Positions 1 through 54,008 of a stretch of 54,008 bases of DNA are shown here, one piece after another; position 1 is the first letter of the stretch; every line of letters begins with the position of its first letter. The notes under the pieces are model-generated. The model did no database searches and was not told the origin of the DNA. It saw only the letters and a list, made by a program, of their open reading frames with translations. Source of the DNA: Bdellovibrionales bacterium (GTDB taxonomy: Bacteria > Bdellovibrionota > Bdellovibrionia > Bdellovibrionales > UBA1609); NCBI GenBank assembly GCA_019695175.1, contig JAIBAM010000017.1, forward strand, positions 1-54,008, written 5' to 3'. A program made the position numbers and the translations under genes.

Positions 1-965
1 AAATTGCTCAATTTATTGAAAGAAAAATTAACAACCCTGAAGTCAGAGTCAGTGCGGTTAATAATAAGTTTATTTTAGAGGGTGTGGTAGATAGTCCTGA
101 AGAAAAATCACGAGCTGAGATTGTGGCCAAGATGTATGTCCCTGACGTCATTATTGATGAAGCCGTTTCGGATAAAAGGGTGTTAGAGCGTAAAGCCGAC
201 GTGGTTATTAATATGATAGGCATTCGTCCACCTCCCGATCAGGAACCAGGAAAAATCATTCAGTTGGTAGTTCACTTTGTGGAACTACAAAAAGACTACA
301 ATAAAGCCTTTCGTTTTCAATGGCGTCCGGATATAGGTGATGGATCTAGTATTGAATTTTCCAGTGGAGGAAGATCTCCTGGTGGTGTGGCCGCTACAAT
401 TACGGGAACTATTTCAAATTTATTACCAAAATTAAATTGGGCTAAGGAACACGGTTTTGCTCGGGTTTTACAAAGCACCAGTATTATCGTGGAAGATCAG
501 AAACAGGGTTCTATTAATTCAATCACTCGATTGCCATATCAAGTCGTCAATGCTCAGGGGCAACCTTCAACTAACTTTGAAGAGACAGGATTACGAGCTT
601 CCATCACACCTCGTCTTTTGGGTGCACGATCGGACAGTGTGAAATTAGAGATGTCTTTTGCAGTGAAAAGTCTTATTAGTTATTCTTCAGCCGGTCCTTT
701 GACTTCTTCCAAAGAAATTCAAACCACATTGCACGTGCGCAGCGGTCAATCAGCCGCGGTGGGTGGACTTATCTCCAATGACAGTGGAACGAATTATAAT
801 AAATTGCCCGCCGATTCCAGCCGTAACCCCATTGTTTCACTTTATGCATCTAAAGACTTTAGACGTAATCAGAGTCAATTTGTGGTTTTTGTGACTCCGA
901 TTATTAAGACGTCGGCTAGTTCAGGTTCTGAAGAAATAAAACGCAAGTTTAGATTGACCAAATAA
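1..965 (+). CDS. cpaC: Tad pilus secretin CpaC/RcpA, C-terminal part (5' end outside window)
   Basis: Outer-membrane secretin ring subunit of a Tad (Flp) pilus. The reading frame is open from base 3, so the start lies upstream; about 320 residues are visible. The first visible part (FILEGVVDSPEEKSRAEIVA) looks like a BON-type domain typical of CpaC. The remainder is the secretin domain, with an amphipathic segment around RVLQSTSIIVEDQKQGSINS, a conserved block ending SITPRLLGARSD, and the terminal signature QSAAVGGLIS followed by FVVFVTPII. The stop is 15 bp before the fused CpaE-CpaF ATPase gene, so the two are almost certainly one operon. Family assignment is confident. CpaC rather than another type II-like secretin is judged mostly from the BON domain and the neighbouring tad genes. 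Confidence 0.9.
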   Translation, partial: IAQFIERKINNPEVRVSAVNNKFILEGVVDSPEEKSRAEIVAKMYVPDVIIDEAVSDKRVLERKADVVINMIGIRPPPDQEPGKIIQLVVHFVELQKDYNKAFRFQWRPDIGDGSSIEFSSGGRSPGGVAATITGTISNLLPKLNWAKEHGFARVLQSTSIIVEDQKQGSINSITRLPYQVVNAQGQPSTNFEETGLRASITPRLLGARSDSVKLEMSFAVKSLISYSSAGPLTSSKEIQTTLHVRSGQSAAVGGLISNDSGTNYNKLPADSSRNPIVSLYASKDFRRNQSQFVVFVTPIIKTSASSGSEEIKRKFRLTK

Positions 966-980
966 AATAAGAGGTGTGTT

Positions 981-3290
981 TTGTCCGTTCATGAGAGTTG
1001 TCATTTAATTGGTGTTGTCGGTGGAAAGGGCGGAGTTGGCAAAAGCGTTTTTGCTGCCAATTTAGCTTGTGCTTTTTTACAGGAAATGCGTCTTCCCACT
1101 TTACTTATTGATATGGACTCGAAAAGCGCAGGGGATCAGAATGTTATCTTAGGACTAAAACCGCTAAAGACAATTGGGGAAATTTCCCAATTTACCGGCG
1201 CTATCACCCCTTCTGTTTTGGGTTCTCTAATAACTCCCCATTCTTCTGGGTTGGGCTACATCGGTGCCGTTCAAGGTCCAGAGCAAAGTCTGCAAGTTTC
1301 TGTGGATTTGTTCCGTAAACAGTTGTTCGTACTTTCACAACATTTTCGGTTTATTATTGCTGATTTAGGTTGTGACATGGGCCCCTTGCAATTGGGAGTG
1401 ATTGAAGATGCCAGTGCTGTGACCGTGGTGGCTTCCCCAGAAGTCCTGGTGGTGAATCAAACTCGAAAAATACTCAATGATTTGCTCAGTATGTCTTTCC
1501 CTGCAGATTTATTTCAAATTGTTTTAAATAAAATTTCTAGAACTGCTATTGATTCCCAAACTATCTCCCAATCTTTACGTCGTCCAATTGTAGGACAAAT
1601 ACCACAGGATGATATGGTGGCTTTTACAGCTTTGCAAAGATCTTCACCATTTGTTATTTCTGCACCCCAGTCACCTGTGTCATTAGCGTTTCATGAAATA
1701 GTGCGATTGCTCACAGGGGGAATTTTACAAAAATTAAAATCTACGGCGCGTCCTAAAGCAGTAACATCTTCTCAAGCTTCCGGTGTCGGGGCCATCGCCG
1801 GACAGGTCATGCCTCAGGATAAGGGTCCACGAGTTCGTGGTGCCAAAAAAGTTTTACATCCCATGACTTTATTAAAATTGCAGGTTCACTCCGGATTAAT
1901 TAAAGAAATGGACTTGAAAAAAGACATTATGAATTCTGAAGGGGATCCTGAAAAGTCAAAAGAATTACGGAACAAAACACAAAAGATTGTATCTTCTTTG
2001 ACAGATCGTCTGGCACCACAATTAAGTCGAGAAGAAAGAATCAAAATGATTAAAGAGGTTTTAGATGAATCTCTGGGGCTGGGACCCTTAGAAGAACTTT
2101 TAGCAGATCCAACCGTTACAGAGATTATGGTCAATGGTTCAGATATCATTTATGTGGAAAAATCGGGAAAATTGCAATTGTCCAATGTGACCTTCACTTC
2201 GAACACCCATTTGCGAACGATCATTGAACGAATTGTAAACCCATTGGGCAGAAGAATCGATGAAAGAACTCCCTATGTGGATGCCCGTTTAGTTGATGGG
2301 AGTCGGGTCAATGCGGTTATTGAACCTTTAGCTATTGATGGGCCGGCGCTTACGATTAGAAAATTCCCCCAAGATCGCATCACAGCCAATGATTACGTCA
2401 CACGTTTTGGTTCCTTAACTAAATCAATGGTTGAGTTCCTAAAAATAAGTGTGGAACAGGGTTTAAATATTGTGATTTCCGGCGGAACAGGATCAGGTAA
2501 AACGACATTACTTAACGTGATGTCGGGATTTGTTCCTGCAAACGAAAGAATCATTACTGTGGAAGATGCAGCGGAATTGCAATTAAAGCAAGAGCATGTG
2601 GTTCGTTTGGAAACTCGACCTGCCAATATGGAGGGTTCAGGGGAAATAACCATCAGAGATCTTATTCGTAATTCTTTAAGAATGAGACCTGACCGTATTA
2701 TTGTGGGTGAGTGTCGTGATGGGGCTGCTTTGGATATGTTGGCAGCAATGAACACCGGTCATGATGGTTCTATGACCACAGTTCATGCCAACACCCCTAG
2801 AGAAGCTGTCGCAAGGTTAGAAACTTTGTGCCTAATGGCTGGTATGGATTTGCCAGCTCGAGCTATCCGTGAACAGATTGCTGGTGCAGTGAATTTAATT
2901 GTGCAAATTTGTCGATTGAGCGATGGAAGTCGTAAGGTCATGAGTGTGACCGAGGTTGTGGGAATGCAAGGGGAAACAGTGACTTTGCAAGAAATTTTCA
3001 GATTTAAAGAAGAAGGTTTTGATAAAAATCGAAAAATTGTGGGTCAGTTCCAACCTATGGGACTTATACCCACCTTTATCGAGGAATTTGAAAGACGTGG
3101 AATTATTGTTCCACGAACTTTGTTTATGCCTAATGTATCCTCTTCTGGTGAAGAGACCTCCAAACCGTCTTCGCCTATGTCAAAACCAATGTTAAATAAA
3201 CCCAGGGTCGTCGTCGCGGGTGTCGTATCCTCATCTTCTGTTCCGGCACCTCTTAAAAAGGTTTCAGGAGACGGAGGGGGTAAGGTATGA
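981..3290 (+). CDS. cpaF: Fused CpaE (MinD-like) - CpaF/TadA secretion ATPase
   Basis: One 769-residue protein joins two Tad proteins that are usually separate. Residues about 8-250 form a MinD/CpaE-type P-loop ATPase with the deviant Walker A GKGGVGKS (15-22) and LLIDMDSKSAGDQN (about 41-54). After a linker rich in basic residues, residues about 300-720 are a CpaF/TadA hexameric ATPase: EIMVNGSDIIYVEKSG, Walker A GGTGSGKTT (501-509), MRPDRIIVGECRDGAALDML and the His box TTVHANTP (about 599-606). A 45-residue Pro/Ser/Val tail follows. In Tad systems CpaF powers pilus polymerisation and CpaE positions the machine. Start TTG 981 is preceded by GAGGTG at 971-976. The gene overlaps tadB by 4 bp. 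No stop or frame change separates the halves. Confidence 0.93.
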   Translation: MSVHESCHLIGVVGGKGGVGKSVFAANLACAFLQEMRLPTLLIDMDSKSAGDQNVILGLKPLKTIGEISQFTGAITPSVLGSLITPHSSGLGYIGAVQGPEQSLQVSVDLFRKQLFVLSQHFRFIIADLGCDMGPLQLGVIEDASAVTVVASPEVLVVNQTRKILNDLLSMSFPADLFQIVLNKISRTAIDSQTISQSLRRPIVGQIPQDDMVAFTALQRSSPFVISAPQSPVSLAFHEIVRLLTGGILQKLKSTARPKAVTSSQASGVGAIAGQVMPQDKGPRVRGAKKVLHPMTLLKLQVHSGLIKEMDLKKDIMNSEGDPEKSKELRNKTQKIVSSLTDRLAPQLSREERIKMIKEVLDESLGLGPLEELLADPTVTEIMVNGSDIIYVEKSGKLQLSNVTFTSNTHLRTIIERIVNPLGRRIDERTPYVDARLVDGSRVNAVIEPLAIDGPALTIRKFPQDRITANDYVTRFGSLTKSMVEFLKISVEQGLNIVISGGTGSGKTTLLNVMSGFVPANERIITVEDAAELQLKQEHVVRLETRPANMEGSGEITIRDLIRNSLRMRPDRIIVGECRDGAALDMLAAMNTGHDGSMTTVHANTPREAVARLETLCLMAGMDLPARAIREQIAGAVNLIVQICRLSDGSRKVMSVTEVVGMQGETVTLQEIFRFKEEGFDKNRKIVGQFQPMGLIPTFIEEFERRGIIVPRTLFMPNVSSSGEETSKPSSPMSKPMLNKPRVVVAGVVSSSSVPAPLKKVSGDGGGKV

Positions 3291-4165
3291 GTTTTTTATT
3301 CTCCGAGGATTGGTTCGTATCCCTTGTAGTGGGAGGATGTGTCTTTGTTATCTGTTATTTCTGGTCGGATCGAGTCATTCTTTTTTTTCAAACTAAAAGC
3401 TTAGGTACAAAACAAGAGGTTTTAATGGGTTTGGAAAAAATGTTGGTTGAAGTGGATCAGAAAAGAATTAAACTTATGTTATTTATGATCAGTTATGGTT
3501 TAGGAGTGATTGTTTTTCTTTTGCTTTGGCCTAATATCTTTGTGGGTTTAGGTTTTGCAGCTCTTATTTCTTTACTGGGGATTATGATTCCTAAAGTATT
3601 CATTAAAAATATGTGGGAGAAAAGATCTTCTCGGGTGGTGTACCAGATGGTTGATGGTTTGACGATTATGGGGAACAGTATTAAAGCGGGTCAAAGTATC
3701 ACTCAAGCCATGGAGCGAGTTGTAGAGAATATTAAAGGTCCGTTCTCTCAGGAAATGGGGCTCATTTTAAATAAAATTAGACTGGGAATGTCAACAGAGG
3801 TTGCAATCAGTGAATTTGCAGAGAGGATTGCACGTCAGGATGTGCAAATGTTGGCAACGGCCATTATCGTTTTAAAAGAAACCGGGGGTAATTTGGCTGA
3901 AACATTCACTACGATTGTGAGTACAATTCGAGATCGTCAAAAAGTAGAAAAAAAAATTGAAGCTCTAACCGCTCAGGGGAGCATGCAGGCATTGATTATT
4001 ACTTTTGTCCCGTTTTTTTTGATTGGTATGTTTTTAGTGGTTGAACCTGATTATATTATGCCTCTGTTTACTCGACCTTTAGGTTGGTTTTTGTTGCTTT
4101 TAATGATCTCGCTACAAACTCTGGGACTGGTTATTATGAAAAAAATAGTTACAATAAAGGTTTGA
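3287..4165 (+). CDS. tadB: Tad pilus inner-membrane platform protein TadB
   Basis: A 292-residue T2SSF/GspF-family membrane protein forming the inner-membrane platform on which the CpaF ATPase acts. Hydrophobic segments lie near the N terminus (about 10-27), at about 65-105 as a pair, and at the C terminus (about 235-290). Between them is the cytoplasmic T2SSF helical domain, including MGNSIKAGQSITQAMERV, IRLGMSTEVAISEFAERI and IIVLKETGGNLAETFTTI. The start ATG overlaps the stop of the fused ATPase (ATGA), indicating translational coupling. TadB is normally followed directly by its paralogue TadC. Here the next gene is unrelated. Confidence 0.9.
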   Translation: MSFLFSEDWFVSLVVGGCVFVICYFWSDRVILFFQTKSLGTKQEVLMGLEKMLVEVDQKRIKLMLFMISYGLGVIVFLLLWPNIFVGLGFAALISLLGIMIPKVFIKNMWEKRSSRVVYQMVDGLTIMGNSIKAGQSITQAMERVVENIKGPFSQEMGLILNKIRLGMSTEVAISEFAERIARQDVQMLATAIIVLKETGGNLAETFTTIVSTIRDRQKVEKKIEALTAQGSMQALIITFVPFFLIGMFLVVEPDYIMPLFTRPLGWFLLLLMISLQTLGLVIMKKIVTIKV

Positions 4166-4195
4166 ACATTCCTTTTGGGAGTGCATTTGGGACGT

Positions 4196-5908
4196 ATGAA
4201 AAGACTATTTTTATTTTTTATTTTTCTTATCTTTTCTAAGGCTTTTGCCATTGTGGATATGAAAAATGCAAATTATTCTGATTCTACTTTGCATCTGCGT
4301 GTTCCAGGTACATCGGGTTATGAACTGGAGGTTATACTGTCCTATAATAGTCGAACCATTTACAATGGAATTTTTGGCTTTGGTTGGTGTTCTGACTTTG
4401 AAAGTCGTCTTGAAATTACCGGCGAAGGCAATATGAAAGTGATTGAGTGTGGAGCGGGAAGTGAATTACTCTATGTTCCCAAAAAGTTTGACCCTAAAAA
4501 AGTGGATGAAACAGTCGATTATCTAGTGAAAGTGATTAAAGAAAAAAATCCTAAAATGTCTGATGATGCTCTCAAAAAATATAAACAAAACTTATCTTCT
4601 GATTCTATCATGCGTGATGAATTTGTCAGGGTTTTTAATCGTAAGGGTGCTGTAGTTGCGGGACAACCTTATTATTTTAATGGGCGAGAAAATGAATTTG
4701 TGGTGCAACTGAACAGTGGATTAGATGAAGAAAAAGAAGGTGGGTACAAACGTACGCTCCCAGACAACAAATATGAATTATTTAATAAAGAAGGTCGTAT
4801 AATAGCTAAATTTGATCGGTTGGGAAATTATTTAAAATTTTTCTATGTTAAAAACCAACTGAATAAAGTGATTGACAATCAGGGTCGCACTTTACTTTTT
4901 ACCTATGATCCTAAAACCAAAAAAGTAAAAAAAATTGTTGGACCCAGTAACATGACAGTCAATTTTACCACTAAAGGGGAAGATCTTGTTGAAGTAAACA
5001 ATGCCTTGAATCAAAAATATAAATACTTCTACGATGACGTTCATAATTTGGTGCAATTAATTCTTCCCGACGGCAAAACCAAAAAATTATCTTACAATAA
5101 AGACAAGGATTGGGTGGTTTCATTTACCAATGAAAAAGGTTGTATCGAAAAATACACCTATGTTTTGGATAGTAAAGATCCTAAAAACCACTTCACTTCG
5201 AATGTTGTTAAATCCTGCAACGGAGAGGTGACCAATCAAAATTCCTATGAATTTTTCAACAAACCACGGCTTGATAAAAATGGCGTGTATTTATCCAGAG
5301 TAAAATCCACCGTTAATGGAGTGTTAACCGATATTTTTTATCATGAAACTTTGGGAAAACCGGTAACTATCATTCGTGGTAAGTTTAAAACGGAGTACAC
5401 CTACTATGACACGGGTCTGGTTCGTACAAAAAAGGAACTGGGACAGTCGACGAGCTTTGAATACAAAAACAACTGTAATAAAGTATCCAAAGTTCAGATA
5501 GATTATTTTGATCTTTCAGGTTCTGAAAAAGAAGGAAAATCCACCAAATCGCGTTTGCACCGGAGTGTGTTTACAAACTTTAATTACGAAAACCAAAAAT
5601 GCAATTTACTGTTTGCCCAAAATTCAGACGGCATGTCTGTTAAAATACAATACGATTCGAGGGGAAGAATTTCCATCATAGAAGATCAATCAAAAAAAAT
5701 AGTTAAAATCAAATATGATGAAAGATATGGTAAACCTGAAATTGTCAACCGCCCTGGCTTAGGCTCCATAAAAGTGACCTATAAAAATGAAAATGAGATT
5801 AAATCTGTGGATAGTAAGGATGGACCAAAAGTGGCCGTGCAGGTGGCCAGTATTTTTAATAGTCTGCTGGAGATCATTGCACCAGCTTCTGCAGAGTCCA
5901 ATCTTTAA
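4196..5908 (+). CDS. Exported YD/RHS-repeat protein
   Basis: A 570-residue protein with a signal peptide (MKRLFLFFIFLIFSKAFA, cleavage after about residue 18). An N-terminal RHS/DUF6531-like region contains LHLRVPGTSGYELEVILSY and GIFGFGWCSDFESRLEI. Several YD-type repeats follow, for example FDRLGNYLKFFY, RTLLFTYDPKTKKVKKI, TSFEYKNN and QYDSRGRISIIED. RHS/YD repeats normally build a beta-strand cocoon around toxin or adhesin domains. Here there is neither the hyperconserved RHS core end nor a toxin tail; the protein simply ends ASAESNL. ATG 4196 was chosen over the in-frame TTG 4175 because it puts the signal peptide at the N terminus. The gene starts 30 bp after tadB and is probably co-transcribed. 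A role as a Tad-associated surface or periplasmic protein is inference. Confidence 0.8.
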   Translation: MKRLFLFFIFLIFSKAFAIVDMKNANYSDSTLHLRVPGTSGYELEVILSYNSRTIYNGIFGFGWCSDFESRLEITGEGNMKVIECGAGSELLYVPKKFDPKKVDETVDYLVKVIKEKNPKMSDDALKKYKQNLSSDSIMRDEFVRVFNRKGAVVAGQPYYFNGRENEFVVQLNSGLDEEKEGGYKRTLPDNKYELFNKEGRIIAKFDRLGNYLKFFYVKNQLNKVIDNQGRTLLFTYDPKTKKVKKIVGPSNMTVNFTTKGEDLVEVNNALNQKYKYFYDDVHNLVQLILPDGKTKKLSYNKDKDWVVSFTNEKGCIEKYTYVLDSKDPKNHFTSNVVKSCNGEVTNQNSYEFFNKPRLDKNGVYLSRVKSTVNGVLTDIFYHETLGKPVTIIRGKFKTEYTYYDTGLVRTKKELGQSTSFEYKNNCNKVSKVQIDYFDLSGSEKEGKSTKSRLHRSVFTNFNYENQKCNLLFAQNSDGMSVKIQYDSRGRISIIEDQSKKIVKIKYDERYGKPEIVNRPGLGSIKVTYKNENEIKSVDSKDGPKVAVQVASIFNSLLEIIAPASAESNL

Positions 5909-5949
5909 TTTCTTGCGAGAAATTTATTTTCTAAGGGGAGAGTGTGCCT

Positions 5950-6231
5950 ATGAAGATTTTTAAACTTGTAAATAAAATATTTTTTTGTTTTTTATTTGTG
6001 ATTTTGATCTTTACCCATTTTAAAGTGACTGCAGATGAAAGTCCAAATCCTCAAACTACTGAAGCTACTACTGCAGCAGATGGTTGTTGTACTAAAAATA
6101 TAACTTCTGGAAATGTGACAGATTCGCGACCGGGAGAAGAGTATCAGAATGCTCTAAAAAAAGCAGGTTTGCCGGTGCTGGATTTTAATGGTTCAAAAAG
6201 ACCAGGAGACTCAGAAGAGGATTCTAAGTAA
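5950..6231 (+). CDS. Small exported protein with a Cys-Cys pair
   Basis: A 93-residue protein of no recognised family. The first 28 or so residues (KIFFCFLFVILIFTHF inside) form a signal peptide ending near KVTADES. The mature part of about 65 residues is polar, rich in Thr/Ser/Asp/Glu, with a vicinal cysteine pair (DGCCTKN) and an acidic tail. ATG 5950 is preferred because AAGGGGAG at 5933-5940 is 9 bp upstream; the alternative GTG 5944 would sit too close. It follows the YD-repeat gene by 41 bp in the same direction and may be its partner, for example a small secreted or surface component. This pairing is inference. Confidence 0.6.
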   Translation: MKIFKLVNKIFFCFLFVILIFTHFKVTADESPNPQTTEATTAADGCCTKNITSGNVTDSRPGEEYQNALKKAGLPVLDFNGSKRPGDSEEDSK

Positions 6232-6500
6232 GCTAAGTAGATCCAAAGTGTGCAAGGTTGCCTGTTCTAGGAACTAATAATAAGTTTTGTCTAGAAAAAC
6301 TTGTTTAACTTTTCAAATGGAAAAATTTCTGACAAATAGCTGCTGATGTTTTCTCTCCGAGTTGGCATCATGAGTTTTCTTGACTTACAAAGCCTCCCAG
6401 CGGAAATTAATAAAATTAAGTTTTCTTAAGGTCCAAATTGAAAGTCTGGCATAGCTTTTATTATTTCAAAATTCTTATTGAAAGGAAGATTTTTTAATCA

Positions 6501-7490
6501 ATGATTGTGTTTGCGGTAAATATCCATTCGGGTGGAGGAAAAGTTCTTCTTGATGAACTAATCTCTTCAGAACCATTCGGTAAGATTACGCATCTCTATC
6601 TCGATCGTCGTTACCAAAATAATTCTATCCCTTCTACAGTTGAGACTTTGTCTTATCCCCCTACCATAAAAGCTCGGTTGCAAGCGCAATGGGATTTACG
6701 AAAAATGTTTAAAGTTAACCCTGGTTTAAAGAAGGGGCCGGTTTTGTTTTTTGGCAACTTACCCCCATTTTTTAAACTACGCGTGGAATCCATACTCTAC
6801 CTTCAAAATTGCTTTAACTTAAGTGGTATTTCATTACCGAAAGATAGTTTAAAAGAAAATCTGCGAAATCGGATGGAGCGTTACCTCTTAAGAATCTTTT
6901 CGAAGAATTATCAAAAAATTTGGGTTCAGTCAGAATGGATGGTGCAATTGGCAAAGAATAATTTTCCTGAAAAGGAAATTTATAAAAAACCCTTTATACC
7001 AGCTCTACCTGAACCAACTCAGGTTGAAAAAATTTATGATTTTATTTCGGTTACAAGTTTGTCTTCACATAAAAACTTGAGGCTTTTACTTCAAGCATTG
7101 GAATTGCTTGATTTGAAAGTAACTTCTCAAGTAAGAGCGCTCATCGTATTAGATAATTCCGTCAATATCACAGAGGTCCGTCTGCCAAAGTTAAAGCACA
7201 TTCATCTTACTTTAAGATCCAAACTGTCAAGACAGGATCTCTTCTTAGAATATCAAAGAAGTAAAATTGCTGTTATCACAAGCTTACTTGAGTCCTTTTG
7301 TCTGCCAATTTTTGAGGCTTTACATTTTGGTTTGAAAGTTATTTGCCCAGCGGTTGGCTACACTTTAGAATTAAAAAATGAAACTTTGCAATATAATGTT
7401 GATTCAGCAAAAGATTTGTCTGAATTGCTTGAACAAAATCTGAGAGCTTCTTCGAAAAAAATTGTTAGCAGTGCTGATGGTAAATGTTAA
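6501..7490 (+). CDS. Glycosyltransferase, GT4-like (family 1)
   Basis: A 329-residue cytoplasmic GT-B fold glycosyltransferase that would transfer a sugar from a nucleotide donor to a surface glycan or protein. Visible family features are the N-terminal Rossmann strand with a glycine-rich loop (VNIHSGGGKVLLDELI), the start of the C-terminal domain (FISVTSLSSHKNLRLLLQAL) and the EX7E motif ESFCLPIFE near residue 258. It is slightly short for the family. The gene stands alone, with 269 bp before and 99 bp after, and a purine-rich AAAGGAAG is 12 bp from the ATG. The acceptor cannot be read from the sequence. LPS or pilin/flagellin glycosylation are possibilities, given the surface machinery nearby. 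Confidence 0.8.
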   Translation: MIVFAVNIHSGGGKVLLDELISSEPFGKITHLYLDRRYQNNSIPSTVETLSYPPTIKARLQAQWDLRKMFKVNPGLKKGPVLFFGNLPPFFKLRVESILYLQNCFNLSGISLPKDSLKENLRNRMERYLLRIFSKNYQKIWVQSEWMVQLAKNNFPEKEIYKKPFIPALPEPTQVEKIYDFISVTSLSSHKNLRLLLQALELLDLKVTSQVRALIVLDNSVNITEVRLPKLKHIHLTLRSKLSRQDLFLEYQRSKIAVITSLLESFCLPIFEALHFGLKVICPAVGYTLELKNETLQYNVDSAKDLSELLEQNLRASSKKIVSSADGKC

Positions 7491-7589
7491 TAACAACTTT
7501 AGAGTTTTTACACATAGTAGCTGTTAACTCGGAGTCTTAGATTCTGACTCTAAGATTATTTAAACATCAGGGTAATTAGTGGAGGTCTT

Positions 7590-8420
7590 ATGAAATTTGA
7601 AACCACTCATTTTAAAAATTTGATTATCAATCGACTTCAAGAAGTTCAGTTGAAGGCGCAAAAGGAATTTGAACAAAATCAAAGTCAGTTAGGAATTCGA
7701 TTTGTAGTGATTGATAATCTCCTTCCAGAAATTGAAGCTAAAAAAATCAATGAAGCTTTCAATGCTAAAAACCCAGCCTGGCGTGAAATGAGTAGTTTTC
7801 GTGAAAAGAAGTTAACAACCAAAAGGTATAATGAATTTGATGCTATTTTAGGTGAAATTACTTTTGCTTTTCAGGAGCCAGAAGTTTTAAAAACTATTGA
7901 AAAAATCACTCAAGTTTCAAATCAAATTCCTGATTCTGGTCTGTACGCCGGTGGTTTAAGCATGATGCGTACCGGAGATTTTTTGGACCCGCATATTGAT
8001 AATTCCCATGATCAAAATCGTGAGCTTTATAGAAGACTCAATCTCTTATATTATGTGTCGCCAGACTGGAAAACTGAAGATGGTGGGCATCTGGAGCTTT
8101 GGGATCAAGCCGTAAAAAATAATATTACCATTGAATGTCGATTTAATCGTTTGGTTTTGATGGAAACAAATAATTTATCCTGGCATTCAGTTTCACCTGT
8201 CAAACGAAAAGGTGGATTGAGAAAATGTGTTTCAAATTACTATTTTTCTAAGGAGTCCCCTCTTTCCTATGAATATTTTCATGTGACTTCATTTAATGGA
8301 AGGCCAGAACAGAAATTAAAAAGAGTATGGTGTAAAGTTGATAATTTTTTAAGGTCAACCGTTCGAAATGTAAAACCATCGGGGTTGGCCAAAAAAGATT
8401 TGTTTGAAGCCAAACCTTAG
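7590..8420 (+). CDS. 2-oxoglutarate/Fe(II)-dependent oxygenase (prolyl-4-hydroxylase type)
   Basis: A 276-residue protein with the double-stranded beta-helix core of the 2OG-Fe(II) superfamily. The iron triad is HID (H135, D137) and the distal H199 in NLSWHSVSP. The 2OG-binding basic residue is probably R211 in GGLRKCVSNYYF. GGLSMMRTGDFLDPHID and LNLLYYVSPDW-EDGGHLELWD are typical of the P4Hc branch. No signal peptide is visible, so it should act in the cytoplasm. Substrates in this branch include protein side chains and small metabolites or sugars. Proximity to a glycosyltransferase hints at glycan or protein modification but proves nothing. AGTGGAGG lies just before ATG 7590. Confidence 0.85.
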   Translation: MKFETTHFKNLIINRLQEVQLKAQKEFEQNQSQLGIRFVVIDNLLPEIEAKKINEAFNAKNPAWREMSSFREKKLTTKRYNEFDAILGEITFAFQEPEVLKTIEKITQVSNQIPDSGLYAGGLSMMRTGDFLDPHIDNSHDQNRELYRRLNLLYYVSPDWKTEDGGHLELWDQAVKNNITIECRFNRLVLMETNNLSWHSVSPVKRKGGLRKCVSNYYFSKESPLSYEYFHVTSFNGRPEQKLKRVWCKVDNFLRSTVRNVKPSGLAKKDLFEAKP

Positions 8421-8430
8421 GAGCTCCTAA
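8417..8430. repeat. 14-bp perfect palindrome over a stop codon
   Basis: TTAGGAGCTCCTAA is a perfect palindrome that includes the TAG stop of the 2OG oxygenase gene. Just upstream, GTTTG and CAAAC around AAGC (8402-8415) form a second small hairpin. There is no T-tract, so it is not a standard intrinsic terminator, but it could slow decay of the transcript's 3' end. Confidence 0.5.
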
Positions 8431-8760
8431 CGTATTGATTGATTTTACAAAGCACTTTTTTGATGGTCTAGTTTAACTTTATAAGTCATCAGTTCTCTAG
8501 AAAGAAGAGAGTCTGTTCGAATTTAGGTTATCCAGCTGTTGAGATCTTAGACATGTCGTCTTTTGAAGGTGTTTTTATCTATATGAAATCACTCAATAAT
8601 TTAAAAAACCATCTCTTCTCAATATGGTACAATTCTCGCTTTGAGACTTAAAGTAAGACATTAAATAAGAACCTGTTCGGAAGTGAGACGCCTCAAATAG
8701 GAATTTTATTATCAGGATCAGATGGCGTGTTGTTTCCAATCAAGTTCCAAGGAGAATAAA
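8421..8760. other. 340-bp spacer holding diverged copies of the dispersed repeat
   Basis: No convincing gene is seen on either strand. The spacer holds one recognisable copy of the dispersed repeat (8665-8694) and a weaker same-strand match at 8507-8537 (AGAGTCTGTTCGAATTTAG). The promoter of the small exported protein gene at 8761 should lie here, but no clear -35/-10 pair could be identified. Confidence 0.5.
8665..8694 (+). repeat. Dispersed repeat copy 1 (diverged)
   Basis: TAAGAACCTGTTCGGAAG followed by TGAGACGCCTC matches the left half of the family seen at 10663, 41920, 42709, 46086, 53017 and 53162. It lies about 65 bp upstream of the small exported protein gene. Confidence 0.5.
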
Positions 8761-9030
8761 ATGAAATCGATTTGTAACAGAAAAAAATTAAAATTACTGG
8801 TGTTTGGGATAAGTTTTGTGTTCTTACCAACAAATTTTATTTTCGCCTCAACGAATGCTAAAGGATCTGCAAATGCTAGAATATCTAAGGCAGTACCAGC
8901 AGCATGTCCTTTATCAGCGGGTACCTTAGCTCAGAATCCAAACAATACCCAACTTGCTTTATCTCTCTTTAATGGATCTCCCCCAGGAAGCCCTATTTTA
9001 CCAGGATTAGCTACCAAAACCACACGCTAA
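8761..9030 (+). CDS. Small exported protein
   Basis: An 89-residue protein of no recognised family. The basic start (MKSICNRKKLKLL) leads into a hydrophobic stretch (VFGISFVFLPTNFIFA) that is a clear signal peptide, with likely cleavage after FIFAS or nearby. The mature part of about 60 residues is small and rich in Ala/Ser/Pro/Asn, with a single cysteine (AACPLS) and a PGSPILPG stretch. ATG 8761 is chosen because AAGGAG at 8749-8754 has ideal spacing; an in-frame ATG at 8722 would bury the signal peptide. The gene stands alone in a long AT-rich spacer. A hairpin (CACGC...GCGTG, about 9022-9043) overlaps its 3' end. Confidence 0.6.
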   Translation: MKSICNRKKLKLLVFGISFVFLPTNFIFASTNAKGSANARISKAVPAACPLSAGTLAQNPNNTQLALSLFNGSPPGSPILPGLATKTTR

Positions 9031-9095
9031 GTTTACTGCGTGGAGACTGTGATATTTGGATTTTCTACATTTCAAGTAGACCTCTCTTGGTCGTG

Positions 9096-9437
9096 CTAAG
9101 GCTCATCATTTTCAACCCGATGTTGAGTCTTTTTGTTTTCAATTTTATCCTCAATACTTTGTTCGTACTCAGAGCTGCGTTTTAAATTGAGGTCATCCCA
9201 ATTATATTTGGCTTTGGGAAACTTTTTATTCATCTCTGTGGAAATCCATTGGACTCCTTTACGAATGAGTTTAACTCCATTTTGTGCTGTGGACTGGATA
9301 GGTGTCATAAAAGCTGAGGTATGAATAAATCCATGAATGTGTTCCTCTAAGGTTATCGATCGCCACTCTACTTGCAGTAAAGCTACAAAAAGTAGGGAAA
9401 CTAGAAAGGTTTTTAAAAAAAACATAAGATCGAGCAT
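9096..9437 (-). CDS. Small membrane-anchored protein, unknown
   Basis: A 113-residue protein not recognised. One hydrophobic N-terminal segment (LMFFLKTFLVSLLFVALLQV) acts as an anchor or uncleaved signal. The remainder is a hydrophilic, charged domain ending in a Lys/Glu-rich tail (YEQSIEDKIENKKTQ). ATG 9437 was chosen over an upstream in-frame ATG because a perfect AAGGAGG sits 5 bp before it on the minus strand (9443-9449). The gene is convergent with the small exported protein gene and in the same direction as the response regulator upstream (stop at 9598). Confidence 0.6.
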   Translation of the reverse strand: MLDLMFFLKTFLVSLLFVALLQVEWRSITLEEHIHGFIHTSAFMTPIQSTAQNGVKLIRKGVQWISTEMNKKFPKAKYNWDDLNLKRSSEYEQSIEDKIENKKTQHRVENDEP

Positions 9438-9597
9438 GGAGCCTCCTTGCGAGTTAATTAATTCCATTCATTTAAATGTATCTTTTTTAGGATATGAATT
9501 TGTATTCGCATCCTTACGACTTTCCCTTTTTGACACCTTTTCATTTTTATACAGTCTTTGAATTGTTATCCGATATCATAGTGAATCTGTTTATTTT

Positions 9598-9963
9598 TTA
9601 TGTCAAATGGGCTGCGTCTATCGCCTGGAGCAACTCTTCTTTTTTAAATGGCTTAACCATGTAATGGCAACATCCGGCCTCTAAAGCCTTCATAACCATC
9701 GTTTCCTGATCCAAAGTAGAGCAGGCGATAATTTTAATGTGTGGGAACTCCTTTAAAATTTCAGCGCTGGCCTCAATACCACTTTTTTTTGGCATTACCA
9801 AATCCATTAGAACAACATCGGGGCGCGTTTGACGAACTATTTTTAGCGCTTCTTCACCATCCTGGGCTTCGCCAACGACAATGATTTTGCTATCATGGAC
9901 ACATTGGCGTATAACTTCACGGATAAACGGAGCGTCATCTACAATTACAAGTTTAATTGCCAT
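9598..9963 (-). CDS. Single-domain response regulator, CheY-like
   Basis: A 121-residue receiver domain with no output domain. The acidic pocket is D9-D10, the phospho-acceptor is D54 (VVLMDLVMP), the conserved Ser/Thr is at 82-83 (ACST) and the lysine is K104 (MVKPF). It would be phosphorylated by a histidine kinase and act by binding a partner, as CheY does at the flagellar motor or as adaptors do in phosphorelays. No kinase or che gene is beside it, so the partner is unknown. A TTGGGA-17 bp-TATAAT promoter ends only 7 bp before the ATG, and no Shine-Dalgarno sequence is visible, so the mRNA may be leaderless. It is divergent from the DedA gene. Confidence 0.92.
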   Translation of the reverse strand: MAIKLVIVDDAPFIREVIRQCVHDSKIIVVGEAQDGEEALKIVRQTRPDVVLMDLVMPKKSGIEASAEILKEFPHIKIIACSTLDQETMVMKALEAGCCHYMVKPFKKEELLQAIDAAHLT

Positions 9964-9970
9964 AGGGTTT

Positions 9971-9999
9971 ATTATAGTGTTTTTGAGTCAATCTCCCAA
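9971..9999 (-). promoter_or_regulatory. Sigma-70-like promoter of the response regulator gene
   Basis: On the minus strand TTGGGA (9999-9994), a 17-bp spacer and a perfect TATAAT (9976-9971). The expected start of transcription, 6-8 bp further on, coincides with the ATG at 9963, implying a leaderless or nearly leaderless mRNA. Confidence 0.55.
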
Positions 10000-10016
10000 A
10001 TGATTTGGAGTTTTTT

Positions 10017-10664
10017 TTGGAAGCATCCGCTTTAGCCAACCATTTAATCGAGTTTTTACAGGGTCTAGATGGAATTACAGCCTATGCTGCCATCTTAGGA
10101 TTACTTCTTATTAGTGGCTTAGGGGTTCCCCTTCCAGAGGATATAACTCTTATAGGTAGTGGAATACTAGCTGCAATGGGAGCCATCTCATTACCTGGGG
10201 CAATTATTGCTGGTTTTATTGGAGTTCTGCTCGGTGATGCATTTTTGTTCACTCTGGGACGAAAGTACGGTCGAGCTGTTTTTGATCTGCCCGGTTTTCG
10301 GCGAGTTTTTACCAGTCATCGGATTGCCTTGGCTGAGGAGAAAGTTTTAAGTAACTCGCAATTCATTTGTTTTACGGCGAGGTTTTTACCCGGTTTGAGG
10401 GCTCCGATTTATTTGACGGCTGGTGTGTTGGGTGTCCGACCCACAATATTTTATTTGTTGGATGGTTTGGCCGCGCTCATCAGTGTGCCTCTTTGGGTTG
10501 TTTTAGGTTGGTGGTTTACATTAAATGTAGATGTGGATACAGGTCTGTACTATGCAAAGAAGGCTCAAATTTATTTAGTTATCACAGTACTTTGTGTCGT
10601 ATCTGGCTACGTTTTTTATCGTTACTGGCGTCGTGAAAAAAAAACTGAAATGGACGTAGGTTAA
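10017..10664 (+). CDS. DedA-family membrane protein
   Basis: A 215-residue polytopic inner-membrane protein of the DedA/SNARE-associated (VTT) family; members flip or transport polyprenyl-phosphate or phospholipids. Family signs are GLGVPLPEDITLIGSG near the N terminus, GVLLGDAFLFTLGRKYG, and FTARFLPGLRAPIYLTAG with the conserved Arg and Pro residues. Four to five hydrophobic segments are visible, with a basic C-terminal end (YRYWRREKK). TTG 10017 is chosen because TTGGAG at 10005-10010 is a well-spaced ribosome site; the upstream TTG at 10005 would overlap it. It is transcribed divergently from the response regulator across about 53 bp. Confidence 0.88.
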   Translation: MEASALANHLIEFLQGLDGITAYAAILGLLLISGLGVPLPEDITLIGSGILAAMGAISLPGAIIAGFIGVLLGDAFLFTLGRKYGRAVFDLPGFRRVFTSHRIALAEEKVLSNSQFICFTARFLPGLRAPIYLTAGVLGVRPTIFYLLDGLAALISVPLWVVLGWWFTLNVDVDTGLYYAKKAQIYLVITVLCVVSGYVFYRYWRREKKTEMDVG

Positions 10665-10690
10665 GAGTTTGTTCTGAGGAGTGCCGTCAG
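10663..10690 (+). repeat. Dispersed repeat copy 2
   Basis: It begins inside the DedA stop codon (AAGAGTTTGTTCTGAGGAG followed by TGCCGTCAG). The downstream sequence CTACTGGGCGGAAATTTT also resembles the continuation of copy 7 (minus strand, 53135-53165), so conservation extends to roughly 60 bp. A small GTCG...CGAC hairpin lies at about 10741-10753. Confidence 0.5.
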
Positions 10691-10753
10691 TTCCTACTGG
10701 GCGGAAATTTTTTTAGAACGGTGTTGTCAGCGAGTTAGTTGTCGTTTGGCGAC

Positions 10754-11350
10754 TTAGTTGCCGGTTTCGGATCCTCTATTTTTTAAATAATCTTTTAGAA
10801 ATTCAGTAAATTTTATTTGTATTCGGTCTAGCCTTACTTTAATCCCAGAAGAATCACCCTTTTTTATTTCAGAGTACCAAAGGGGGATATCAATTGCTTT
10901 ATCTGGAATCGACATACAGTTATTATAAACAACATCTTCATTACTCAAATAATGAGTCAAAACTTCAGGGTTTAAATTTAATTCATCAGGTTCAAACCTT
11001 GGGATCTGTTCGTGAATAAAAACAAACAACGTTGCAGATAGGGCCTCTTGTTCTAAAGGCGAAAGTTGGTTTTTAAACCAAGGCAGGAATTTATATAAAA
11101 AATCGAGTTGTAGTAAGGTTTGCTCTAAATGTTGGATGTATTTGGCCTCACTGGAGGAGGTTTTAGAACGGTTAATAGGGCTACTTCTATGGCTATCTGT
11201 CGCATGATTTAAATCATGCACAATATAGGATGAAGTTGTTAAGTAAATTATATTTTTTGTAGAGAACTCAATAAAATATATATTATCAAAGATTCTGTTA
11301 ATCACAAAGTCTATGATTTTGATGGGTGTGAACGTGAAATAAAAGTTCAT
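10754..11350 (-). CDS. Hypothetical protein
   Basis: A 198-residue protein that I do not recognise. The N-terminal 50 residues are rich in Ile/Phe/Tyr without a clean transmembrane segment. A polar stretch (DSHRSSPINRSKTSSSE) follows, then a mostly helical region (YIQHLEQTLLQLDFLYKFL). No cysteines pair up and no catalytic motif is apparent. ATG 11350 was taken; TTG 11353 directly before it is the alternative, and no good ribosome site precedes either. It lies downstream of, and in the same direction as, the exported protein gene at 11458-12099. Base composition is AT-rich like the surrounding accessory zone. Confidence 0.5.
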   Translation of the reverse strand: MNFYFTFTPIKIIDFVINRIFDNIYFIEFSTKNIIYLTTSSYIVHDLNHATDSHRSSPINRSKTSSSEAKYIQHLEQTLLQLDFLYKFLPWFKNQLSPLEQEALSATLFVFIHEQIPRFEPDELNLNPEVLTHYLSNEDVVYNNCMSIPDKAIDIPLWYSEIKKGDSSGIKVRLDRIQIKFTEFLKDYLKNRGSETGN

Positions 11351-11457
11351 CAAATGAACTGGGGCATTTATGAATTTCTCCTTTAGTATTTTGAAATCGA
11401 GGAGAGGATTTCGTCGTTGATTATTTCCTGTGCTGTTTAAGAATATTTCAAAATAAT

Positions 11458-12099
11458 CTATGAGGTATACAAATCTAAAAAAAATGAGTTAACTTTTTTG
11501 TAATTAATTTTAGACGGTCTTTTAATTAAGGACTCCATATTTAAAATTAACAAATCTAATATTTCACTATGGTTTAAAAAGTCTGTGAGTTGGACGTCAC
11601 TAGGAGTGCTTGGTGGTTTGATAGAAAGGAAAGGTTCGATCTCAGCATTTGGAGGGGGAAGCCTTGATTTTAATTCTTTAAGTTTTCTTAGCATGGTTTT
11701 GAAATGTTCAAAAAATATGGGATGTGTGAAGGAATCGGTCTGACCTCCTTGAACGAGGTGTTTTGTGAGCCCATAGTGAAAATCTAGAATGGGTAAAAAA
11801 TAAGCCGATATTTGATTTCCCGAAAACTTAGGGTCCTTAAAAGCTTGTAAAAATATTTTGTACTGGTCTAGTAACTGACTCATTTGGTGAAATTCAAAAT
11901 CGGAAAAACGATATTGTGATTTATGAATTCTTGGTGTGATTGCTAAAATTTCCAAACAAGAACTAGAGAGAGTGTCCCGTCTCGTTCCCTGAGGGCGTTT
12001 TGTTCTCGCGAAAGCATAGGGTTCAGCCATTGATATGACTGTTAAAATCCATATTAAGGATAGTAAGATCCAATGATTTGTTTGTTTTAAAATAATCAT
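11458..12099 (-). CDS. Hypothetical exported protein
   Basis: A 213-residue protein, family not recognised. The N terminus (MIILKQTNHWILLSLIWILTVISMAEPYAFA) is a signal peptide with probable cleavage after AFA, followed by a basic stretch (RTKRPQGTRR). The mature domain of about 180 residues is predicted helical from its leucine/lysine periodicity (MSQLLDQYKIFLQAF, FKTMLRKLKELKSRL), with one Cys (SSSCLEI). It would be periplasmic. It lies 107 bp upstream of the gene at 10754-11350 in the same direction and 166 bp downstream of mlaD, and may be co-transcribed with either. No function can be assigned. Confidence 0.6.
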   Translation of the reverse strand: MIILKQTNHWILLSLIWILTVISMAEPYAFARTKRPQGTRRDTLSSSCLEILAITPRIHKSQYRFSDFEFHQMSQLLDQYKIFLQAFKDPKFSGNQISAYFLPILDFHYGLTKHLVQGGQTDSFTHPIFFEHFKTMLRKLKELKSRLPPPNAEIEPFLSIKPPSTPSDVQLTDFLNHSEILDLLILNMESLIKRPSKINYKKVNSFFLDLYTS

Positions 12100-12265
12100 T
12101 TGATCTTAAATCCTGTTTTAACTCAAGCGATCAATTTGATTTTTTAAAAACAGCAAATTGTGTAATTTGTACCTACAAGAAAAAATAAATTCATAGATCT
12201 GACCCTCCCCCAATATTTAGCAGACGATAGAATGTCAATTTAGAATAGATGATTTTCGTGTGGGA

Positions 12266-13075
12266 TTATTTTTCTTCAGAGTTACTTTTTGATTGGTAGG
12301 AAATAGTTTCTCTGATCAGAGGTTTTAGAAACTTTTTTCGAGGAGATTCACCGATGAGATTGATTAAACTTTGATGCAAAGTCGAATCGTTAATTAGGGC
12401 TCCTAGGGTTCCATCACCACGATCTATTTTTTCCACAATGTTCGACAAATGAGAGATCACGCTATTGATTTTTTCTTTATCAAAGGAATCTTTTGTCTGA
12501 CTTAATAGCTGTTTAAATTGAGCACTGGAGGCAGTTAAATTTTCGACCAATTGGGCACTTCTTCCTTCGCGGTTTATATTCTTGAGCAGAATATTGAGTT
12601 CATTAACCACTTCAAAAAAGCTTGAGAGATCGTTTCCTTTTTTTGCGATCAGATCGATAAAATCCTCCTCATGATTCGTAGGGATAAAGGCATTGATGAG
12701 GAGGGGCGGCGAACCTTTGGGGCCTGGTCTTAAAAAAATGTATTTATCACCCAAGGCGCCTAAAGTTTTAATGGAAGCTACCATCCCTTCGGTGAGACGA
12801 GTTTGAAAACGACGATCAATTTTGAGGAGCGCGACAAGATCTTGACTTTCTTCATCAAACACTATTTGTTTTACATTTCCTACATGAAGGCCTGAAAACA
12901 GGACTTGGCTGCCGCGGTTGAGTCCGGTGACTTGATGCAATTTAATGCGAAGAGGGTAGGTGCCGGTCAAAATCATTTGATCTTCACCTAGAAACATAAT
13001 TGTGAGAGCCGTAAAAATTATCCCTACAAGTACAAATATTCCTACTTTAAATTGTTTAGAACTATAAAAGTCCAT
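12266..13075 (-). CDS. mlaD: MlaD-like MCE-domain lipid-binding protein
   Basis: A 269-residue inner-membrane-anchored periplasmic protein. One transmembrane segment (about 11-29, VGIFVLVGIIFTALTIMFL) is followed by an MCE domain (about 36-115, with VTGLNRGSQVLFSGLHVGNV and IKTLGALGDKYIFLRPG). A helical C-terminal region of about 150 residues follows, longer than in E. coli MlaD (183 aa). MCE hexamers bind phospholipid and pair with the MlaE-MlaF transporter. ATG 13075 (MDFYSS) is used: GAGGAG at the end of mlaF serves as its ribosome site, and an in-frame TTG-type extension to 13090 would lie inside mlaF. It is the last gene of the operon. Confidence 0.88.
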   Translation of the reverse strand: MDFYSSKQFKVGIFVLVGIIFTALTIMFLGEDQMILTGTYPLRIKLHQVTGLNRGSQVLFSGLHVGNVKQIVFDEESQDLVALLKIDRRFQTRLTEGMVASIKTLGALGDKYIFLRPGPKGSPPLLINAFIPTNHEEDFIDLIAKKGNDLSSFFEVVNELNILLKNINREGRSAQLVENLTASSAQFKQLLSQTKDSFDKEKINSVISHLSNIVEKIDRGDGTLGALINDSTLHQSLINLIGESPRKKFLKPLIRETISYQSKSNSEEK

Positions 13076-13076
13076 T

Positions 13077-13808
13077 TCAAATCTCCTCACCGCTTATAAA
13101 CATTTTTAATTGATTATCTGGATTTTGATGGAGCTGACTTACGACTCCACTCGTTCGTATTTCCCCTTTGACCAGAAGGCAAAGGCGATCACATACGGCC
13201 AAGGCTGTTGGCATATCATGGGTCACAAATACTGAAGTTAAACCTTTTTTTTTGAGCTGTAGTGCTACTTCTTGAATTTTTAAAGTATTAAAGGGATCTA
13301 ATCCTGCTGTGGGCTCATCAAATAAAACCACCTCGGGTTGGGTGATGATGGCTCTGGCGAGGCCAACACGTTTTTGCATGCCTCCAGAAAGCTCACTTGG
13401 AAGTAAATATTCGGAACCACTCAATCCGAATTCTTTTAAAATACCTAGGACTTTATTTTTTATTTCCGTTTCAGAAAAAGTGAAATGTTCGCGGAGGGGA
13501 TAAGCCAGATTATCAAAAACCGACATGGAATCGAATAAAGCGCCATTTTGAAAAACGTAGGCTACTTTTTGGCGCACACGATTGAGTTGCGATTCATTCC
13601 AAGAAGCGATATTTTCCCCAAAAATTAGAACTTCTCCAGAATCAGGCTTTTCCAAACCAATAAGACTTCTGAGAATGACAGACTTACCCGAGCCTGAACC
13701 TCCAATGAGTCCTAAACATTCTCCAGGATGAACTTGGAACGAAACATTTTTATGTACCTGTTTGTTCCCAAAACTCTTTTTAAAATTTCGCACTTCAATT
13801 ACAGCCAT
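13077..13808 (-). CDS. mlaF: MlaF-like ABC transporter ATPase
   Basis: A 243-residue cytoplasmic ABC ATPase that drives phospholipid movement through MlaE. Motifs in order: Walker A GGSGSGKS (about 36-43), Q-loop VFQNGALFDSMSV (the 'NGALFDS' Q-loop is typical of the Mla/Ttg2A branch), signature LSGGMQKRVGLARAI, Walker B VVLFDEPTAGLDP and switch histidine VTHDMPTA. It overlaps mlaE by 10 bp and ends one base before the mlaD start, so the three are translationally linked. Confidence 0.92.
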   Translation of the reverse strand: MAVIEVRNFKKSFGNKQVHKNVSFQVHPGECLGLIGGSGSGKSVILRSLIGLEKPDSGEVLIFGENIASWNESQLNRVRQKVAYVFQNGALFDSMSVFDNLAYPLREHFTFSETEIKNKVLGILKEFGLSGSEYLLPSELSGGMQKRVGLARAIITQPEVVLFDEPTAGLDPFNTLKIQEVALQLKKKGLTSVFVTHDMPTALAVCDRLCLLVKGEIRTSGVVSQLHQNPDNQLKMFISGEEI

Positions 13809-14563
13809 TTTTCAATAATCCAGAAGAATTTGGTTAAGAAGTAATCTCCAATTACAATCAAAATTGAGGAGGAAACGACAGCCTTAGTCGTAGCTTCACC
13901 TACTCCCTGGGTTCCCCCTCGCACCGAAAGTCCGTAGTATGAGGATACCAGGGCAATGGTTAGGGCAAAAAAAGGAGTTTTACAAATTCCCGCAAAAAAA
14001 TCTGCTAACACCACAGTGTAAAAGACCTTTTGTAAGTAAAAATGTGCATCCAATCCGAGCTCTTGCACTCCCACAATGAGTCCACCAAGAATTCCAACCA
14101 CATTTGCAATGGCGACTAAAAGAGGGATAGCAATAAAGCAAGCCAGAACACGGGGGATCACAATTTTTTTGATAGGGGAGGATCCTAAAGCTCGAATGGC
14201 GTCGATTTGCTGAGTGACGGTCATGGACCCCAATTCGGATGCAATTCCAGCTCCCACTCTGGCCGCAAGAATTAAACAGGTGAATACAGGTCCCATTTCT
14301 CTCACAATGGATAGGGAAACAATTTTTGGAATGTAAAGTTTGCCGCCAAACTTTTCCAGCCCCAAACCAAACTGTAGAGCCATAACCATTCCTGTCGAAG
14401 TGGCAGTGATGAGAACCAGAGGTAGAGATTGGACACCAATAAAATATATTTGATCTAAAATAAGCCTATGAGGAAAAGGTGGATGGAAAAGTTCCTGGGA
14501 TATTTTTTTTATGATAAGGGCGGTTCCACCAAAAAGATTGATGATTTCCTTTTGTGTACTCAT
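13799..14563 (-). CDS. mlaE: MlaE-like lipid ABC permease
   Basis: A 254-residue inner-membrane permease of the MlaE/YrbE family. Family signatures are PLVLITATSTGMVMALQFG, IVREMGPVFTCLILAARVGAG, SELGSMTVTQQIDAIRALG (the EQ-type coupling helix contacting MlaF) and GGTQGVGEATTKAVV near the C terminus. Five to six hydrophobic segments are visible. It moves phospholipid between the inner membrane and the MCE ring. The ATG overlaps the upstream lipoprotein stop by 4 bp, so translation is coupled. Confidence 0.92.
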   Translation of the reverse strand: MSTQKEIINLFGGTALIIKKISQELFHPPFPHRLILDQIYFIGVQSLPLVLITATSTGMVMALQFGLGLEKFGGKLYIPKIVSLSIVREMGPVFTCLILAARVGAGIASELGSMTVTQQIDAIRALGSSPIKKIVIPRVLACFIAIPLLVAIANVVGILGGLIVGVQELGLDAHFYLQKVFYTVVLADFFAGICKTPFFALTIALVSSYYGLSVRGGTQGVGEATTKAVVSSSILIVIGDYFLTKFFWIIEKWL

Positions 14564-15063
14564 GGAGTTCGAAACTCTTTAAGAAATTGGGTGAAAATCG
14601 TTTGGTCATTAGATTGCAGGGGGGGGACTTGAACTTGGGAAATAATGTAGGAACAACCATTTTTTTTAAAAACTAAAAGATTTAAGTAAGTCAAAACTCC
14701 ATCTACTTTGCCTTTGACTCGTGTGCGAAGTGCTTCTCGATCCAAGAAAGGTGTTATGGATTCTTCAAGCACCTCTCTCTGGGACAAGCCGTAGAGCGTG
14801 TCCTCTTTCAAGCTTTTAAGACTAGGATCGTTTTGTTCTGAACATTCAGACACAAAACTGATGATGGTGCCATTGTGTTTGTTTTTCCAGGCACTGTCTA
14901 CATTTTTGCTTTCTATTTTCTCGTAGGGGGCAGGAGGGTTTTGAAAAATCACATTTTCTGCAGTGTGGGAGTTGGATTTTGTGGGCAAGTCGATAGAGAC
15001 ACAGGCTCCACTAAAGATAAGCAATAGAGTTATGAAGAAAAGGTTATAACGACTGGGTTGCAC
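14560..15063 (-). CDS. Putative lipoprotein, first gene of the Mla operon
   Basis: A 167-residue exported protein. The N terminus (YNLFFITLLLIFSGAC) ends in a cysteine at residue 21; the lipobox is imperfect (S at -3, not L/V/I), so lipidation is likely but not certain. The mature part (GTIISFVSECSEQNDPSLKS, REALRTRVKGKVDGV) resembles small lipoproteins found in ABC-transporter loci of delta-type proteobacteria, with three further cysteines. GTG 15063 has AAGGAG 7 bp upstream. The 4-bp overlap with mlaE indicates that it works with the transporter, possibly in place of MlaA/MlaC-type partners, which are absent here. That role is inference. Confidence 0.65.
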   Translation of the reverse strand: MQPSRYNLFFITLLLIFSGACVSIDLPTKSNSHTAENVIFQNPPAPYEKIESKNVDSAWKNKHNGTIISFVSECSEQNDPSLKSLKEDTLYGLSQREVLEESITPFLDREALRTRVKGKVDGVLTYLNLLVFKKNGCSYIISQVQVPPLQSNDQTIFTQFLKEFRTP

Positions 15064-15381
15064 TAATAAACTCCTTAAAATGATTCAACTTTTTATCGGT
15101 CACTATTGAACTTTTTTTAAGATGTTTTGCAATGGAATTTTTGTAAAAACTAAACTTTGGTCCCTTATTTTGCCCTTGAGATAAAAAGTAAAAGTTCTGA
15201 AATTAAATTTGAATTCAAACTTTAAGTCAGTTGAAACTCACAAAAAAACCTTAAGAAATCTTCGAATCGGGTATGAATCCTGGACTTATGTTCTTGGCAT
15301 TTAATCTGCTTATTTAACTTAGAGAAAGGGATGACTGAAAACGATTTCTCTAGGAACAAAGTTTGAGGGTTGAAAGTATCT
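15064..15381. other. Divergent intergenic region with a sigma-54-like site
   Basis: This 318-bp AT-rich spacer lies between the minus-strand Mla operon and the plus-strand TPR/flagellar operon. It carries the sigma-54-like element listed separately. No open frame on either strand looks coding. The Mla operon promoter must also lie here but is not obvious. Confidence 0.6.
15295..15309 (+). promoter_or_regulatory. Sigma-54-type promoter (GG-N10-GC) for the flagellar operon
   Basis: TGGCATTTAATCTGC has GG at 15296-15297 and GC at 15308-15309 with exactly ten bases between, and keeps the TGGCA and TGC parts of the TGGCAC-N5-TTGC consensus. The start of transcription would fall near 15321, about 60 bp before the TPR gene. 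A sigma-54 activator is the second gene of the operon, which makes a functional site more plausible. The match is by eye only. Confidence 0.5.
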
Positions 15382-18300
15382 ATGTGGTTTTCCTTAGAAA
15401 AAATCCTTCTAAAGCAAAACAGAATTTACTTCAAATTTTGTTGGGGGCGGCAAAAATTTGACGCGACTCAGTCATGGATTCGATGCTTTTTGAGCCAGAG
15501 GAGCTTTTTTATATATAAATTATTTATTTTATTCTTCCCACTGGGGTCCGCCTCTCACGCTAACTTATTGGAGGGCAAAATTTCTCGTGTTGGAGATACA
15601 ACGCATTTGGAACTACCCAACTTCAGTCGCTTTTCTTATGAACTCAAAAAGCTTTCGGATCACACCTATGAATTAATGGTTCCCCCTTTAAGTGATGCGA
15701 CATTGGCAGAATTTAAAACGTGGAATGATGCTTTCATCAAAGAAATAAAAGTTCAAACTGAAGGTCCCGATGGGAACTATTTAATTTACATAACACTTCA
15801 TCAAAAGAATTTAGAAAATTTTGTTTATTTAACGGACGATCCCCCTCGTTATATTGTTGATTTTTATCAAAGAAATTCTAAAGAAAAAGAGAGAGCAGAG
15901 CCCCAGAAAACAATTCTTTTAAAGAAAGAAAAAAAACTTTCCTTGGCAAAAAATAAGAAAAGACCAACCGATGCGAATGGATATGTTCATGCGCCAAAAT
16001 GGAATCGTCGTCCTGCGGGCGATGAAAGACTTTCGGTCTCGAATGGGGAAGAATTATCTCGAGATAAGAAGGAAGTTAAAATGGGAGGGGCCTTTGATGC
16101 GGCTGATAAAAATTTTGATCGGTTTCGTATCAAACCCTATGAGATAAAGGAAGAGGCATTAATAGCCAGTCGGAAGAATATTTATGTTCATTTTCCAATT
16201 CTAAAATTACCTGTGAGTCAAATTCCTGAATTGTTGGCTCAGCTACCCGAATTTATCATTCGAAATAAAGAGAGTAAGGAAAATAAAGAAGCCAGACTTT
16301 TACAAACTCTTTATAAAAAGCAAATTGAAAAAACAGATCGCACCCAGGATCGAATGGGTGCATTTTTAAAAGTTTATGAACACTTTGTAAGTACTTATCC
16401 ACAATCCGAATACGAAGAAATTGTAAAAAATATGGCAGCCTATATGTACTACCTAAGATGGAAGCAGTTAAATGAACCAAGAGATTATGAAAGATCTCAA
16501 ACCTTATATCGAAAACTTGTCTCCCAGTTTCCTAAATCACCCATGACGGATCGAATTCAATTATGGATAGCTTATTTGGAATTGGAAAGAGGTCATGGCT
16601 TGGCTACGATTCAAGAATTTGATCAATATCTAAAGGCTCATCCACAATCTAATCAAAGGGATCAAGTCAAAAAAGCGATGGCGGAGGGCTACTTATTACT
16701 AAATAAATATGATGAAGCACTAAATATTTATCGTGAAATGCAGCAGGAGGCTTTGATCCCTCAGAATAAACTTGAAGCGATTTACCGAGAAGGGGATGTG
16801 GCGTTTAGCAAACAGGATTGGGAGGTCTCGGAAAAAACCTATCAACAGGCTTTGCAAAAGCACCCTCAAGGAATTGAACTCTACCCCAATGCTTATTTTA
16901 ACTTGGGAGAAACCCAATTTTGGCAACAGAAATATGGCTTAAGTTTGGATTCTTTTATTCAATTTTTAACCCACTTTCCAGATCATGAATATGGTGGTTA
17001 TGCCATGACAAGAATTGGGGAACTTCTTGAAGCTTTAGGTGCCGATCGCAGTCGAGTGGTGGGGGCTTTTTTAGAGAGTTATTATCGCTATCAAAATAAT
17101 CCGGGAGCTGAAGTGGGTCGAATCCGTATGCTCAGTCAGCAAATGCAATCTATGAAAGACAAAGAGTTAAAGAAAGCTCTGTTGGAAATAAAAAATATTG
17201 CGGAAAATTCACCTTTGCCAGGAATTAGTGAGTTTGCTGTTCTCATGACTGCGGATGGTTATCAGCGACGTGAAGATCATGATCTGGCTCTTAACGAACT
17301 TATTACCTATTATCAATCTCATCCTACCAGCAATAAATTAGATTTGTTTCGTACTAGAATTTTGAAAAATATCGCACAAAAAATGAGTTTACAAATAAAA
17401 AAAGGGCAATTTATTGAGGCATTAAAAACCCAAAGTGTGAATGCTAAAACATGGATTCATAATGTAAATCGAATTGATATTCCTTATTTGGTGGGACAAG
17501 CCTATGAACAGGTGGGTGTGTTCTCAGAAGCTAAAAACATTTATCAAAGACTCTATACACAGAGAAAAAAAATTATTGCCGAAGATGAAAAAGAACGAAA
17601 AATTAATGAATTACTTCCTTCCCTGGACTCCATAAAACTGCGTTTGGCAGCCGTCGCCCTTCAAGAAAGAGATTTCCCTCAGACTTTCAAATTGTTGGGA
17701 GAGCTTAAAACTAATGCATTGTTAAATGAGAAAGAAGAAAGCGAAAAAATCAGATTATTGGCTGAGGTCTACAGGGTTCGAGAGCAAACTCCATTGGCGA
17801 TACAATCTTTGCAAGAATTTATGAATCGTGAAAAAGAAGGGCAAGGTTCTGCTTTGGAAAATTTACTTCTTTTGTCGCAACTCTACAATCAAACTAAAAA
17901 TTACATTTTGGCGGAAAAGAAATCTAATGAATTAATTGATCTCATAAAAAAAAGATCCGAAACCAATGAATTAAATTACGCTCAAGCGCTGGAAGTCAAA
18001 GCAGAGGCTCTTGTGGGTCAGGGAAAATTTCTGGCCGCTGTTGAAACTTATCAAGAGTTGTTAGAGGGCTTTGAGTCTATCAAGCCCTTGGATTCGGTGC
18101 GATTCAAGGTGGGTGACATCTTGTTTCAAAGAGGTGATTTGGCCGGAGCTGAAAAAATTTGGTTGAAATTAGATGAAACAAAAAACCCAACTCTTTTGCA
18201 TTTAGCTAAAGAAAGATTAGAAAATGCGCGTTGGCAAATTGAAAACAAAAAATATTTAAAAAGAATTCCAGCCATGTCACCAAAAAAGCTTTCAATTTAA
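15382..18300 (+). CDS. Large exported TPR protein at the head of the flagellar operon
   Basis: A 972-residue protein. After about 45 residues comes a hydrophobic export segment (FFIYKLFILFFPLGSASHA), then a beta-rich AMIN-like domain (about 60-155, TTHLELPNFSRFSYELKKL to RYIVDFYQR), a charged linker, and about 600 residues of tetratricopeptide repeats (for example YERSQTLYRKLVSQFPKSP, YDEALNIYREMQQEA, YGLSLDSFIQFLTHFPDH, FSEAKNIYQRLYTQ). It should be a periplasmic scaffold. Position directly before a sigma-54 activator and flgB suggests a flagellar motor part. Campylobacter PflA has a comparable beta-domain plus repeat layout, but homology is not shown. ATG 15382 is used; the long pre-signal stretch leaves the true start uncertain. 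Confidence 0.75.
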   Translation: MWFSLEKILLKQNRIYFKFCWGRQKFDATQSWIRCFLSQRSFFIYKLFILFFPLGSASHANLLEGKISRVGDTTHLELPNFSRFSYELKKLSDHTYELMVPPLSDATLAEFKTWNDAFIKEIKVQTEGPDGNYLIYITLHQKNLENFVYLTDDPPRYIVDFYQRNSKEKERAEPQKTILLKKEKKLSLAKNKKRPTDANGYVHAPKWNRRPAGDERLSVSNGEELSRDKKEVKMGGAFDAADKNFDRFRIKPYEIKEEALIASRKNIYVHFPILKLPVSQIPELLAQLPEFIIRNKESKENKEARLLQTLYKKQIEKTDRTQDRMGAFLKVYEHFVSTYPQSEYEEIVKNMAAYMYYLRWKQLNEPRDYERSQTLYRKLVSQFPKSPMTDRIQLWIAYLELERGHGLATIQEFDQYLKAHPQSNQRDQVKKAMAEGYLLLNKYDEALNIYREMQQEALIPQNKLEAIYREGDVAFSKQDWEVSEKTYQQALQKHPQGIELYPNAYFNLGETQFWQQKYGLSLDSFIQFLTHFPDHEYGGYAMTRIGELLEALGADRSRVVGAFLESYYRYQNNPGAEVGRIRMLSQQMQSMKDKELKKALLEIKNIAENSPLPGISEFAVLMTADGYQRREDHDLALNELITYYQSHPTSNKLDLFRTRILKNIAQKMSLQIKKGQFIEALKTQSVNAKTWIHNVNRIDIPYLVGQAYEQVGVFSEAKNIYQRLYTQRKKIIAEDEKERKINELLPSLDSIKLRLAAVALQERDFPQTFKLLGELKTNALLNEKEESEKIRLLAEVYRVREQTPLAIQSLQEFMNREKEGQGSALENLLLLSQLYNQTKNYILAEKKSNELIDLIKKRSETNELNYAQALEVKAEALVGQGKFLAAVETYQELLEGFESIKPLDSVRFKVGDILFQRGDLAGAEKIWLKLDETKNPTLLHLAKERLENARWQIENKKYLKRIPAMSPKKLSI

Positions 18301-18312
18301 GGGGAAACTATC

Positions 18313-19254
18313 ATGAGTAAAAACGCTTTGGGTGTGCTTTATACTGCAGATCCAATTATGAAAAACCTGCTTGAGGTTGCTGAAAATGTCGCTTCATCTA
18401 AGGCAACCGTTTTAATTCAAGGTGAAAGTGGAACAGGTAAAGAATTGCTAGCACGATATATTCATGCGCGAAGCCCCCGTTGTCAGAGAAAGTTTATTGC
18501 CATCAATTGTGCTGCCTTGCCAGAGGGATTATTAGAAAGTGAGTTGTTTGGTTATGAAAAAGGTGCTTTCACCGGAGCGGAACAAAAAAAACTGGGAAAA
18601 TTTGAATTGGCTCAAGACTCAACATTTTTACTAGATGAAATCAGTGAAATGCCTCTTTTGCTGCAAGCAAAAATTTTAAGGGTTTTGCAAGAAGGTGAAT
18701 TGGAACGTTTGGGAGGACAAATAGTTACTAAAATAAATGTACGTATTCTTGCAACAACCAATCGTGATTTAAGACAAATGGTGCATCAAGGGTTGTTCCG
18801 TGAAGACCTTTACTATCGGCTCAACGTGGTTCCGATGTATGTTCCTCCATTAAGAGAACGACTTAAAGATATTGAATTGTTAGCAAAACTTTTTCTAGAA
18901 ATATCCTGCGTTGAAAATCAATTGCCTATTAAAGATTTAAATGCGGCAGCCTTAGAAAAACTGCAATCCTGGAGTTGGCCTGGAAATATTAGAGAACTGC
19001 AAAATGCGGTGGAGCGAAGTGTATTGCTCTGCCCTCACAAGACCCTTTCACCACAAGATATTTTAATTGATAATTTCAAGGAATCAAAAAAAGAGGCTAT
19101 TACTGTGGGAATGTCCTTAGAAGATGTAGAAAAATGGTTGATTTTAAAAACTTTGGAACTGACTTCACAAAATCGAAGCAAAGCGGCTCAATTACTGGGT
19201 ATCAGTGTACGAACTTTAAGAAATAAAATGAGTTTATACATGAGAGAGGTTTAA
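18313..19254 (+). CDS. Sigma-54-dependent activator without receiver domain (flagellar)
   Basis: A 313-residue enhancer-binding protein. The AAA+ domain starts almost at the N terminus: Walker A GESGTGKE (37-44), the sigma-54 contact loop GAFTGA (84-89), Walker B TFLLDEISEMP, and the arginine-finger region YYRLNVVPMYVPPLRER. A C-terminal Fis-type helix-turn-helix (NRSKAAQLLGISVRTLRNKM) follows. There is no receiver or GAF domain, unlike FlrC/FlgR-type flagellar activators, so activity must be controlled by a partner or by expression level. It lies 12 bp after the TPR gene and before flgB, and may act on the sigma-54-like site at 15295 and on other flagellar promoters. Confidence 0.92.
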   Translation: MSKNALGVLYTADPIMKNLLEVAENVASSKATVLIQGESGTGKELLARYIHARSPRCQRKFIAINCAALPEGLLESELFGYEKGAFTGAEQKKLGKFELAQDSTFLLDEISEMPLLLQAKILRVLQEGELERLGGQIVTKINVRILATTNRDLRQMVHQGLFREDLYYRLNVVPMYVPPLRERLKDIELLAKLFLEISCVENQLPIKDLNAAALEKLQSWSWPGNIRELQNAVERSVLLCPHKTLSPQDILIDNFKESKKEAITVGMSLEDVEKWLILKTLELTSQNRSKAAQLLGISVRTLRNKMSLYMREV

Positions 19255-19281
19255 TTTTTTTGAGTTTGTAAAAAACAACGA

Positions 19282-19302
19282 GGGTCTTGTTTAGTAAGAC
19301 CC
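19282..19302 (+). terminator. Stem-loop between the activator gene and flgB
   Basis: GGGTCTT and AAGACCC form a perfect 7-bp stem around GTTTAGT. It is followed by TTAGAAAT rather than a T-run, so it is more likely an attenuator, a processing site or an mRNA-stability element separating regulator and structural gene expression than a full terminator. Confidence 0.45.
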
Positions 19303-19327
19303 TTAGAAATTAACAAAGGATTTACCT

Positions 19328-19741
19328 ATGAGTGGCATTACAGATAAAACAACCGACGCGCTTGGCGCTTCATTAGATTTTAGGTTATTGCGTCACAATG
19401 TGACTGCGGCCAATATCGCCAATGCAGAAACCCCAAACTATAAGGCAAAAAAAGTTGATTTTGAAGAAGCCTTATCAAGAGCTTTGGATCATGAAGGGTT
19501 GGGAAAAATGGCGACCTCAGATCCTGAGCACCTATTGATGGGACAAGGTCCCATCGCAAAAGCAAGGGCTGAGGTTTATGAGAATCCAGACGCCAACCTG
19601 GCCAATGATGGAAATACCGTGGATATGGAGCGAGAACTTTCCAATTTAGCTGAAAATTCCATTTTATATAAAGCGGCACTGCAGTTGATTAATAAAAAAT
19701 TGGCTAGCTTAAAGTACGCCGTTTCTGAGGGAGGACGATAA
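19328..19741 (+). CDS. flgB: Flagellar proximal rod protein FlgB
   Basis: A 137-residue rod protein exported by the flagellar type III apparatus and assembled just above the MS ring. The N-terminal rod signature is intact (LLRHNVTAANIANAETPNYKAKKVDFEEAL), and the C-terminal helix (NTVDMERELSNLAENSILYKAALQLI) is typical. Length matches the family. The stop TAA overlaps the flgC ATG by one base. A short AAAGGA ribosome site precedes it. Confidence 0.96.
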   Translation: MSGITDKTTDALGASLDFRLLRHNVTAANIANAETPNYKAKKVDFEEALSRALDHEGLGKMATSDPEHLLMGQGPIAKARAEVYENPDANLANDGNTVDMERELSNLAENSILYKAALQLINKKLASLKYAVSEGGR

Positions 19742-20178
19742 TGGATTTCGCGACAGCCATGAGAATTTCTTCCAGTGGGCTAACCGCCCAGCGCACTCGT
19801 ATGAATACAGTGTCTAGTAATATTGCAAATATCAACACAACAAGAACCCCTGAGGGCGGCGCTTATCGTAGAAAAGATGTGGTGTTCGAAGCTATACCGG
19901 ACGCTAGGGACTTTGGTGAAATTGTTTCTTCCTCGCCCTCTACCGATTTACAGAGGGTCCAGGTTTCCGATGTGGTAGTGGATCGTAAGGCTCCCCTTCT
20001 AAAATACGAGCCCGATCATCCCGACGCCAATGAAGAAGGGTATGTGTCTTATCCAAATATTAATCTTATGGAAGAAATGGCCAATATGATCCAAGCCACT
20101 CGTGCGTACGAGGCTAATATTTCCACAATGCAGGCAACAAAAGATATGGCTTTAGGTGCCATTGAATTGGGAAGATAA
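19741..20178 (+). CDS. flgC: Flagellar proximal rod protein FlgC
   Basis: A 145-residue rod protein. The N terminus MRISSSGLTAQRTRMNTVSS followed by NIANINTTRTPEGGAYRRKD and the C terminus YPNINLMEEMANMIQATRAYEANI are diagnostic. It overlaps flgB by one base and lies 34 bp before fliE, in the standard flgB-flgC-fliE order. Confidence 0.97.
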   Translation: MDFATAMRISSSGLTAQRTRMNTVSSNIANINTTRTPEGGAYRRKDVVFEAIPDARDFGEIVSSSPSTDLQRVQVSDVVVDRKAPLLKYEPDHPDANEEGYVSYPNINLMEEMANMIQATRAYEANISTMQATKDMALGAIELGR

Positions 20179-20212
20179 AACTGATATTATTTAGTACAAG
20201 AAGGAGTGAGCC

Positions 20213-20545
20213 ATGGATGGTTTAACTATTTCCAGCGCAGAAAATTTGATACAAACGGGGCAACCCCTTAAAGAAATTAAAAAAAATCAACTGCAACAAG
20301 AACTTTTAGGTCCTTCAAAGCAGGAAAAATCTTTTGTCGACACCTTGAATGATGCCGTCAAATCAGTAAATGAATTGCAGCAGACTGCAGATAAAAAAAT
20401 GGAGGAGTTGGCGACTGGAAATGCGAAAAGTATTCCTGATGTTATGATCGCAGCTGAGAAAGCTGATATAGCCTTAAAATTAATGGTGAGTGTGCGAAAT
20501 AAAGCCATCGAAGCCTATCAAGAAATAATGAAAATGCAGGTTTGA
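20213..20545 (+). CDS. fliE: Flagellar MS-ring/rod junction protein FliE
   Basis: A 110-residue protein joining the MS ring to the rod. The C-terminal half shows FliE features: FVDTLNDAVKSVNELQQTAD, then DVMIAAEKADIALKLMVSVRNKAIEAYQEIMKMQV. The N-terminal 35 residues are variable, as is usual. AAGGAG lies 6 bp before the ATG. Confidence 0.95.
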   Translation: MDGLTISSAENLIQTGQPLKEIKKNQLQQELLGPSKQEKSFVDTLNDAVKSVNELQQTADKKMEELATGNAKSIPDVMIAAEKADIALKLMVSVRNKAIEAYQEIMKMQV

Positions 20546-20576
20546 ATCATTTTATTGATCTTAGGGGGATCCACTT

Positions 20577-22229
20577 TTGCAAAAATTATTGGCTGTTTTA
20601 ATTACTCAGTTTAATGAATTTTATAAAACATTAACGCCTGTGAAACGAAATTCCATGGTGGCTGCAGCCGTGGTGTTGGTAGGTGCTTTGGTTGCGGTTT
20701 CTATGATATTGTCGGGGAGCAACCATGTCCCACTTTTAAGGAATGTTCCTCCCGATCAACTACCCATTGTTGTTGAGCAACTTCACCAAAAAAACATACC
20801 CTTTATTTTAGGCGATAGTGGAGCCACAGTTTTAGTTCCTAAAGAGTTACTTCACTCTACACAAATGGCAATTATGACAGAAGTGGGTAGTGGAAAAATT
20901 GGTGATGTGGGTTTGGAGTTATTTGAAAAGGAAAATTTCGGTACTACATCTTATGCACAAAAAGTAAATTATCAGCGCGCTCTTCAAGGTGAATTGATGC
21001 GAGCGATAAATACCTTGGGGGCTGTGAAACAATCTAAAGTAATTTTAGCTCTTCCACCAAAGAAAACATTTTTAGAAGAAACAGCAAAACCCACGGCTTC
21101 TGTTGTGCTGGATTTAAAGGCAGGTAAAGTTTTAAGTCCAGAACAGGTGCGCGGGATTGCCCATCTCGTCGCGAGCTCCGTGGAAGGAATGGATGTGGAT
21201 CGAGTGACTGTAGTGGATTCTAGAGGAAAAGTTTTAACTCGACAATACTCACAAGATGGAGCTGCCACCTCAGACCTACTCGATGTGAAAACTAAAATTG
21301 AAGAGAACTTAGAAAATCGTATTGAATCTATTTTATCGAAGGTTGTTGGGGCAGGTAAAGTTATTGCTAGAGTGGATGCATCTTTAAACCCGCGACATAC
21401 AGTGACTACAGAAGAAGCTGTAGATCCAGATCGAACCGCACTCAAGGCTCAGCAGACAGAAGATGAAATTTTGGATGGAGCTCGAACCAATCCCACCGGG
21501 ATCCCTGGTGCCAGATCCAATCTTCCCGGTGCCGAGGACAATGGTCAGATAGGTTTTAAGCAAAATGTAAAAAAAGAATTAAAATCTTCTAACTTTGATG
21601 TTTCTAAAACCATAAGAAATACTAAAGAGTCGGCTGGTACAATCGAGCGTTTGAGTGTGGCTGTCTTAGTTGATGGTCGCATGGATATGGGTGGCAGTGC
21701 AAAAAATCAAGAGGGAGAGGGCAAATGGGTGTCTTACTCAGCTGAGGAATTGGCTAAGTTTGAAGCCATTGTTAAAAATGCGGTTGGTTTTAATGGGTCT
21801 CGCGGGGACAACGTCAAAATTGAAAATATTCAATTTCAAAAAGAGGATTTTGGTGAAGCGGAAAAGTTATTAACCAATTTGGAAAAACGAAAATTATTGT
21901 ACGCACTTTTTTATTGGTCTTTGTTAGGTGTGGCCCTTGTTTTATTTTTCTTCATAGTGGTCAAACCATTTATGAATTGGATTGCAGATTCATTTCAGGA
22001 TTCTGTGGATGATATGTTGCCCAAAACTATTGAAGAGCTTGAGGAATTACAAAGTGTTGATAACACTTTGCCAGGAATGTCGAATTCACTCCCTGTTTTA
22101 GAAGAGTCCTTGGATCCGGATAAAGCGGAAAGTGAATTGTTGAAAGAACGAATTGTGAGTCTGGTCGAGCAAGACGTGGAAAAAGCTGCCGGAGCTTTTG
22201 GACTTTGGTTAACGAGAAAGGATTCTTAA
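20577..22229 (+). CDS. fliF: Flagellar MS-ring protein FliF
   Basis: A 550-residue inner-membrane ring protein. The first transmembrane segment is at about 25-45 (SMVAAAVVLVGALVAVSMIL). The YscJ/FliF ring-building domains follow, with NFGTTSYAQKVNYQRALQGE and VKQSKVILALPPKKTFLEE, then a variable periplasmic loop. The second transmembrane segment is at about 443-465, followed by a cytoplasmic FliG-binding tail (ESLDPDKAESELLKERIVSL). The start is TTG 20577 after GGGGG. The stop is immediately followed by the fliG ATG. Confidence 0.97.
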   Translation: MQKLLAVLITQFNEFYKTLTPVKRNSMVAAAVVLVGALVAVSMILSGSNHVPLLRNVPPDQLPIVVEQLHQKNIPFILGDSGATVLVPKELLHSTQMAIMTEVGSGKIGDVGLELFEKENFGTTSYAQKVNYQRALQGELMRAINTLGAVKQSKVILALPPKKTFLEETAKPTASVVLDLKAGKVLSPEQVRGIAHLVASSVEGMDVDRVTVVDSRGKVLTRQYSQDGAATSDLLDVKTKIEENLENRIESILSKVVGAGKVIARVDASLNPRHTVTTEEAVDPDRTALKAQQTEDEILDGARTNPTGIPGARSNLPGAEDNGQIGFKQNVKKELKSSNFDVSKTIRNTKESAGTIERLSVAVLVDGRMDMGGSAKNQEGEGKWVSYSAEELAKFEAIVKNAVGFNGSRGDNVKIENIQFQKEDFGEAEKLLTNLEKRKLLYALFYWSLLGVALVLFFFIVVKPFMNWIADSFQDSVDDMLPKTIEELEELQSVDNTLPGMSNSLPVLEESLDPDKAESELLKERIVSLVEQDVEKAAGAFGLWLTRKDS

Positions 22230-23270
22230 ATGGCGGTTCGAATACTTAAACCTGAAAATGTAAATTTTAATGAATTAAGAGGATTTGAAAAGGCGGCCAT
22301 CTTATTAAACTATTTAGGCCCCGATGTGGCTAAAAGATTATTTCCCCATGTCGATGATGCTGATATCAGAAAACTTTTAGGAGTGATGCAAAAGTTTCGC
22401 ATTGTGCCAGTTGATGTGACCAAACGAGTTTTGGAAGAATACTATGAAATGGTAAGTGAATCACAAGAGTATATATTCTCTGAAAAAGCCACTTCCAAGG
22501 AAACCGTGGTCGATGCTGTTGGTGAAGAAAGAGCTCGAGGAATATTAGGTCACTTAAGTGCCAACTCTCCTGCGGCAAGGAGTCTGGAAAGTCTGGAGTT
22601 GGTCGATGCCAAATCTTTATCTAACTTTCTTGTCAATGAACATCCCCAAACTATTGCAGTCATTTTAGCCCACTTGGAACCTGAAAAAAAAGGAGAAGTG
22701 CTGAAGCGGCTTCCAGAGTCACTGCAGGCAGAGGTGGTTTTAAGATTGGCCAATTTAGATCACGTGGCGCCGGAGTTAATTTTGGAAGTGGATCGAGTTT
22801 TAAAGCAAGAATTGCATAATATGGGAACTGTGGAACAAGCCTCACTTGGCGGGGTACAGCCGGTGGCCGAAATGTTGAATGTTATGGATAAAAATACGGA
22901 GACTGCGATTATGTCTCGTATAGAAGAAAAAGATCCAATTTTAGCGGAAGAGATTCGTAAACTCATGTTTGTTTTCGAGGATATTGTCAAGATTGATGAT
23001 CGAGGAATTCAAACCCTACTTAAAGAAGTGGCCAATGATAAATTGTTGTTAGCGCTTAAGACTGCTAACGAAGAAATTCGAAATAAAATATTTAAAAATA
23101 TATCACAGAGAGCTGCCAAACTTTTACAAGACGATTTGGCTAATTTGGGACCTTCAAGACTTTCGGATGTAGAATCTGCACAAGTTGAAATTATCAATGT
23201 GGCCAGAAGACTGGAGCAGGAGGGTAAAATTTTAATTGCTCGTGGTGGTTCTGAAGATGCCTTGGTTTAG
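22230..23270 (+). CDS. fliG: Flagellar motor switch protein FliG
   Basis: A 346-residue rotor protein at the cytoplasmic face of the MS ring, where MotA-type stators push. All three FliG domains are present: N-terminal FliF-binding (LRGFEKAAILLNYLGPDVAKR), middle with the EHPQTIAVILAHLEP motif, and C-terminal torque helix (LMFVFEDIVKIDDRGIQTLL) with the conserved charged residues. It abuts fliF with no gap. A spacer of 92 bp with no obvious signal separates it from fliH. Confidence 0.97.
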   Translation: MAVRILKPENVNFNELRGFEKAAILLNYLGPDVAKRLFPHVDDADIRKLLGVMQKFRIVPVDVTKRVLEEYYEMVSESQEYIFSEKATSKETVVDAVGEERARGILGHLSANSPAARSLESLELVDAKSLSNFLVNEHPQTIAVILAHLEPEKKGEVLKRLPESLQAEVVLRLANLDHVAPELILEVDRVLKQELHNMGTVEQASLGGVQPVAEMLNVMDKNTETAIMSRIEEKDPILAEEIRKLMFVFEDIVKIDDRGIQTLLKEVANDKLLLALKTANEEIRNKIFKNISQRAAKLLQDDLANLGPSRLSDVESAQVEIINVARRLEQEGKILIARGGSEDALV

Positions 23271-23362
23271 ATTATTTAATTGAGCTTTCAGTCTGCACAA
23301 TCTCTTAGCATCGGTTTGAAGATGAATTATTTTTGAATCGGTTTTAAAAAAGGGTTTTTGAA

Positions 23363-24157
23363 ATGTCGGAACTTAAAATTGTTTTTGATGTGAACTTGGA
23401 CTCACCTGAAGTTGTGGTCTATAAACCTAAACAAATTCCATTGCAAACCTCTGTGGTCGCACAAAATTTTATTGCCTCACCCAAGTTCCAGGACTCAGAT
23501 TTTGAAATCAATCCTTTGGTCGCGCAACAATCAGGAGTCACTCAGTTGCAAAAAAATAAAACCAAGGAAAACATTGATCAGGAAGTTTTGCGACAGTTTA
23601 AGCTTGTGGAAGATAAAGCTCATAAAGAAGGTTTTCAGGCTGGACTTCTTGAGGGTCGACAGTTGGCCTTAGAAGAACAAAGAGAGTTATTAAGAGAAAA
23701 AATTCTTCAATGGGATCAGCTGATGCACCAATTTGAAAATATGAAATCTATTCTGGTTGCAGACCATGAAGTTCACATTGTTCAAATGGTTTATCAATTG
23801 GCAAAGAAACTGGCTCTGCGTGAGATTTCCTTAGATGCAACAAGTATTTTTTCGGTGATCTTAATGGCAGTAAAGGAGACTCAAAATGATGAAAATCTGA
23901 TTGTGAGATTGTCAGATCGGGATTTTAATTTCATTCAAGAATTAAAGGAAAAAATACCATTGCCACAGGAGGTTTTAAAAAGATTAAAATTTGAGTCCTC
24001 TGAAGAAATGGCCCCCGGAGGGGTGTTTCTCATTTCAAATTATGGGACAGTGGATGCAAAAATAGAAACCCGTATAGAGCAAGCTTGGAATTTGTTGAAA
24101 ACAAAGTGGCCAAGTAGTGAGGTCAGAACTTCGACTGAAGGAAATCATGGAGATTAA
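23363..24157 (+). CDS. fliH: Flagellar export ATPase regulator FliH
   Basis: A 264-residue cytoplasmic stalk protein that holds the FliI ATPase. A variable N terminus is followed by a long helical region with the glycine spacing typical of FliH (AHKEGFQAGLLEGRQLALEEQ) and a C-terminal domain (SEEMAPGGVFLISNYGTVDAKIETRIEQAWNLL). It overlaps fliI by 11 bp, indicating coupled translation in the usual fliH-fliI order. Confidence 0.92.
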   Translation: MSELKIVFDVNLDSPEVVVYKPKQIPLQTSVVAQNFIASPKFQDSDFEINPLVAQQSGVTQLQKNKTKENIDQEVLRQFKLVEDKAHKEGFQAGLLEGRQLALEEQRELLREKILQWDQLMHQFENMKSILVADHEVHIVQMVYQLAKKLALREISLDATSIFSVILMAVKETQNDENLIVRLSDRDFNFIQELKEKIPLPQEVLKRLKFESSEEMAPGGVFLISNYGTVDAKIETRIEQAWNLLKTKWPSSEVRTSTEGNHGD

Positions 24158-25460
24158 TTTTGGTCATTATACGAAGGCATTGTCCCAAGCTCAGTTCTTT
24201 CGTGAAAACGGTAAGGTAACTCAAGTCACAGGTTTTTTATTACGAGGGTACCTACCTGGTGCTTGCGTGGGGGCAATCTGTCAGGTTTTTTCGGCCGGGG
24301 GTGACTCCCATTTTTTTGCTGAAGTTGTTGGGTTTAGAGAAAGAGATGTATTCATGATGCCTCTAGGTGAAATGCGTGGGGTGGGCTTAGGGTCTAAACT
24401 TATTTTATGTACTCAACAAGCTTCTGTGGGCGTAGGGCCGCAGTTGTTGGGACGGGTGTTGAATGCCCTTGGTGAACCCATTGATGGCAAAGAGCCTCTT
24501 TCACAATTGGATGAAAAAAATTTATATAGTGAAATCGTAAATCCTTTGCTTCGACCTCCTATAAGTTTACCACTGACCCTTGGTGTGCGCTCCATAGATG
24601 GCCTTTTAACTTTGGGTCGAGGACAGCGAGTGGGAATTATGGCGGGATCAGGAGTGGGGAAATCAGTTCTTATGGGAATGACTGCAAAGTCCAGCCATGC
24701 CGATGTAAATGTTATTGGTTTAATTGGAGAGCGTGGGCGGGAAGTGAGAGAATTTATAGAACATACCTTGGGTGAAGAAGGTTTAAAAAAATCCATTATA
24801 ATTGTAGCTACATCAGATCAAAATCCGTTGTTAAGAATGAGGGCTGCTTTTGTAACATCCTCTATTGCAGAGTATTTCTGTGCCCAGGGAGCCCATGTTT
24901 TACTCATGATGGATTCCGTAACTCGATTTGCCATGGCTCAAAGGGAAGTGGGGCTTAATGTGGGAGAGCCTCCAACAGCTAAAGGTTATACGCCCAGTGT
25001 ATTTTCAATGTTACCCAAGCTTTTAGAACGAGCTGGGAATTATGAAGGTCAGGGAAGTATCACCGGACTTTACACAGTTTTAGTTGAGGGAGATGATATG
25101 GATGAACCCATTGCTGATGCGGTGAGATCTATTGTGGATGGTCACATAGTATTAGATCGCACTTTAGCCCAAAAGGGCCATTATCCCGCAGTGGATGTTT
25201 TGCAATCCATCAGTCGGGTGATGCGTAACATTGTTCCTATTGAACATCTGCAAATGGCAAAAAACATTAGAGAGAATTTAGCCACTTACAAAGAAGCAGA
25301 GGATCTTATTAACTTAGGTGCATATAAGTCAGGATCTAACGCCAGAATTGATCGGGCGATTAAGTTACAACCAAAAATTGAAGAATTTTTAAAACAAGAT
25401 GTGCAAGAGTTGCAAAAAGATCAAGACGTTAAAGTGGCCATGGGAAAAATATTTTCATGA
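24147..25460 (+). CDS. fliI: Flagellar type III export ATPase FliI
   Basis: A 437-residue F1-beta-like ATPase powering unloading of flagellar export substrates. Walker A is GIMAGSGVGKSVLMGM; other signatures are VNVIGLIGERGREVREF, HVLLMMDSVTRFAMAQREVGL (Walker B), GEPPTAKGYTPSVFSMLPKL and TVLVEGDDMDEPIADAVRSI. ATG 24147 is chosen because AAGGAA lies just upstream (24138) and the length then fits the family; a GTG at 24117 would extend it deep into fliH. Confidence 0.97.
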   Translation: MEINFGHYTKALSQAQFFRENGKVTQVTGFLLRGYLPGACVGAICQVFSAGGDSHFFAEVVGFRERDVFMMPLGEMRGVGLGSKLILCTQQASVGVGPQLLGRVLNALGEPIDGKEPLSQLDEKNLYSEIVNPLLRPPISLPLTLGVRSIDGLLTLGRGQRVGIMAGSGVGKSVLMGMTAKSSHADVNVIGLIGERGREVREFIEHTLGEEGLKKSIIIVATSDQNPLLRMRAAFVTSSIAEYFCAQGAHVLLMMDSVTRFAMAQREVGLNVGEPPTAKGYTPSVFSMLPKLLERAGNYEGQGSITGLYTVLVEGDDMDEPIADAVRSIVDGHIVLDRTLAQKGHYPAVDVLQSISRVMRNIVPIEHLQMAKNIRENLATYKEAEDLINLGAYKSGSNARIDRAIKLQPKIEEFLKQDVQELQKDQDVKVAMGKIFS

Positions 25461-25580
25461 TGTTTGTCGATTGGGAAAGGAAACGTCAGTCGATCAGTCA
25501 AAAGACGGTACCCCTGAACTGAATTTTAAAATATGAAATGTTTCAAGAATATGAATTTTAATCATTCCTAGGAAACCCTT

Positions 25581-26030
25581 ATGTTTAAATTCAAATTTTC
25601 CAGTTTACTCAAATTAAAATTACAACAAATGGAGCAGGCACAAAAGGAATTTTCTCAAGCAAAAAAAAACTTTGATGAAGTCATGTCGTTCATCGCAAGC
25701 TTTTATCAATCGATCGAAACTTCAAGAGAGGAAATTCTAAATTTACAAAAGAATCAAACATTTCAAGTATTAACTACGATTCAAGAATACGAAAAATTCA
25801 TCGAGGGTCAAAAAATTAAAATTCAACAAAAACGTGTTGTGGCACGGGAGCTCTTGCAGATTTTAGAGAAAAAACAAATGGTTTTAATTGAAATGGCCAC
25901 TGAATTTAAAAAAATAGAAAAATTAAAAGAAAAACAAAAAATGCAATTCCGTAAACAACAATTGAAAATAGAAACAAAACAACTGGATCAAATAATGATC
26001 ATGCGCTCCGGGCGAGGTGATAAATGGTAA
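25581..26030 (+). CDS. fliJ: Flagellar chaperone FliJ-like coiled-coil protein
   Basis: A 149-residue, almost wholly helical, highly charged protein (MFKFKFSSLLKLKLQQMEQA, RVVARELLQILEKKQMVLIE). The N-terminal FKFKFSSLLKLKLQQ pattern and the position between fliI and fliK are those of FliJ, the central stalk of the export ATPase. Sequence identity in this family is always low, so position carries much of the call. It overlaps the motE-like gene by 7 bp. Confidence 0.85.
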   Translation: MFKFKFSSLLKLKLQQMEQAQKEFSQAKKNFDEVMSFIASFYQSIETSREEILNLQKNQTFQVLTTIQEYEKFIEGQKIKIQQKRVVARELLQILEKKQMVLIEMATEFKKIEKLKEKQKMQFRKQQLKIETKQLDQIMIMRSGRGDKW

Positions 26031-26839
26031 AAAATGGTTATGATCAATTTTTTAAGGAAGCTCGTAAAATCAAACAAAATTTAGAGCCAAACTCTCTAGG
26101 CCCTAATTTCAAAGATAATTCCAAAAGGCGGGAAAATAGAAAATCCCTTAAAAAAGGAGTTGTTAAAGAAAAAAGAGTAAGTACGAAAAAGAATTTATTT
26201 TTATTGCAGTTGGCTTTTTTGTTTCTTGTTGTGGGTCTAGTTTGGTGGACTCTGGACCCAGAGTTACCAGAAAAGTTTTTAAAACATGTGGAAGTTAAAT
26301 GGATGGGAGGAGCTGAAGCTGCAGAGTCGATGAAAGAGTCTGGGGAAAAAAATTCCCCATCACCTGAATTGGAAAGTGCAAAAACTTCCCCATCACTTAT
26401 TTCTTCTGAGACCACGTCCTCTGCCTCAAAAAAATCTCCTGTTGCTGAGGACTTCAGTCATTTGGATAAGTTGCGCGAGCAAAAATTAAAGCTGGATCTG
26501 CGAGAAAAGGAACTTAATGAGTTGGAAGAAGAATTGCATAAACAAAGAGTAGAGCTGGATCAACGCATAAAGCAGTTGGAGGGTTTACGCAGTCAAATTT
26601 CCTCAATTTTAAAGGAAAGAATTAATGTAGATCAAAGTAAAGTGAGTAAATTAGTTGAAACCTACTCAAGTATGAAGCCAAAACAAGCGGCAGATATTCT
26701 TTCTGGATTAGATGAGGATTTGTCAGTGGAAATATTGGGGCAGATGAAAAAGAAAAATTCGGCTGAGATTATGAACTTATTAGATCCAGCCAAAGCGAGA
26801 TCCCTTTCGGAGAAATATGCAGGTTACAAACGACAATAA
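26024..26839 (+). CDS. motE: MotE-like flagellar protein (MgtE-N/FliG-like domain)
   Basis: A 271-residue membrane-anchored protein. A basic cytoplasmic start is followed by one transmembrane helix (LFLLQLAFLFLVVGLVWWTL, about 58-77). A Ser/Pro/Glu-rich linker and a long coiled coil (LREQKLKLDLREKELNELEE) lead to a C-terminal MgtE-N-like domain (YSSMKPKQAADILSGLDEDL...AEIMNLLDPAKA). This is the MotE layout; MotE is a periplasmic chaperone for stator protein MotC in alpha-proteobacteria, and similar genes sit between fliJ and fliK in many flagellar operons. It overlaps both fliJ and fliK. Confidence 0.82.
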   Translation: MVKNGYDQFFKEARKIKQNLEPNSLGPNFKDNSKRRENRKSLKKGVVKEKRVSTKKNLFLLQLAFLFLVVGLVWWTLDPELPEKFLKHVEVKWMGGAEAAESMKESGEKNSPSPELESAKTSPSLISSETTSSASKKSPVAEDFSHLDKLREQKLKLDLREKELNELEEELHKQRVELDQRIKQLEGLRSQISSILKERINVDQSKVSKLVETYSSMKPKQAADILSGLDEDLSVEILGQMKKKNSAEIMNLLDPAKARSLSEKYAGYKRQ

Positions 26840-28778
26840 AAATTTTATTTTTCTCGAAAAAAAACCTCATGAATTTCAAAACTCTATGGGTGAGGTCAAG
26901 GGTTTAAATTTCACTTCGGGAGAAAAGAAATTAACTTTTAAAAAAACGCTTTCCACTTTAAATGGCGATGATAACCATTCGTTATCGAAATTAAAACAAC
27001 AAAACAATGATTTCACACGAAACCCCACATTAAATAAAAAAGACCTTAACTCTAAGGATTTAGCTCTGAAGGTGGAAAAAAAAGAGGCTTCTCTTCCTCT
27101 AAAAAGGAAAACCCCAGCTCTTAATGAAGAAGAAGATTCAAGTGTTTCGCAGGTTCAGGACATCGGTGTGTATCAAGATTTTTTTAAAAAAATGGAGAAC
27201 GATCTTGGAGTGACTCCGGCACAAATTTTAAAAGCCTTTGCGAAACTTACACCAGATGAGTTACAGCAACCACCGGAAAATAATATAGAGAAAATAGTAG
27301 AAAATCTTTCTTTAAATCCACAAGAGCAAGAAGTGGCCCGATTTTTTTTCCATGAGATGCTAAAGAAATCTGCCGAAAATAATATGGCCCAATTCTTAAA
27401 AAAATCCCATCAAGAATTGATTTTGGAGGTTCATAATGCCAATGATATTGAGATTAAAAAAAGAAGTCAGTCTGTGGACAACCTTCAACAGCAATTTTTC
27501 CTGCCAAATAATAGAGATATAAGTGGTTCCACACGAGGGAAAAATCTGTTGGAAAAAAACGGATTTGCACCCAAGGTTCAGCTATCAGAAAAAATGAATT
27601 CATCCTGGGTGAACTTAAATGAACCAGAGGTTGAAAGGTCAGAGGAAATTACGGATTTTCCAGGTTCTATACTGTCAGAAGAAAGTGGGACTGAAAAAGG
27701 ACTTCATTCAGAATTGGAAATGGTTTTACCCTCAGAACGAGAAGGAAATTCATCGTCCCAATCTGGACAAAAAGAATTTCGGTCAACACCTATTGAAAAT
27801 AGAACTTTTGATCCCACCGACCTTGGGGTTAGTGGCTTGACTGTAAAGGGAGATAATAATGGAGATACGAGCGAAAAATTAAAGCAAGCCTTAGAGCAGT
27901 TGGTGGGAGTATCCGATAATTCTTTTGTAAGTCAACTCGGGGATAAGGAGCAAAATCATTTGGCGAATAAGGATGTAAATCCCATGATGGGTTTTTATCC
28001 CCCTGAGAATTTAAAAGAATTCAACCCTGCAATGGAAAAGAAAGGTTCCTTTCGTCCGACGACATCTGAAATTGCGAATCAAAAAATGGACCCAAATAGT
28101 ACATCCAGTTTGTTGATGAAAGGAAATGATTCGGAAAGTGAGGATGTATCCAGTGAAAATTCTCAAAGGGGTTCTTCTTCATTCTCCTTTAAAACGAATG
28201 TTCCCCCAGGGGATTCATTTAATATCAATAATTCAAATTTAGTTAAAAATAGTTTTGGCGTGAACCCGCAACCCAATCCAGTTCAAACAGCATCTAATGT
28301 GAAGGAAATTATCAGTCACGCGCAGTTTCTGGCTCAAAAAGGCGGAGGAGAAATGAAAATCACCCTCGCCCCAGAGGGTTTGGGTGAAGTGAGTATGAAG
28401 GTGGCAGTAAACAGTGGTCAGGTGAGCATTCAAATGGTGGCAGAATCCAATGAAGCCAAAAAAATCATTGAAAAAGGATTGGTTGATTTAAAATCATCTT
28501 TATTGTCCCATGATTTAAAAGTGAATCACATACGTGTTGATACTCCGGGGGATATTTCAAAGCAAATGACACAAAACCAAGACGATTCCCAAAGACAATT
28601 TGCCCAACAGTTCATGCAGCAGTTTCAACAGGAAAATAATGAGTGGAGAAGGGGATTTTTTGATTTGCCTGGTGCAAAAATTTATCGTTCACAAAAAGAA
28701 GTTGCAGAAAAGGCTGAAGTGTTACGACCGTCTTCCCGTGGAAATGAGAGTGCACAAAGACTGAACCTGGTGGCTTAG
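26817..28778 (+). CDS. fliK: Flagellar hook-length control protein FliK
   Basis: A 653-residue secreted ruler protein. The first 500 residues are low-complexity, polar and rich in Asn/Ser/Glu/Lys, as expected for a FliK ruler region. The C-terminal Flg_hook domain (about 500-580) is clear: LAQKGGGEMKITLAPEGLGE, VSMKVAVNSGQVSIQMVAES and SLLSHDLKVNHIRVD. A Gln-rich tail follows (QQFMQQFQQENNEW). It overlaps the motE-like gene by 23 bp and precedes flgD. The length is above average, which could mean a long hook if the ruler model holds. Confidence 0.9.
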   Translation: MQVTNDNKNFIFLEKKPHEFQNSMGEVKGLNFTSGEKKLTFKKTLSTLNGDDNHSLSKLKQQNNDFTRNPTLNKKDLNSKDLALKVEKKEASLPLKRKTPALNEEEDSSVSQVQDIGVYQDFFKKMENDLGVTPAQILKAFAKLTPDELQQPPENNIEKIVENLSLNPQEQEVARFFFHEMLKKSAENNMAQFLKKSHQELILEVHNANDIEIKKRSQSVDNLQQQFFLPNNRDISGSTRGKNLLEKNGFAPKVQLSEKMNSSWVNLNEPEVERSEEITDFPGSILSEESGTEKGLHSELEMVLPSEREGNSSSQSGQKEFRSTPIENRTFDPTDLGVSGLTVKGDNNGDTSEKLKQALEQLVGVSDNSFVSQLGDKEQNHLANKDVNPMMGFYPPENLKEFNPAMEKKGSFRPTTSEIANQKMDPNSTSSLLMKGNDSESEDVSSENSQRGSSSFSFKTNVPPGDSFNINNSNLVKNSFGVNPQPNPVQTASNVKEIISHAQFLAQKGGGEMKITLAPEGLGEVSMKVAVNSGQVSIQMVAESNEAKKIIEKGLVDLKSSLLSHDLKVNHIRVDTPGDISKQMTQNQDDSQRQFAQQFMQQFQQENNEWRRGFFDLPGAKIYRSQKEVAEKAEVLRPSSRGNESAQRLNLVA

Positions 28779-28834
28779 GTTTTTTGGTGTGAATTTGGGG
28801 AGCTAAGTCCCATTTTTATAAATAAGGGTGATAA

Positions 28835-29722
28835 ATGTTAAGTGTAAAAACAGGAACACAAAGTTGGTCGGCGACTCCACAAAAGGTTGATTTTGATCCT
28901 GAAAAATCAAATAGCCTGAGTTCTTCGGAACAAAAAAAATTTTTTGCTGATCAAAACATTGGTGATGTTTTGAATAAAGCTGCAGATCCAAATTGGGTGG
29001 ACCCTTCAAAGCAAATTCGTAAAGTGGGTGACAATCAATTAGATAAAGATGCATTTATGAAGTTGCTACTCACGCAAATGAAACATCAAGACCCGACCAA
29101 TCCGTTGCAGAGTCATGAAATGGCGGCTCAGTTGGCTCAATTCTCCTCACTGGAGAAGTTAACCAATATTAATGATGGGATTAACTCTTTGACCAAAGCT
29201 CAGGCGCCCAGTCGAAATTTTGAAGCTCTCAGTTTGATTGGTAAAGCCGTGGATGGTGATTCTGCAAAAATTGATCGTACTGATGAAACAGATGAGCATG
29301 GTATTGCATTCACTTTGCCCTCAGAGGCTTTGAATTTAAAAGTAAATATTAAAGATAGTAATGGAAAAGTGATTCGTACTTTGGATATGGCCCAATTAAA
29401 AAGTGGTAAAAATGAAATCACTTGGAATGGCAAAGAGGACGACGGTCGTTCGGCTCCGAAGGGTACTTATATGGCCGAACTGGAAGCCCATGGCTCTAAT
29501 GGACAAAAAATATTTGCCAACACGCGTTTTCAAGGAGTGATCTCGGGGGTCAATTTTACGCCTCAGGGGCCAGTGCTTATGATGGGCAAACAAAGTGTGG
29601 CACTCAAGGATGTGAAAGAAATAGTAGACCCTCGGTCGATGATAAAGGAAGAAAAAGTGGCACAAGCTCAAGAAGCAAAAGCAACACTGGGATCCGAACC
29701 AACTTTGATTAAAAAGAATTAA
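28835..29722 (+). CDS. flgD: Flagellar hook-cap protein FlgD
   Basis: A 295-residue hook scaffolding cap. The N-terminal motif DKDAFMKLLLTQMKHQDPTN followed by PLQSHEMAAQLAQFSSLEKL is diagnostic. The middle carries the FlgD Ig-like fold (LKVNIKDSNGKVIRTLDMAQ, ITWNGKEDDGRSAPKGTY). The N terminus has about 70 residues before the core motif, longer than in E. coli. The C-terminal tail is charged. Confidence 0.95.
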   Translation: MLSVKTGTQSWSATPQKVDFDPEKSNSLSSSEQKKFFADQNIGDVLNKAADPNWVDPSKQIRKVGDNQLDKDAFMKLLLTQMKHQDPTNPLQSHEMAAQLAQFSSLEKLTNINDGINSLTKAQAPSRNFEALSLIGKAVDGDSAKIDRTDETDEHGIAFTLPSEALNLKVNIKDSNGKVIRTLDMAQLKSGKNEITWNGKEDDGRSAPKGTYMAELEAHGSNGQKIFANTRFQGVISGVNFTPQGPVLMMGKQSVALKDVKEIVDPRSMIKEEKVAQAQEAKATLGSEPTLIKKN

Positions 29723-29757
29723 ACTTATTTATTAAATAAAAGACATGGAGGTCTTAA

Positions 29758-31044
29758 ATGGGAGTTTTATCGTCACTGTATACGGGAGTTTCCGGTTTGA
29801 CTGCTCAAGGGGAAGCCCTGGGTGTCATTGGTGATAATATTGCAAATGCGAACACGGTTGGTTTTAAATCCAGTCGTGCTGAGTTTCAGGATATTGTGGC
29901 CAAAAGTTTAAAGGGAATTTTAGGGGGAAATCAAATTGGACGTGGGGTCAAAATTGGGGCCGTCAATCCTATTTTGATTCAAGGGAATGTGGATGCCACT
30001 GAAAAAACCACAGATATAGCTATTTCAGGTGACGGATACTACACCTTACGTGGTTCCGATGGAGAATCATTTTCCCGTGACGGATCTTTTCATTTTGATA
30101 AAGAAGGTTATTTAGTAACTAATGACAACCAAAGGGTCCAAGGATTTATGGCCGATGACAAAGGGCAAATTTTAAACAAAACGGGAGATATTAAATTCCC
30201 TCGAGCTTTAGTAGCAGCAAAAGGGACAGAAAAAATTCGTTTGGATTTGAATTTGGACTCGCGTATTCAATCAATAAAAACTTTTGATCCTAAGAATCCT
30301 TATGACACTTCTCATTACTCCACAGGAGTTGAAATGTATGACTCCCAAGGGAATAAACATTTAATGACTATGTTTTTTGTTAAGTCAGCAGATCGTTCTT
30401 GGAATTGGTACGGAATGTGTGATGGCAAAGAAGTGACTGGAGGAAAAGAGGGCGAATTGTCCAAACTGGCTTCTGGAAAAGTGACTTTCACTGTAGATGG
30501 GAAATTGGACACAGAAGAAACTACTGAGTCGGCCTTTAACTTTAAAGGGGGAGCTTTACAGGGACAAAAAGTTAAAATTGATTTTGGAGACTCATTGACC
30601 ACGGATAAGGGAACAGGTTTAGATGGCACAAAACAGTATGGTAAAGATTCGGATTTGATCTCTTGGGGTCAGGATGGGTCTTCTGCAGGTACTATAACCA
30701 ACTTATCATTTAATGATGAAGGAGTGTTGACCGCCCTTTATTCCAATGGTGAGACAAGGGATTTAGCACAAATTGCTTTGGCCAAATTCGAAAACCCTGA
30801 GGCCTTATTTAAAGTAGGTAACAACAGATTTAAAGAAGCCAGGGATTCTGGCGCGCCAGCAGTAGGAGCGCCTGGCCGTGCTGGTAGAGGGAAGATATTT
30901 GCGAAATCTTTGGAACGCTCCACTGTGGATTTGGCTTTGGAGTTTGTTAATTTAATTCAAAATCAACGGGGCTTTCAAGCCAATGCTAAAACAATTACCA
31001 CTACGGATGAGCTTTTGGCTGAAGTTATCAATCTTAAAAGATGA
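29758..31044 (+). CDS. flgE: Flagellar hook protein FlgE
   Basis: A 428-residue hook subunit. The N terminus SSLYTGVSGLTAQGEALGVI followed by GDNIANANTVGFKSSRAEFQ, the SRDGSFHFDKEGYLVTNDNQRVQG segment (split by family domains) and the C-terminal LEFVNLIQNQRGFQANAKTI with TTTDELLAEVINLKR are all canonical. Preceded by GGAGG. It is the last gene before a strong intrinsic terminator and closes this flagellar operon. Confidence 0.96.
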   Translation: MGVLSSLYTGVSGLTAQGEALGVIGDNIANANTVGFKSSRAEFQDIVAKSLKGILGGNQIGRGVKIGAVNPILIQGNVDATEKTTDIAISGDGYYTLRGSDGESFSRDGSFHFDKEGYLVTNDNQRVQGFMADDKGQILNKTGDIKFPRALVAAKGTEKIRLDLNLDSRIQSIKTFDPKNPYDTSHYSTGVEMYDSQGNKHLMTMFFVKSADRSWNWYGMCDGKEVTGGKEGELSKLASGKVTFTVDGKLDTEETTESAFNFKGGALQGQKVKIDFGDSLTTDKGTGLDGTKQYGKDSDLISWGQDGSSAGTITNLSFNDEGVLTALYSNGETRDLAQIALAKFENPEALFKVGNNRFKEARDSGAPAVGAPGRAGRGKIFAKSLERSTVDLALEFVNLIQNQRGFQANAKTITTTDELLAEVINLKR

Positions 31045-31073
31045 TAATTTGGAGCCACTCATAATTAGCTAAA

Positions 31074-31105
31074 TAAAAAAAGGGGGATATTCCCCCTTTT
31101 TTTAT
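31074..31105 (+). terminator. Intrinsic terminator after flgE
   Basis: AAAAAAAGGGGGA (31075-31087) pairs with TCCCCCTTTTTTT (31091-31103) around a 3-base loop. The stem of up to 13 bp with A- and T-tracts works in both directions. It marks the end of the flagellar operon. Confidence 0.9.
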
Positions 31106-31106
31106 T

Positions 31107-31542
31107 ATTGCTTAGAATTTTCACTTACCTTGGCTAATATTTTAGTAAAATTTAAGTCTGTCCCTTTTTCATAAAATAGTAATGATTCATTGGAATGCTT
31201 AATGTAGACATTGTATCTTCGAATTTATACCCAAAGCGAACGGGTTTGCCTGATTTGGACACCGAGCAACTCCATTCAGTGTCTCATAGTTTGGAACAAG
31301 ACAGTTTAAGTTGTTTGTATCAACGGACCCCAATAGATTTAAATGCTGTCTTGCAGATTTTTTTTAACTCCTTTTATTCCCCTTTTTGAATCTAGCCATA
31401 GACAGGACCTCGACCATGGTTTGTTTTTGTGCCGGATATTGGTCTAGGAGTTGCCCATTCAGTAATTATTTAATCAAATAGTGAATAGTTAAGTGATGAT
31501 TAGGATTTATTCCTAGAGGATTACTTTTAGAGGGGATAATAT
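31107..31542. other. Intergenic region before the pilus-associated ABC transporter
   Basis: About 436 bp of AT-rich DNA. A 64-codon open frame (31195-31389) has no ribosome site or recognisable product and is not called as a gene. The final part (31470-31540) holds short AT-rich direct repeats (AATAGTGAATAGTTAAGTG) and probably the promoter for the ABC transporter-pil gene run, but no convincing -35/-10 pair was found. Confidence 0.4.
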
Positions 31543-32424
31543 ATGGCAATTTTAACAGTCGAAGACTTATATAAATCCTACCGTAAGGGGTTTATACCTC
31601 GTCAACAAACGGTTTTGAATGGTGTGAACTTCACTTTGCAGCCTGGAACCATAACCGGATTTTTGGGAGCCAATGGAGCGGGAAAAACAACCACGATGAA
31701 ATGCGTGCTCGGTTTAGCTCAGTTTCATCAGGGAAAGGTGAGTTTTTTTGAGGGTCAACCGTTAAATCAAGAGGTCAAAAATCGTATTGGGTTTTTACCT
31801 GAAAGACCCTATTTTTACGAATATTTAACCGGTGAAGAATTTCTTAAGTTTTATGGCCAGCTTTCTTTGAAAATGACCCGATTTGATTTACAGCAGCGGA
31901 TCACCAATTTGCTAGAGTTGGTGGGATTGACCGAAGCCCGACATCGTCGATTAAGAGCTTATTCAAAAGGAATGTTACAAAAAATTGGCTTCGCCCAAGC
32001 TTTGGTGCATCGACCTGATTTGGTGATATTAGACGAACCTGTGTCTGGCCTAGATCCTGACGGAAGAATGGCAATTGCAGAACTGATCAAACAAGTGGCC
32101 TCTGAAGGAGCTGCAGTTTTTTTTAGTAGTCACTTGATGCATGATACAGAAAAGCTTTGTCAAAATCTGATTATATTACGATCGGGGAAAGTGATGTATG
32201 AAGGAGCAATGGATCTGTTTTTAGAAAAAATGGGAATTTCAATAGAAATTATTTATTTTGAAAACAATCAAAAAAAATCTCTCAGGGAAGACAACATAGA
32301 TTCCGCTCAAAGAAAAATTAAAATATTAATGGGTCAAGGTGCTTCTATTTTAGAGGTAAGGCAAAACCGTAAGTCGTTGGAAGAAGCCTTTGTTCAAACG
32401 GCTTTAAGGGGGAGTGCGGCATGA
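31543..32424 (+). CDS. ABC-2 type transporter ATPase (pilus-linked)
   Basis: A 293-residue ABC ATPase with Walker A GANGAGKTT, signature YSKGMLQKIGFAQAL, Walker B LVILDEPVSGLDPDG and switch histidine SSHLMHD. The C-terminal domain of about 70 residues resembles those of drug or lipid-type ABC-2 ATPases. It overlaps the permease gene by 4 bp. Position directly before prepilin peptidase and pilM-Q recalls the PilG-PilH-PilI ABC genes in the Myxococcus pil cluster, which are needed for pilus assembly. Equivalence is an inference from order, not from sequence comparison. Confidence 0.9.
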   Translation: MAILTVEDLYKSYRKGFIPRQQTVLNGVNFTLQPGTITGFLGANGAGKTTTMKCVLGLAQFHQGKVSFFEGQPLNQEVKNRIGFLPERPYFYEYLTGEEFLKFYGQLSLKMTRFDLQQRITNLLELVGLTEARHRRLRAYSKGMLQKIGFAQALVHRPDLVILDEPVSGLDPDGRMAIAELIKQVASEGAAVFFSSHLMHDTEKLCQNLIILRSGKVMYEGAMDLFLEKMGISIEIIYFENNQKKSLREDNIDSAQRKIKILMGQGASILEVRQNRKSLEEAFVQTALRGSAA

Positions 32425-33188
32425 AATCAATTGGTATTATTGCTTTAAATACTTATCGAGAAATCATTCGTGATCGTATCTTGTATGGCATTCTTGTTTT
32501 TGCCATTTTATTGATTGGGTTAAGTATGGCACTGGGTCAACTGAGTTTTGCAGAACAGGCACGAATTACGGCGAGTTTTGGGATGACTGGAATTCAAATA
32601 GGAGCCGCCATTGTGTCGATTTTTTTAGGAAGCACTTTGGTCACAAAAGAAATAGAAAAGAAGACAATTATGACTTTGTTGGTGCGACCTGTCAGTCGCA
32701 CTCAGTTTTTGTTGGGTAAAAGTTTGGGACTTATTTTCGTGCAAGTTACGGTTATGGGTATTTTGATGTCGGTACTTTTGGGTATTTTTAAGTTTATGGG
32801 TGTTTTAATTGAGCCCCAAGCTTTTGTGGCTATTTACGGGATTTTTTTGGAGTCATTGGTGCTTTTGGGAGTGACACTTTTTTTTAGCATTTTTGCCACC
32901 TCAATGATGGTCGTTGCCTTTGCTCTGGGAGTATTTTTAATTGGACACTGGATTGATAGCTTGAATTATTTTGTGAAAAAGGGTCAAAGTGAATGGATTA
33001 AAGAAGCAACTCAGTTCATTCTGAAAGCGACACCTAACCTTGAAAGATTTAATTGGCGAAACTTGATGATTTATTCAGATCCCATATCATCAAAAATGTT
33101 AATTCAAGCATCGCTTTACGCAATGGTGTGGTTTGTATTTTTAGTAGCGTTAGCGGGATTTATTTTTAGGAGAAGAGATTTTGTCTGA
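32421..33188 (+). CDS. ABC-2 type transporter permease
   Basis: A 255-residue membrane protein with about six hydrophobic segments (ILYGILVFAILLIGLSMAL, LIFVQVTVMGILMSVLLGIF, LFFSIFATSMMVVAFALGVF, LYAMVWFVFLVALAGFIF among them). The sequence LVTKEIEKKTIMTLLVRPVS with SRTQFLLGK is the family's coupling-helix region. It pairs with the preceding ATPase (4-bp overlap) and overlaps the prepilin peptidase start by 8 bp, so the transporter and the pilus genes are expressed together. Confidence 0.88.
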   Translation: MKSIGIIALNTYREIIRDRILYGILVFAILLIGLSMALGQLSFAEQARITASFGMTGIQIGAAIVSIFLGSTLVTKEIEKKTIMTLLVRPVSRTQFLLGKSLGLIFVQVTVMGILMSVLLGIFKFMGVLIEPQAFVAIYGIFLESLVLLGVTLFFSIFATSMMVVAFALGVFLIGHWIDSLNYFVKKGQSEWIKEATQFILKATPNLERFNWRNLMIYSDPISSKMLIQASLYAMVWFVFLVALAGFIFRRRDFV

Positions 33189-33996
33189 AGAGATTTTGAA
33201 TATCCCACTCTCTTTTGTTGTGGTGACGGTAAGTTTGCTTGGTTTGTTGCTAGGATCTTTTGCTAATGTGATCATATGGCGTTTGCCACGTGAAGAGAGC
33301 ATCGTAAAACCAAGAAGTCACTGCACCAAATGTCAGAAGGTGGTGCGGTGGTTTGATAATGTTCCAGTAATTTCTTGGATTTTACTTAAGGGACGATGTC
33401 GCTACTGTAAATTAAAAATTTCATGGAAATATCCATTGGTTGAATCGCTCATGGCGGTTTTGTTTGGTTTGATATTTTATTACTATCAATGGTCGTGGAC
33501 TACTTTAGAACTTTTAATTTTTGCTTTTGGACTGGTTACGGTTTCATTTATTGATTTCGACCACATGATTTTACCCGATGAATTTACACTCTCTGGAATC
33601 GTTATTGGATTGTTGGGAAGTTTTTTAAACCCACAACGTCATTTTTTGAGCTCACTGGCTGGAGTTTTCTTGGGTGGGGGCTTTTTGTGGGCTATTGCAG
33701 TCATTTATTTTGCTATGAGAAAGCAAGAGGGTATGGGTGGTGGAGATATAAAATTATTGGCGTGGATTGGGGCTGTGCTGGGATGGGAGTCCATTCCCTT
33801 TGTGATTTTAGTTTCAAGTCTTTTGGGTAGTTTGGTAGGTATGACCTATGTTTTTCGTGGCGGAGCCGGCCTTAAGGCCAGCATTCCTTTTGGTCCCTAT
33901 CTTGCTCTCGCAGCTTTGATCTATATTTTTGGCGGACAATCCATAGGAAATTGGTATTTAAATTTATTTTTGCCTCAGCTCTTGCCTACGAATTGA
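33181..33996 (+). CDS. pilD: Prepilin peptidase/N-methyltransferase PilD
   Basis: A 271-residue inner-membrane aspartyl protease that cuts and N-methylates type IV prepilins. The N-terminal domain has the NVIIWRLPR motif and two zinc CXXC pairs (HCTKCQ, CRYCK). The catalytic aspartates lie in IDFDHMILPDE and GMGGGDIKLLAW. About seven hydrophobic segments are visible. The start is TTG 33181 within the permease 3' end, after AGGAGAAG. It is the only prepilin peptidase in the window and may also serve the Tad pilins. Confidence 0.95.
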   Translation: MSEEILNIPLSFVVVTVSLLGLLLGSFANVIIWRLPREESIVKPRSHCTKCQKVVRWFDNVPVISWILLKGRCRYCKLKISWKYPLVESLMAVLFGLIFYYYQWSWTTLELLIFAFGLVTVSFIDFDHMILPDEFTLSGIVIGLLGSFLNPQRHFLSSLAGVFLGGGFLWAIAVIYFAMRKQEGMGGGDIKLLAWIGAVLGWESIPFVILVSSLLGSLVGMTYVFRGGAGLKASIPFGPYLALAALIYIFGGQSIGNWYLNLFLPQLLPTN

Positions 33997-34002
33997 CAGA
34001 GG

Positions 34003-34031
34003 TTGACGTCGCTTAAGCAAACCTTAGATAC
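34003..34031 (+). promoter_or_regulatory. Possible promoter for pilM-pilQ
   Basis: TTGACG (34003-34008), a 17-bp spacer and AGATAC (34026-34031; TAGATA one base earlier). The -35 is good, the -10 weak. It would give the pilM operon its own transcript in addition to read-through from pilD. Confidence 0.3.
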
Positions 34032-34087
34032 TAAAGTCATAGGGAATAAATATCCCAGGACTTAAATCACTAGGGAAAGGTTGATTC

Positions 34088-35146
34088 GTGCTGTCGTGGG
34101 GGACAAAAAAAGTTCTTGGTCTTGATATCGGGACCAGTACTATGAAAATCGCTGAGCTGGACGTGGGCCGAGGGGGAGCTACTTTAAACTCCTTTGTGAT
34201 GGCACCCACTCCTCCTCATGCTGTGTCGGGCGGAGATATTATGGACACAGCTGCACTTTCCACAATTGTATCTTCCATCGTTCAAGAATTAAAAACAAAA
34301 AGAAAAATGGTATGTACCGGTTTGTGGGGGAGCTCAGTTATTGTTAAAAAAATTAGCATTCCCAAAATGGATGAAAAAGTTGTTGGGGAACAAATTCGAT
34401 GGGAGGCCGAACAGTATATACCCTTTGATATAAATGAAGTTAATTTAGATTACAAAATTCTTAAAAGTTTATCTTCGAATGCAGAAACTATGGATATTCT
34501 CATCGTCGCCGCACGATCAGATCAAGCCGGAAAGTATGTGGAAATTGTCTCGGGTGCAAGTTTGGAATGTGCAATTTTAGATGTGGGGGGGTTTGCATTA
34601 GCCAATTGTTTTGAAATCAATTACGGAATTCAAAATAAGCAGATCGTAGCTCTATTAAATATCGGAGCCAGTGTGACCAATTTTGTTATTTTGGACCATG
34701 GCGAGGTGGTGTTTTGTCGTGATATTTCTGTGGGAGGACTTACTTACTCCAGTGAAATTCAAAAATCCCTTTCTGTCAGTCCTGAAGAGGCAGAATCCAT
34801 CAAATTAAGTGCTTGTTCAGGTCAAGAAGCCCCAGAGGAAGTACCTCAAATTTTAAGAAATTCCCATGAAATTGTAGGCGATGAGCTGCAAGGAAGTTTT
34901 GATTTTTTTATGAATACAAACGGCAATGCCACTATTTCGAAATGCTATATAACTGGTGGTGGGGCACGAGTTCCGGGTTTGATGGACCATCTCTCACAGG
35001 TTCTAAAAATACCTTGTGAGAACTTCGACCCTTTCGCTGCTATTAAGTACAATGCAAAAAATATTTCCACTAATTATTTGGCGGAAGTACGTGACTTTGC
35101 ATCTGTTGCTTTGGGGTTGGGACTTCGAAAAATAGGTGAAAAGTGA
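34088..35146 (+). CDS. pilM: Type IV pilus inner-membrane ATPase-fold protein PilM
   Basis: A 352-residue actin-like (FtsA/PilM) cytoplasmic protein that binds the PilN N terminus. The nucleotide-binding motifs are VLGLDIGTSTMKIAEL near the N terminus, VALLNIGASVTNFVIL (phosphate 2) and CYITGGGARVPGLMDHL (adenosine). IRWEAEQYIPFDINEVNLDY is characteristic of PilM. The start is GTG 34088 with AAAGG 7 bp upstream. Its stop overlaps pilN. Confidence 0.96.
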   Translation: MLSWGTKKVLGLDIGTSTMKIAELDVGRGGATLNSFVMAPTPPHAVSGGDIMDTAALSTIVSSIVQELKTKRKMVCTGLWGSSVIVKKISIPKMDEKVVGEQIRWEAEQYIPFDINEVNLDYKILKSLSSNAETMDILIVAARSDQAGKYVEIVSGASLECAILDVGGFALANCFEINYGIQNKQIVALLNIGASVTNFVILDHGEVVFCRDISVGGLTYSSEIQKSLSVSPEEAESIKLSACSGQEAPEEVPQILRNSHEIVGDELQGSFDFFMNTNGNATISKCYITGGGARVPGLMDHLSQVLKIPCENFDPFAAIKYNAKNISTNYLAEVRDFASVALGLGLRKIGEK

Positions 35147-35772
35147 TTAAGGTTAATTTAGTTAGTAAACAAAGTAAATCGCGTAGTACGTCGCGATCAG
35201 GACGAGGAGAAGGTCCTAAGGATTTTGCTGAGTCGGCACAATTGGGTGTGAGTTTCTCCCAATTAAAACAAAAAAAAAATCTGATTTTAAACTTGCTGAT
35301 TATTTTGTCTTTACCCGTGGGGCTCATTTACTATGAACGACAAGAAATAAATAAATTAAAGAATAAATCTAATTTAATTTCTGCCGAGGTGGCCGATTTG
35401 GATCAGGCCCTAAACAATAAAAAAACTGAGATTGAAAACTCTTCGACTTTAAAAGAAAAAGCAAAAGAGTTGACCAACAAAATTTCCATTTTAAAAAAAT
35501 TAGCGCGATTAAGGATTCGAGAAATTAAAGCTATAGACTTTATTCAGGGCAATATCCCAGAAAAAGTATGGCTTAAAGATTTAAATTTTAAAAATGGCGA
35601 ACTCAAAATTCATGGACGAGCAACGACGGATGATGAACTTTCAGCCTTCATTCATAGTTTGGAAAAAAGTAAATACTTCAGTGGAGTTTTACTGTTGCAA
35701 GCTAAAGAAGAAAGAAGTGTTGAAGGCTCCATAAAAAGTTTTGAGATTTCATGTTCGGTGGAGGTTGATTGA
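35143..35772 (+). CDS. pilN: Type IV pilus alignment protein PilN
   Basis: A 209-residue single-pass protein. The N-terminal MIKVNLVSKQ matches the short PilN motif (INLLP-like) that docks into PilM. The transmembrane helix is at about 46-63 (LILNLLIILSLPVGLIYYE), then a coiled coil and a periplasmic ferredoxin-like domain (IPEKVWLKDLNFKNGELKIHG). A GTG start overlaps the pilM stop and the stop overlaps pilO, both by 4 bp. Confidence 0.94.
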   Translation: MIKVNLVSKQSKSRSTSRSGRGEGPKDFAESAQLGVSFSQLKQKKNLILNLLIILSLPVGLIYYERQEINKLKNKSNLISAEVADLDQALNNKKTEIENSSTLKEKAKELTNKISILKKLARLRIREIKAIDFIQGNIPEKVWLKDLNFKNGELKIHGRATTDDELSAFIHSLEKSKYFSGVLLLQAKEERSVEGSIKSFEISCSVEVD

Positions 35773-36353
35773 GTTCTTTAGATACATTAGGGGAAATGCC
35801 ATTAAATCGATCCTTTTTATTATCCCTCATTTTGTGTGGCGTCTATTATCTTATCAGTTTTGATAACGGCGATAGATTTAAAAATATGATCACCGAATCG
35901 GAAAATCGTAAAAATGAAATTAATAAGGAAATGGTGAAGGTTGATGAGTCCTTGTCAGAGATCCGAGCTTTAAAATTAGCTCAAGAAAGGGATTTAGAGA
36001 AGCTCACGGCATTGCTTGCCTTTATTCCAGAAAAACTTTCAAAAATTGAACTGATGCGTACAATTAGTAATGAAGCAAAGGCTGTGGGTGCCAATATTAA
36101 CCAGGTTCAGGATGCCACCGTAGCTAACAATACAAACAACGATTTTTATGAAGAAGTCGGAGTTGATGTGGAACTTGTGGGAAGCTTTACTCAACTTATG
36201 TTATTCCTTTCTAACTTGACCCGACTCAATCAAATTTTAACCTTGAATTCCTTGGAACTAAAAGGAGCCGAAAGTTCACAGGATAGAGAAAGTTTAGGGA
36301 TGACAGCTCAACTTCGAGGGTATCGCTACACGGGTAAGAAAAAAGAGGAGTGA
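35769..36353 (+). CDS. pilO: Type IV pilus alignment protein PilO
   Basis: A 194-residue partner of PilN in the periplasmic alignment complex. A short cytoplasmic start precedes one hydrophobic helix (SFLLSLILCGVYYLISF), a coiled coil, and the PilO fold with FIPEKLSKIELMRTISNEAK and GSFTQLMLFLSNLTRLNQIL. The start is TTG 35769 in a TTGA overlap with pilN. It lies 4 bp before pilP. Confidence 0.94.
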   Translation: MSSLDTLGEMPLNRSFLLSLILCGVYYLISFDNGDRFKNMITESENRKNEINKEMVKVDESLSEIRALKLAQERDLEKLTALLAFIPEKLSKIELMRTISNEAKAVGANINQVQDATVANNTNNDFYEEVGVDVELVGSFTQLMLFLSNLTRLNQILTLNSLELKGAESSQDRESLGMTAQLRGYRYTGKKKEE

Positions 36354-36357
36354 TTTA

Positions 36358-37128
36358 ATGCGAGTAAAGACTCTGAACTTCTTACGGGACTTCATTTTTC
36401 TTTCGGGGGTTAGTTTATTTTTACATCAAAATTTATTGGCTCAGGTTCATGGGAACGAAATAACCCCCAAGGAATCAATAAAAGTAAATGAAACGAGTGC
36501 CGGGCAACCTGGAGAGCCTCTTCCCACTCCACCACTTCCCCAAACCAGTCCACCCCCGTCCCAAACCAGTCCACCACCTCAATTGGAGACTCACGAAACC
36601 AAAGTGGATGAGACCCCATCGGCAGTTTCACCTCCCCCATCCCAACCACCCAACTCAAAAGAAATGCGCGAGGGTTTTGCACAGCCTGAAACAGCCGGGG
36701 ATCAAATTGATAAAAAGAGTGCTAAAGCTGCGGGTAAACTTTCGGCAGAATTGGAAAGCTTTTTAGAACCTTACATATATGATCCAAAGGTGGGTCGGGA
36801 TCCCTTCAAAGCCTTTGTGGAGGTTCGTCCTTTGGAAGAAGGGGAAATGGCTGGCCCTCTATTACCGCTTCAACAATATGATGTGAATCAACTGAAATTG
36901 GTCGGAATTATTTGGAACGTAAACGACCCTAAAGCCATGTTCGTAGATCCTAAAAATCAAGTTCATATTGTGAGGCGAGATGAACGGTTGGGGCGTCGCA
37001 ATGGTTATGTCGCTGTTATCAGAGAGGGTGAAGTTGTTGTCGTTGAGGCCTTGAAGGTAAAAGGTGATCTTATGTACTCGACAAGAGTCCTTAAGATGAA
37101 AAGTAACCAAAAACAAAGTGCCAATTAG
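36358..37128 (+). CDS. pilP: Type IV pilus protein PilP
   Basis: A 256-residue protein linking the PilN/PilO complex to the PilQ secretin. A hydrophobic N-terminal export segment (FIFLSGVSLFLHQNLLAQ, with no lipobox cysteine) is followed by a Pro/Ser/Thr/Gln-rich linker of about 70 residues (two TSPPPSQ-like repeats). The PilP beta domain is at the C terminus (KVGRDPFKAFVEVR, QLKLVGIIWNVNDPKAMFVD, VAVIREGEVVVVEA). PilP is usually a lipoprotein; here anchoring, if any, must be by an uncleaved signal. Confidence 0.92.
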   Translation: MRVKTLNFLRDFIFLSGVSLFLHQNLLAQVHGNEITPKESIKVNETSAGQPGEPLPTPPLPQTSPPPSQTSPPPQLETHETKVDETPSAVSPPPSQPPNSKEMREGFAQPETAGDQIDKKSAKAAGKLSAELESFLEPYIYDPKVGRDPFKAFVEVRPLEEGEMAGPLLPLQQYDVNQLKLVGIIWNVNDPKAMFVDPKNQVHIVRRDERLGRRNGYVAVIREGEVVVVEALKVKGDLMYSTRVLKMKSNQKQSAN

Positions 37129-37235
37129 TTCTATCAGTCGTTACAATTGAGAGATAAACCGTAGATGGGTTTTTCTACTGTTTTGTGGAATGTATAAATA
37201 AAATAAACCTAATAACGAGCTATGAGGTATCAAGG

Positions 37236-39404
37236 ATGATCCGACAACTCGCTCTTTTCATTTTGTCTTTTTTCTATTTTTTCATCATTTCTTGTACGAC
37301 GACAGATCGTTTAGACACATCAACTGAAGACGAATTAATGGATTTGGAGTCAGGTGGTTCAAGTGAGCAGGAGGTGACAACGGATGCTGGTGATGAAGGC
37401 GAAGACAAACTGCAGACAGATGAGGCGGGTGCAGAAACTAAAGATGATTTGAGTGCAAGCAATGAAGAAGAATTATCCGATGATTTGACTCAGAATAAAG
37501 GCTCGGACGATTTAAGTGAAGAGTCCATGGAAGATGAATTTGATAAAATGGAAGATAACGAAAAAACAGAGCAGGCACAGAATAAAGTTCCTCAGGAGGA
37601 ACCCTCTTTAGAACAGGACTTCCAGGCTCCTCAAGAAAAATTGCCCCCAGCTTCAGAATCCGCAGCACAAACCACGGCTGAAACATATGACATTAAAAAT
37701 ATAAAGTATTTAGCCAGTCAAAATGGTGGATCCATTGTTGTGGAAACCACAGGGCCAGCTCTTTATCAGGTAAGGAGTAAACCGGATACGCACCAGTTTG
37801 TGGTGGAATTGCAAAACTCCAAGTTGCCTTCTCACTTGAAAAGACCCTATCTCCTTAAGGAGTTTGATGCTTCGTTTGCCGCTATAAATGCTTATCAAAA
37901 TGTGAATTCAACGACATCCAGAATCGTGATTCAATTAAAACCTGAAGTGATCAATGACCCCATTGTGCAGCAAGAGGGGAACACTTTAGTTGTGATGCCT
38001 TCAACACCAACAAATAAGTTGGCTGATAATAAGGGCAGTGGAGGCCAAAGTGGAGGGGTGGCACCCATTAATGAGGCTGCTTTGGTTAATGATGAAAAAG
38101 CTTTGATGGCAAGAAGTTTAGATGAATATCTGACCAGTTCAAATAAATTTTATGGTCGCCCGTTGTCCATTGAGGTTCAAGATCAAGATATTCGTGATGT
38201 TTTAGACTTTATTGCCCGTGATGTGGGTTTGAATATGGTGATGTCGGAGGATGTTCAGGGAAAAATTACTTTGAAGTTAAGAGATATTCCTTGGGATCAG
38301 GCTTTAGTTACTATTATGAAATCAAAAAAATTGGGGTATGTTCGTCAAGGTGCCGTGATACGAATTTCGACCCTAACAACTCTTCAAGAAGAAAATGATT
38401 CAGCCAAACGGATTTTAGATTCGCAAAAAATTTTAGCTCCTCTCAGAGTTAAAGTGATTCCGGTAAGTTATGCGGCGGTAGAAGATCTTTCGAAACAAAT
38501 ACCTCCCTTTTTGACTCAAGGGCGGGGGCAGATTGTTATCGACAATCGAACCAGTTCGCTCATTATCACAGACACCGAGGATGTTTTAGAACGAGTGTTC
38601 CGTTTAGTACGAGAATTGGATATTCCTCCGGCTCAAGTTATGATTGAGGGTAAAGTCGTCGAGGCCATGGACAATTTTTCCCAATCATTGGGTTTGAATT
38701 GGAGATATTCAGGAAATACTATGGTTCTTGGGGAAGGAAAAGGGGCCAACGGGGCTGATTTAAATTTATTTAATTCATTATCGATCACAAATTTACCAGA
38801 TAAAACTGCGGGAGCAGGCGCCGCTGCATTTGGAACCAATTTGACCATTGGTCGATTTGACATTTTTGGCGATATTAATGCTGCCTTAAGTATGGCTGAA
38901 GGTGATTCGCAAATTAAAATTTTATCTTCGCCTCGAATTGTTACAATGAATAAGGAGAAAGCAAATATCACCCAAAAAGGCCAAGTAATTACAGTACAGT
39001 CGATTCGTGATTTAAATACTGTGAGTCGAAACGTGGTTCGAAATGAATTTAGTTTGGAGTTGACCGTGACCCCTCAGATCACAGCGGAAGGAAGTGTTAT
39101 CATGGATGTGCAAGTACGTCGAGAGTTCCCTGGTGCCGTGGAGGATCAAGAAAGCTTGGCTCGACCGATTAACTCTCGTAGTGCCAATACTAAAATTCTA
39201 GTAAACGATGGTCAGACAGCAGTCATCGGCGGAATTTATAGCTCTGATAAAACTACGAAAGAATCTGGGGTACCGTGGCTACGGCATTTACCTGTTTTAG
39301 GTTGGTTGTTCAAATCACGTCAGAAAGAGGACACTCGCAATGAGTTACTTATTTTCTTAACTCCGAAAGTACTCAATGTAAAAGATCAGGCGGTAGAAGG
39401 GTGA
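37236..39404 (+). CDS. pilQ: Type IV pilus secretin PilQ
   Basis: A 722-residue outer-membrane secretin through which the pilus passes. The signal ends in a canonical lipobox (FFIISC, Cys20), unusual for a secretin. A very acidic linker of about 130 residues (rich in Asp/Glu) follows, then one AMIN domain (IKNIKYLASQNGGSIVVETTG), a secretin/TonB short domain (RPLSIEVQDQDIRDVLDFIARD), an N1-type domain and the secretin core with VMIEGKVVEAMDNFSQSLGL, ILSSPRIVTMNKEKANI and DGQTAVIGGIYSSD. ATG 37236 was chosen because it places the signal first and has GAGG upstream; an earlier in-frame ATG (37185) would not. Confidence 0.95.
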   Translation: MIRQLALFILSFFYFFIISCTTTDRLDTSTEDELMDLESGGSSEQEVTTDAGDEGEDKLQTDEAGAETKDDLSASNEEELSDDLTQNKGSDDLSEESMEDEFDKMEDNEKTEQAQNKVPQEEPSLEQDFQAPQEKLPPASESAAQTTAETYDIKNIKYLASQNGGSIVVETTGPALYQVRSKPDTHQFVVELQNSKLPSHLKRPYLLKEFDASFAAINAYQNVNSTTSRIVIQLKPEVINDPIVQQEGNTLVVMPSTPTNKLADNKGSGGQSGGVAPINEAALVNDEKALMARSLDEYLTSSNKFYGRPLSIEVQDQDIRDVLDFIARDVGLNMVMSEDVQGKITLKLRDIPWDQALVTIMKSKKLGYVRQGAVIRISTLTTLQEENDSAKRILDSQKILAPLRVKVIPVSYAAVEDLSKQIPPFLTQGRGQIVIDNRTSSLIITDTEDVLERVFRLVRELDIPPAQVMIEGKVVEAMDNFSQSLGLNWRYSGNTMVLGEGKGANGADLNLFNSLSITNLPDKTAGAGAAAFGTNLTIGRFDIFGDINAALSMAEGDSQIKILSSPRIVTMNKEKANITQKGQVITVQSIRDLNTVSRNVVRNEFSLELTVTPQITAEGSVIMDVQVRREFPGAVEDQESLARPINSRSANTKILVNDGQTAVIGGIYSSDKTTKESGVPWLRHLPVLGWLFKSRQKEDTRNELLIFLTPKVLNVKDQAVEG

Positions 39405-39436
39405 TTGAGTCCGAAGGAAGGGTTAGAGTCCGATTT

Positions 39437-39946
39437 TTACTTGGTATTAAATGTGACAGTTTTAGTGAAGCGATCTTCAGGTTGGGAGCTTGTTCCTATC
39501 CAGCCTTGTACATCTACTTGTACTTGATAAGTGTTTGATGCAGATTCTTGTAACCCATGAACATAATAAGACTCGTTCATATCACCACTTTGACCAGGGG
39601 ACATTTCCAAAATAAATGCCCTTGGGGTAGGAAAGAGTCCCGGGTCTAAATGGTTATTTGTGGTTTCAAGATTTCCAGTTGGGGATGTGGTTGTGATAGT
39701 TAATTTCAAACTTTGAATGGTAATGGTTTTATCTGAATTATTGGCATAGTTGAAAGTAAAGAGAAACCAGGGCGCTGTAATCACTCGTTCCGTATCTGTT
39801 CCAAAATCCAACGTTAAATTGCTCAAAATAATAATGGGTTGGTCAGGGTTGATTTTAAAACTAACTTTTTTACTGACAGAGTTCCCATTTCCACATTGGA
39901 CAACACCTACTAAGGCGAGAGCTAACCCAAATTTTAGTAAATTCAT
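39437..39946 (-). CDS. Putative lipoprotein, unknown
   Basis: A 169-residue protein of no recognised family. The N terminus MNLLKFGLALALVGVVQC ends in a cysteine at 18 with an imperfect lipobox (Q at -1), then GNGNS. The mature region looks like a single beta-sandwich (IIILSNLTLDFGTDTERVI, FLFTFNYANNSDKTITIQSL). ATG 39946 is preferred to 39964 because GGAG lies 8 bp upstream on the minus strand and the signal then starts at once. It is convergent with pilQ across 32 bp, and divergent from rarA. Confidence 0.6.
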   Translation of the reverse strand: MNLLKFGLALALVGVVQCGNGNSVSKKVSFKINPDQPIIILSNLTLDFGTDTERVITAPWFLFTFNYANNSDKTITIQSLKLTITTTSPTGNLETTNNHLDPGLFPTPRAFILEMSPGQSGDMNESYYVHGLQESASNTYQVQVDVQGWIGTSSQPEDRFTKTVTFNTK

Positions 39947-40179
39947 ATCTAAACTCCAAACCAAAGGCTCACCAAAAGAAGAGGAAATATAAACTCAGTT
40001 TGGGACCCATATTTGAATCATTTTAATAAAACAATGGTTGTAAAATTTTATGGCCTTGCTTTATTTTATCAGAATTATTTTATTTATTACTGGGGTTTTT
40101 AATATCTTGTTTTAAAACTGGACTTTATTCGGTAGGTGTATTGTTTGCTTTTTAGAAAGGTCTTTGGTACCTGTCGGAA

Positions 40180-41517
40180 ATGACTCAATATGAAGGCCCG
40201 TCTAAAGATTGGTTTCAGAATCAAGAACTGTCTTATTTTGATTCAATAGCATCGATCCCTTTAGCTGAAAAACTAAGACCACAAAATCTCGGTGAGTTTG
40301 TTGGATTTCAATTAAATACTGGATCTTGGCGCCGTTTGGATCAAGTTTTGAAAGGCAAATCTCCCCTTTCAAATTTAATATTTTGGGGTCCTCCAGGAAC
40401 GGGGAAGACCTCACTGGCTTTGTTGCTTGCCAAGGGTTTTCCAGGTGATTTTTTTATCAAACATGCATCCTCTTTGGGGGCTCAAGAACTACGTGATTTG
40501 GGCGAACAAGCTCGTAAAAACAAAATATCATTTGGAAGAACCACAGTTATTTTTATTGATGAAATTCATCGACTTAATAAATCTCAACAAGATGTGTTGC
40601 TACCCTATTCAGAAAGGGGAGATTTTGTTTTGCTAGGTGCGACCACCGAAAATCCTGGTTATGAATTGAACAATGCTTTGTTAAGTCGTTGTGAAATTCT
40701 TAGATTTGAAAAGTTAAATCATAATAATTTAATTAAAATTCTTCAACGGTCCTTAGAAAAGGAAACCCTCTCTTTAACTCAATTTCTTAAGCCTCAGGCC
40801 CTGGAAGTTCTGTTGGTTCATGCCAATGGAGATGGAAGAAAACTTCTTTCTATGGTGGAAACACTTCTTGCCCTTAAAGAAAAAACTCAGTGGCCCCTGG
40901 ATATTTCTGAAATGGAATCACTGCTTGATACTGCCATTTTTGGATTTCAAAAAACCGGAGATGATCATTATGATGGGATTTCTGCATTTATCAAAAGTGT
41001 GAGGGGGAGTGATCCAGATGCTGCTATTTATTATTTAACTCGACTTTTGGAAAGTGGAGAGTCTCCCTTATTTATTGCTCGTCGACTCATTATATTAGCT
41101 TCAGAAGATATTGGAAATGCGGATCCCAGAGCTTTGGGAATTGCTGTTTCAGGGATGCAGGCTATAGAAATGGTTGGACTTCCAGAGGCCAGTATCAATC
41201 TGGCTCAAGTTACGACATATTTAGCAACAGCTCCGAAATCTAATGCCTCCTATTTGGCACTGAACCGGGCCCGGGATTTTTTTAAGAAAACAGGAAAATT
41301 GGAAATACCAAAAAGCCTAAAATCAGCACAGAGTTCAGTGTCTCACAAAATGGGTTATGGCGAAGGTTACCAATATTCCCATCAAGGAAGACTGGGATAT
41401 ATTGAACAGGATTTTTTACCTGAGGAAGTGAAAAAAGTTTCATTTTACGAACCCAAAGAAATTGGATATGAAAAAAATATTAAACAATACATGTTGTATA
41501 TAAAATCTCAAAAATAA
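40180..41517 (+). CDS. rarA: Replication-associated recombination protein A (MgsA/WRNIP1 family)
   Basis: A 445-residue AAA+ clamp-loader-like ATPase acting at stalled replication forks. Walker A is GPPGTGKT (70-77), Walker B VIFIDEIHRLNKSQQD, sensor 1 LLGATTENPGYELNNALLSR. The conserved C-terminal RarA region is also present (GISAFIKSVRGSDPDAAIYY, ARRLIILASEDIGNADPRAL, KMGYGEGYQYSH). Length matches the family. An unremarkable CGGAAA leads to the ATG. Monocistronic. Confidence 0.95.
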   Translation: MTQYEGPSKDWFQNQELSYFDSIASIPLAEKLRPQNLGEFVGFQLNTGSWRRLDQVLKGKSPLSNLIFWGPPGTGKTSLALLLAKGFPGDFFIKHASSLGAQELRDLGEQARKNKISFGRTTVIFIDEIHRLNKSQQDVLLPYSERGDFVLLGATTENPGYELNNALLSRCEILRFEKLNHNNLIKILQRSLEKETLSLTQFLKPQALEVLLVHANGDGRKLLSMVETLLALKEKTQWPLDISEMESLLDTAIFGFQKTGDDHYDGISAFIKSVRGSDPDAAIYYLTRLLESGESPLFIARRLIILASEDIGNADPRALGIAVSGMQAIEMVGLPEASINLAQVTTYLATAPKSNASYLALNRARDFFKKTGKLEIPKSLKSAQSSVSHKMGYGEGYQYSHQGRLGYIEQDFLPEEVKKVSFYEPKEIGYEKNIKQYMLYIKSQK

Positions 41518-41530
41518 AATAACTTCGCTG

Positions 41531-41836
41531 CTAAAAAGTTTTATGGGCGCAAATGCAAACACACGGGGAGCTGCTGTCGACAGTTTTGGAATGGCGCGTG
41601 TTTGAGGGAATGATTATTTTATCTCCAGCCCGTAAAAGCAATCGATTTCCAGTGATGTCGAGAAGAAGTTGACCTTCAGCAACCATCCGCACTTCATCAA
41701 ATGGGTGGCGATGGTCAGGTATCTGGGATTTGGACGGAAGAACCTCTTCATAGGGGGACAATCCTTCCGCTTCGAACATAAGTTTAATTTGTTGAATATT
41801 CGGGACCACAGGAGCTTGCCATCGGGTTACGAGCAT
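41531..41836 (-). CDS. Small cupin-domain protein
   Basis: A 101-residue single cupin barrel. Cupin motif 1 is DHRHPFDEVRMVAEGQ, giving metal ligands H42, H44 and E48; motif 2 is AGDKIIIPSNTRHS with H82. These four residues are the standard metal set, so it probably binds Fe, Mn or Zn. Substrate is unknown. It ends 13 bp after the convergent rarA stop. AACGAGGAAAG precedes the start on the minus strand. Confidence 0.85.
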   Translation of the reverse strand: MLVTRWQAPVVPNIQQIKLMFEAEGLSPYEEVLPSKSQIPDHRHPFDEVRMVAEGQLLLDITGNRLLLRAGDKIIIPSNTRHSKTVDSSSPCVCICAHKTF

Positions 41837-42141
41837 ATACTTTCCTCGTTATAAAATGAAAATAATTTTGAATCTAAGATAAATCTCTCCGGGTGTCTTG
41901 TACATTATTTACCATTTATAGAGTTGTGTTCGGAGATAGTGCGTCAGCTTGAGTCCTCAACGAGCAGTCTCATTTTTTTATAAAAACGCATCATTTGAGC
42001 TCACTAGTGAGGATGAAGTGGGAGCGAATAGAAATGATACAGGACAATAAACTAAAAAATGGGGGGGTGACTTAAGTGTTCTCGGGGTGAAGTCGAATAG
42101 ATCGTTGCCATTCGTGCCCTATTTATATTGAGGAGTTTGCG
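41837..42141. other. 305-bp spacer with a dispersed repeat copy
   Basis: No gene is seen on either strand. It carries repeat copy 3 at 41920-41950. Downstream is a G-run (GGGGGGG, about 42061-42067) and then the ribosome site AGGAG (42131-42135) of the next gene. Confidence 0.5.
41920..41950 (+). repeat. Dispersed repeat copy 3
   Basis: TAGAGTTGTGTTCGGAGAT followed by AGTGCGTCAGC. This is the inverted partner of copy 4 at 42709-42738, with the unknown gene at 42142-42663 between them. The two share GTTCGGAGAT and TGCGTCAGC exactly. Confidence 0.7.
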
Positions 42142-42663
42142 TTGAAAAGTGTTAAAGAAAACTTAGATGAAAATAAGGTTACCCACTTAAAAAGAATTAT
42201 GGATTTTGTGGGTCAAACCCCTGGACTTATTTCTTGGGTGTTTGGCGAACATTTAAAAGTAACTCAGAAAACAGATGGTAAATCACTATTAATTAGCGAT
42301 ACGGACGTGGAGGAAATAATCTCCCGGGTAGATTCAGATGGACAAACTTTTTTGCAGGTCAATTTTTCTTCTGGTAAAAAAATATTGCTGACGGCTAATT
42401 TTATTGGCTTTAAACCGGCTCAAAGTATTGGATTGGATATGAGTCGACTTCCAAAAGTGGTTACCACTCCCGACTTAATGAGTGTCGTTGATGCCATTGA
42501 GGAAAATCTAAATTCAAACACCCCTCAAAATGAAGAGGTTGAAGTTCTTCGCCGAGTTTTTGATGCGGTTTTGAGGGGTGGTGAATCTGTTGGGTTTGAT
42601 CTCACTTCCGAAAGACTCTGGCTACAGAGAGTTACCAAAGCTCCATTTAAGGCCTCGGCTTAG
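42142..42663 (+). CDS. Hypothetical cytoplasmic protein
   Basis: A 173-residue soluble protein, not recognised. It has no signal peptide or membrane segment. Mixed alpha/beta content is suggested by alternating hydrophobics (KSLLISDTDVEEIISRV, TFLQVNFSSGKKILLTANFI) followed by helices (LMSVVDAIEENLNS, EEVEVLRRVFDAVLRGGES). The start is TTG 42142 with AGGAG 6 bp upstream. The gene lies between two inverted copies of the dispersed repeat. It is transcribed toward tRNA-Ala. Confidence 0.65.
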   Translation: MKSVKENLDENKVTHLKRIMDFVGQTPGLISWVFGEHLKVTQKTDGKSLLISDTDVEEIISRVDSDGQTFLQVNFSSGKKILLTANFIGFKPAQSIGLDMSRLPKVVTTPDLMSVVDAIEENLNSNTPQNEEVEVLRRVFDAVLRGGESVGFDLTSERLWLQRVTKAPFKASA

Positions 42664-42708
42664 GATACTTATTCGTAGAAGTAGTCCTATAGGCTCGAGC
42701 TACTGATG

Positions 42709-42738
42709 GCTGACGCATCATCTCCGAACAAGCTCTAA
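42709..42738 (-). repeat. Dispersed repeat copy 4
   Basis: Read on the minus strand: CCTTAGAGCTTGTTCGGAG then ATGATGCGTCAGC. It lies 64 bp upstream of tRNA-Ala and is inverted relative to copy 3. Immediately beyond it on the minus strand, AGCTC can pair with the GAGCT of the core, so the element can fold. Confidence 0.7.
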
Positions 42739-42802
42739 GGAATCTTTTGACAGATACAAAATAATTATGCATCCTCCCAGCCAGTCCACTTCTAAAAAGA
42801 TT

Positions 42803-42878
<76 letters not shown>

Positions 42879-42881
42879 ATT

Positions 42882-43355
42882 TTAGGCTTTTTGGTTTGTT
42901 ACCTTGTAGAAGATTTTATCCTGCAATTTTAACATTCGTTGGGCTTCAATTCCACCTTGCTCATGTTCATATCCTAAAAGATGTAGAATTCCATGGATCA
43001 CCATGTAAGTAAGTTCGAGACGAAAGGTCCAGAGGTTGTCTTGGGCCTGTTTTCGAATGACTTGGGGACAAAGAACTAGTTCTCCTAGTAAGGGGCCCGA
43101 TGCAGAAAAACTTAGAACATCTGTGGGGTTATTTTTATTTCTATAATTTAAATTTAGTTTTTGCGATACTTTTGGTTCTACAAATATCAAACTTAATTCC
43201 TTATCTTGAACCCATTTTAAGTTTTTTTGTGGAAGGTGTCGAAGAATCTCAGGGATAATTTGAGTTAAAAATTGTTGTGGCATTTTTATTTTTGACTGGT
43301 TCAAGAGATTGATGAATTTGAGTGAATTTTCAGATTGTGAGGGTGAACTTTTCAC
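42882..43355 (-). CDS. ybeY: Endoribonuclease YbeY
   Basis: A 157-residue zinc-dependent RNase involved in 16S rRNA 3'-end maturation and ribosome quality control. The signature HGILHLLGYEHEQGG supplies zinc ligands H121, H125 and H131. NPTDVLSFSASGPLLGELVL is also diagnostic. The GTG start overlaps the stop of the 7TM-HD gene by 4 bp, the usual pgpH-ybeY pairing seen in many bacteria. Confidence 0.96.
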   Translation of the reverse strand: MKSSPSQSENSLKFINLLNQSKIKMPQQFLTQIIPEILRHLPQKNLKWVQDKELSLIFVEPKVSQKLNLNYRNKNNPTDVLSFSASGPLLGELVLCPQVIRKQAQDNLWTFRLELTYMVIHGILHLLGYEHEQGGIEAQRMLKLQDKIFYKVTNQKA

Positions 43356-45829
43356 TTTTTAGGGCCTTTAATTTCCGACCGAAAAGTGGAGTCTGAAGAA
43401 AGATTTTTTACCGTGTCTTTAGGGCTTGGAGTTAATTTTAACTCTTCCTTTATGGGGAGAGAATTTTTTTGAGATAAATCGATGCGTTGGTGGTAGGCCC
43501 CCAATAAAACTCGTTTAAAACTAGCTTCAATGACAGTCAGTTCCTTGAGAGTTAAATTGCACTCTTCCAGTTGACCGTCCAAAAATTTATTTTGAATCAC
43601 TGTTTTTACAATATTCTGGAGTCTCCACACTGTTGGAGATTCTAGTGACCGTGCTGCGGCTTCGATACTGTCGGCAAGCATGACCAAGGCAGCTTCTCGG
43701 AATTGGGGTTTAGGGCCTGGGTATCGAAAATCAGCTTCGTTAACTTGGTGTAGAGACTGATCCTGTTCTTTGAGCGCTCGATTGTAAAAATAAGAAATCA
43801 ATGTGGTTCCATGATGCTGTAAGATCCCATCTAAGATGGGTTTACCCAAACGGTAACGAAGACCCAGTTCGGCCCCATCCTTAACATGGGCAATGAGTAC
43901 AGTTTTACTCATGTGGGGAGTGAGGTGGTTGTGTGGATTTTGTCCTGGTCTTTGATTCTCAATAAAATACTGAGCATGTTCAATTTTGCCAATATCGTGA
44001 TAGTAGGCCATTACTTTAGCCAAAAGGGGATTGGCCCCAATGCCTTCGGCGGCGGCCTCACACATGCTCCCCACGATAAGGCAGTGATGGTAAGTTCCTG
44101 GGGCTTTGACAATCATATCCTTCATTAAGGGGTGGTTGAGGCTTGCCAACTCAAGAAGTTTAATATCTGTGGTGTAGTTAAAAACAGTTTCAAGGAGCGG
44201 GATAAGTCCAATGGCCATAATGGACGAAAAGATTCCAGACAAGAAGCCGGCAGGTAAATTCCAAAATAAATTTTGTAACAATTCATGACTTTCATTTCTT
44301 TGTACTAAGGTAAATAACAGTATGGAGAGGCTATTAATTAGGCCCACACGCAATCCTGTTCGATAAATATCATGACGTTGTTTACAAGTTTGTAGACCGC
44401 GTCCAGAGGCAATTCCTGCCACGATGGTAATAAGAACAAATGAGAAGTTCATTTCCATCATGATTCCTAGAACAGTGGCTAAAAAGATCGTAAATAACCA
44501 GACAATTTCTCCAGTTGAAATGAGTAAACCAACAAGAATGGGGCCCATGGCAACAGGTGTTAAAAATAGAAATGCCGACTGGGGAATGAGGCCGCCGCCG
44601 AGCTTGGCTATGGAGGTTTGACTAGAGAGAATAATAAATATTTTAGCAATAATTGCGACGGCAAGAGTCACACTACCCATTGCCAGTAAATCTTTAGCCT
44701 CTACTTTCACACGATTTAAAGAATTTTTTTTAACGTAGGACAGGCAAACTAAAATAAGTGTAAGGAACAAAAAAGAGGCAGCAAAGGAAACAAATAAATT
44801 ATTCTGAGGGGAGTTCACTTCTTCGATGGCATTGATCACATTCAGATGCGAGTCCTGAATTACTTGTCCTTCAGAAACAAGGATTTGTCCTTTTTGAATT
44901 CGTTGTTGAACAGGGAGAACTTCTTTTCGGGCCTTTTGCTTTCGATCTTGGGTTTCGGCTAAATTATAGGTTAAGTTGGGTTGAATGAGGTTTTGGGCTA
45001 AACTGAGTACAAAACTTTTGTCACGAACAGAGAGACTTTCTATTCCACGGATTGGACTGCTAAACTCAAGTTCTTTTTGATTGATATCGGTGAGTTCGTC
45101 TTTTCCTAATATAAATTCATCGCCTTGCAGTCCTCTACGAAAAGATCTCACAATCACTTCATTGTGATTGCCCAAGTATTTTTTGATCCCATCCACTAAA
45201 CGACGATTCGCATTTTGGGCTAAAATTCTTATAAGGATGTTTTCGATTCGGGCAGAAAACTTTTTTTCAATTAACCATTCAAAAGTTTGAGCAGGGATAC
45301 TTTGTCCCAATTCTTTTTCAAACTGACTTTGAAAAATCATGAAGTCTTTAACCGCCTCTTCTAAAGCAATGGGCTGCATGGGCCAACTTTTGTTATGAAT
45401 TTCCCGACGCAGTTTCAGAAAAGAGGAATAGATTCGACTGTAGAGTTTTTCATAAGCGTTGGCATCATAGTCAAAGACAGGTGACACTAACTTTTCAGCT
45501 TCAATTCGTTTGTTCTCAGTAGCGACATCATCTGTGAACTCCAAATTCACGGGTGATTTGATATCGGTCACTGCGATTTGGCCCACTCTTACATTGTAGG
45601 TAAAATCAATTTCAGAAAAAATAAGCGAGGAAAGTGAAAAGCAAAACAACCAAATAAATAGTAATTGTTTTAAATTAAATCGTGAATCTAATGCTCCCAG
45701 GGTTTGTGCCAAAAAAGTTTTATGAAAACCGGTGCTGTGCACCCAATCTAGAAACCGTTGGGAGGGATCGACATATTTGGTGCGATGGTGCACCACATTT
45801 TTAGTTTTTTTCATCATCCAGTCTGGCAA
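43352..45829 (-). CDS. 7TM-HD domain protein, PgpH/YqfF type c-di-AMP phosphodiesterase family
   Basis: An 825-residue inner-membrane protein. An N-terminal helix (LLFIWLFCFSLSSLIF) is followed by a large extracytoplasmic 7TMR-HD extracellular domain (about 70-330), a block of seven hydrophobic helices (about 335-545), and a cytoplasmic HD domain: GTYHHCLIVGSMCEAAAEGI, AYYHDIGKIEHAQYFIENQ and LQHHGTTLISYFYN. Listeria PgpH with this layout degrades c-di-AMP. Whether this organism makes c-di-AMP cannot be seen here. The start is TTG 45829, with AAAAAGGA about 9 bp upstream; ATG 45817 is an alternative. Coupled to ybeY. Confidence 0.9.
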   Translation of the reverse strand: MPDWMMKKTKNVVHHRTKYVDPSQRFLDWVHSTGFHKTFLAQTLGALDSRFNLKQLLFIWLFCFSLSSLIFSEIDFTYNVRVGQIAVTDIKSPVNLEFTDDVATENKRIEAEKLVSPVFDYDANAYEKLYSRIYSSFLKLRREIHNKSWPMQPIALEEAVKDFMIFQSQFEKELGQSIPAQTFEWLIEKKFSARIENILIRILAQNANRRLVDGIKKYLGNHNEVIVRSFRRGLQGDEFILGKDELTDINQKELEFSSPIRGIESLSVRDKSFVLSLAQNLIQPNLTYNLAETQDRKQKARKEVLPVQQRIQKGQILVSEGQVIQDSHLNVINAIEEVNSPQNNLFVSFAASFLFLTLILVCLSYVKKNSLNRVKVEAKDLLAMGSVTLAVAIIAKIFIILSSQTSIAKLGGGLIPQSAFLFLTPVAMGPILVGLLISTGEIVWLFTIFLATVLGIMMEMNFSFVLITIVAGIASGRGLQTCKQRHDIYRTGLRVGLINSLSILLFTLVQRNESHELLQNLFWNLPAGFLSGIFSSIMAIGLIPLLETVFNYTTDIKLLELASLNHPLMKDMIVKAPGTYHHCLIVGSMCEAAAEGIGANPLLAKVMAYYHDIGKIEHAQYFIENQRPGQNPHNHLTPHMSKTVLIAHVKDGAELGLRYRLGKPILDGILQHHGTTLISYFYNRALKEQDQSLHQVNEADFRYPGPKPQFREAALVMLADSIEAAARSLESPTVWRLQNIVKTVIQNKFLDGQLEECNLTLKELTVIEASFKRVLLGAYHQRIDLSQKNSLPIKEELKLTPSPKDTVKNLSSDSTFRSEIKGPKK

Positions 45830-46129
45830 ACAAAGTCATCCTTTTTGGAACGCCGGGTTTAAAAATGAACTTTTTCCTAAGAGTTCTCTTTACCTTAATT
45901 ATCGGCAATAACAAAGGGTTCCTTGTCCTTCTTTTACTTGCAGAAACTGCTTAAATAATTGTAAGAAATCTACCAGATGTAAATCTGGACTTCATTTTTC
46001 AATAAATCCCATAAAAAAAGCACTTTGGTAGGATGACCACGACCATTTACAAGTCTAAGCTTAGACGCAGCATTTCTGGATCGACTTCTCCGAACAAGCT
46101 CTAAGAGCAGAAAGAATGGAGGCTTTTTT
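45830..46129. other. Divergent spacer with two hairpins and a repeat copy
   Basis: Three hundred bp without a gene, between the 7TM-HD protein and mazG. It holds a perfect hairpin CCAGAT-GTAA-ATCTGG at 45973-45988 (GNRA-type tetraloop), a 14-bp palindrome GTCTAAGCTTAGAC at 46053-46066, and dispersed repeat copy 5. Both hairpins could lie on transcripts leading to mazG. Confidence 0.55.
46086..46107 (-). repeat. Dispersed repeat copy 5
   Basis: On the minus strand TCTTAGAGCTTGTTCGGAGAAG. It shares an 18-base identical run with copy 4 (TTAGAGCTTGTTCGGAGA). It ends about 12 bp before the mazG ribosome site, so it could influence mazG expression. Confidence 0.7.
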
Positions 46130-46942
46130 GTGAAACAGGACTCTCAACTAGCACAAGCATTTTTAGATTTGGTTAAGATTGTGGAACGACTGCGAGGTCC
46201 AGAGGGCTGTCCCTGGGATCGAGAGCAGACCCATCAATCTTTGACTCGATACGCCCTTGAAGAGGCTGCAGAGTTTATTCATGCCGTAGAACAGGGTGAT
46301 TACTCGGAAATGTGCGGTGAGTTGGGAGACCTTTTGTTTCAAGTTGTCTTAAATGCCGAAATTAGCAAACAGTCGGGACAATTTGAATTAGAGGATGTAA
46401 TCCGTCATATCTCTACTAAAATGATTCGACGTCACCCCCATGTCTTTGCTCAAACAAAAGTTCACTCCACAGCTGATGTGATTGCAAATTGGGAAATAAT
46501 AAAAGCCCAAGAAAAAACTTTGGCGCAGAAGTCTGTTTCATCAGAAAGGGCTTATGATTTGTTATCTGAAATGCCAAAAACTCTTTCTGCACTGTTGGTC
46601 AGTCAAAAAATTGGTGATAAAACACAGAAAGTTTCTTTTGACTGGTCCAATGCAAATGAAGTGATGGTCAAAGTTTTAGAAGAAGTGGGGGAACTCAAAA
46701 AAGCTCTAGATGGGGAGACTAGGGCTCGTCAGTTGGAAGAGGCTGGCGACCTGCTTTTTTCAGTGGTGCAGTTGATTCGTCATTTGTCCGGGGATGCAGA
46801 GCAAACCCTTCGAGAGACTAATTATCGTTTTGCTTCGAGGTTTCAGAAAATGATGGAAAGCATTCAATTGAGCAAAAAAGATCCACAAAAGTTGAGTGGG
46901 ACAGAGTGGGACTGTTTTTGGAGAGGTGCAAAGGAAAACTAA
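46130..46942 (+). CDS. mazG: Nucleoside triphosphate pyrophosphohydrolase MazG
   Basis: A 270-residue enzyme that hydrolyses (d)NTPs to NMP and PPi, cleaning nucleotide pools. Two tandem MazG domains are present: the first with LRGPEGCPWDREQTHQSLTR, EEAAEFIHAVEQ and GELGDLLFQVVLNAEI; the second with VLEEVGELKKALDGE and LEEAGDLLFSVVQLIRHL. Length matches E. coli MazG (263 aa). GTG 46130 has TGGAGG upstream. Repeat copy 5 lies just before it. Confidence 0.96.
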   Translation: MKQDSQLAQAFLDLVKIVERLRGPEGCPWDREQTHQSLTRYALEEAAEFIHAVEQGDYSEMCGELGDLLFQVVLNAEISKQSGQFELEDVIRHISTKMIRRHPHVFAQTKVHSTADVIANWEIIKAQEKTLAQKSVSSERAYDLLSEMPKTLSALLVSQKIGDKTQKVSFDWSNANEVMVKVLEEVGELKKALDGETRARQLEEAGDLLFSVVQLIRHLSGDAEQTLRETNYRFASRFQKMMESIQLSKKDPQKLSGTEWDCFWRGAKEN

Positions 46943-47098
46943 AACTCTTCAAAAGTAATTTGAGGGCAACATCGCCGTAACTATGTAAGTTTTAAAAATA
47001 ACTTCTGCCCCTTGCGTCGCAGTCTTGGCTATGATATCACCCTCCAGGTCGGACATTTAAAAAATTGGATAAATTTAGGTTATTTAGAGGAGGATTTC

Positions 47099-47359
47099 TT
47101 GGCAACTCACAAATCCGCAGAAAAAAGAGCCCGTCAAAGTTTGCGTCGAAATGCAGTCAACCGACGTCGTCGCAGTCAAGCGCGCACTATAGAAAATAAA
47201 ATTCGTCAGTTGATCGTAAAGAAAGATAAAAAAGCTGCGGAAGCTCTACTTAGTGAGTTTATGAGTGTAGTTGGAAAGGCCGCTCAAAAGGGTGTTCTTC
47301 ACGCTAAGAACATGTCTCGACGTGTGGCTCGTGTGTCTAAACAGATTGCGGGTCTCTAA
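47099..47359 (+). CDS. rpsT: 30S ribosomal protein S20
   Basis: An 86-residue, highly basic helical ribosomal protein binding 16S rRNA (ATHKSAEKRARQSLRRNAVN, then RRRRSQARTIENKIRQLI). TTG 47099 is the start: GAGGAGGA at 47087-47094 is right before it, and all S20 proteins begin near this residue, whereas the frame open further upstream (from 47012) is just a read-through. E. coli rpsT also uses a UUG start, where it permits autoregulation of translation. A leader of about 150 bp separates it from mazG. Confidence 0.96.
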   Translation: MATHKSAEKRARQSLRRNAVNRRRRSQARTIENKIRQLIVKKDKKAAEALLSEFMSVVGKAAQKGVLHAKNMSRRVARVSKQIAGL

Positions 47360-47426
47360 GACTCAGCATGACCAAGCCGATTATTAAGGTTAAATAACCA
47401 ACAATCCTTGTTTTAGAGTTTTGGGA

Positions 47427-47453
47427 GGCCATGATTTAGTGGCCCGATTTTTT
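47427..47453 (+). terminator. Probable terminator after rpsT
   Basis: GGCCA (47427-47431) and TGGCC (47440-47444) form a 5-bp stem with an 8-base loop, followed by CGATTTTTT. Short but in the right place, between the convergent rpsT and holA genes. Confidence 0.5.
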
Positions 47454-47488
47454 GTATTTCCCACACTTCATTAACTATCCCCTTTTTT

Positions 47489-48475
47489 CTACACTTTACA
47501 AATTTTTAAGACGAGATTTTCCATGAGGTTTCGATTTTGGAGGCCCGTGGTTTTTAGATCCCGGTCGGTTTGTTTTAAAATCAGAAACACGTGGGCTAAT
47601 TTTTTTAAAGACCAATGTCTCATCTGGGATTGGTAGTCCTTAAGGAAGATGGACGGAAGGGAGACTTTATGGGGAACTCCTTTTTCTTTTTCCAGCTGCA
47701 GTGACAAAAGGATGCGAAAGTGGCGTACGGTCATAGCCAATGTTCCTAAAACATTTTCACCTTGGCTTTGAAGTTTGTTGAGGGAAAAGAACGCTGTGGT
47801 TAAGTCTTGATTTCCAAGTGATTTGGTAAAATCAAAGACGTTTTCTTGCTTTGATTGGGATACTAGAAACAAGACATCATGGGTTGTAATATGGTTTTCA
47901 TCATCCAAGTAGCATTTTAGCTTAATTAAAGCTTGCTGTATTTGTGTTAATTCATTTCCAATCAGGTGGGCCAAAATCTGTGAGGCTTCTGGTGCGATGG
48001 TTAGGTTTAAATTTTTTGCCATGGTTTCAATCCATGGTGCCAACTGATTGTTAAAAGGTTTTTTGAGCTCAGCAAGGACGCCATTTTTTTCTAAAGTTTT
48101 ATAACTTTTTTTTCTTTTGTCTATTTTTTCAGTCGTAATAATCAAAACAGTTGTGGAAATGGGTTTTTCCAATAGAGGAGTCAACTGATCCCAGTCTCGT
48201 TCTTTAAGTTGATGAGCCTGATGAAGCACAACCAATCTTTTTGGATGAAGGAGAGGGTACATTTCCACAGCTTTACGAATTTGTGATAAATTATCCTCAC
48301 CGGCATAGAAGCTTTGATAATTAAATTCAATCGATTCAGAATCTAATAAGGTGGTTTTAAATTCATTTATAACATGTTCTAATAAAAAATATTCTTCACT
48401 GATTAGACCGTAAACAGAAGAAAAACTCTTCTTTTTTATATGACTTTGCAATTGAGCGTAGTTCCAAAGCGGCAT
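47489..48475 (-). CDS. holA: DNA polymerase III subunit delta
   Basis: A 328-residue clamp-loader subunit that opens the sliding clamp. Family features are YGLISEEYFLLEHVINEFK near the N terminus, a RecA-like middle (AVEMYPLLHPKRLVVLHQAH, TTVLIITTEKIDKRKKSYK), EASQILAHLIGNELTQIQQALIKL and the C-terminal helical collar region (LGTLAMTVRHFRILLSLQ). The start ATG lies directly after the lptE stop with no gap, in the common lptE-holA order. Confidence 0.94.
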   Translation of the reverse strand: MPLWNYAQLQSHIKKKSFSSVYGLISEEYFLLEHVINEFKTTLLDSESIEFNYQSFYAGEDNLSQIRKAVEMYPLLHPKRLVVLHQAHQLKERDWDQLTPLLEKPISTTVLIITTEKIDKRKKSYKTLEKNGVLAELKKPFNNQLAPWIETMAKNLNLTIAPEASQILAHLIGNELTQIQQALIKLKCYLDDENHITTHDVLFLVSQSKQENVFDFTKSLGNQDLTTAFFSLNKLQSQGENVLGTLAMTVRHFRILLSLQLEKEKGVPHKVSLPSIFLKDYQSQMRHWSLKKLAHVFLILKQTDRDLKTTGLQNRNLMENLVLKICKV

Positions 48476-49081
48476 TTAAAAATTCTCCGTCATACGTCCG
48501 TGCACCTCTTGCATCATTTCCTTGGCCAAGCTTATGGTATTAATTTGTCGAGCACTTTGGTTGTAAGTGGTATTAGCTGAATTGACCACTTGGGACCCTA
48601 TGCGGGGTGCAGAATATACTTTTTCATTGGAAACTCGACCAGACCATAAAATGGACTGATCTGACATGCGGATGAGGTTAAGGTTTATGGTCACCACAAG
48701 ACGGTACGAGGTGGTCAAAACCACATCGCTGGGTAAGGCACTGATTTCACCGTTGTCCCCATTGGTTCCCAAAGCAGCCGATCGACTTTCCACTTTTAGA
48801 CTGGAAATTTCACCTTCCAGTTTTATCGTGGCTGCATCCAAGGGAACGACCTCGGCGACTTTGGATCTTTCGAATTCACGAATAAGCGCATTGGTAAAAT
48901 CCACTTCTAACCCGACCTCTTGAGTTTTGTTTTTAAAGACCGGGATGGCCAGCTGACGGTATCCTCCGGGTAAACTGCGTTCGCCCAATCCCAATCTATA
49001 AGCACAACCATTCACTACAATCACTATAAGCAAAAGAAATGCTGTGTTTATGCAAAGGTCTCGACCGCACCAGAGTTTCAC
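48476..49081 (-). CDS. lptE: LPS assembly lipoprotein LptE
   Basis: A 201-residue outer-membrane lipoprotein plugging the LptD barrel that inserts LPS. The signal ends in VVNGC (lipid Cys26), followed by AYRLGLGERSLPGGYRQLAI, KNKTQEVGLEVDFTNALIRE and a C-terminal beta/alpha part (LVVTINLNLIRMSDQSILWS). The beta-strand-rich DUF/LptE fold and the holA neighbour agree. The start is GTG 49081, with AGGGAG upstream. Its presence shows an LPS-bearing outer membrane. Confidence 0.92.
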   Translation of the reverse strand: MKLWCGRDLCINTAFLLLIVIVVNGCAYRLGLGERSLPGGYRQLAIPVFKNKTQEVGLEVDFTNALIREFERSKVAEVVPLDAATIKLEGEISSLKVESRSAALGTNGDNGEISALPSDVVLTTSYRLVVTINLNLIRMSDQSILWSGRVSNEKVYSAPRIGSQVVNSANTTYNQSARQINTISLAKEMMQEVHGRMTENF

Positions 49082-49132
49082 GATATAACTCCCTACTTAG
49101 TTTTCAAAATAGAAAGGGAATATTAAATCTTA

Positions 49133-50347
49133 ATGGAAAAGAATCAATACCCTTATCGATTAATGACGCCGGGTCCAGTCTCTCTTCACCCCGAAGTGCT
49201 ACAAGCTCTGGCTCAGCCCGTTCAGCACCATAGAACAGATATGTTTTTAAAAACACTTTCTAGGGTATGGAAAGGTTTGCAATGGTTTTTTTCTACTCAG
49301 CAGCCTGTGCTTATGATTACAAGTACAGGATCCGGGGCGATGGAAGCCGCCATCGTCAATACTTTATCTGAAGGGGATGAGGTTCTTGTTATTGTTTCAG
49401 GAAAATTTGGAGAGCGTTGGGCTGAGATTGCTGAAATATATAAACTTAAAGTTCATCGAATCAACGTGGTATGGGGGCAATCTGTTGACTTAGAAAAAGT
49501 TCGAGCTTTTTTGCGAGGTAATGCCAAAATTAAGGCTGTTTTTTGTCAAGCTGTTGAAACCAGTACGGCCACACAACATCCAATTCAAGAGTTGGCTAAA
49601 ATAATTAAAATGGAAAGCTCGGCTTTGTTTGCTGTTGACGCCATAACAGGACTGGGAGCCATGAAGCTTGATATGGATGGATGGCAAATTGATATTTTAG
49701 TCGGAGGTTCGCAAAAAGCTTTTATGCTGCCGGCGGGGCTTTCATTTATTGCCTTTTCTGAACGAGCTTGGAGGGCGTATGAAACTTCAAACCTTCCTTG
49801 TTTTTATTTAGATATGGGGGTTGAAAGATTAGCCAATCAAAAAGGACAGACCTTTTTTAGTTCACCGAGCAGTCATATTGTTGCTTTAGATACGGTACTT
49901 ACACTTTTCCAAAAACAGGGAATGGATAGCTTAATTCAGCGCTGTGAATTATTAGCAAAAACAACTCGAGTTTGTGGTGAAATTTTAGGATTGAAAGTTT
50001 TCTCCCAGAGTCCAGCAGCTTCTGTCACTGCATTACAAGTGCCTGATGGAATGAATGCAGAAAAAATACGTGGAGCGTTGGAATGTCAATTTAATATGAC
50101 AGTTATGGGAGGGCAGGAATACCTTCAAGGAAAAATTCTTCGTATTGGTCATTTGGGTTATATTCGCGATGAAGATGAAATTTGCATGGTGGAGTTTTTA
50201 GGTAAACTTTTATTGCCAACCGATGGAAATAACGAAGTAACAACAAAGACATCGTCAACTCAATCGCTAGAGGATGGGAAGTTAAGGGCTCGGAACGCTT
50301 TGGAAAAAGCACAGAGTCTTCTTCAGCAAGGCCCTAATGCCTATTGA
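49133..50347 (+). CDS. Class V aminotransferase (alanine/serine-glyoxylate type)
   Basis: A 404-residue PLP enzyme of the serine-glyoxylate/alanine-glyoxylate branch. The N terminus LMTPGPVSLHPEVLQALAQP with HHRTDMF, the phosphate-binding TSTGSGAMEAAIVNTL, the PLP-binding ALFAVDAITGLGAM and the Schiff-base lysine in VGGSQKAFMLPAGLSF are all canonical. The C-terminal 45 residues (NNEVTTKTSSTQSLEDGKLR) are a polar, helical extension beyond the usual end. It overlaps the dehydrogenase gene by 11 bp. Together they could make serine from 3-phosphoglycerate, this enzyme standing in for SerC, or handle glyoxylate. The first is inference from gene order. Confidence 0.92.
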   Translation: MEKNQYPYRLMTPGPVSLHPEVLQALAQPVQHHRTDMFLKTLSRVWKGLQWFFSTQQPVLMITSTGSGAMEAAIVNTLSEGDEVLVIVSGKFGERWAEIAEIYKLKVHRINVVWGQSVDLEKVRAFLRGNAKIKAVFCQAVETSTATQHPIQELAKIIKMESSALFAVDAITGLGAMKLDMDGWQIDILVGGSQKAFMLPAGLSFIAFSERAWRAYETSNLPCFYLDMGVERLANQKGQTFFSSPSSHIVALDTVLTLFQKQGMDSLIQRCELLAKTTRVCGEILGLKVFSQSPAASVTALQVPDGMNAEKIRGALECQFNMTVMGGQEYLQGKILRIGHLGYIRDEDEICMVEFLGKLLLPTDGNNEVTTKTSSTQSLEDGKLRARNALEKAQSLLQQGPNAY

Positions 50348-51311
50348 AATCTTGGTCACAGATACTTTCAATAGCTCAGCATTGTCCCTATTGCAAAGTG
50401 AGATTCCATGTCGAATTTCTTCTCTGAACGAGGGGGAGCATCGGCCCGATTCTGAGCAGCTGACAAATACGGAAGTGCTGCTCATTCGAAGTAAAACAAA
50501 AATAGATGGAAAGCTCCTTGCTGTGGCTCCAAAGTTAAAACTTATAGTAAGTGCAACAAGTGGTTTTGATCATATAGATTTAGAATTGTGTCAAAAAAAT
50601 AAAATCATAGCTTCCTATACTCCCAATGCTAATTCAGCCAGTGCAGCTGAGTTGACCCTTGGGCTTTTACTGTGTCTTGCTAGAAATTTTCCTAAGACTC
50701 ATAGGGCAGTTCAAAAATTTTCTTGGAGACAACAATGGATGAGGGGGCAATGTTTAGAGGGAAAAATTTTAGGTCTCGTTGGTTTGGGACGAATTGGTCA
50801 AAGAGTGGCTCGAGCTGCCCACGGACTAGGTATGCAGATTTGGGCTTATGATCCTTTTGTGGAGGAAACTGTATTTCACCAATTGCATGTCCACCGTTCC
50901 GGATTTACGGAGCTCTTGATTGCATCGGATGTGGTATCGCTTCATGTTCCTCTTACAAAAAAGACTCAGCATATGATGAATTATCAAACTTTAAGAATTA
51001 TGAACCCAGAGGCTTGGTTGATAAATACTTCGCGGGGGGCTGTTGTCGACGAAGATGAGTTGGCGGAGGTCTTAAAACAAAGAAAAATTCAGGGCGCCGC
51101 CCTAGATGTTTTTGAGCAAGAACCTCTTGCTCAAGATTCCGCTTTAAGAACTTGTGAAAATGTAATTTTGACTCCTCACTTGGGAGCCTTTACCGAGCAG
51201 GCTTTGACTCAGGCTTCATTCGAGGCTGTAGCTAAGGTAGTAGATTACTATAAGAAAAATAAAATTATGGACACACTTCCCATCCAAGCCTCTTGGTACA
51301 AAGAGCAATAG
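50337..51311 (+). CDS. D-2-hydroxyacid dehydrogenase, 3-phosphoglycerate dehydrogenase-like
   Basis: A 324-residue NAD-dependent dehydrogenase. The Rossmann motif is LGLVGLGRIGQRVARAAHGLG with the acidic DPF after it; the catalytic Arg lies in NTSRGAVVDEDELAEVL, Glu in LDVFEQEPLAQDS and His in LTPHLGAFTEQAL. SAAELTLGLLLCLARNFPKT is typical of the phosphoglycerate dehydrogenase branch. There is no C-terminal ACT domain, so serine feedback by ACT binding is not expected. It overlaps the aminotransferase gene by 11 bp. The substrate could also be hydroxypyruvate/glycerate. Confidence 0.9.
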   Translation: MPIEILVTDTFNSSALSLLQSEIPCRISSLNEGEHRPDSEQLTNTEVLLIRSKTKIDGKLLAVAPKLKLIVSATSGFDHIDLELCQKNKIIASYTPNANSASAAELTLGLLLCLARNFPKTHRAVQKFSWRQQWMRGQCLEGKILGLVGLGRIGQRVARAAHGLGMQIWAYDPFVEETVFHQLHVHRSGFTELLIASDVVSLHVPLTKKTQHMMNYQTLRIMNPEAWLINTSRGAVVDEDELAEVLKQRKIQGAALDVFEQEPLAQDSALRTCENVILTPHLGAFTEQALTQASFEAVAKVVDYYKKNKIMDTLPIQASWYKEQ

Positions 51312-51503
51312 AATATTGCTTATGCAATGATTTGATGGTTTGCTTTGACCATATAACAATGGCTACATAAGAGTGGCATAAGAATTTCGCAGCCAAAAGT
51401 ATCTGATGTAGGATTTTCAAGCGGCTCTAAGATGATTTTTGAACGAACTGCAGGTGTGTAAATTTTGATGCCTTAAAAATTTATGGCGAAGGGAGATGGA
51501 CAG

Positions 51504-52796
51504 ATGTCTGGAATTATTGTTGTGGGTGCGCAGTGGGGAGACGAAGGAAAAGGCAAGGTTGTGGACGTTTTTTCCGCTCAAGCTGATTATGTGGTTCGTT
51601 ATCAGGGTGGTGCTAATGCCGGCCATACTTTGGTGGTTGATAACAAAAAAACCGTACTTCATTTAGTGCCTTCGGGGATTTTGCATACAGAAGCCACGTG
51701 TATTATTGCTGCGGGAGTAGTTCTTGATGTGGAAACTTTGTGTCAAGAAATAAATGCGCTGAAAGAGGCCGGATTGTTGCAAAATCCCAAGCAGCTATTG
51801 ATTTCTGATTCGGCTACAGTTTTGTTGCCCTATCATCGGATGTTGGATCAAGCTCGGGAACAGTCGTTAGGACAGGAAAAAATTGGAACAACAGGGAAAG
51901 GAATTGGTCCAGCCTATGAAGATCGAGCTTCTCGTAAAGCTGTTTTGTTTGGGGATCTTTTCAATAAAGAAGCCTTAAAGCTAAAACTAGATTCAGCCTT
52001 AAAAGAAAAAAATTTTCTGCTAGAGAATTATTATAAAACTAAACCTATAAATTTAAATAGTTTACTTAAGCAAATTGCAGAGTGGTCGGAACAACTTAGT
52101 GTGTATCGATCTAAAGACACGTCTCTCTTGATTCATAAAGCCTTAAAGGCAGGAAAAAAAGTTTTGTTTGAGGGAGCCCAAGGAAGTCTTCTTGATATAT
52201 TCCACGGTACCTATCCCTTTGTGACGAGCTCTTCAACATTAGCGGGATCAGCTTTAGTTGGTTCTGGAATTGGTCCCGGGACCATTCAAAAAGTTGTCGG
52301 GATCACTAAAGCTTACACCACTCGAGTGGGCTCCGGTCCGTTTCCAACTGAGTGTGATGACGCAATTGGAGAAAAAATTTGTCAGGTGGGAAATGAGTTT
52401 GGTTCCACAACAGGAAGAAGAAGAAGGTGTGGTTGGATGGATTTGGTCGCACTAAAATATGCGATTCGAATTAATGGGATTACTAATTTGGCGCTTATGA
52501 AATTAGATGTTCTAAGTGGTTTTGAAGAAATCAAAGTGTGCACGGCTTACGAAATCGATGGGCAAAATATTACGGAATACCCGGTCTCTCCAGGAGAATT
52601 AGGTCGTTGCAAACCGGTTTATGAAAGTTTTAAAGGTTGGAAAGAAGATCTTACTCAGGTGCGGATGCTTAAAGATTTGCCTAGATATGCTCAGGAATAT
52701 GTTAACTTTGTCGGAAATCAAGTGGCCATTCCTATTGATGTTATATCCATTGGCCCTGGCAGAGACCAAACTCTTTGGGTAAAACCATTATTTTAA
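51504..52796 (+). CDS. purA: Adenylosuccinate synthetase
   Basis: A 430-residue GTP-dependent enzyme joining IMP and aspartate in AMP synthesis. All signatures are present: GAQWGDEGKGKVVD at the N terminus, YQGGANAGHTLVV, IGTTGKGIGPAYEDRASRKA, FEGAQGSLLDIFHGTYPFVT, and TTGRRRRCGWMDLVALKYA. ATG 51504 is used since AAGGGAG lies 8 bp upstream and the length then matches the family; ATG 51483 has no ribosome site. Confidence 0.97.
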   Translation: MSGIIVVGAQWGDEGKGKVVDVFSAQADYVVRYQGGANAGHTLVVDNKKTVLHLVPSGILHTEATCIIAAGVVLDVETLCQEINALKEAGLLQNPKQLLISDSATVLLPYHRMLDQAREQSLGQEKIGTTGKGIGPAYEDRASRKAVLFGDLFNKEALKLKLDSALKEKNFLLENYYKTKPINLNSLLKQIAEWSEQLSVYRSKDTSLLIHKALKAGKKVLFEGAQGSLLDIFHGTYPFVTSSSTLAGSALVGSGIGPGTIQKVVGITKAYTTRVGSGPFPTECDDAIGEKICQVGNEFGSTTGRRRRCGWMDLVALKYAIRINGITNLALMKLDVLSGFEEIKVCTAYEIDGQNITEYPVSPGELGRCKPVYESFKGWKEDLTQVRMLKDLPRYAQEYVNFVGNQVAIPIDVISIGPGRDQTLWVKPLF

Positions 52797-52825
52797 AAAT
52801 TGATGACACTTAATTATTGAAATAG

Positions 52826-52855
52826 TTGACAACTTTGTCTCCTTACCCCAAAGAT
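52826..52855 (+). promoter_or_regulatory. Possible promoter of tRNA-Lys
   Basis: A perfect TTGACA at 52826-52831 is followed, 18 bp on, by AAAGAT (52850-52855), a weak -10. The tRNA starts about 40 bp further downstream. The -35 is convincing, the -10 only tentative. Confidence 0.35.
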
Positions 52856-52894
52856 ACGTAGCTCTTTCTATTTGTTTTTTAGCTTCGGTTGCTT

Positions 52895-52970
52895 GATCCG
52901 CTAGCTCAGTCGGTAGAGCACTTCACTTTTAATGAAGGGGTCGATGGTTCAAGTCCATCGCGGATCACCA
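52895..52970 (+). tRNA. tRNA-Lys (anticodon UUU)
   Basis: A 76-base cloverleaf with encoded CCA. Acceptor GATCCGC/GCGGATC, D arm GCTC/GAGC, anticodon stem CTTCA/TGAAG with loop CTTTTAA (anticodon TTT), T arm GATGG/CCATC around TTCAAGT. Confidence 0.97.
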
Positions 52971-53016
52971 TCTTTTCAAGAACTGAAGTTGGTTTGTAAG
53001 TAGAAGGAGGCAGGCT

Positions 53017-53046
53017 TTGAAAGCTTGTTCGGAAATTTGCATCTGA
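53017..53046 (+). repeat. Dispersed repeat copy 6 (left arm of an inverted pair)
   Basis: TTGAAAGCTTGTTCGGAAAT then TTGCATCTGA. With copy 7 it brackets about 165 bp between tRNA-Lys and tRNA-Glu. The shared arm AGCTTGTT(C/T)GGAAATTT is nearly perfect. Confidence 0.7.
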
Positions 53047-53161
53047 GTGGGACTGAGATGAAAATTCTTAAAAGTCGTGGCGCAAACAAAGTCTGTGGGT
53101 TACACAGCTCTTGTGCTGATTGATAAAGACGATGTAAGAATTTTTCCGCCAGTAACTGCTG

Positions 53162-53192
53162 AAATGAAATTTCCAAACAAGCTCTGATAATA
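53162..53192 (-). repeat. Dispersed repeat copy 7 (right arm of an inverted pair)
   Basis: Minus strand TTATCAGAGCTTGTTTGG then AAATTTCATTTC. It continues into CAGCAGTTACTGGCGG and AAAAATTCTTA, which resembles the continuation of copy 2 (10690 onward). Confidence 0.7.
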
Positions 53193-53221
53193 AGTTAGAA
53201 GTTGAATTTAGAACAGTTTTT

Positions 53222-53297
53222 GTCCCTTTCGTCTAGAGGCCTAGGACATCTCCCTTTCACGGAGAAGACACGAGTTCGAATCTCGTAAGGGACGCCA
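53222..53297 (+). tRNA. tRNA-Glu (anticodon UUC), apparent integration site
   Basis: A 76-base cloverleaf with encoded CCA. Acceptor GTCCCTT/AAGGGAC, anticodon stem TCTCC/GGAGA with loop CTTTCAC (anticodon TTC), T arm ACGAG/CTCGT around TTCGAAT, discriminator G. The last 57 bases are also read, on the minus strand, as the C-terminal codons of a serine recombinase. This is what integration into a tRNA 3' end leaves behind. Confidence 0.96.
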
Positions 53298-53903
53298 ATC
53301 TTCTTTTTCACTCATTTCAGCAAGAGTAGCGAACGGTTTTCTCAAACCGTATCGCAGAGTTACGCCATCTAATATCGGGTTCCAACAGACTCGTTTTAGT
53401 ATTTCCAGTCGTTCTGTCATACTTCCTTTTTTCCATAATTCTTTCGCTTCTTTAGCGAGTTCCAATACAGTTTCAGCAGTTAGCTTCCAAGCATCAGAAA
53501 TTTTGTACTGAGCATCTTCCAAAAGTTTTGTGAAATGCTTTTGGTCAGCTTCGATTTGCTCGAGCTTCAATGCATAGTCTTTTTCACTTATCACTTTATC
53601 AGCCAACAAATCCAAATAACTTAGCCTTCGTTTGTGGAGGTCCTCTAAAGCCTTTCTATATCCATTCATTTCAGAAGCTATGGCTTCCTTTGCCATTCGG
53701 TCAGTTTCATTCAAGGCATCCGCAATCTCTTTTGCTCTCTGTTCGGATATGCTGATTTTGTCTAACGCTGGCTCAAACGCCTTCATTAACTCCTCCTCGG
53801 TTGTGTACATGCCCTTTAAAGATTCATGAACCCCTCTGGAATTCGAGCACCTGTAATATTTGAACTCTTTATGCTCTCCAGTTTGCCTTGTAAGTATCTT
53901 CAT
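53241..53903 (-). pseudogene. Large serine recombinase, C-terminal remnant
   Basis: A 220-residue frame matching the C-terminal half of a large serine recombinase: the second half of the zinc beta-ribbon (KYYRCSN), a long coiled-coil segment (YRKALEDLHKRRLSYLDLLA) and the conserved end domain (MTERLEILKRVCWNPILDG). The catalytic resolvase domain and the first zinc cysteines are missing. In frame, a stop lies 13 codons upstream of ATG 53903, so this is not just the window edge cutting it. The last 18 residues (from W of WRPLRDSNSC) are encoded by the antisense of tRNA-Glu, the W codon being the CCA end. It is most likely a truncated integrase; an assembly junction or frameshift is the alternative. 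Confidence 0.7.
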
Positions 53904-53926
53904 GCGGAGGACGGACCAATCCCTTG

Positions 53927-54007
53927 GCGGCCTACGGCCGCTTTAACCCAATTGTTTAACTCAATTGACTGTTGCGCTTTAGCGCATCAATTTTTCACTC
54001 AGTGAAA
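53927..54007. repeat. Run of small perfect hairpins with a tandem 13-bp repeat
   Basis: Within 81 bp lie GCGGCC-TAC-GGCCGC (53927-53941), two tandem 13-mers TTTAACCCAATTG/TTTAACTCAATTG (53942-53967) whose CAATTG cores can pair, TGCGCT-TT-AGCGCA (53973-53986) and TTTCACT-C-AGTGAAA (53993-54007). The stems have unrelated sequences and differ in base composition. This sits directly upstream of the truncated recombinase and resembles nothing else in the window. Confidence 0.7.
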
Positions 54008-54008
54008 C

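Follow-up and report, generated by a model that had tools for sequence, protein, structure and literature searches.

The YD protein beside TadB in a Bdellovibrionales Tad operon belongs to the hit locus and is predicted to form a toxin-free Rhs shell

The genes of a tad operon usually run in the order tadA-tadB-tadC. In a stretch of 54,008 nucleotides from a Bdellovibrionales bacterium (contig JAIBAM010000017.1; hereafter the window, meaning the whole stretch analysed), tadB is followed by a gene for an exported YD-repeat protein and then by one for a small exported protein, and no tadC lies within the operon. Where, then, is TadC, and what does an exported YD protein do in its usual place? 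A first-pass annotation had proposed that TadB either works alone or has its TadC elsewhere, and had named the arrangement a candidate for a distinct contact machine. We took up these proposals by searching the genome for TadC, comparing the locus across the phylum, and modeling the two exported proteins.

The Tad operon and its separate TadC

The window features relevant to this question are listed below. The coordinates and lengths first assigned to the tadB, YD, and small-protein frames are correct, and the three frames are consecutive.

3..965, + strand: C-terminal part of the Tad secretin (RcpA/CpaC; Bd0112 counterpart), Secretin PF00263 with E 2.8e-20, truncated by the contig end
981..3290, + strand: fusion of a CpaE/TadZ-type (ParA/MinD) domain and the TadA/CpaF ATPase, 769 aa (Bd0111 counterpart), with CbiA at 11-217 and T2SSE at 366-652
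3287..4165, + strand: TadB, 292 aa (Bd0110 counterpart), T2SSF PF00482 with E 7e-19, directly 3' of TadA and kept in 48 loci
4196..5908, + strand: exported YD/RHS protein, 570 aa, Bd0109 ortholog, with DUF6531 and RHS_repeat and 44% identity to the B. bacteriovorus kdesi protein
5950..6231, + strand: small exported protein, 93 aa, with a Cys-Cys motif; positional Bd0108 counterpart by place, signal-like N-terminus, and Cys pair
8722..9030, + strand: possible counterpart of the second small exported protein of relatives, by position and signal-like N-terminus only, without a sequence match

The 769-aa fusion (981..3290) also matches the TadA family TIGR03819 (E 1e-98). Window-length matches to this fused CpaE-TadA protein occur in most of the relatives' loci. 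The first bases of the window fall within the secretin gene, at a contig break. The N-terminal part of the secretin opens a second contig (C8), on its opposite strand; this end of C8 and the start of the window share an exact 127-base overlap, with the same reading frame on both. Upstream of the secretin, C8 encodes CpaB (RcpC), three membrane-anchored proteins that occupy the place of TadE/F-type genes, an A24 prepilin peptidase (TadV; Peptidase_A24 E 9e-14, L179 2946-3479), a short Flp2-like protein, and the Flp1 pilin (Flp1_like E 1.4e-9). Via the 127-base overlap, the TadA ATPase, TadB, secretin, and CpaB of a Tad (type IVb) pilus fall into one cluster, and the locus described here is the 3' end of the single Tad pilus operon. 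TadV, described as missing from all Bdellovibrio genomes then known (PMC5430801), is also present in the loci of 21 relatives.

We then searched the genome assembly (2.6 Mb, 56 contigs, 97% complete) for TadC. It contains six T2SSF stretches: two pairs within two-domain proteins of the PilC/GspF type (405 and 417 aa), the TadB of the window, and one 308-aa protein. The latter (C45:12472-13398, T2SSF E 2.6e-16) is the sole further single-domain T2SSF protein besides TadB and is TadC, unlinked to the tad operon; all T2SSF and T2SSE matches in the genome yielded no second complete tad locus. With TadC found as a separate gene, the Tad platform therefore keeps its TadB-TadC pair, encoded in two places. 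The absence of TadC, as first annotated, thus holds for the window's operon and fails for the genome, where a single TadC exists. The proposal that TadB works alone is not supported, and the alternative, a TadC encoded elsewhere, stands both across the family and in B. bacteriovorus. Relatives of TadC, at 52-78% identity and E 4e-58 or better, are found in 46 of the 47 family genomes, the 47th (G012) giving a TadB cross-match only. The closed B. bacteriovorus kdesi chromosome has TadC at 335 kb and TadB at 1,023 kb, which places TadC ~687 kb from the hit locus.

The location of the YD gene in the usual tadC slot invites the reading that YD functionally replaces TadC, with TadB working without it. 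The near-universal TadC of the family argues against this, as does the YD protein itself, which is exported and has no T2SSF domain. The tadC of strain HD100, Bd0470, is described as sharing an operon with Bd0474; a transposon mutant of this tadC cannot attach to prey (PMC6561027), a further point against replacement. We regard the replacement as largely refuted and scarcely tenable. Sequence searches of the PDB returned no relative for either TadB or TadC.

The surroundings of TadC are themselves conserved. DUF192 and FHA genes follow it in 27 of 30 loci, and the other three loci are cut short; in the organism of the window (C45:12472-15342, L007) the conserved cluster consists of TadC, DUF192, and an FHA/YscD-like, PAS-containing protein. 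A Tad-FHA signalling link may exist.

The YD gene beside tadB across the phylum

The start of the YD protein was assigned by comparison with relatives. ATG 4196, 30 bases after the tadB stop, is preferred over TTG 4175 because orthologs begin at the equivalent ATG; the resulting N-terminus, MKRLFLFFIFLIFSKAFA then IVDMKNANYS, agrees with the starts of relatives. The small-protein ATG (5950) lies 41 bases after the YD stop. A Pfam search finds DUF6531 and one RHS_repeat in YD and no toxin domain, which bears out the first description of an exported, toxin-free YD protein. The 93-aa protein carries the signal-peptide-like N-terminus and CC motif first attributed to it, and profile searches give no family match. 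An Rfam search of window positions 1-12000 returned nothing at gathering level near the pair.

YD orthologs are present in 45 of the 47 family genomes, most of which have a single full-length copy, and in 136 of 144 genomes drawn across the phylum. Among 49 Bdellovibrionota loci taken from named records, one of which (L082) is cut by a contig end, TadB adjoins YD in all 48 that are testable, always in the order secretin, CpaE/TadA, TadB, YD. Loci from distant families show TadB directly beside YD in 18 of 20, one of these 18 (L171) being cut short; the exceptions have a 1.4-kb gap (L166) or no tad gene within 15 kb (L174). The full four-gene order recurs in nearly all of the distant loci. The linkage of YD to tad genes first noted in the window is thus general, and YD occupies the slot usual for tadC across the phylum.

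Two side observations concern this comparison. A 917-aa protein in one distant locus (L158 5100-7853) matches both the CpaE-TadA and the TadB profiles, such that TadA and TadB are apparently fused. Among Burkholderiales, Paraburkholderia and Variovorax encode Rhs proteins of 1511-1539 aa (L090 7956-12491, L094 8004-12623) with 29-31% identity to YD and flanks that give no match to the window's tad profiles; the mature N-terminus of the L094 protein is LVDMKNANYSHTWIDI, as in Bdellovibrio.

The arrangement matches a locus already known from Bdellovibrio. The published hit (host-interaction) locus and TAD operon (PMC3818213, PMC4267844, PMC5430801) comprise bd0109-bd0119 and the neighbour bd0108, in the gene order of the window (PMC5430801). 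Bd0109, a YD protein of 550 residues, carries a signal peptide; Bd0108 is an exported protein of 101 residues, and the two are co-transcribed (PMC3818213). Identity of 44% to the kdesi protein and a shared gene location mark the window's YD protein as the ortholog of Bd0109, and the YD and small-protein pair is the hit locus. The 93-aa protein is the counterpart of Bd0108 by position, export signal, and cysteine pair, with no detectable sequence similarity to it; tblastn searches with it in relatives gave no match. Glycosyltransferase and 2OG-Fe(II) oxygenase genes (window 6501-8420) separate it from the possible second small exported gene. In many relatives such a second gene lies ~400-700 bp 3' of the first, and the two are ~190 bp apart in B. 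bacteriovorus kdesi.

A predicted Rhs shell and its fast-evolving partner

Structure prediction, originally suggested for the YD protein with its small neighbour, was run on the two separately with AF2. The YD model, built from 39 sequences, has a mean pLDDT of 85.6. Its best fold match is the T6SS Rhs core 8qja (Z 26.4, rmsd 2.6 over 336 residues), in which model residues 18-471 align with residues 31-400 of a 1021-residue chain. The model has a small helical insertion (residues 101-146), invariant cysteines at positions 65, 85, 316, and 341, and a conserved C-terminal helix (544-565), and it contains no equivalent of an autoprotease or toxin after the shell. YD would thus be a toxin-free Rhs shell that matches the first half of a T6SS Rhs core. 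Of the features of an Rhs effector, the Rhs/YD beta-shell is present in the predicted structure and the variable C-terminal toxin domain is absent. We considered whether YD ends in a toxin and rejected this: there is no toxin family match, and conservation among relatives extends to the last few C-terminal residues. A pilin-type fold for Bd0109 residues 20-63, from published threading (PMC3818213), is not favoured, as this stretch lies in the DUF6531 and Rhs-core-aligned part.

The YD gene is part of a pilus operon, carbohydrate binding has been suggested for YD proteins, and Tad tips exist in Myxococcus (PMC12075869), all of which would suit a Tad pilus tip or an adhesin that touches prey. 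Against such a role, YD has a Sec signal without a prepilin-type N-terminus, and tagged Bd0109 is periplasmic in E. coli (PMC3818213). Moreover, published Tad tips are minor-pilin complexes, and separate predicted tips are reported for Bdellovibrio (PMC12075869). We consider a tip or adhesin quite improbable.

The small gene is as constant in place as it is variable in sequence. In all 42 loci with enough flank, a 70-140-codon frame starts -3 to 69 bases from the YD stop, and the small proteins of those relatives that are listed have a signal-like N-terminus; of the tadB-YD-small protein order that had been singled out for checking, the step from YD to the small protein is therefore retained in every one of these closer loci. 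At least two cysteines follow residue 20 in 42 of 42 loci, against 3.9 such loci expected from background cysteine frequency, the loci being related by descent and not independent trials; the cysteine number is even in 39 of 42. Distant families often have a frame 3' of YD with one cysteine. In three distant loci (L166, L167, L171) the frame after YD encodes a helical, Lys/Ala-rich protein without a signal peptide. The cysteine pair is therefore an order-level feature and not a phylum-level one.

The sequences diverge rapidly. Small proteins encoded beside YD proteins of 84% identity (the 80-90% range) share 37% identity. In the 45-50% range of YD identity this falls to 16%, compared with 13% for shuffled sequences. 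TadB identity keeps pace with that of YD. Among close relatives, then, the small partner evolves far faster than YD and TadB. The model of the small protein alone is of low confidence apart from a signal helix and a short helix at 62-71. This result would be in keeping with the disorder measured for Bd0108, which has a C56-C59 disulfide and binds Bd0109 weakly (Kd 45 uM, about 3:1; PMC4267844).

A shell beside a variable, disordered peptide suggests the main rival to the accessory model that we set out below, namely that YD is a carrier: once YD had taken up the small protein in the periplasm, the Tad machine or pilus would bring that protein outward to prey or sister cells, for which it would be a signal or effector. 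The YD fold matches that of Rhs shells, which are known to serve as cargo cages, and encapsulation has already been proposed for Bd0108 (PMC4267844). The rapid evolution of the small protein relative to YD and TadB is also consistent with a carrier, for which hypervariability would reflect prey- or kin-specific recognition. However, fast drift is also usual for disordered proteins, and the model spans about half of a T6SS Rhs core (570 vs ~1040 residues), such that a closed cage from one chain is not assured. Moreover, loss of bd0108 affects the predator's own growth mode (PMC3818213). Delivery by a carrier is accordingly a tentative and somewhat unlikely reading. In a broader form, the hit locus would be a lineage-wide device for recognition or delivery and more than an internal regulator: a reduced Rhs shell without a toxin would carry a hypervariable, cysteine-paired cargo under diversifying pressure onto the Tad machine or through it. 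We consider this rather unlikely.

Proposed role and comparison with known systems

We favour a model, at a probability of roughly 0.6, in which YD and the small protein form a periplasmic accessory of the Tad machine that sets or reports pilus extension and retraction, thereby linking contact with prey to the growth decision. YD would be exported by Sec and fold, as modeled, into a curved Rhs-type beta shell closed by the conserved C-terminal helix. The small protein would bind this shell as a periplasmic peptide that is largely disordered and probably held together by a disulfide. The pair most likely acts at the periplasmic side of the Tad machine, where its state would report pilus extension or retraction to the growth decision, and TadC from its separate locus would be the usual inner-membrane partner of TadB.

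The accessory model draws on the observed gene order, conservation, place of TadC, cysteine pattern, and rate contrast, and on the modeled fold. The pair binding, piliation, and growth phenotypes come from published work on B. bacteriovorus. Binding of Bd0109 to Bd0108 was demonstrated by fluorescence quenching and protease protection; deletion of bd0108 lowered piliation and a 42-bp deletion raised it; and bd0108 mutations allow growth independent of prey, whereas no deletion of bd0109 could be obtained (all PMC3818213). The weakness of the Bd0108-Bd0109 binding (45 uM) counts against the model. The organism of the window is known as an assembled genome alone, and a predatory or growth-switch phenotype would be by analogy with B. 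bacteriovorus.

The pili measured in bd0108 mutants were type IVa (PilA) and not Flp (PMC3818213); the link to the Tad pilus therefore rests on gene order, and action of the pair on this pilus itself is our inference, as is the direction in which the signal runs. The PilA content of the altered pili would equally suit a pair that regulates type IVa and not Tad pili, with its place in the tad operon serving only shared expression. Yet the strict phylum-wide link is to tad genes, including in loci very distant from Bdellovibrio, which makes this explanation improbable.

In Bdellovibrio, the classical switch between predatory and prey-independent growth is the hit locus, which works by an unsolved mechanism. 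The near-universal presence of YD in the Tad operon of the whole phylum, with TadC split off, suggests that YD serves the Tad machine and is not a Bdellovibrio speciality. The small partner, once called unique to Bdellovibrio, emerges as a family defined by position, in which a cysteine pair is required and the sequence is otherwise free, and it offers about forty natural variants on which binding and species specificity can be tested.

Among known systems, the Kil system of Myxococcus xanthus is likewise a Tad-like machine of a predator, and the Bdellovibrio Tad genes have been counted as Kil-like (PMC8460266). Compared by description, it differs in that the passages on Kil that were consulted do not name a YD protein as a component. 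The T6SS Rhs cores (8qja, 8qjb, 7q97) share the beta-shell over YD residues ~18-471 (Z 24-26), whereas YD is about half their length, has no matched autoprotease or C-terminal toxin, is Sec-exported, and is linked to Tad and not to a T6SS.

The closest likeness is to the hit locus and TAD operon of HD100, in gene order, domains, the separate TadC (Bd0470), and the small exported Cys-pair protein after YD. Unlike HD100, the organism of the window has a TadV-type prepilin peptidase (A24) in its operon and glycosyltransferase and 2OG oxygenase genes downstream of the locus, and its small protein has CC instead of the CXXC of Bd0108, to which it has no detectable similarity. The distinct contact machine first suggested for this DNA is thus the published Bdellovibrio locus, a known machine with an unsolved mechanism and not a new one. 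To that description our analysis adds the phylum-wide gene order, the position of YD in the tadC slot, its predicted Rhs shell, and the presence, cysteines, and fast evolution of the small partner among close relatives.
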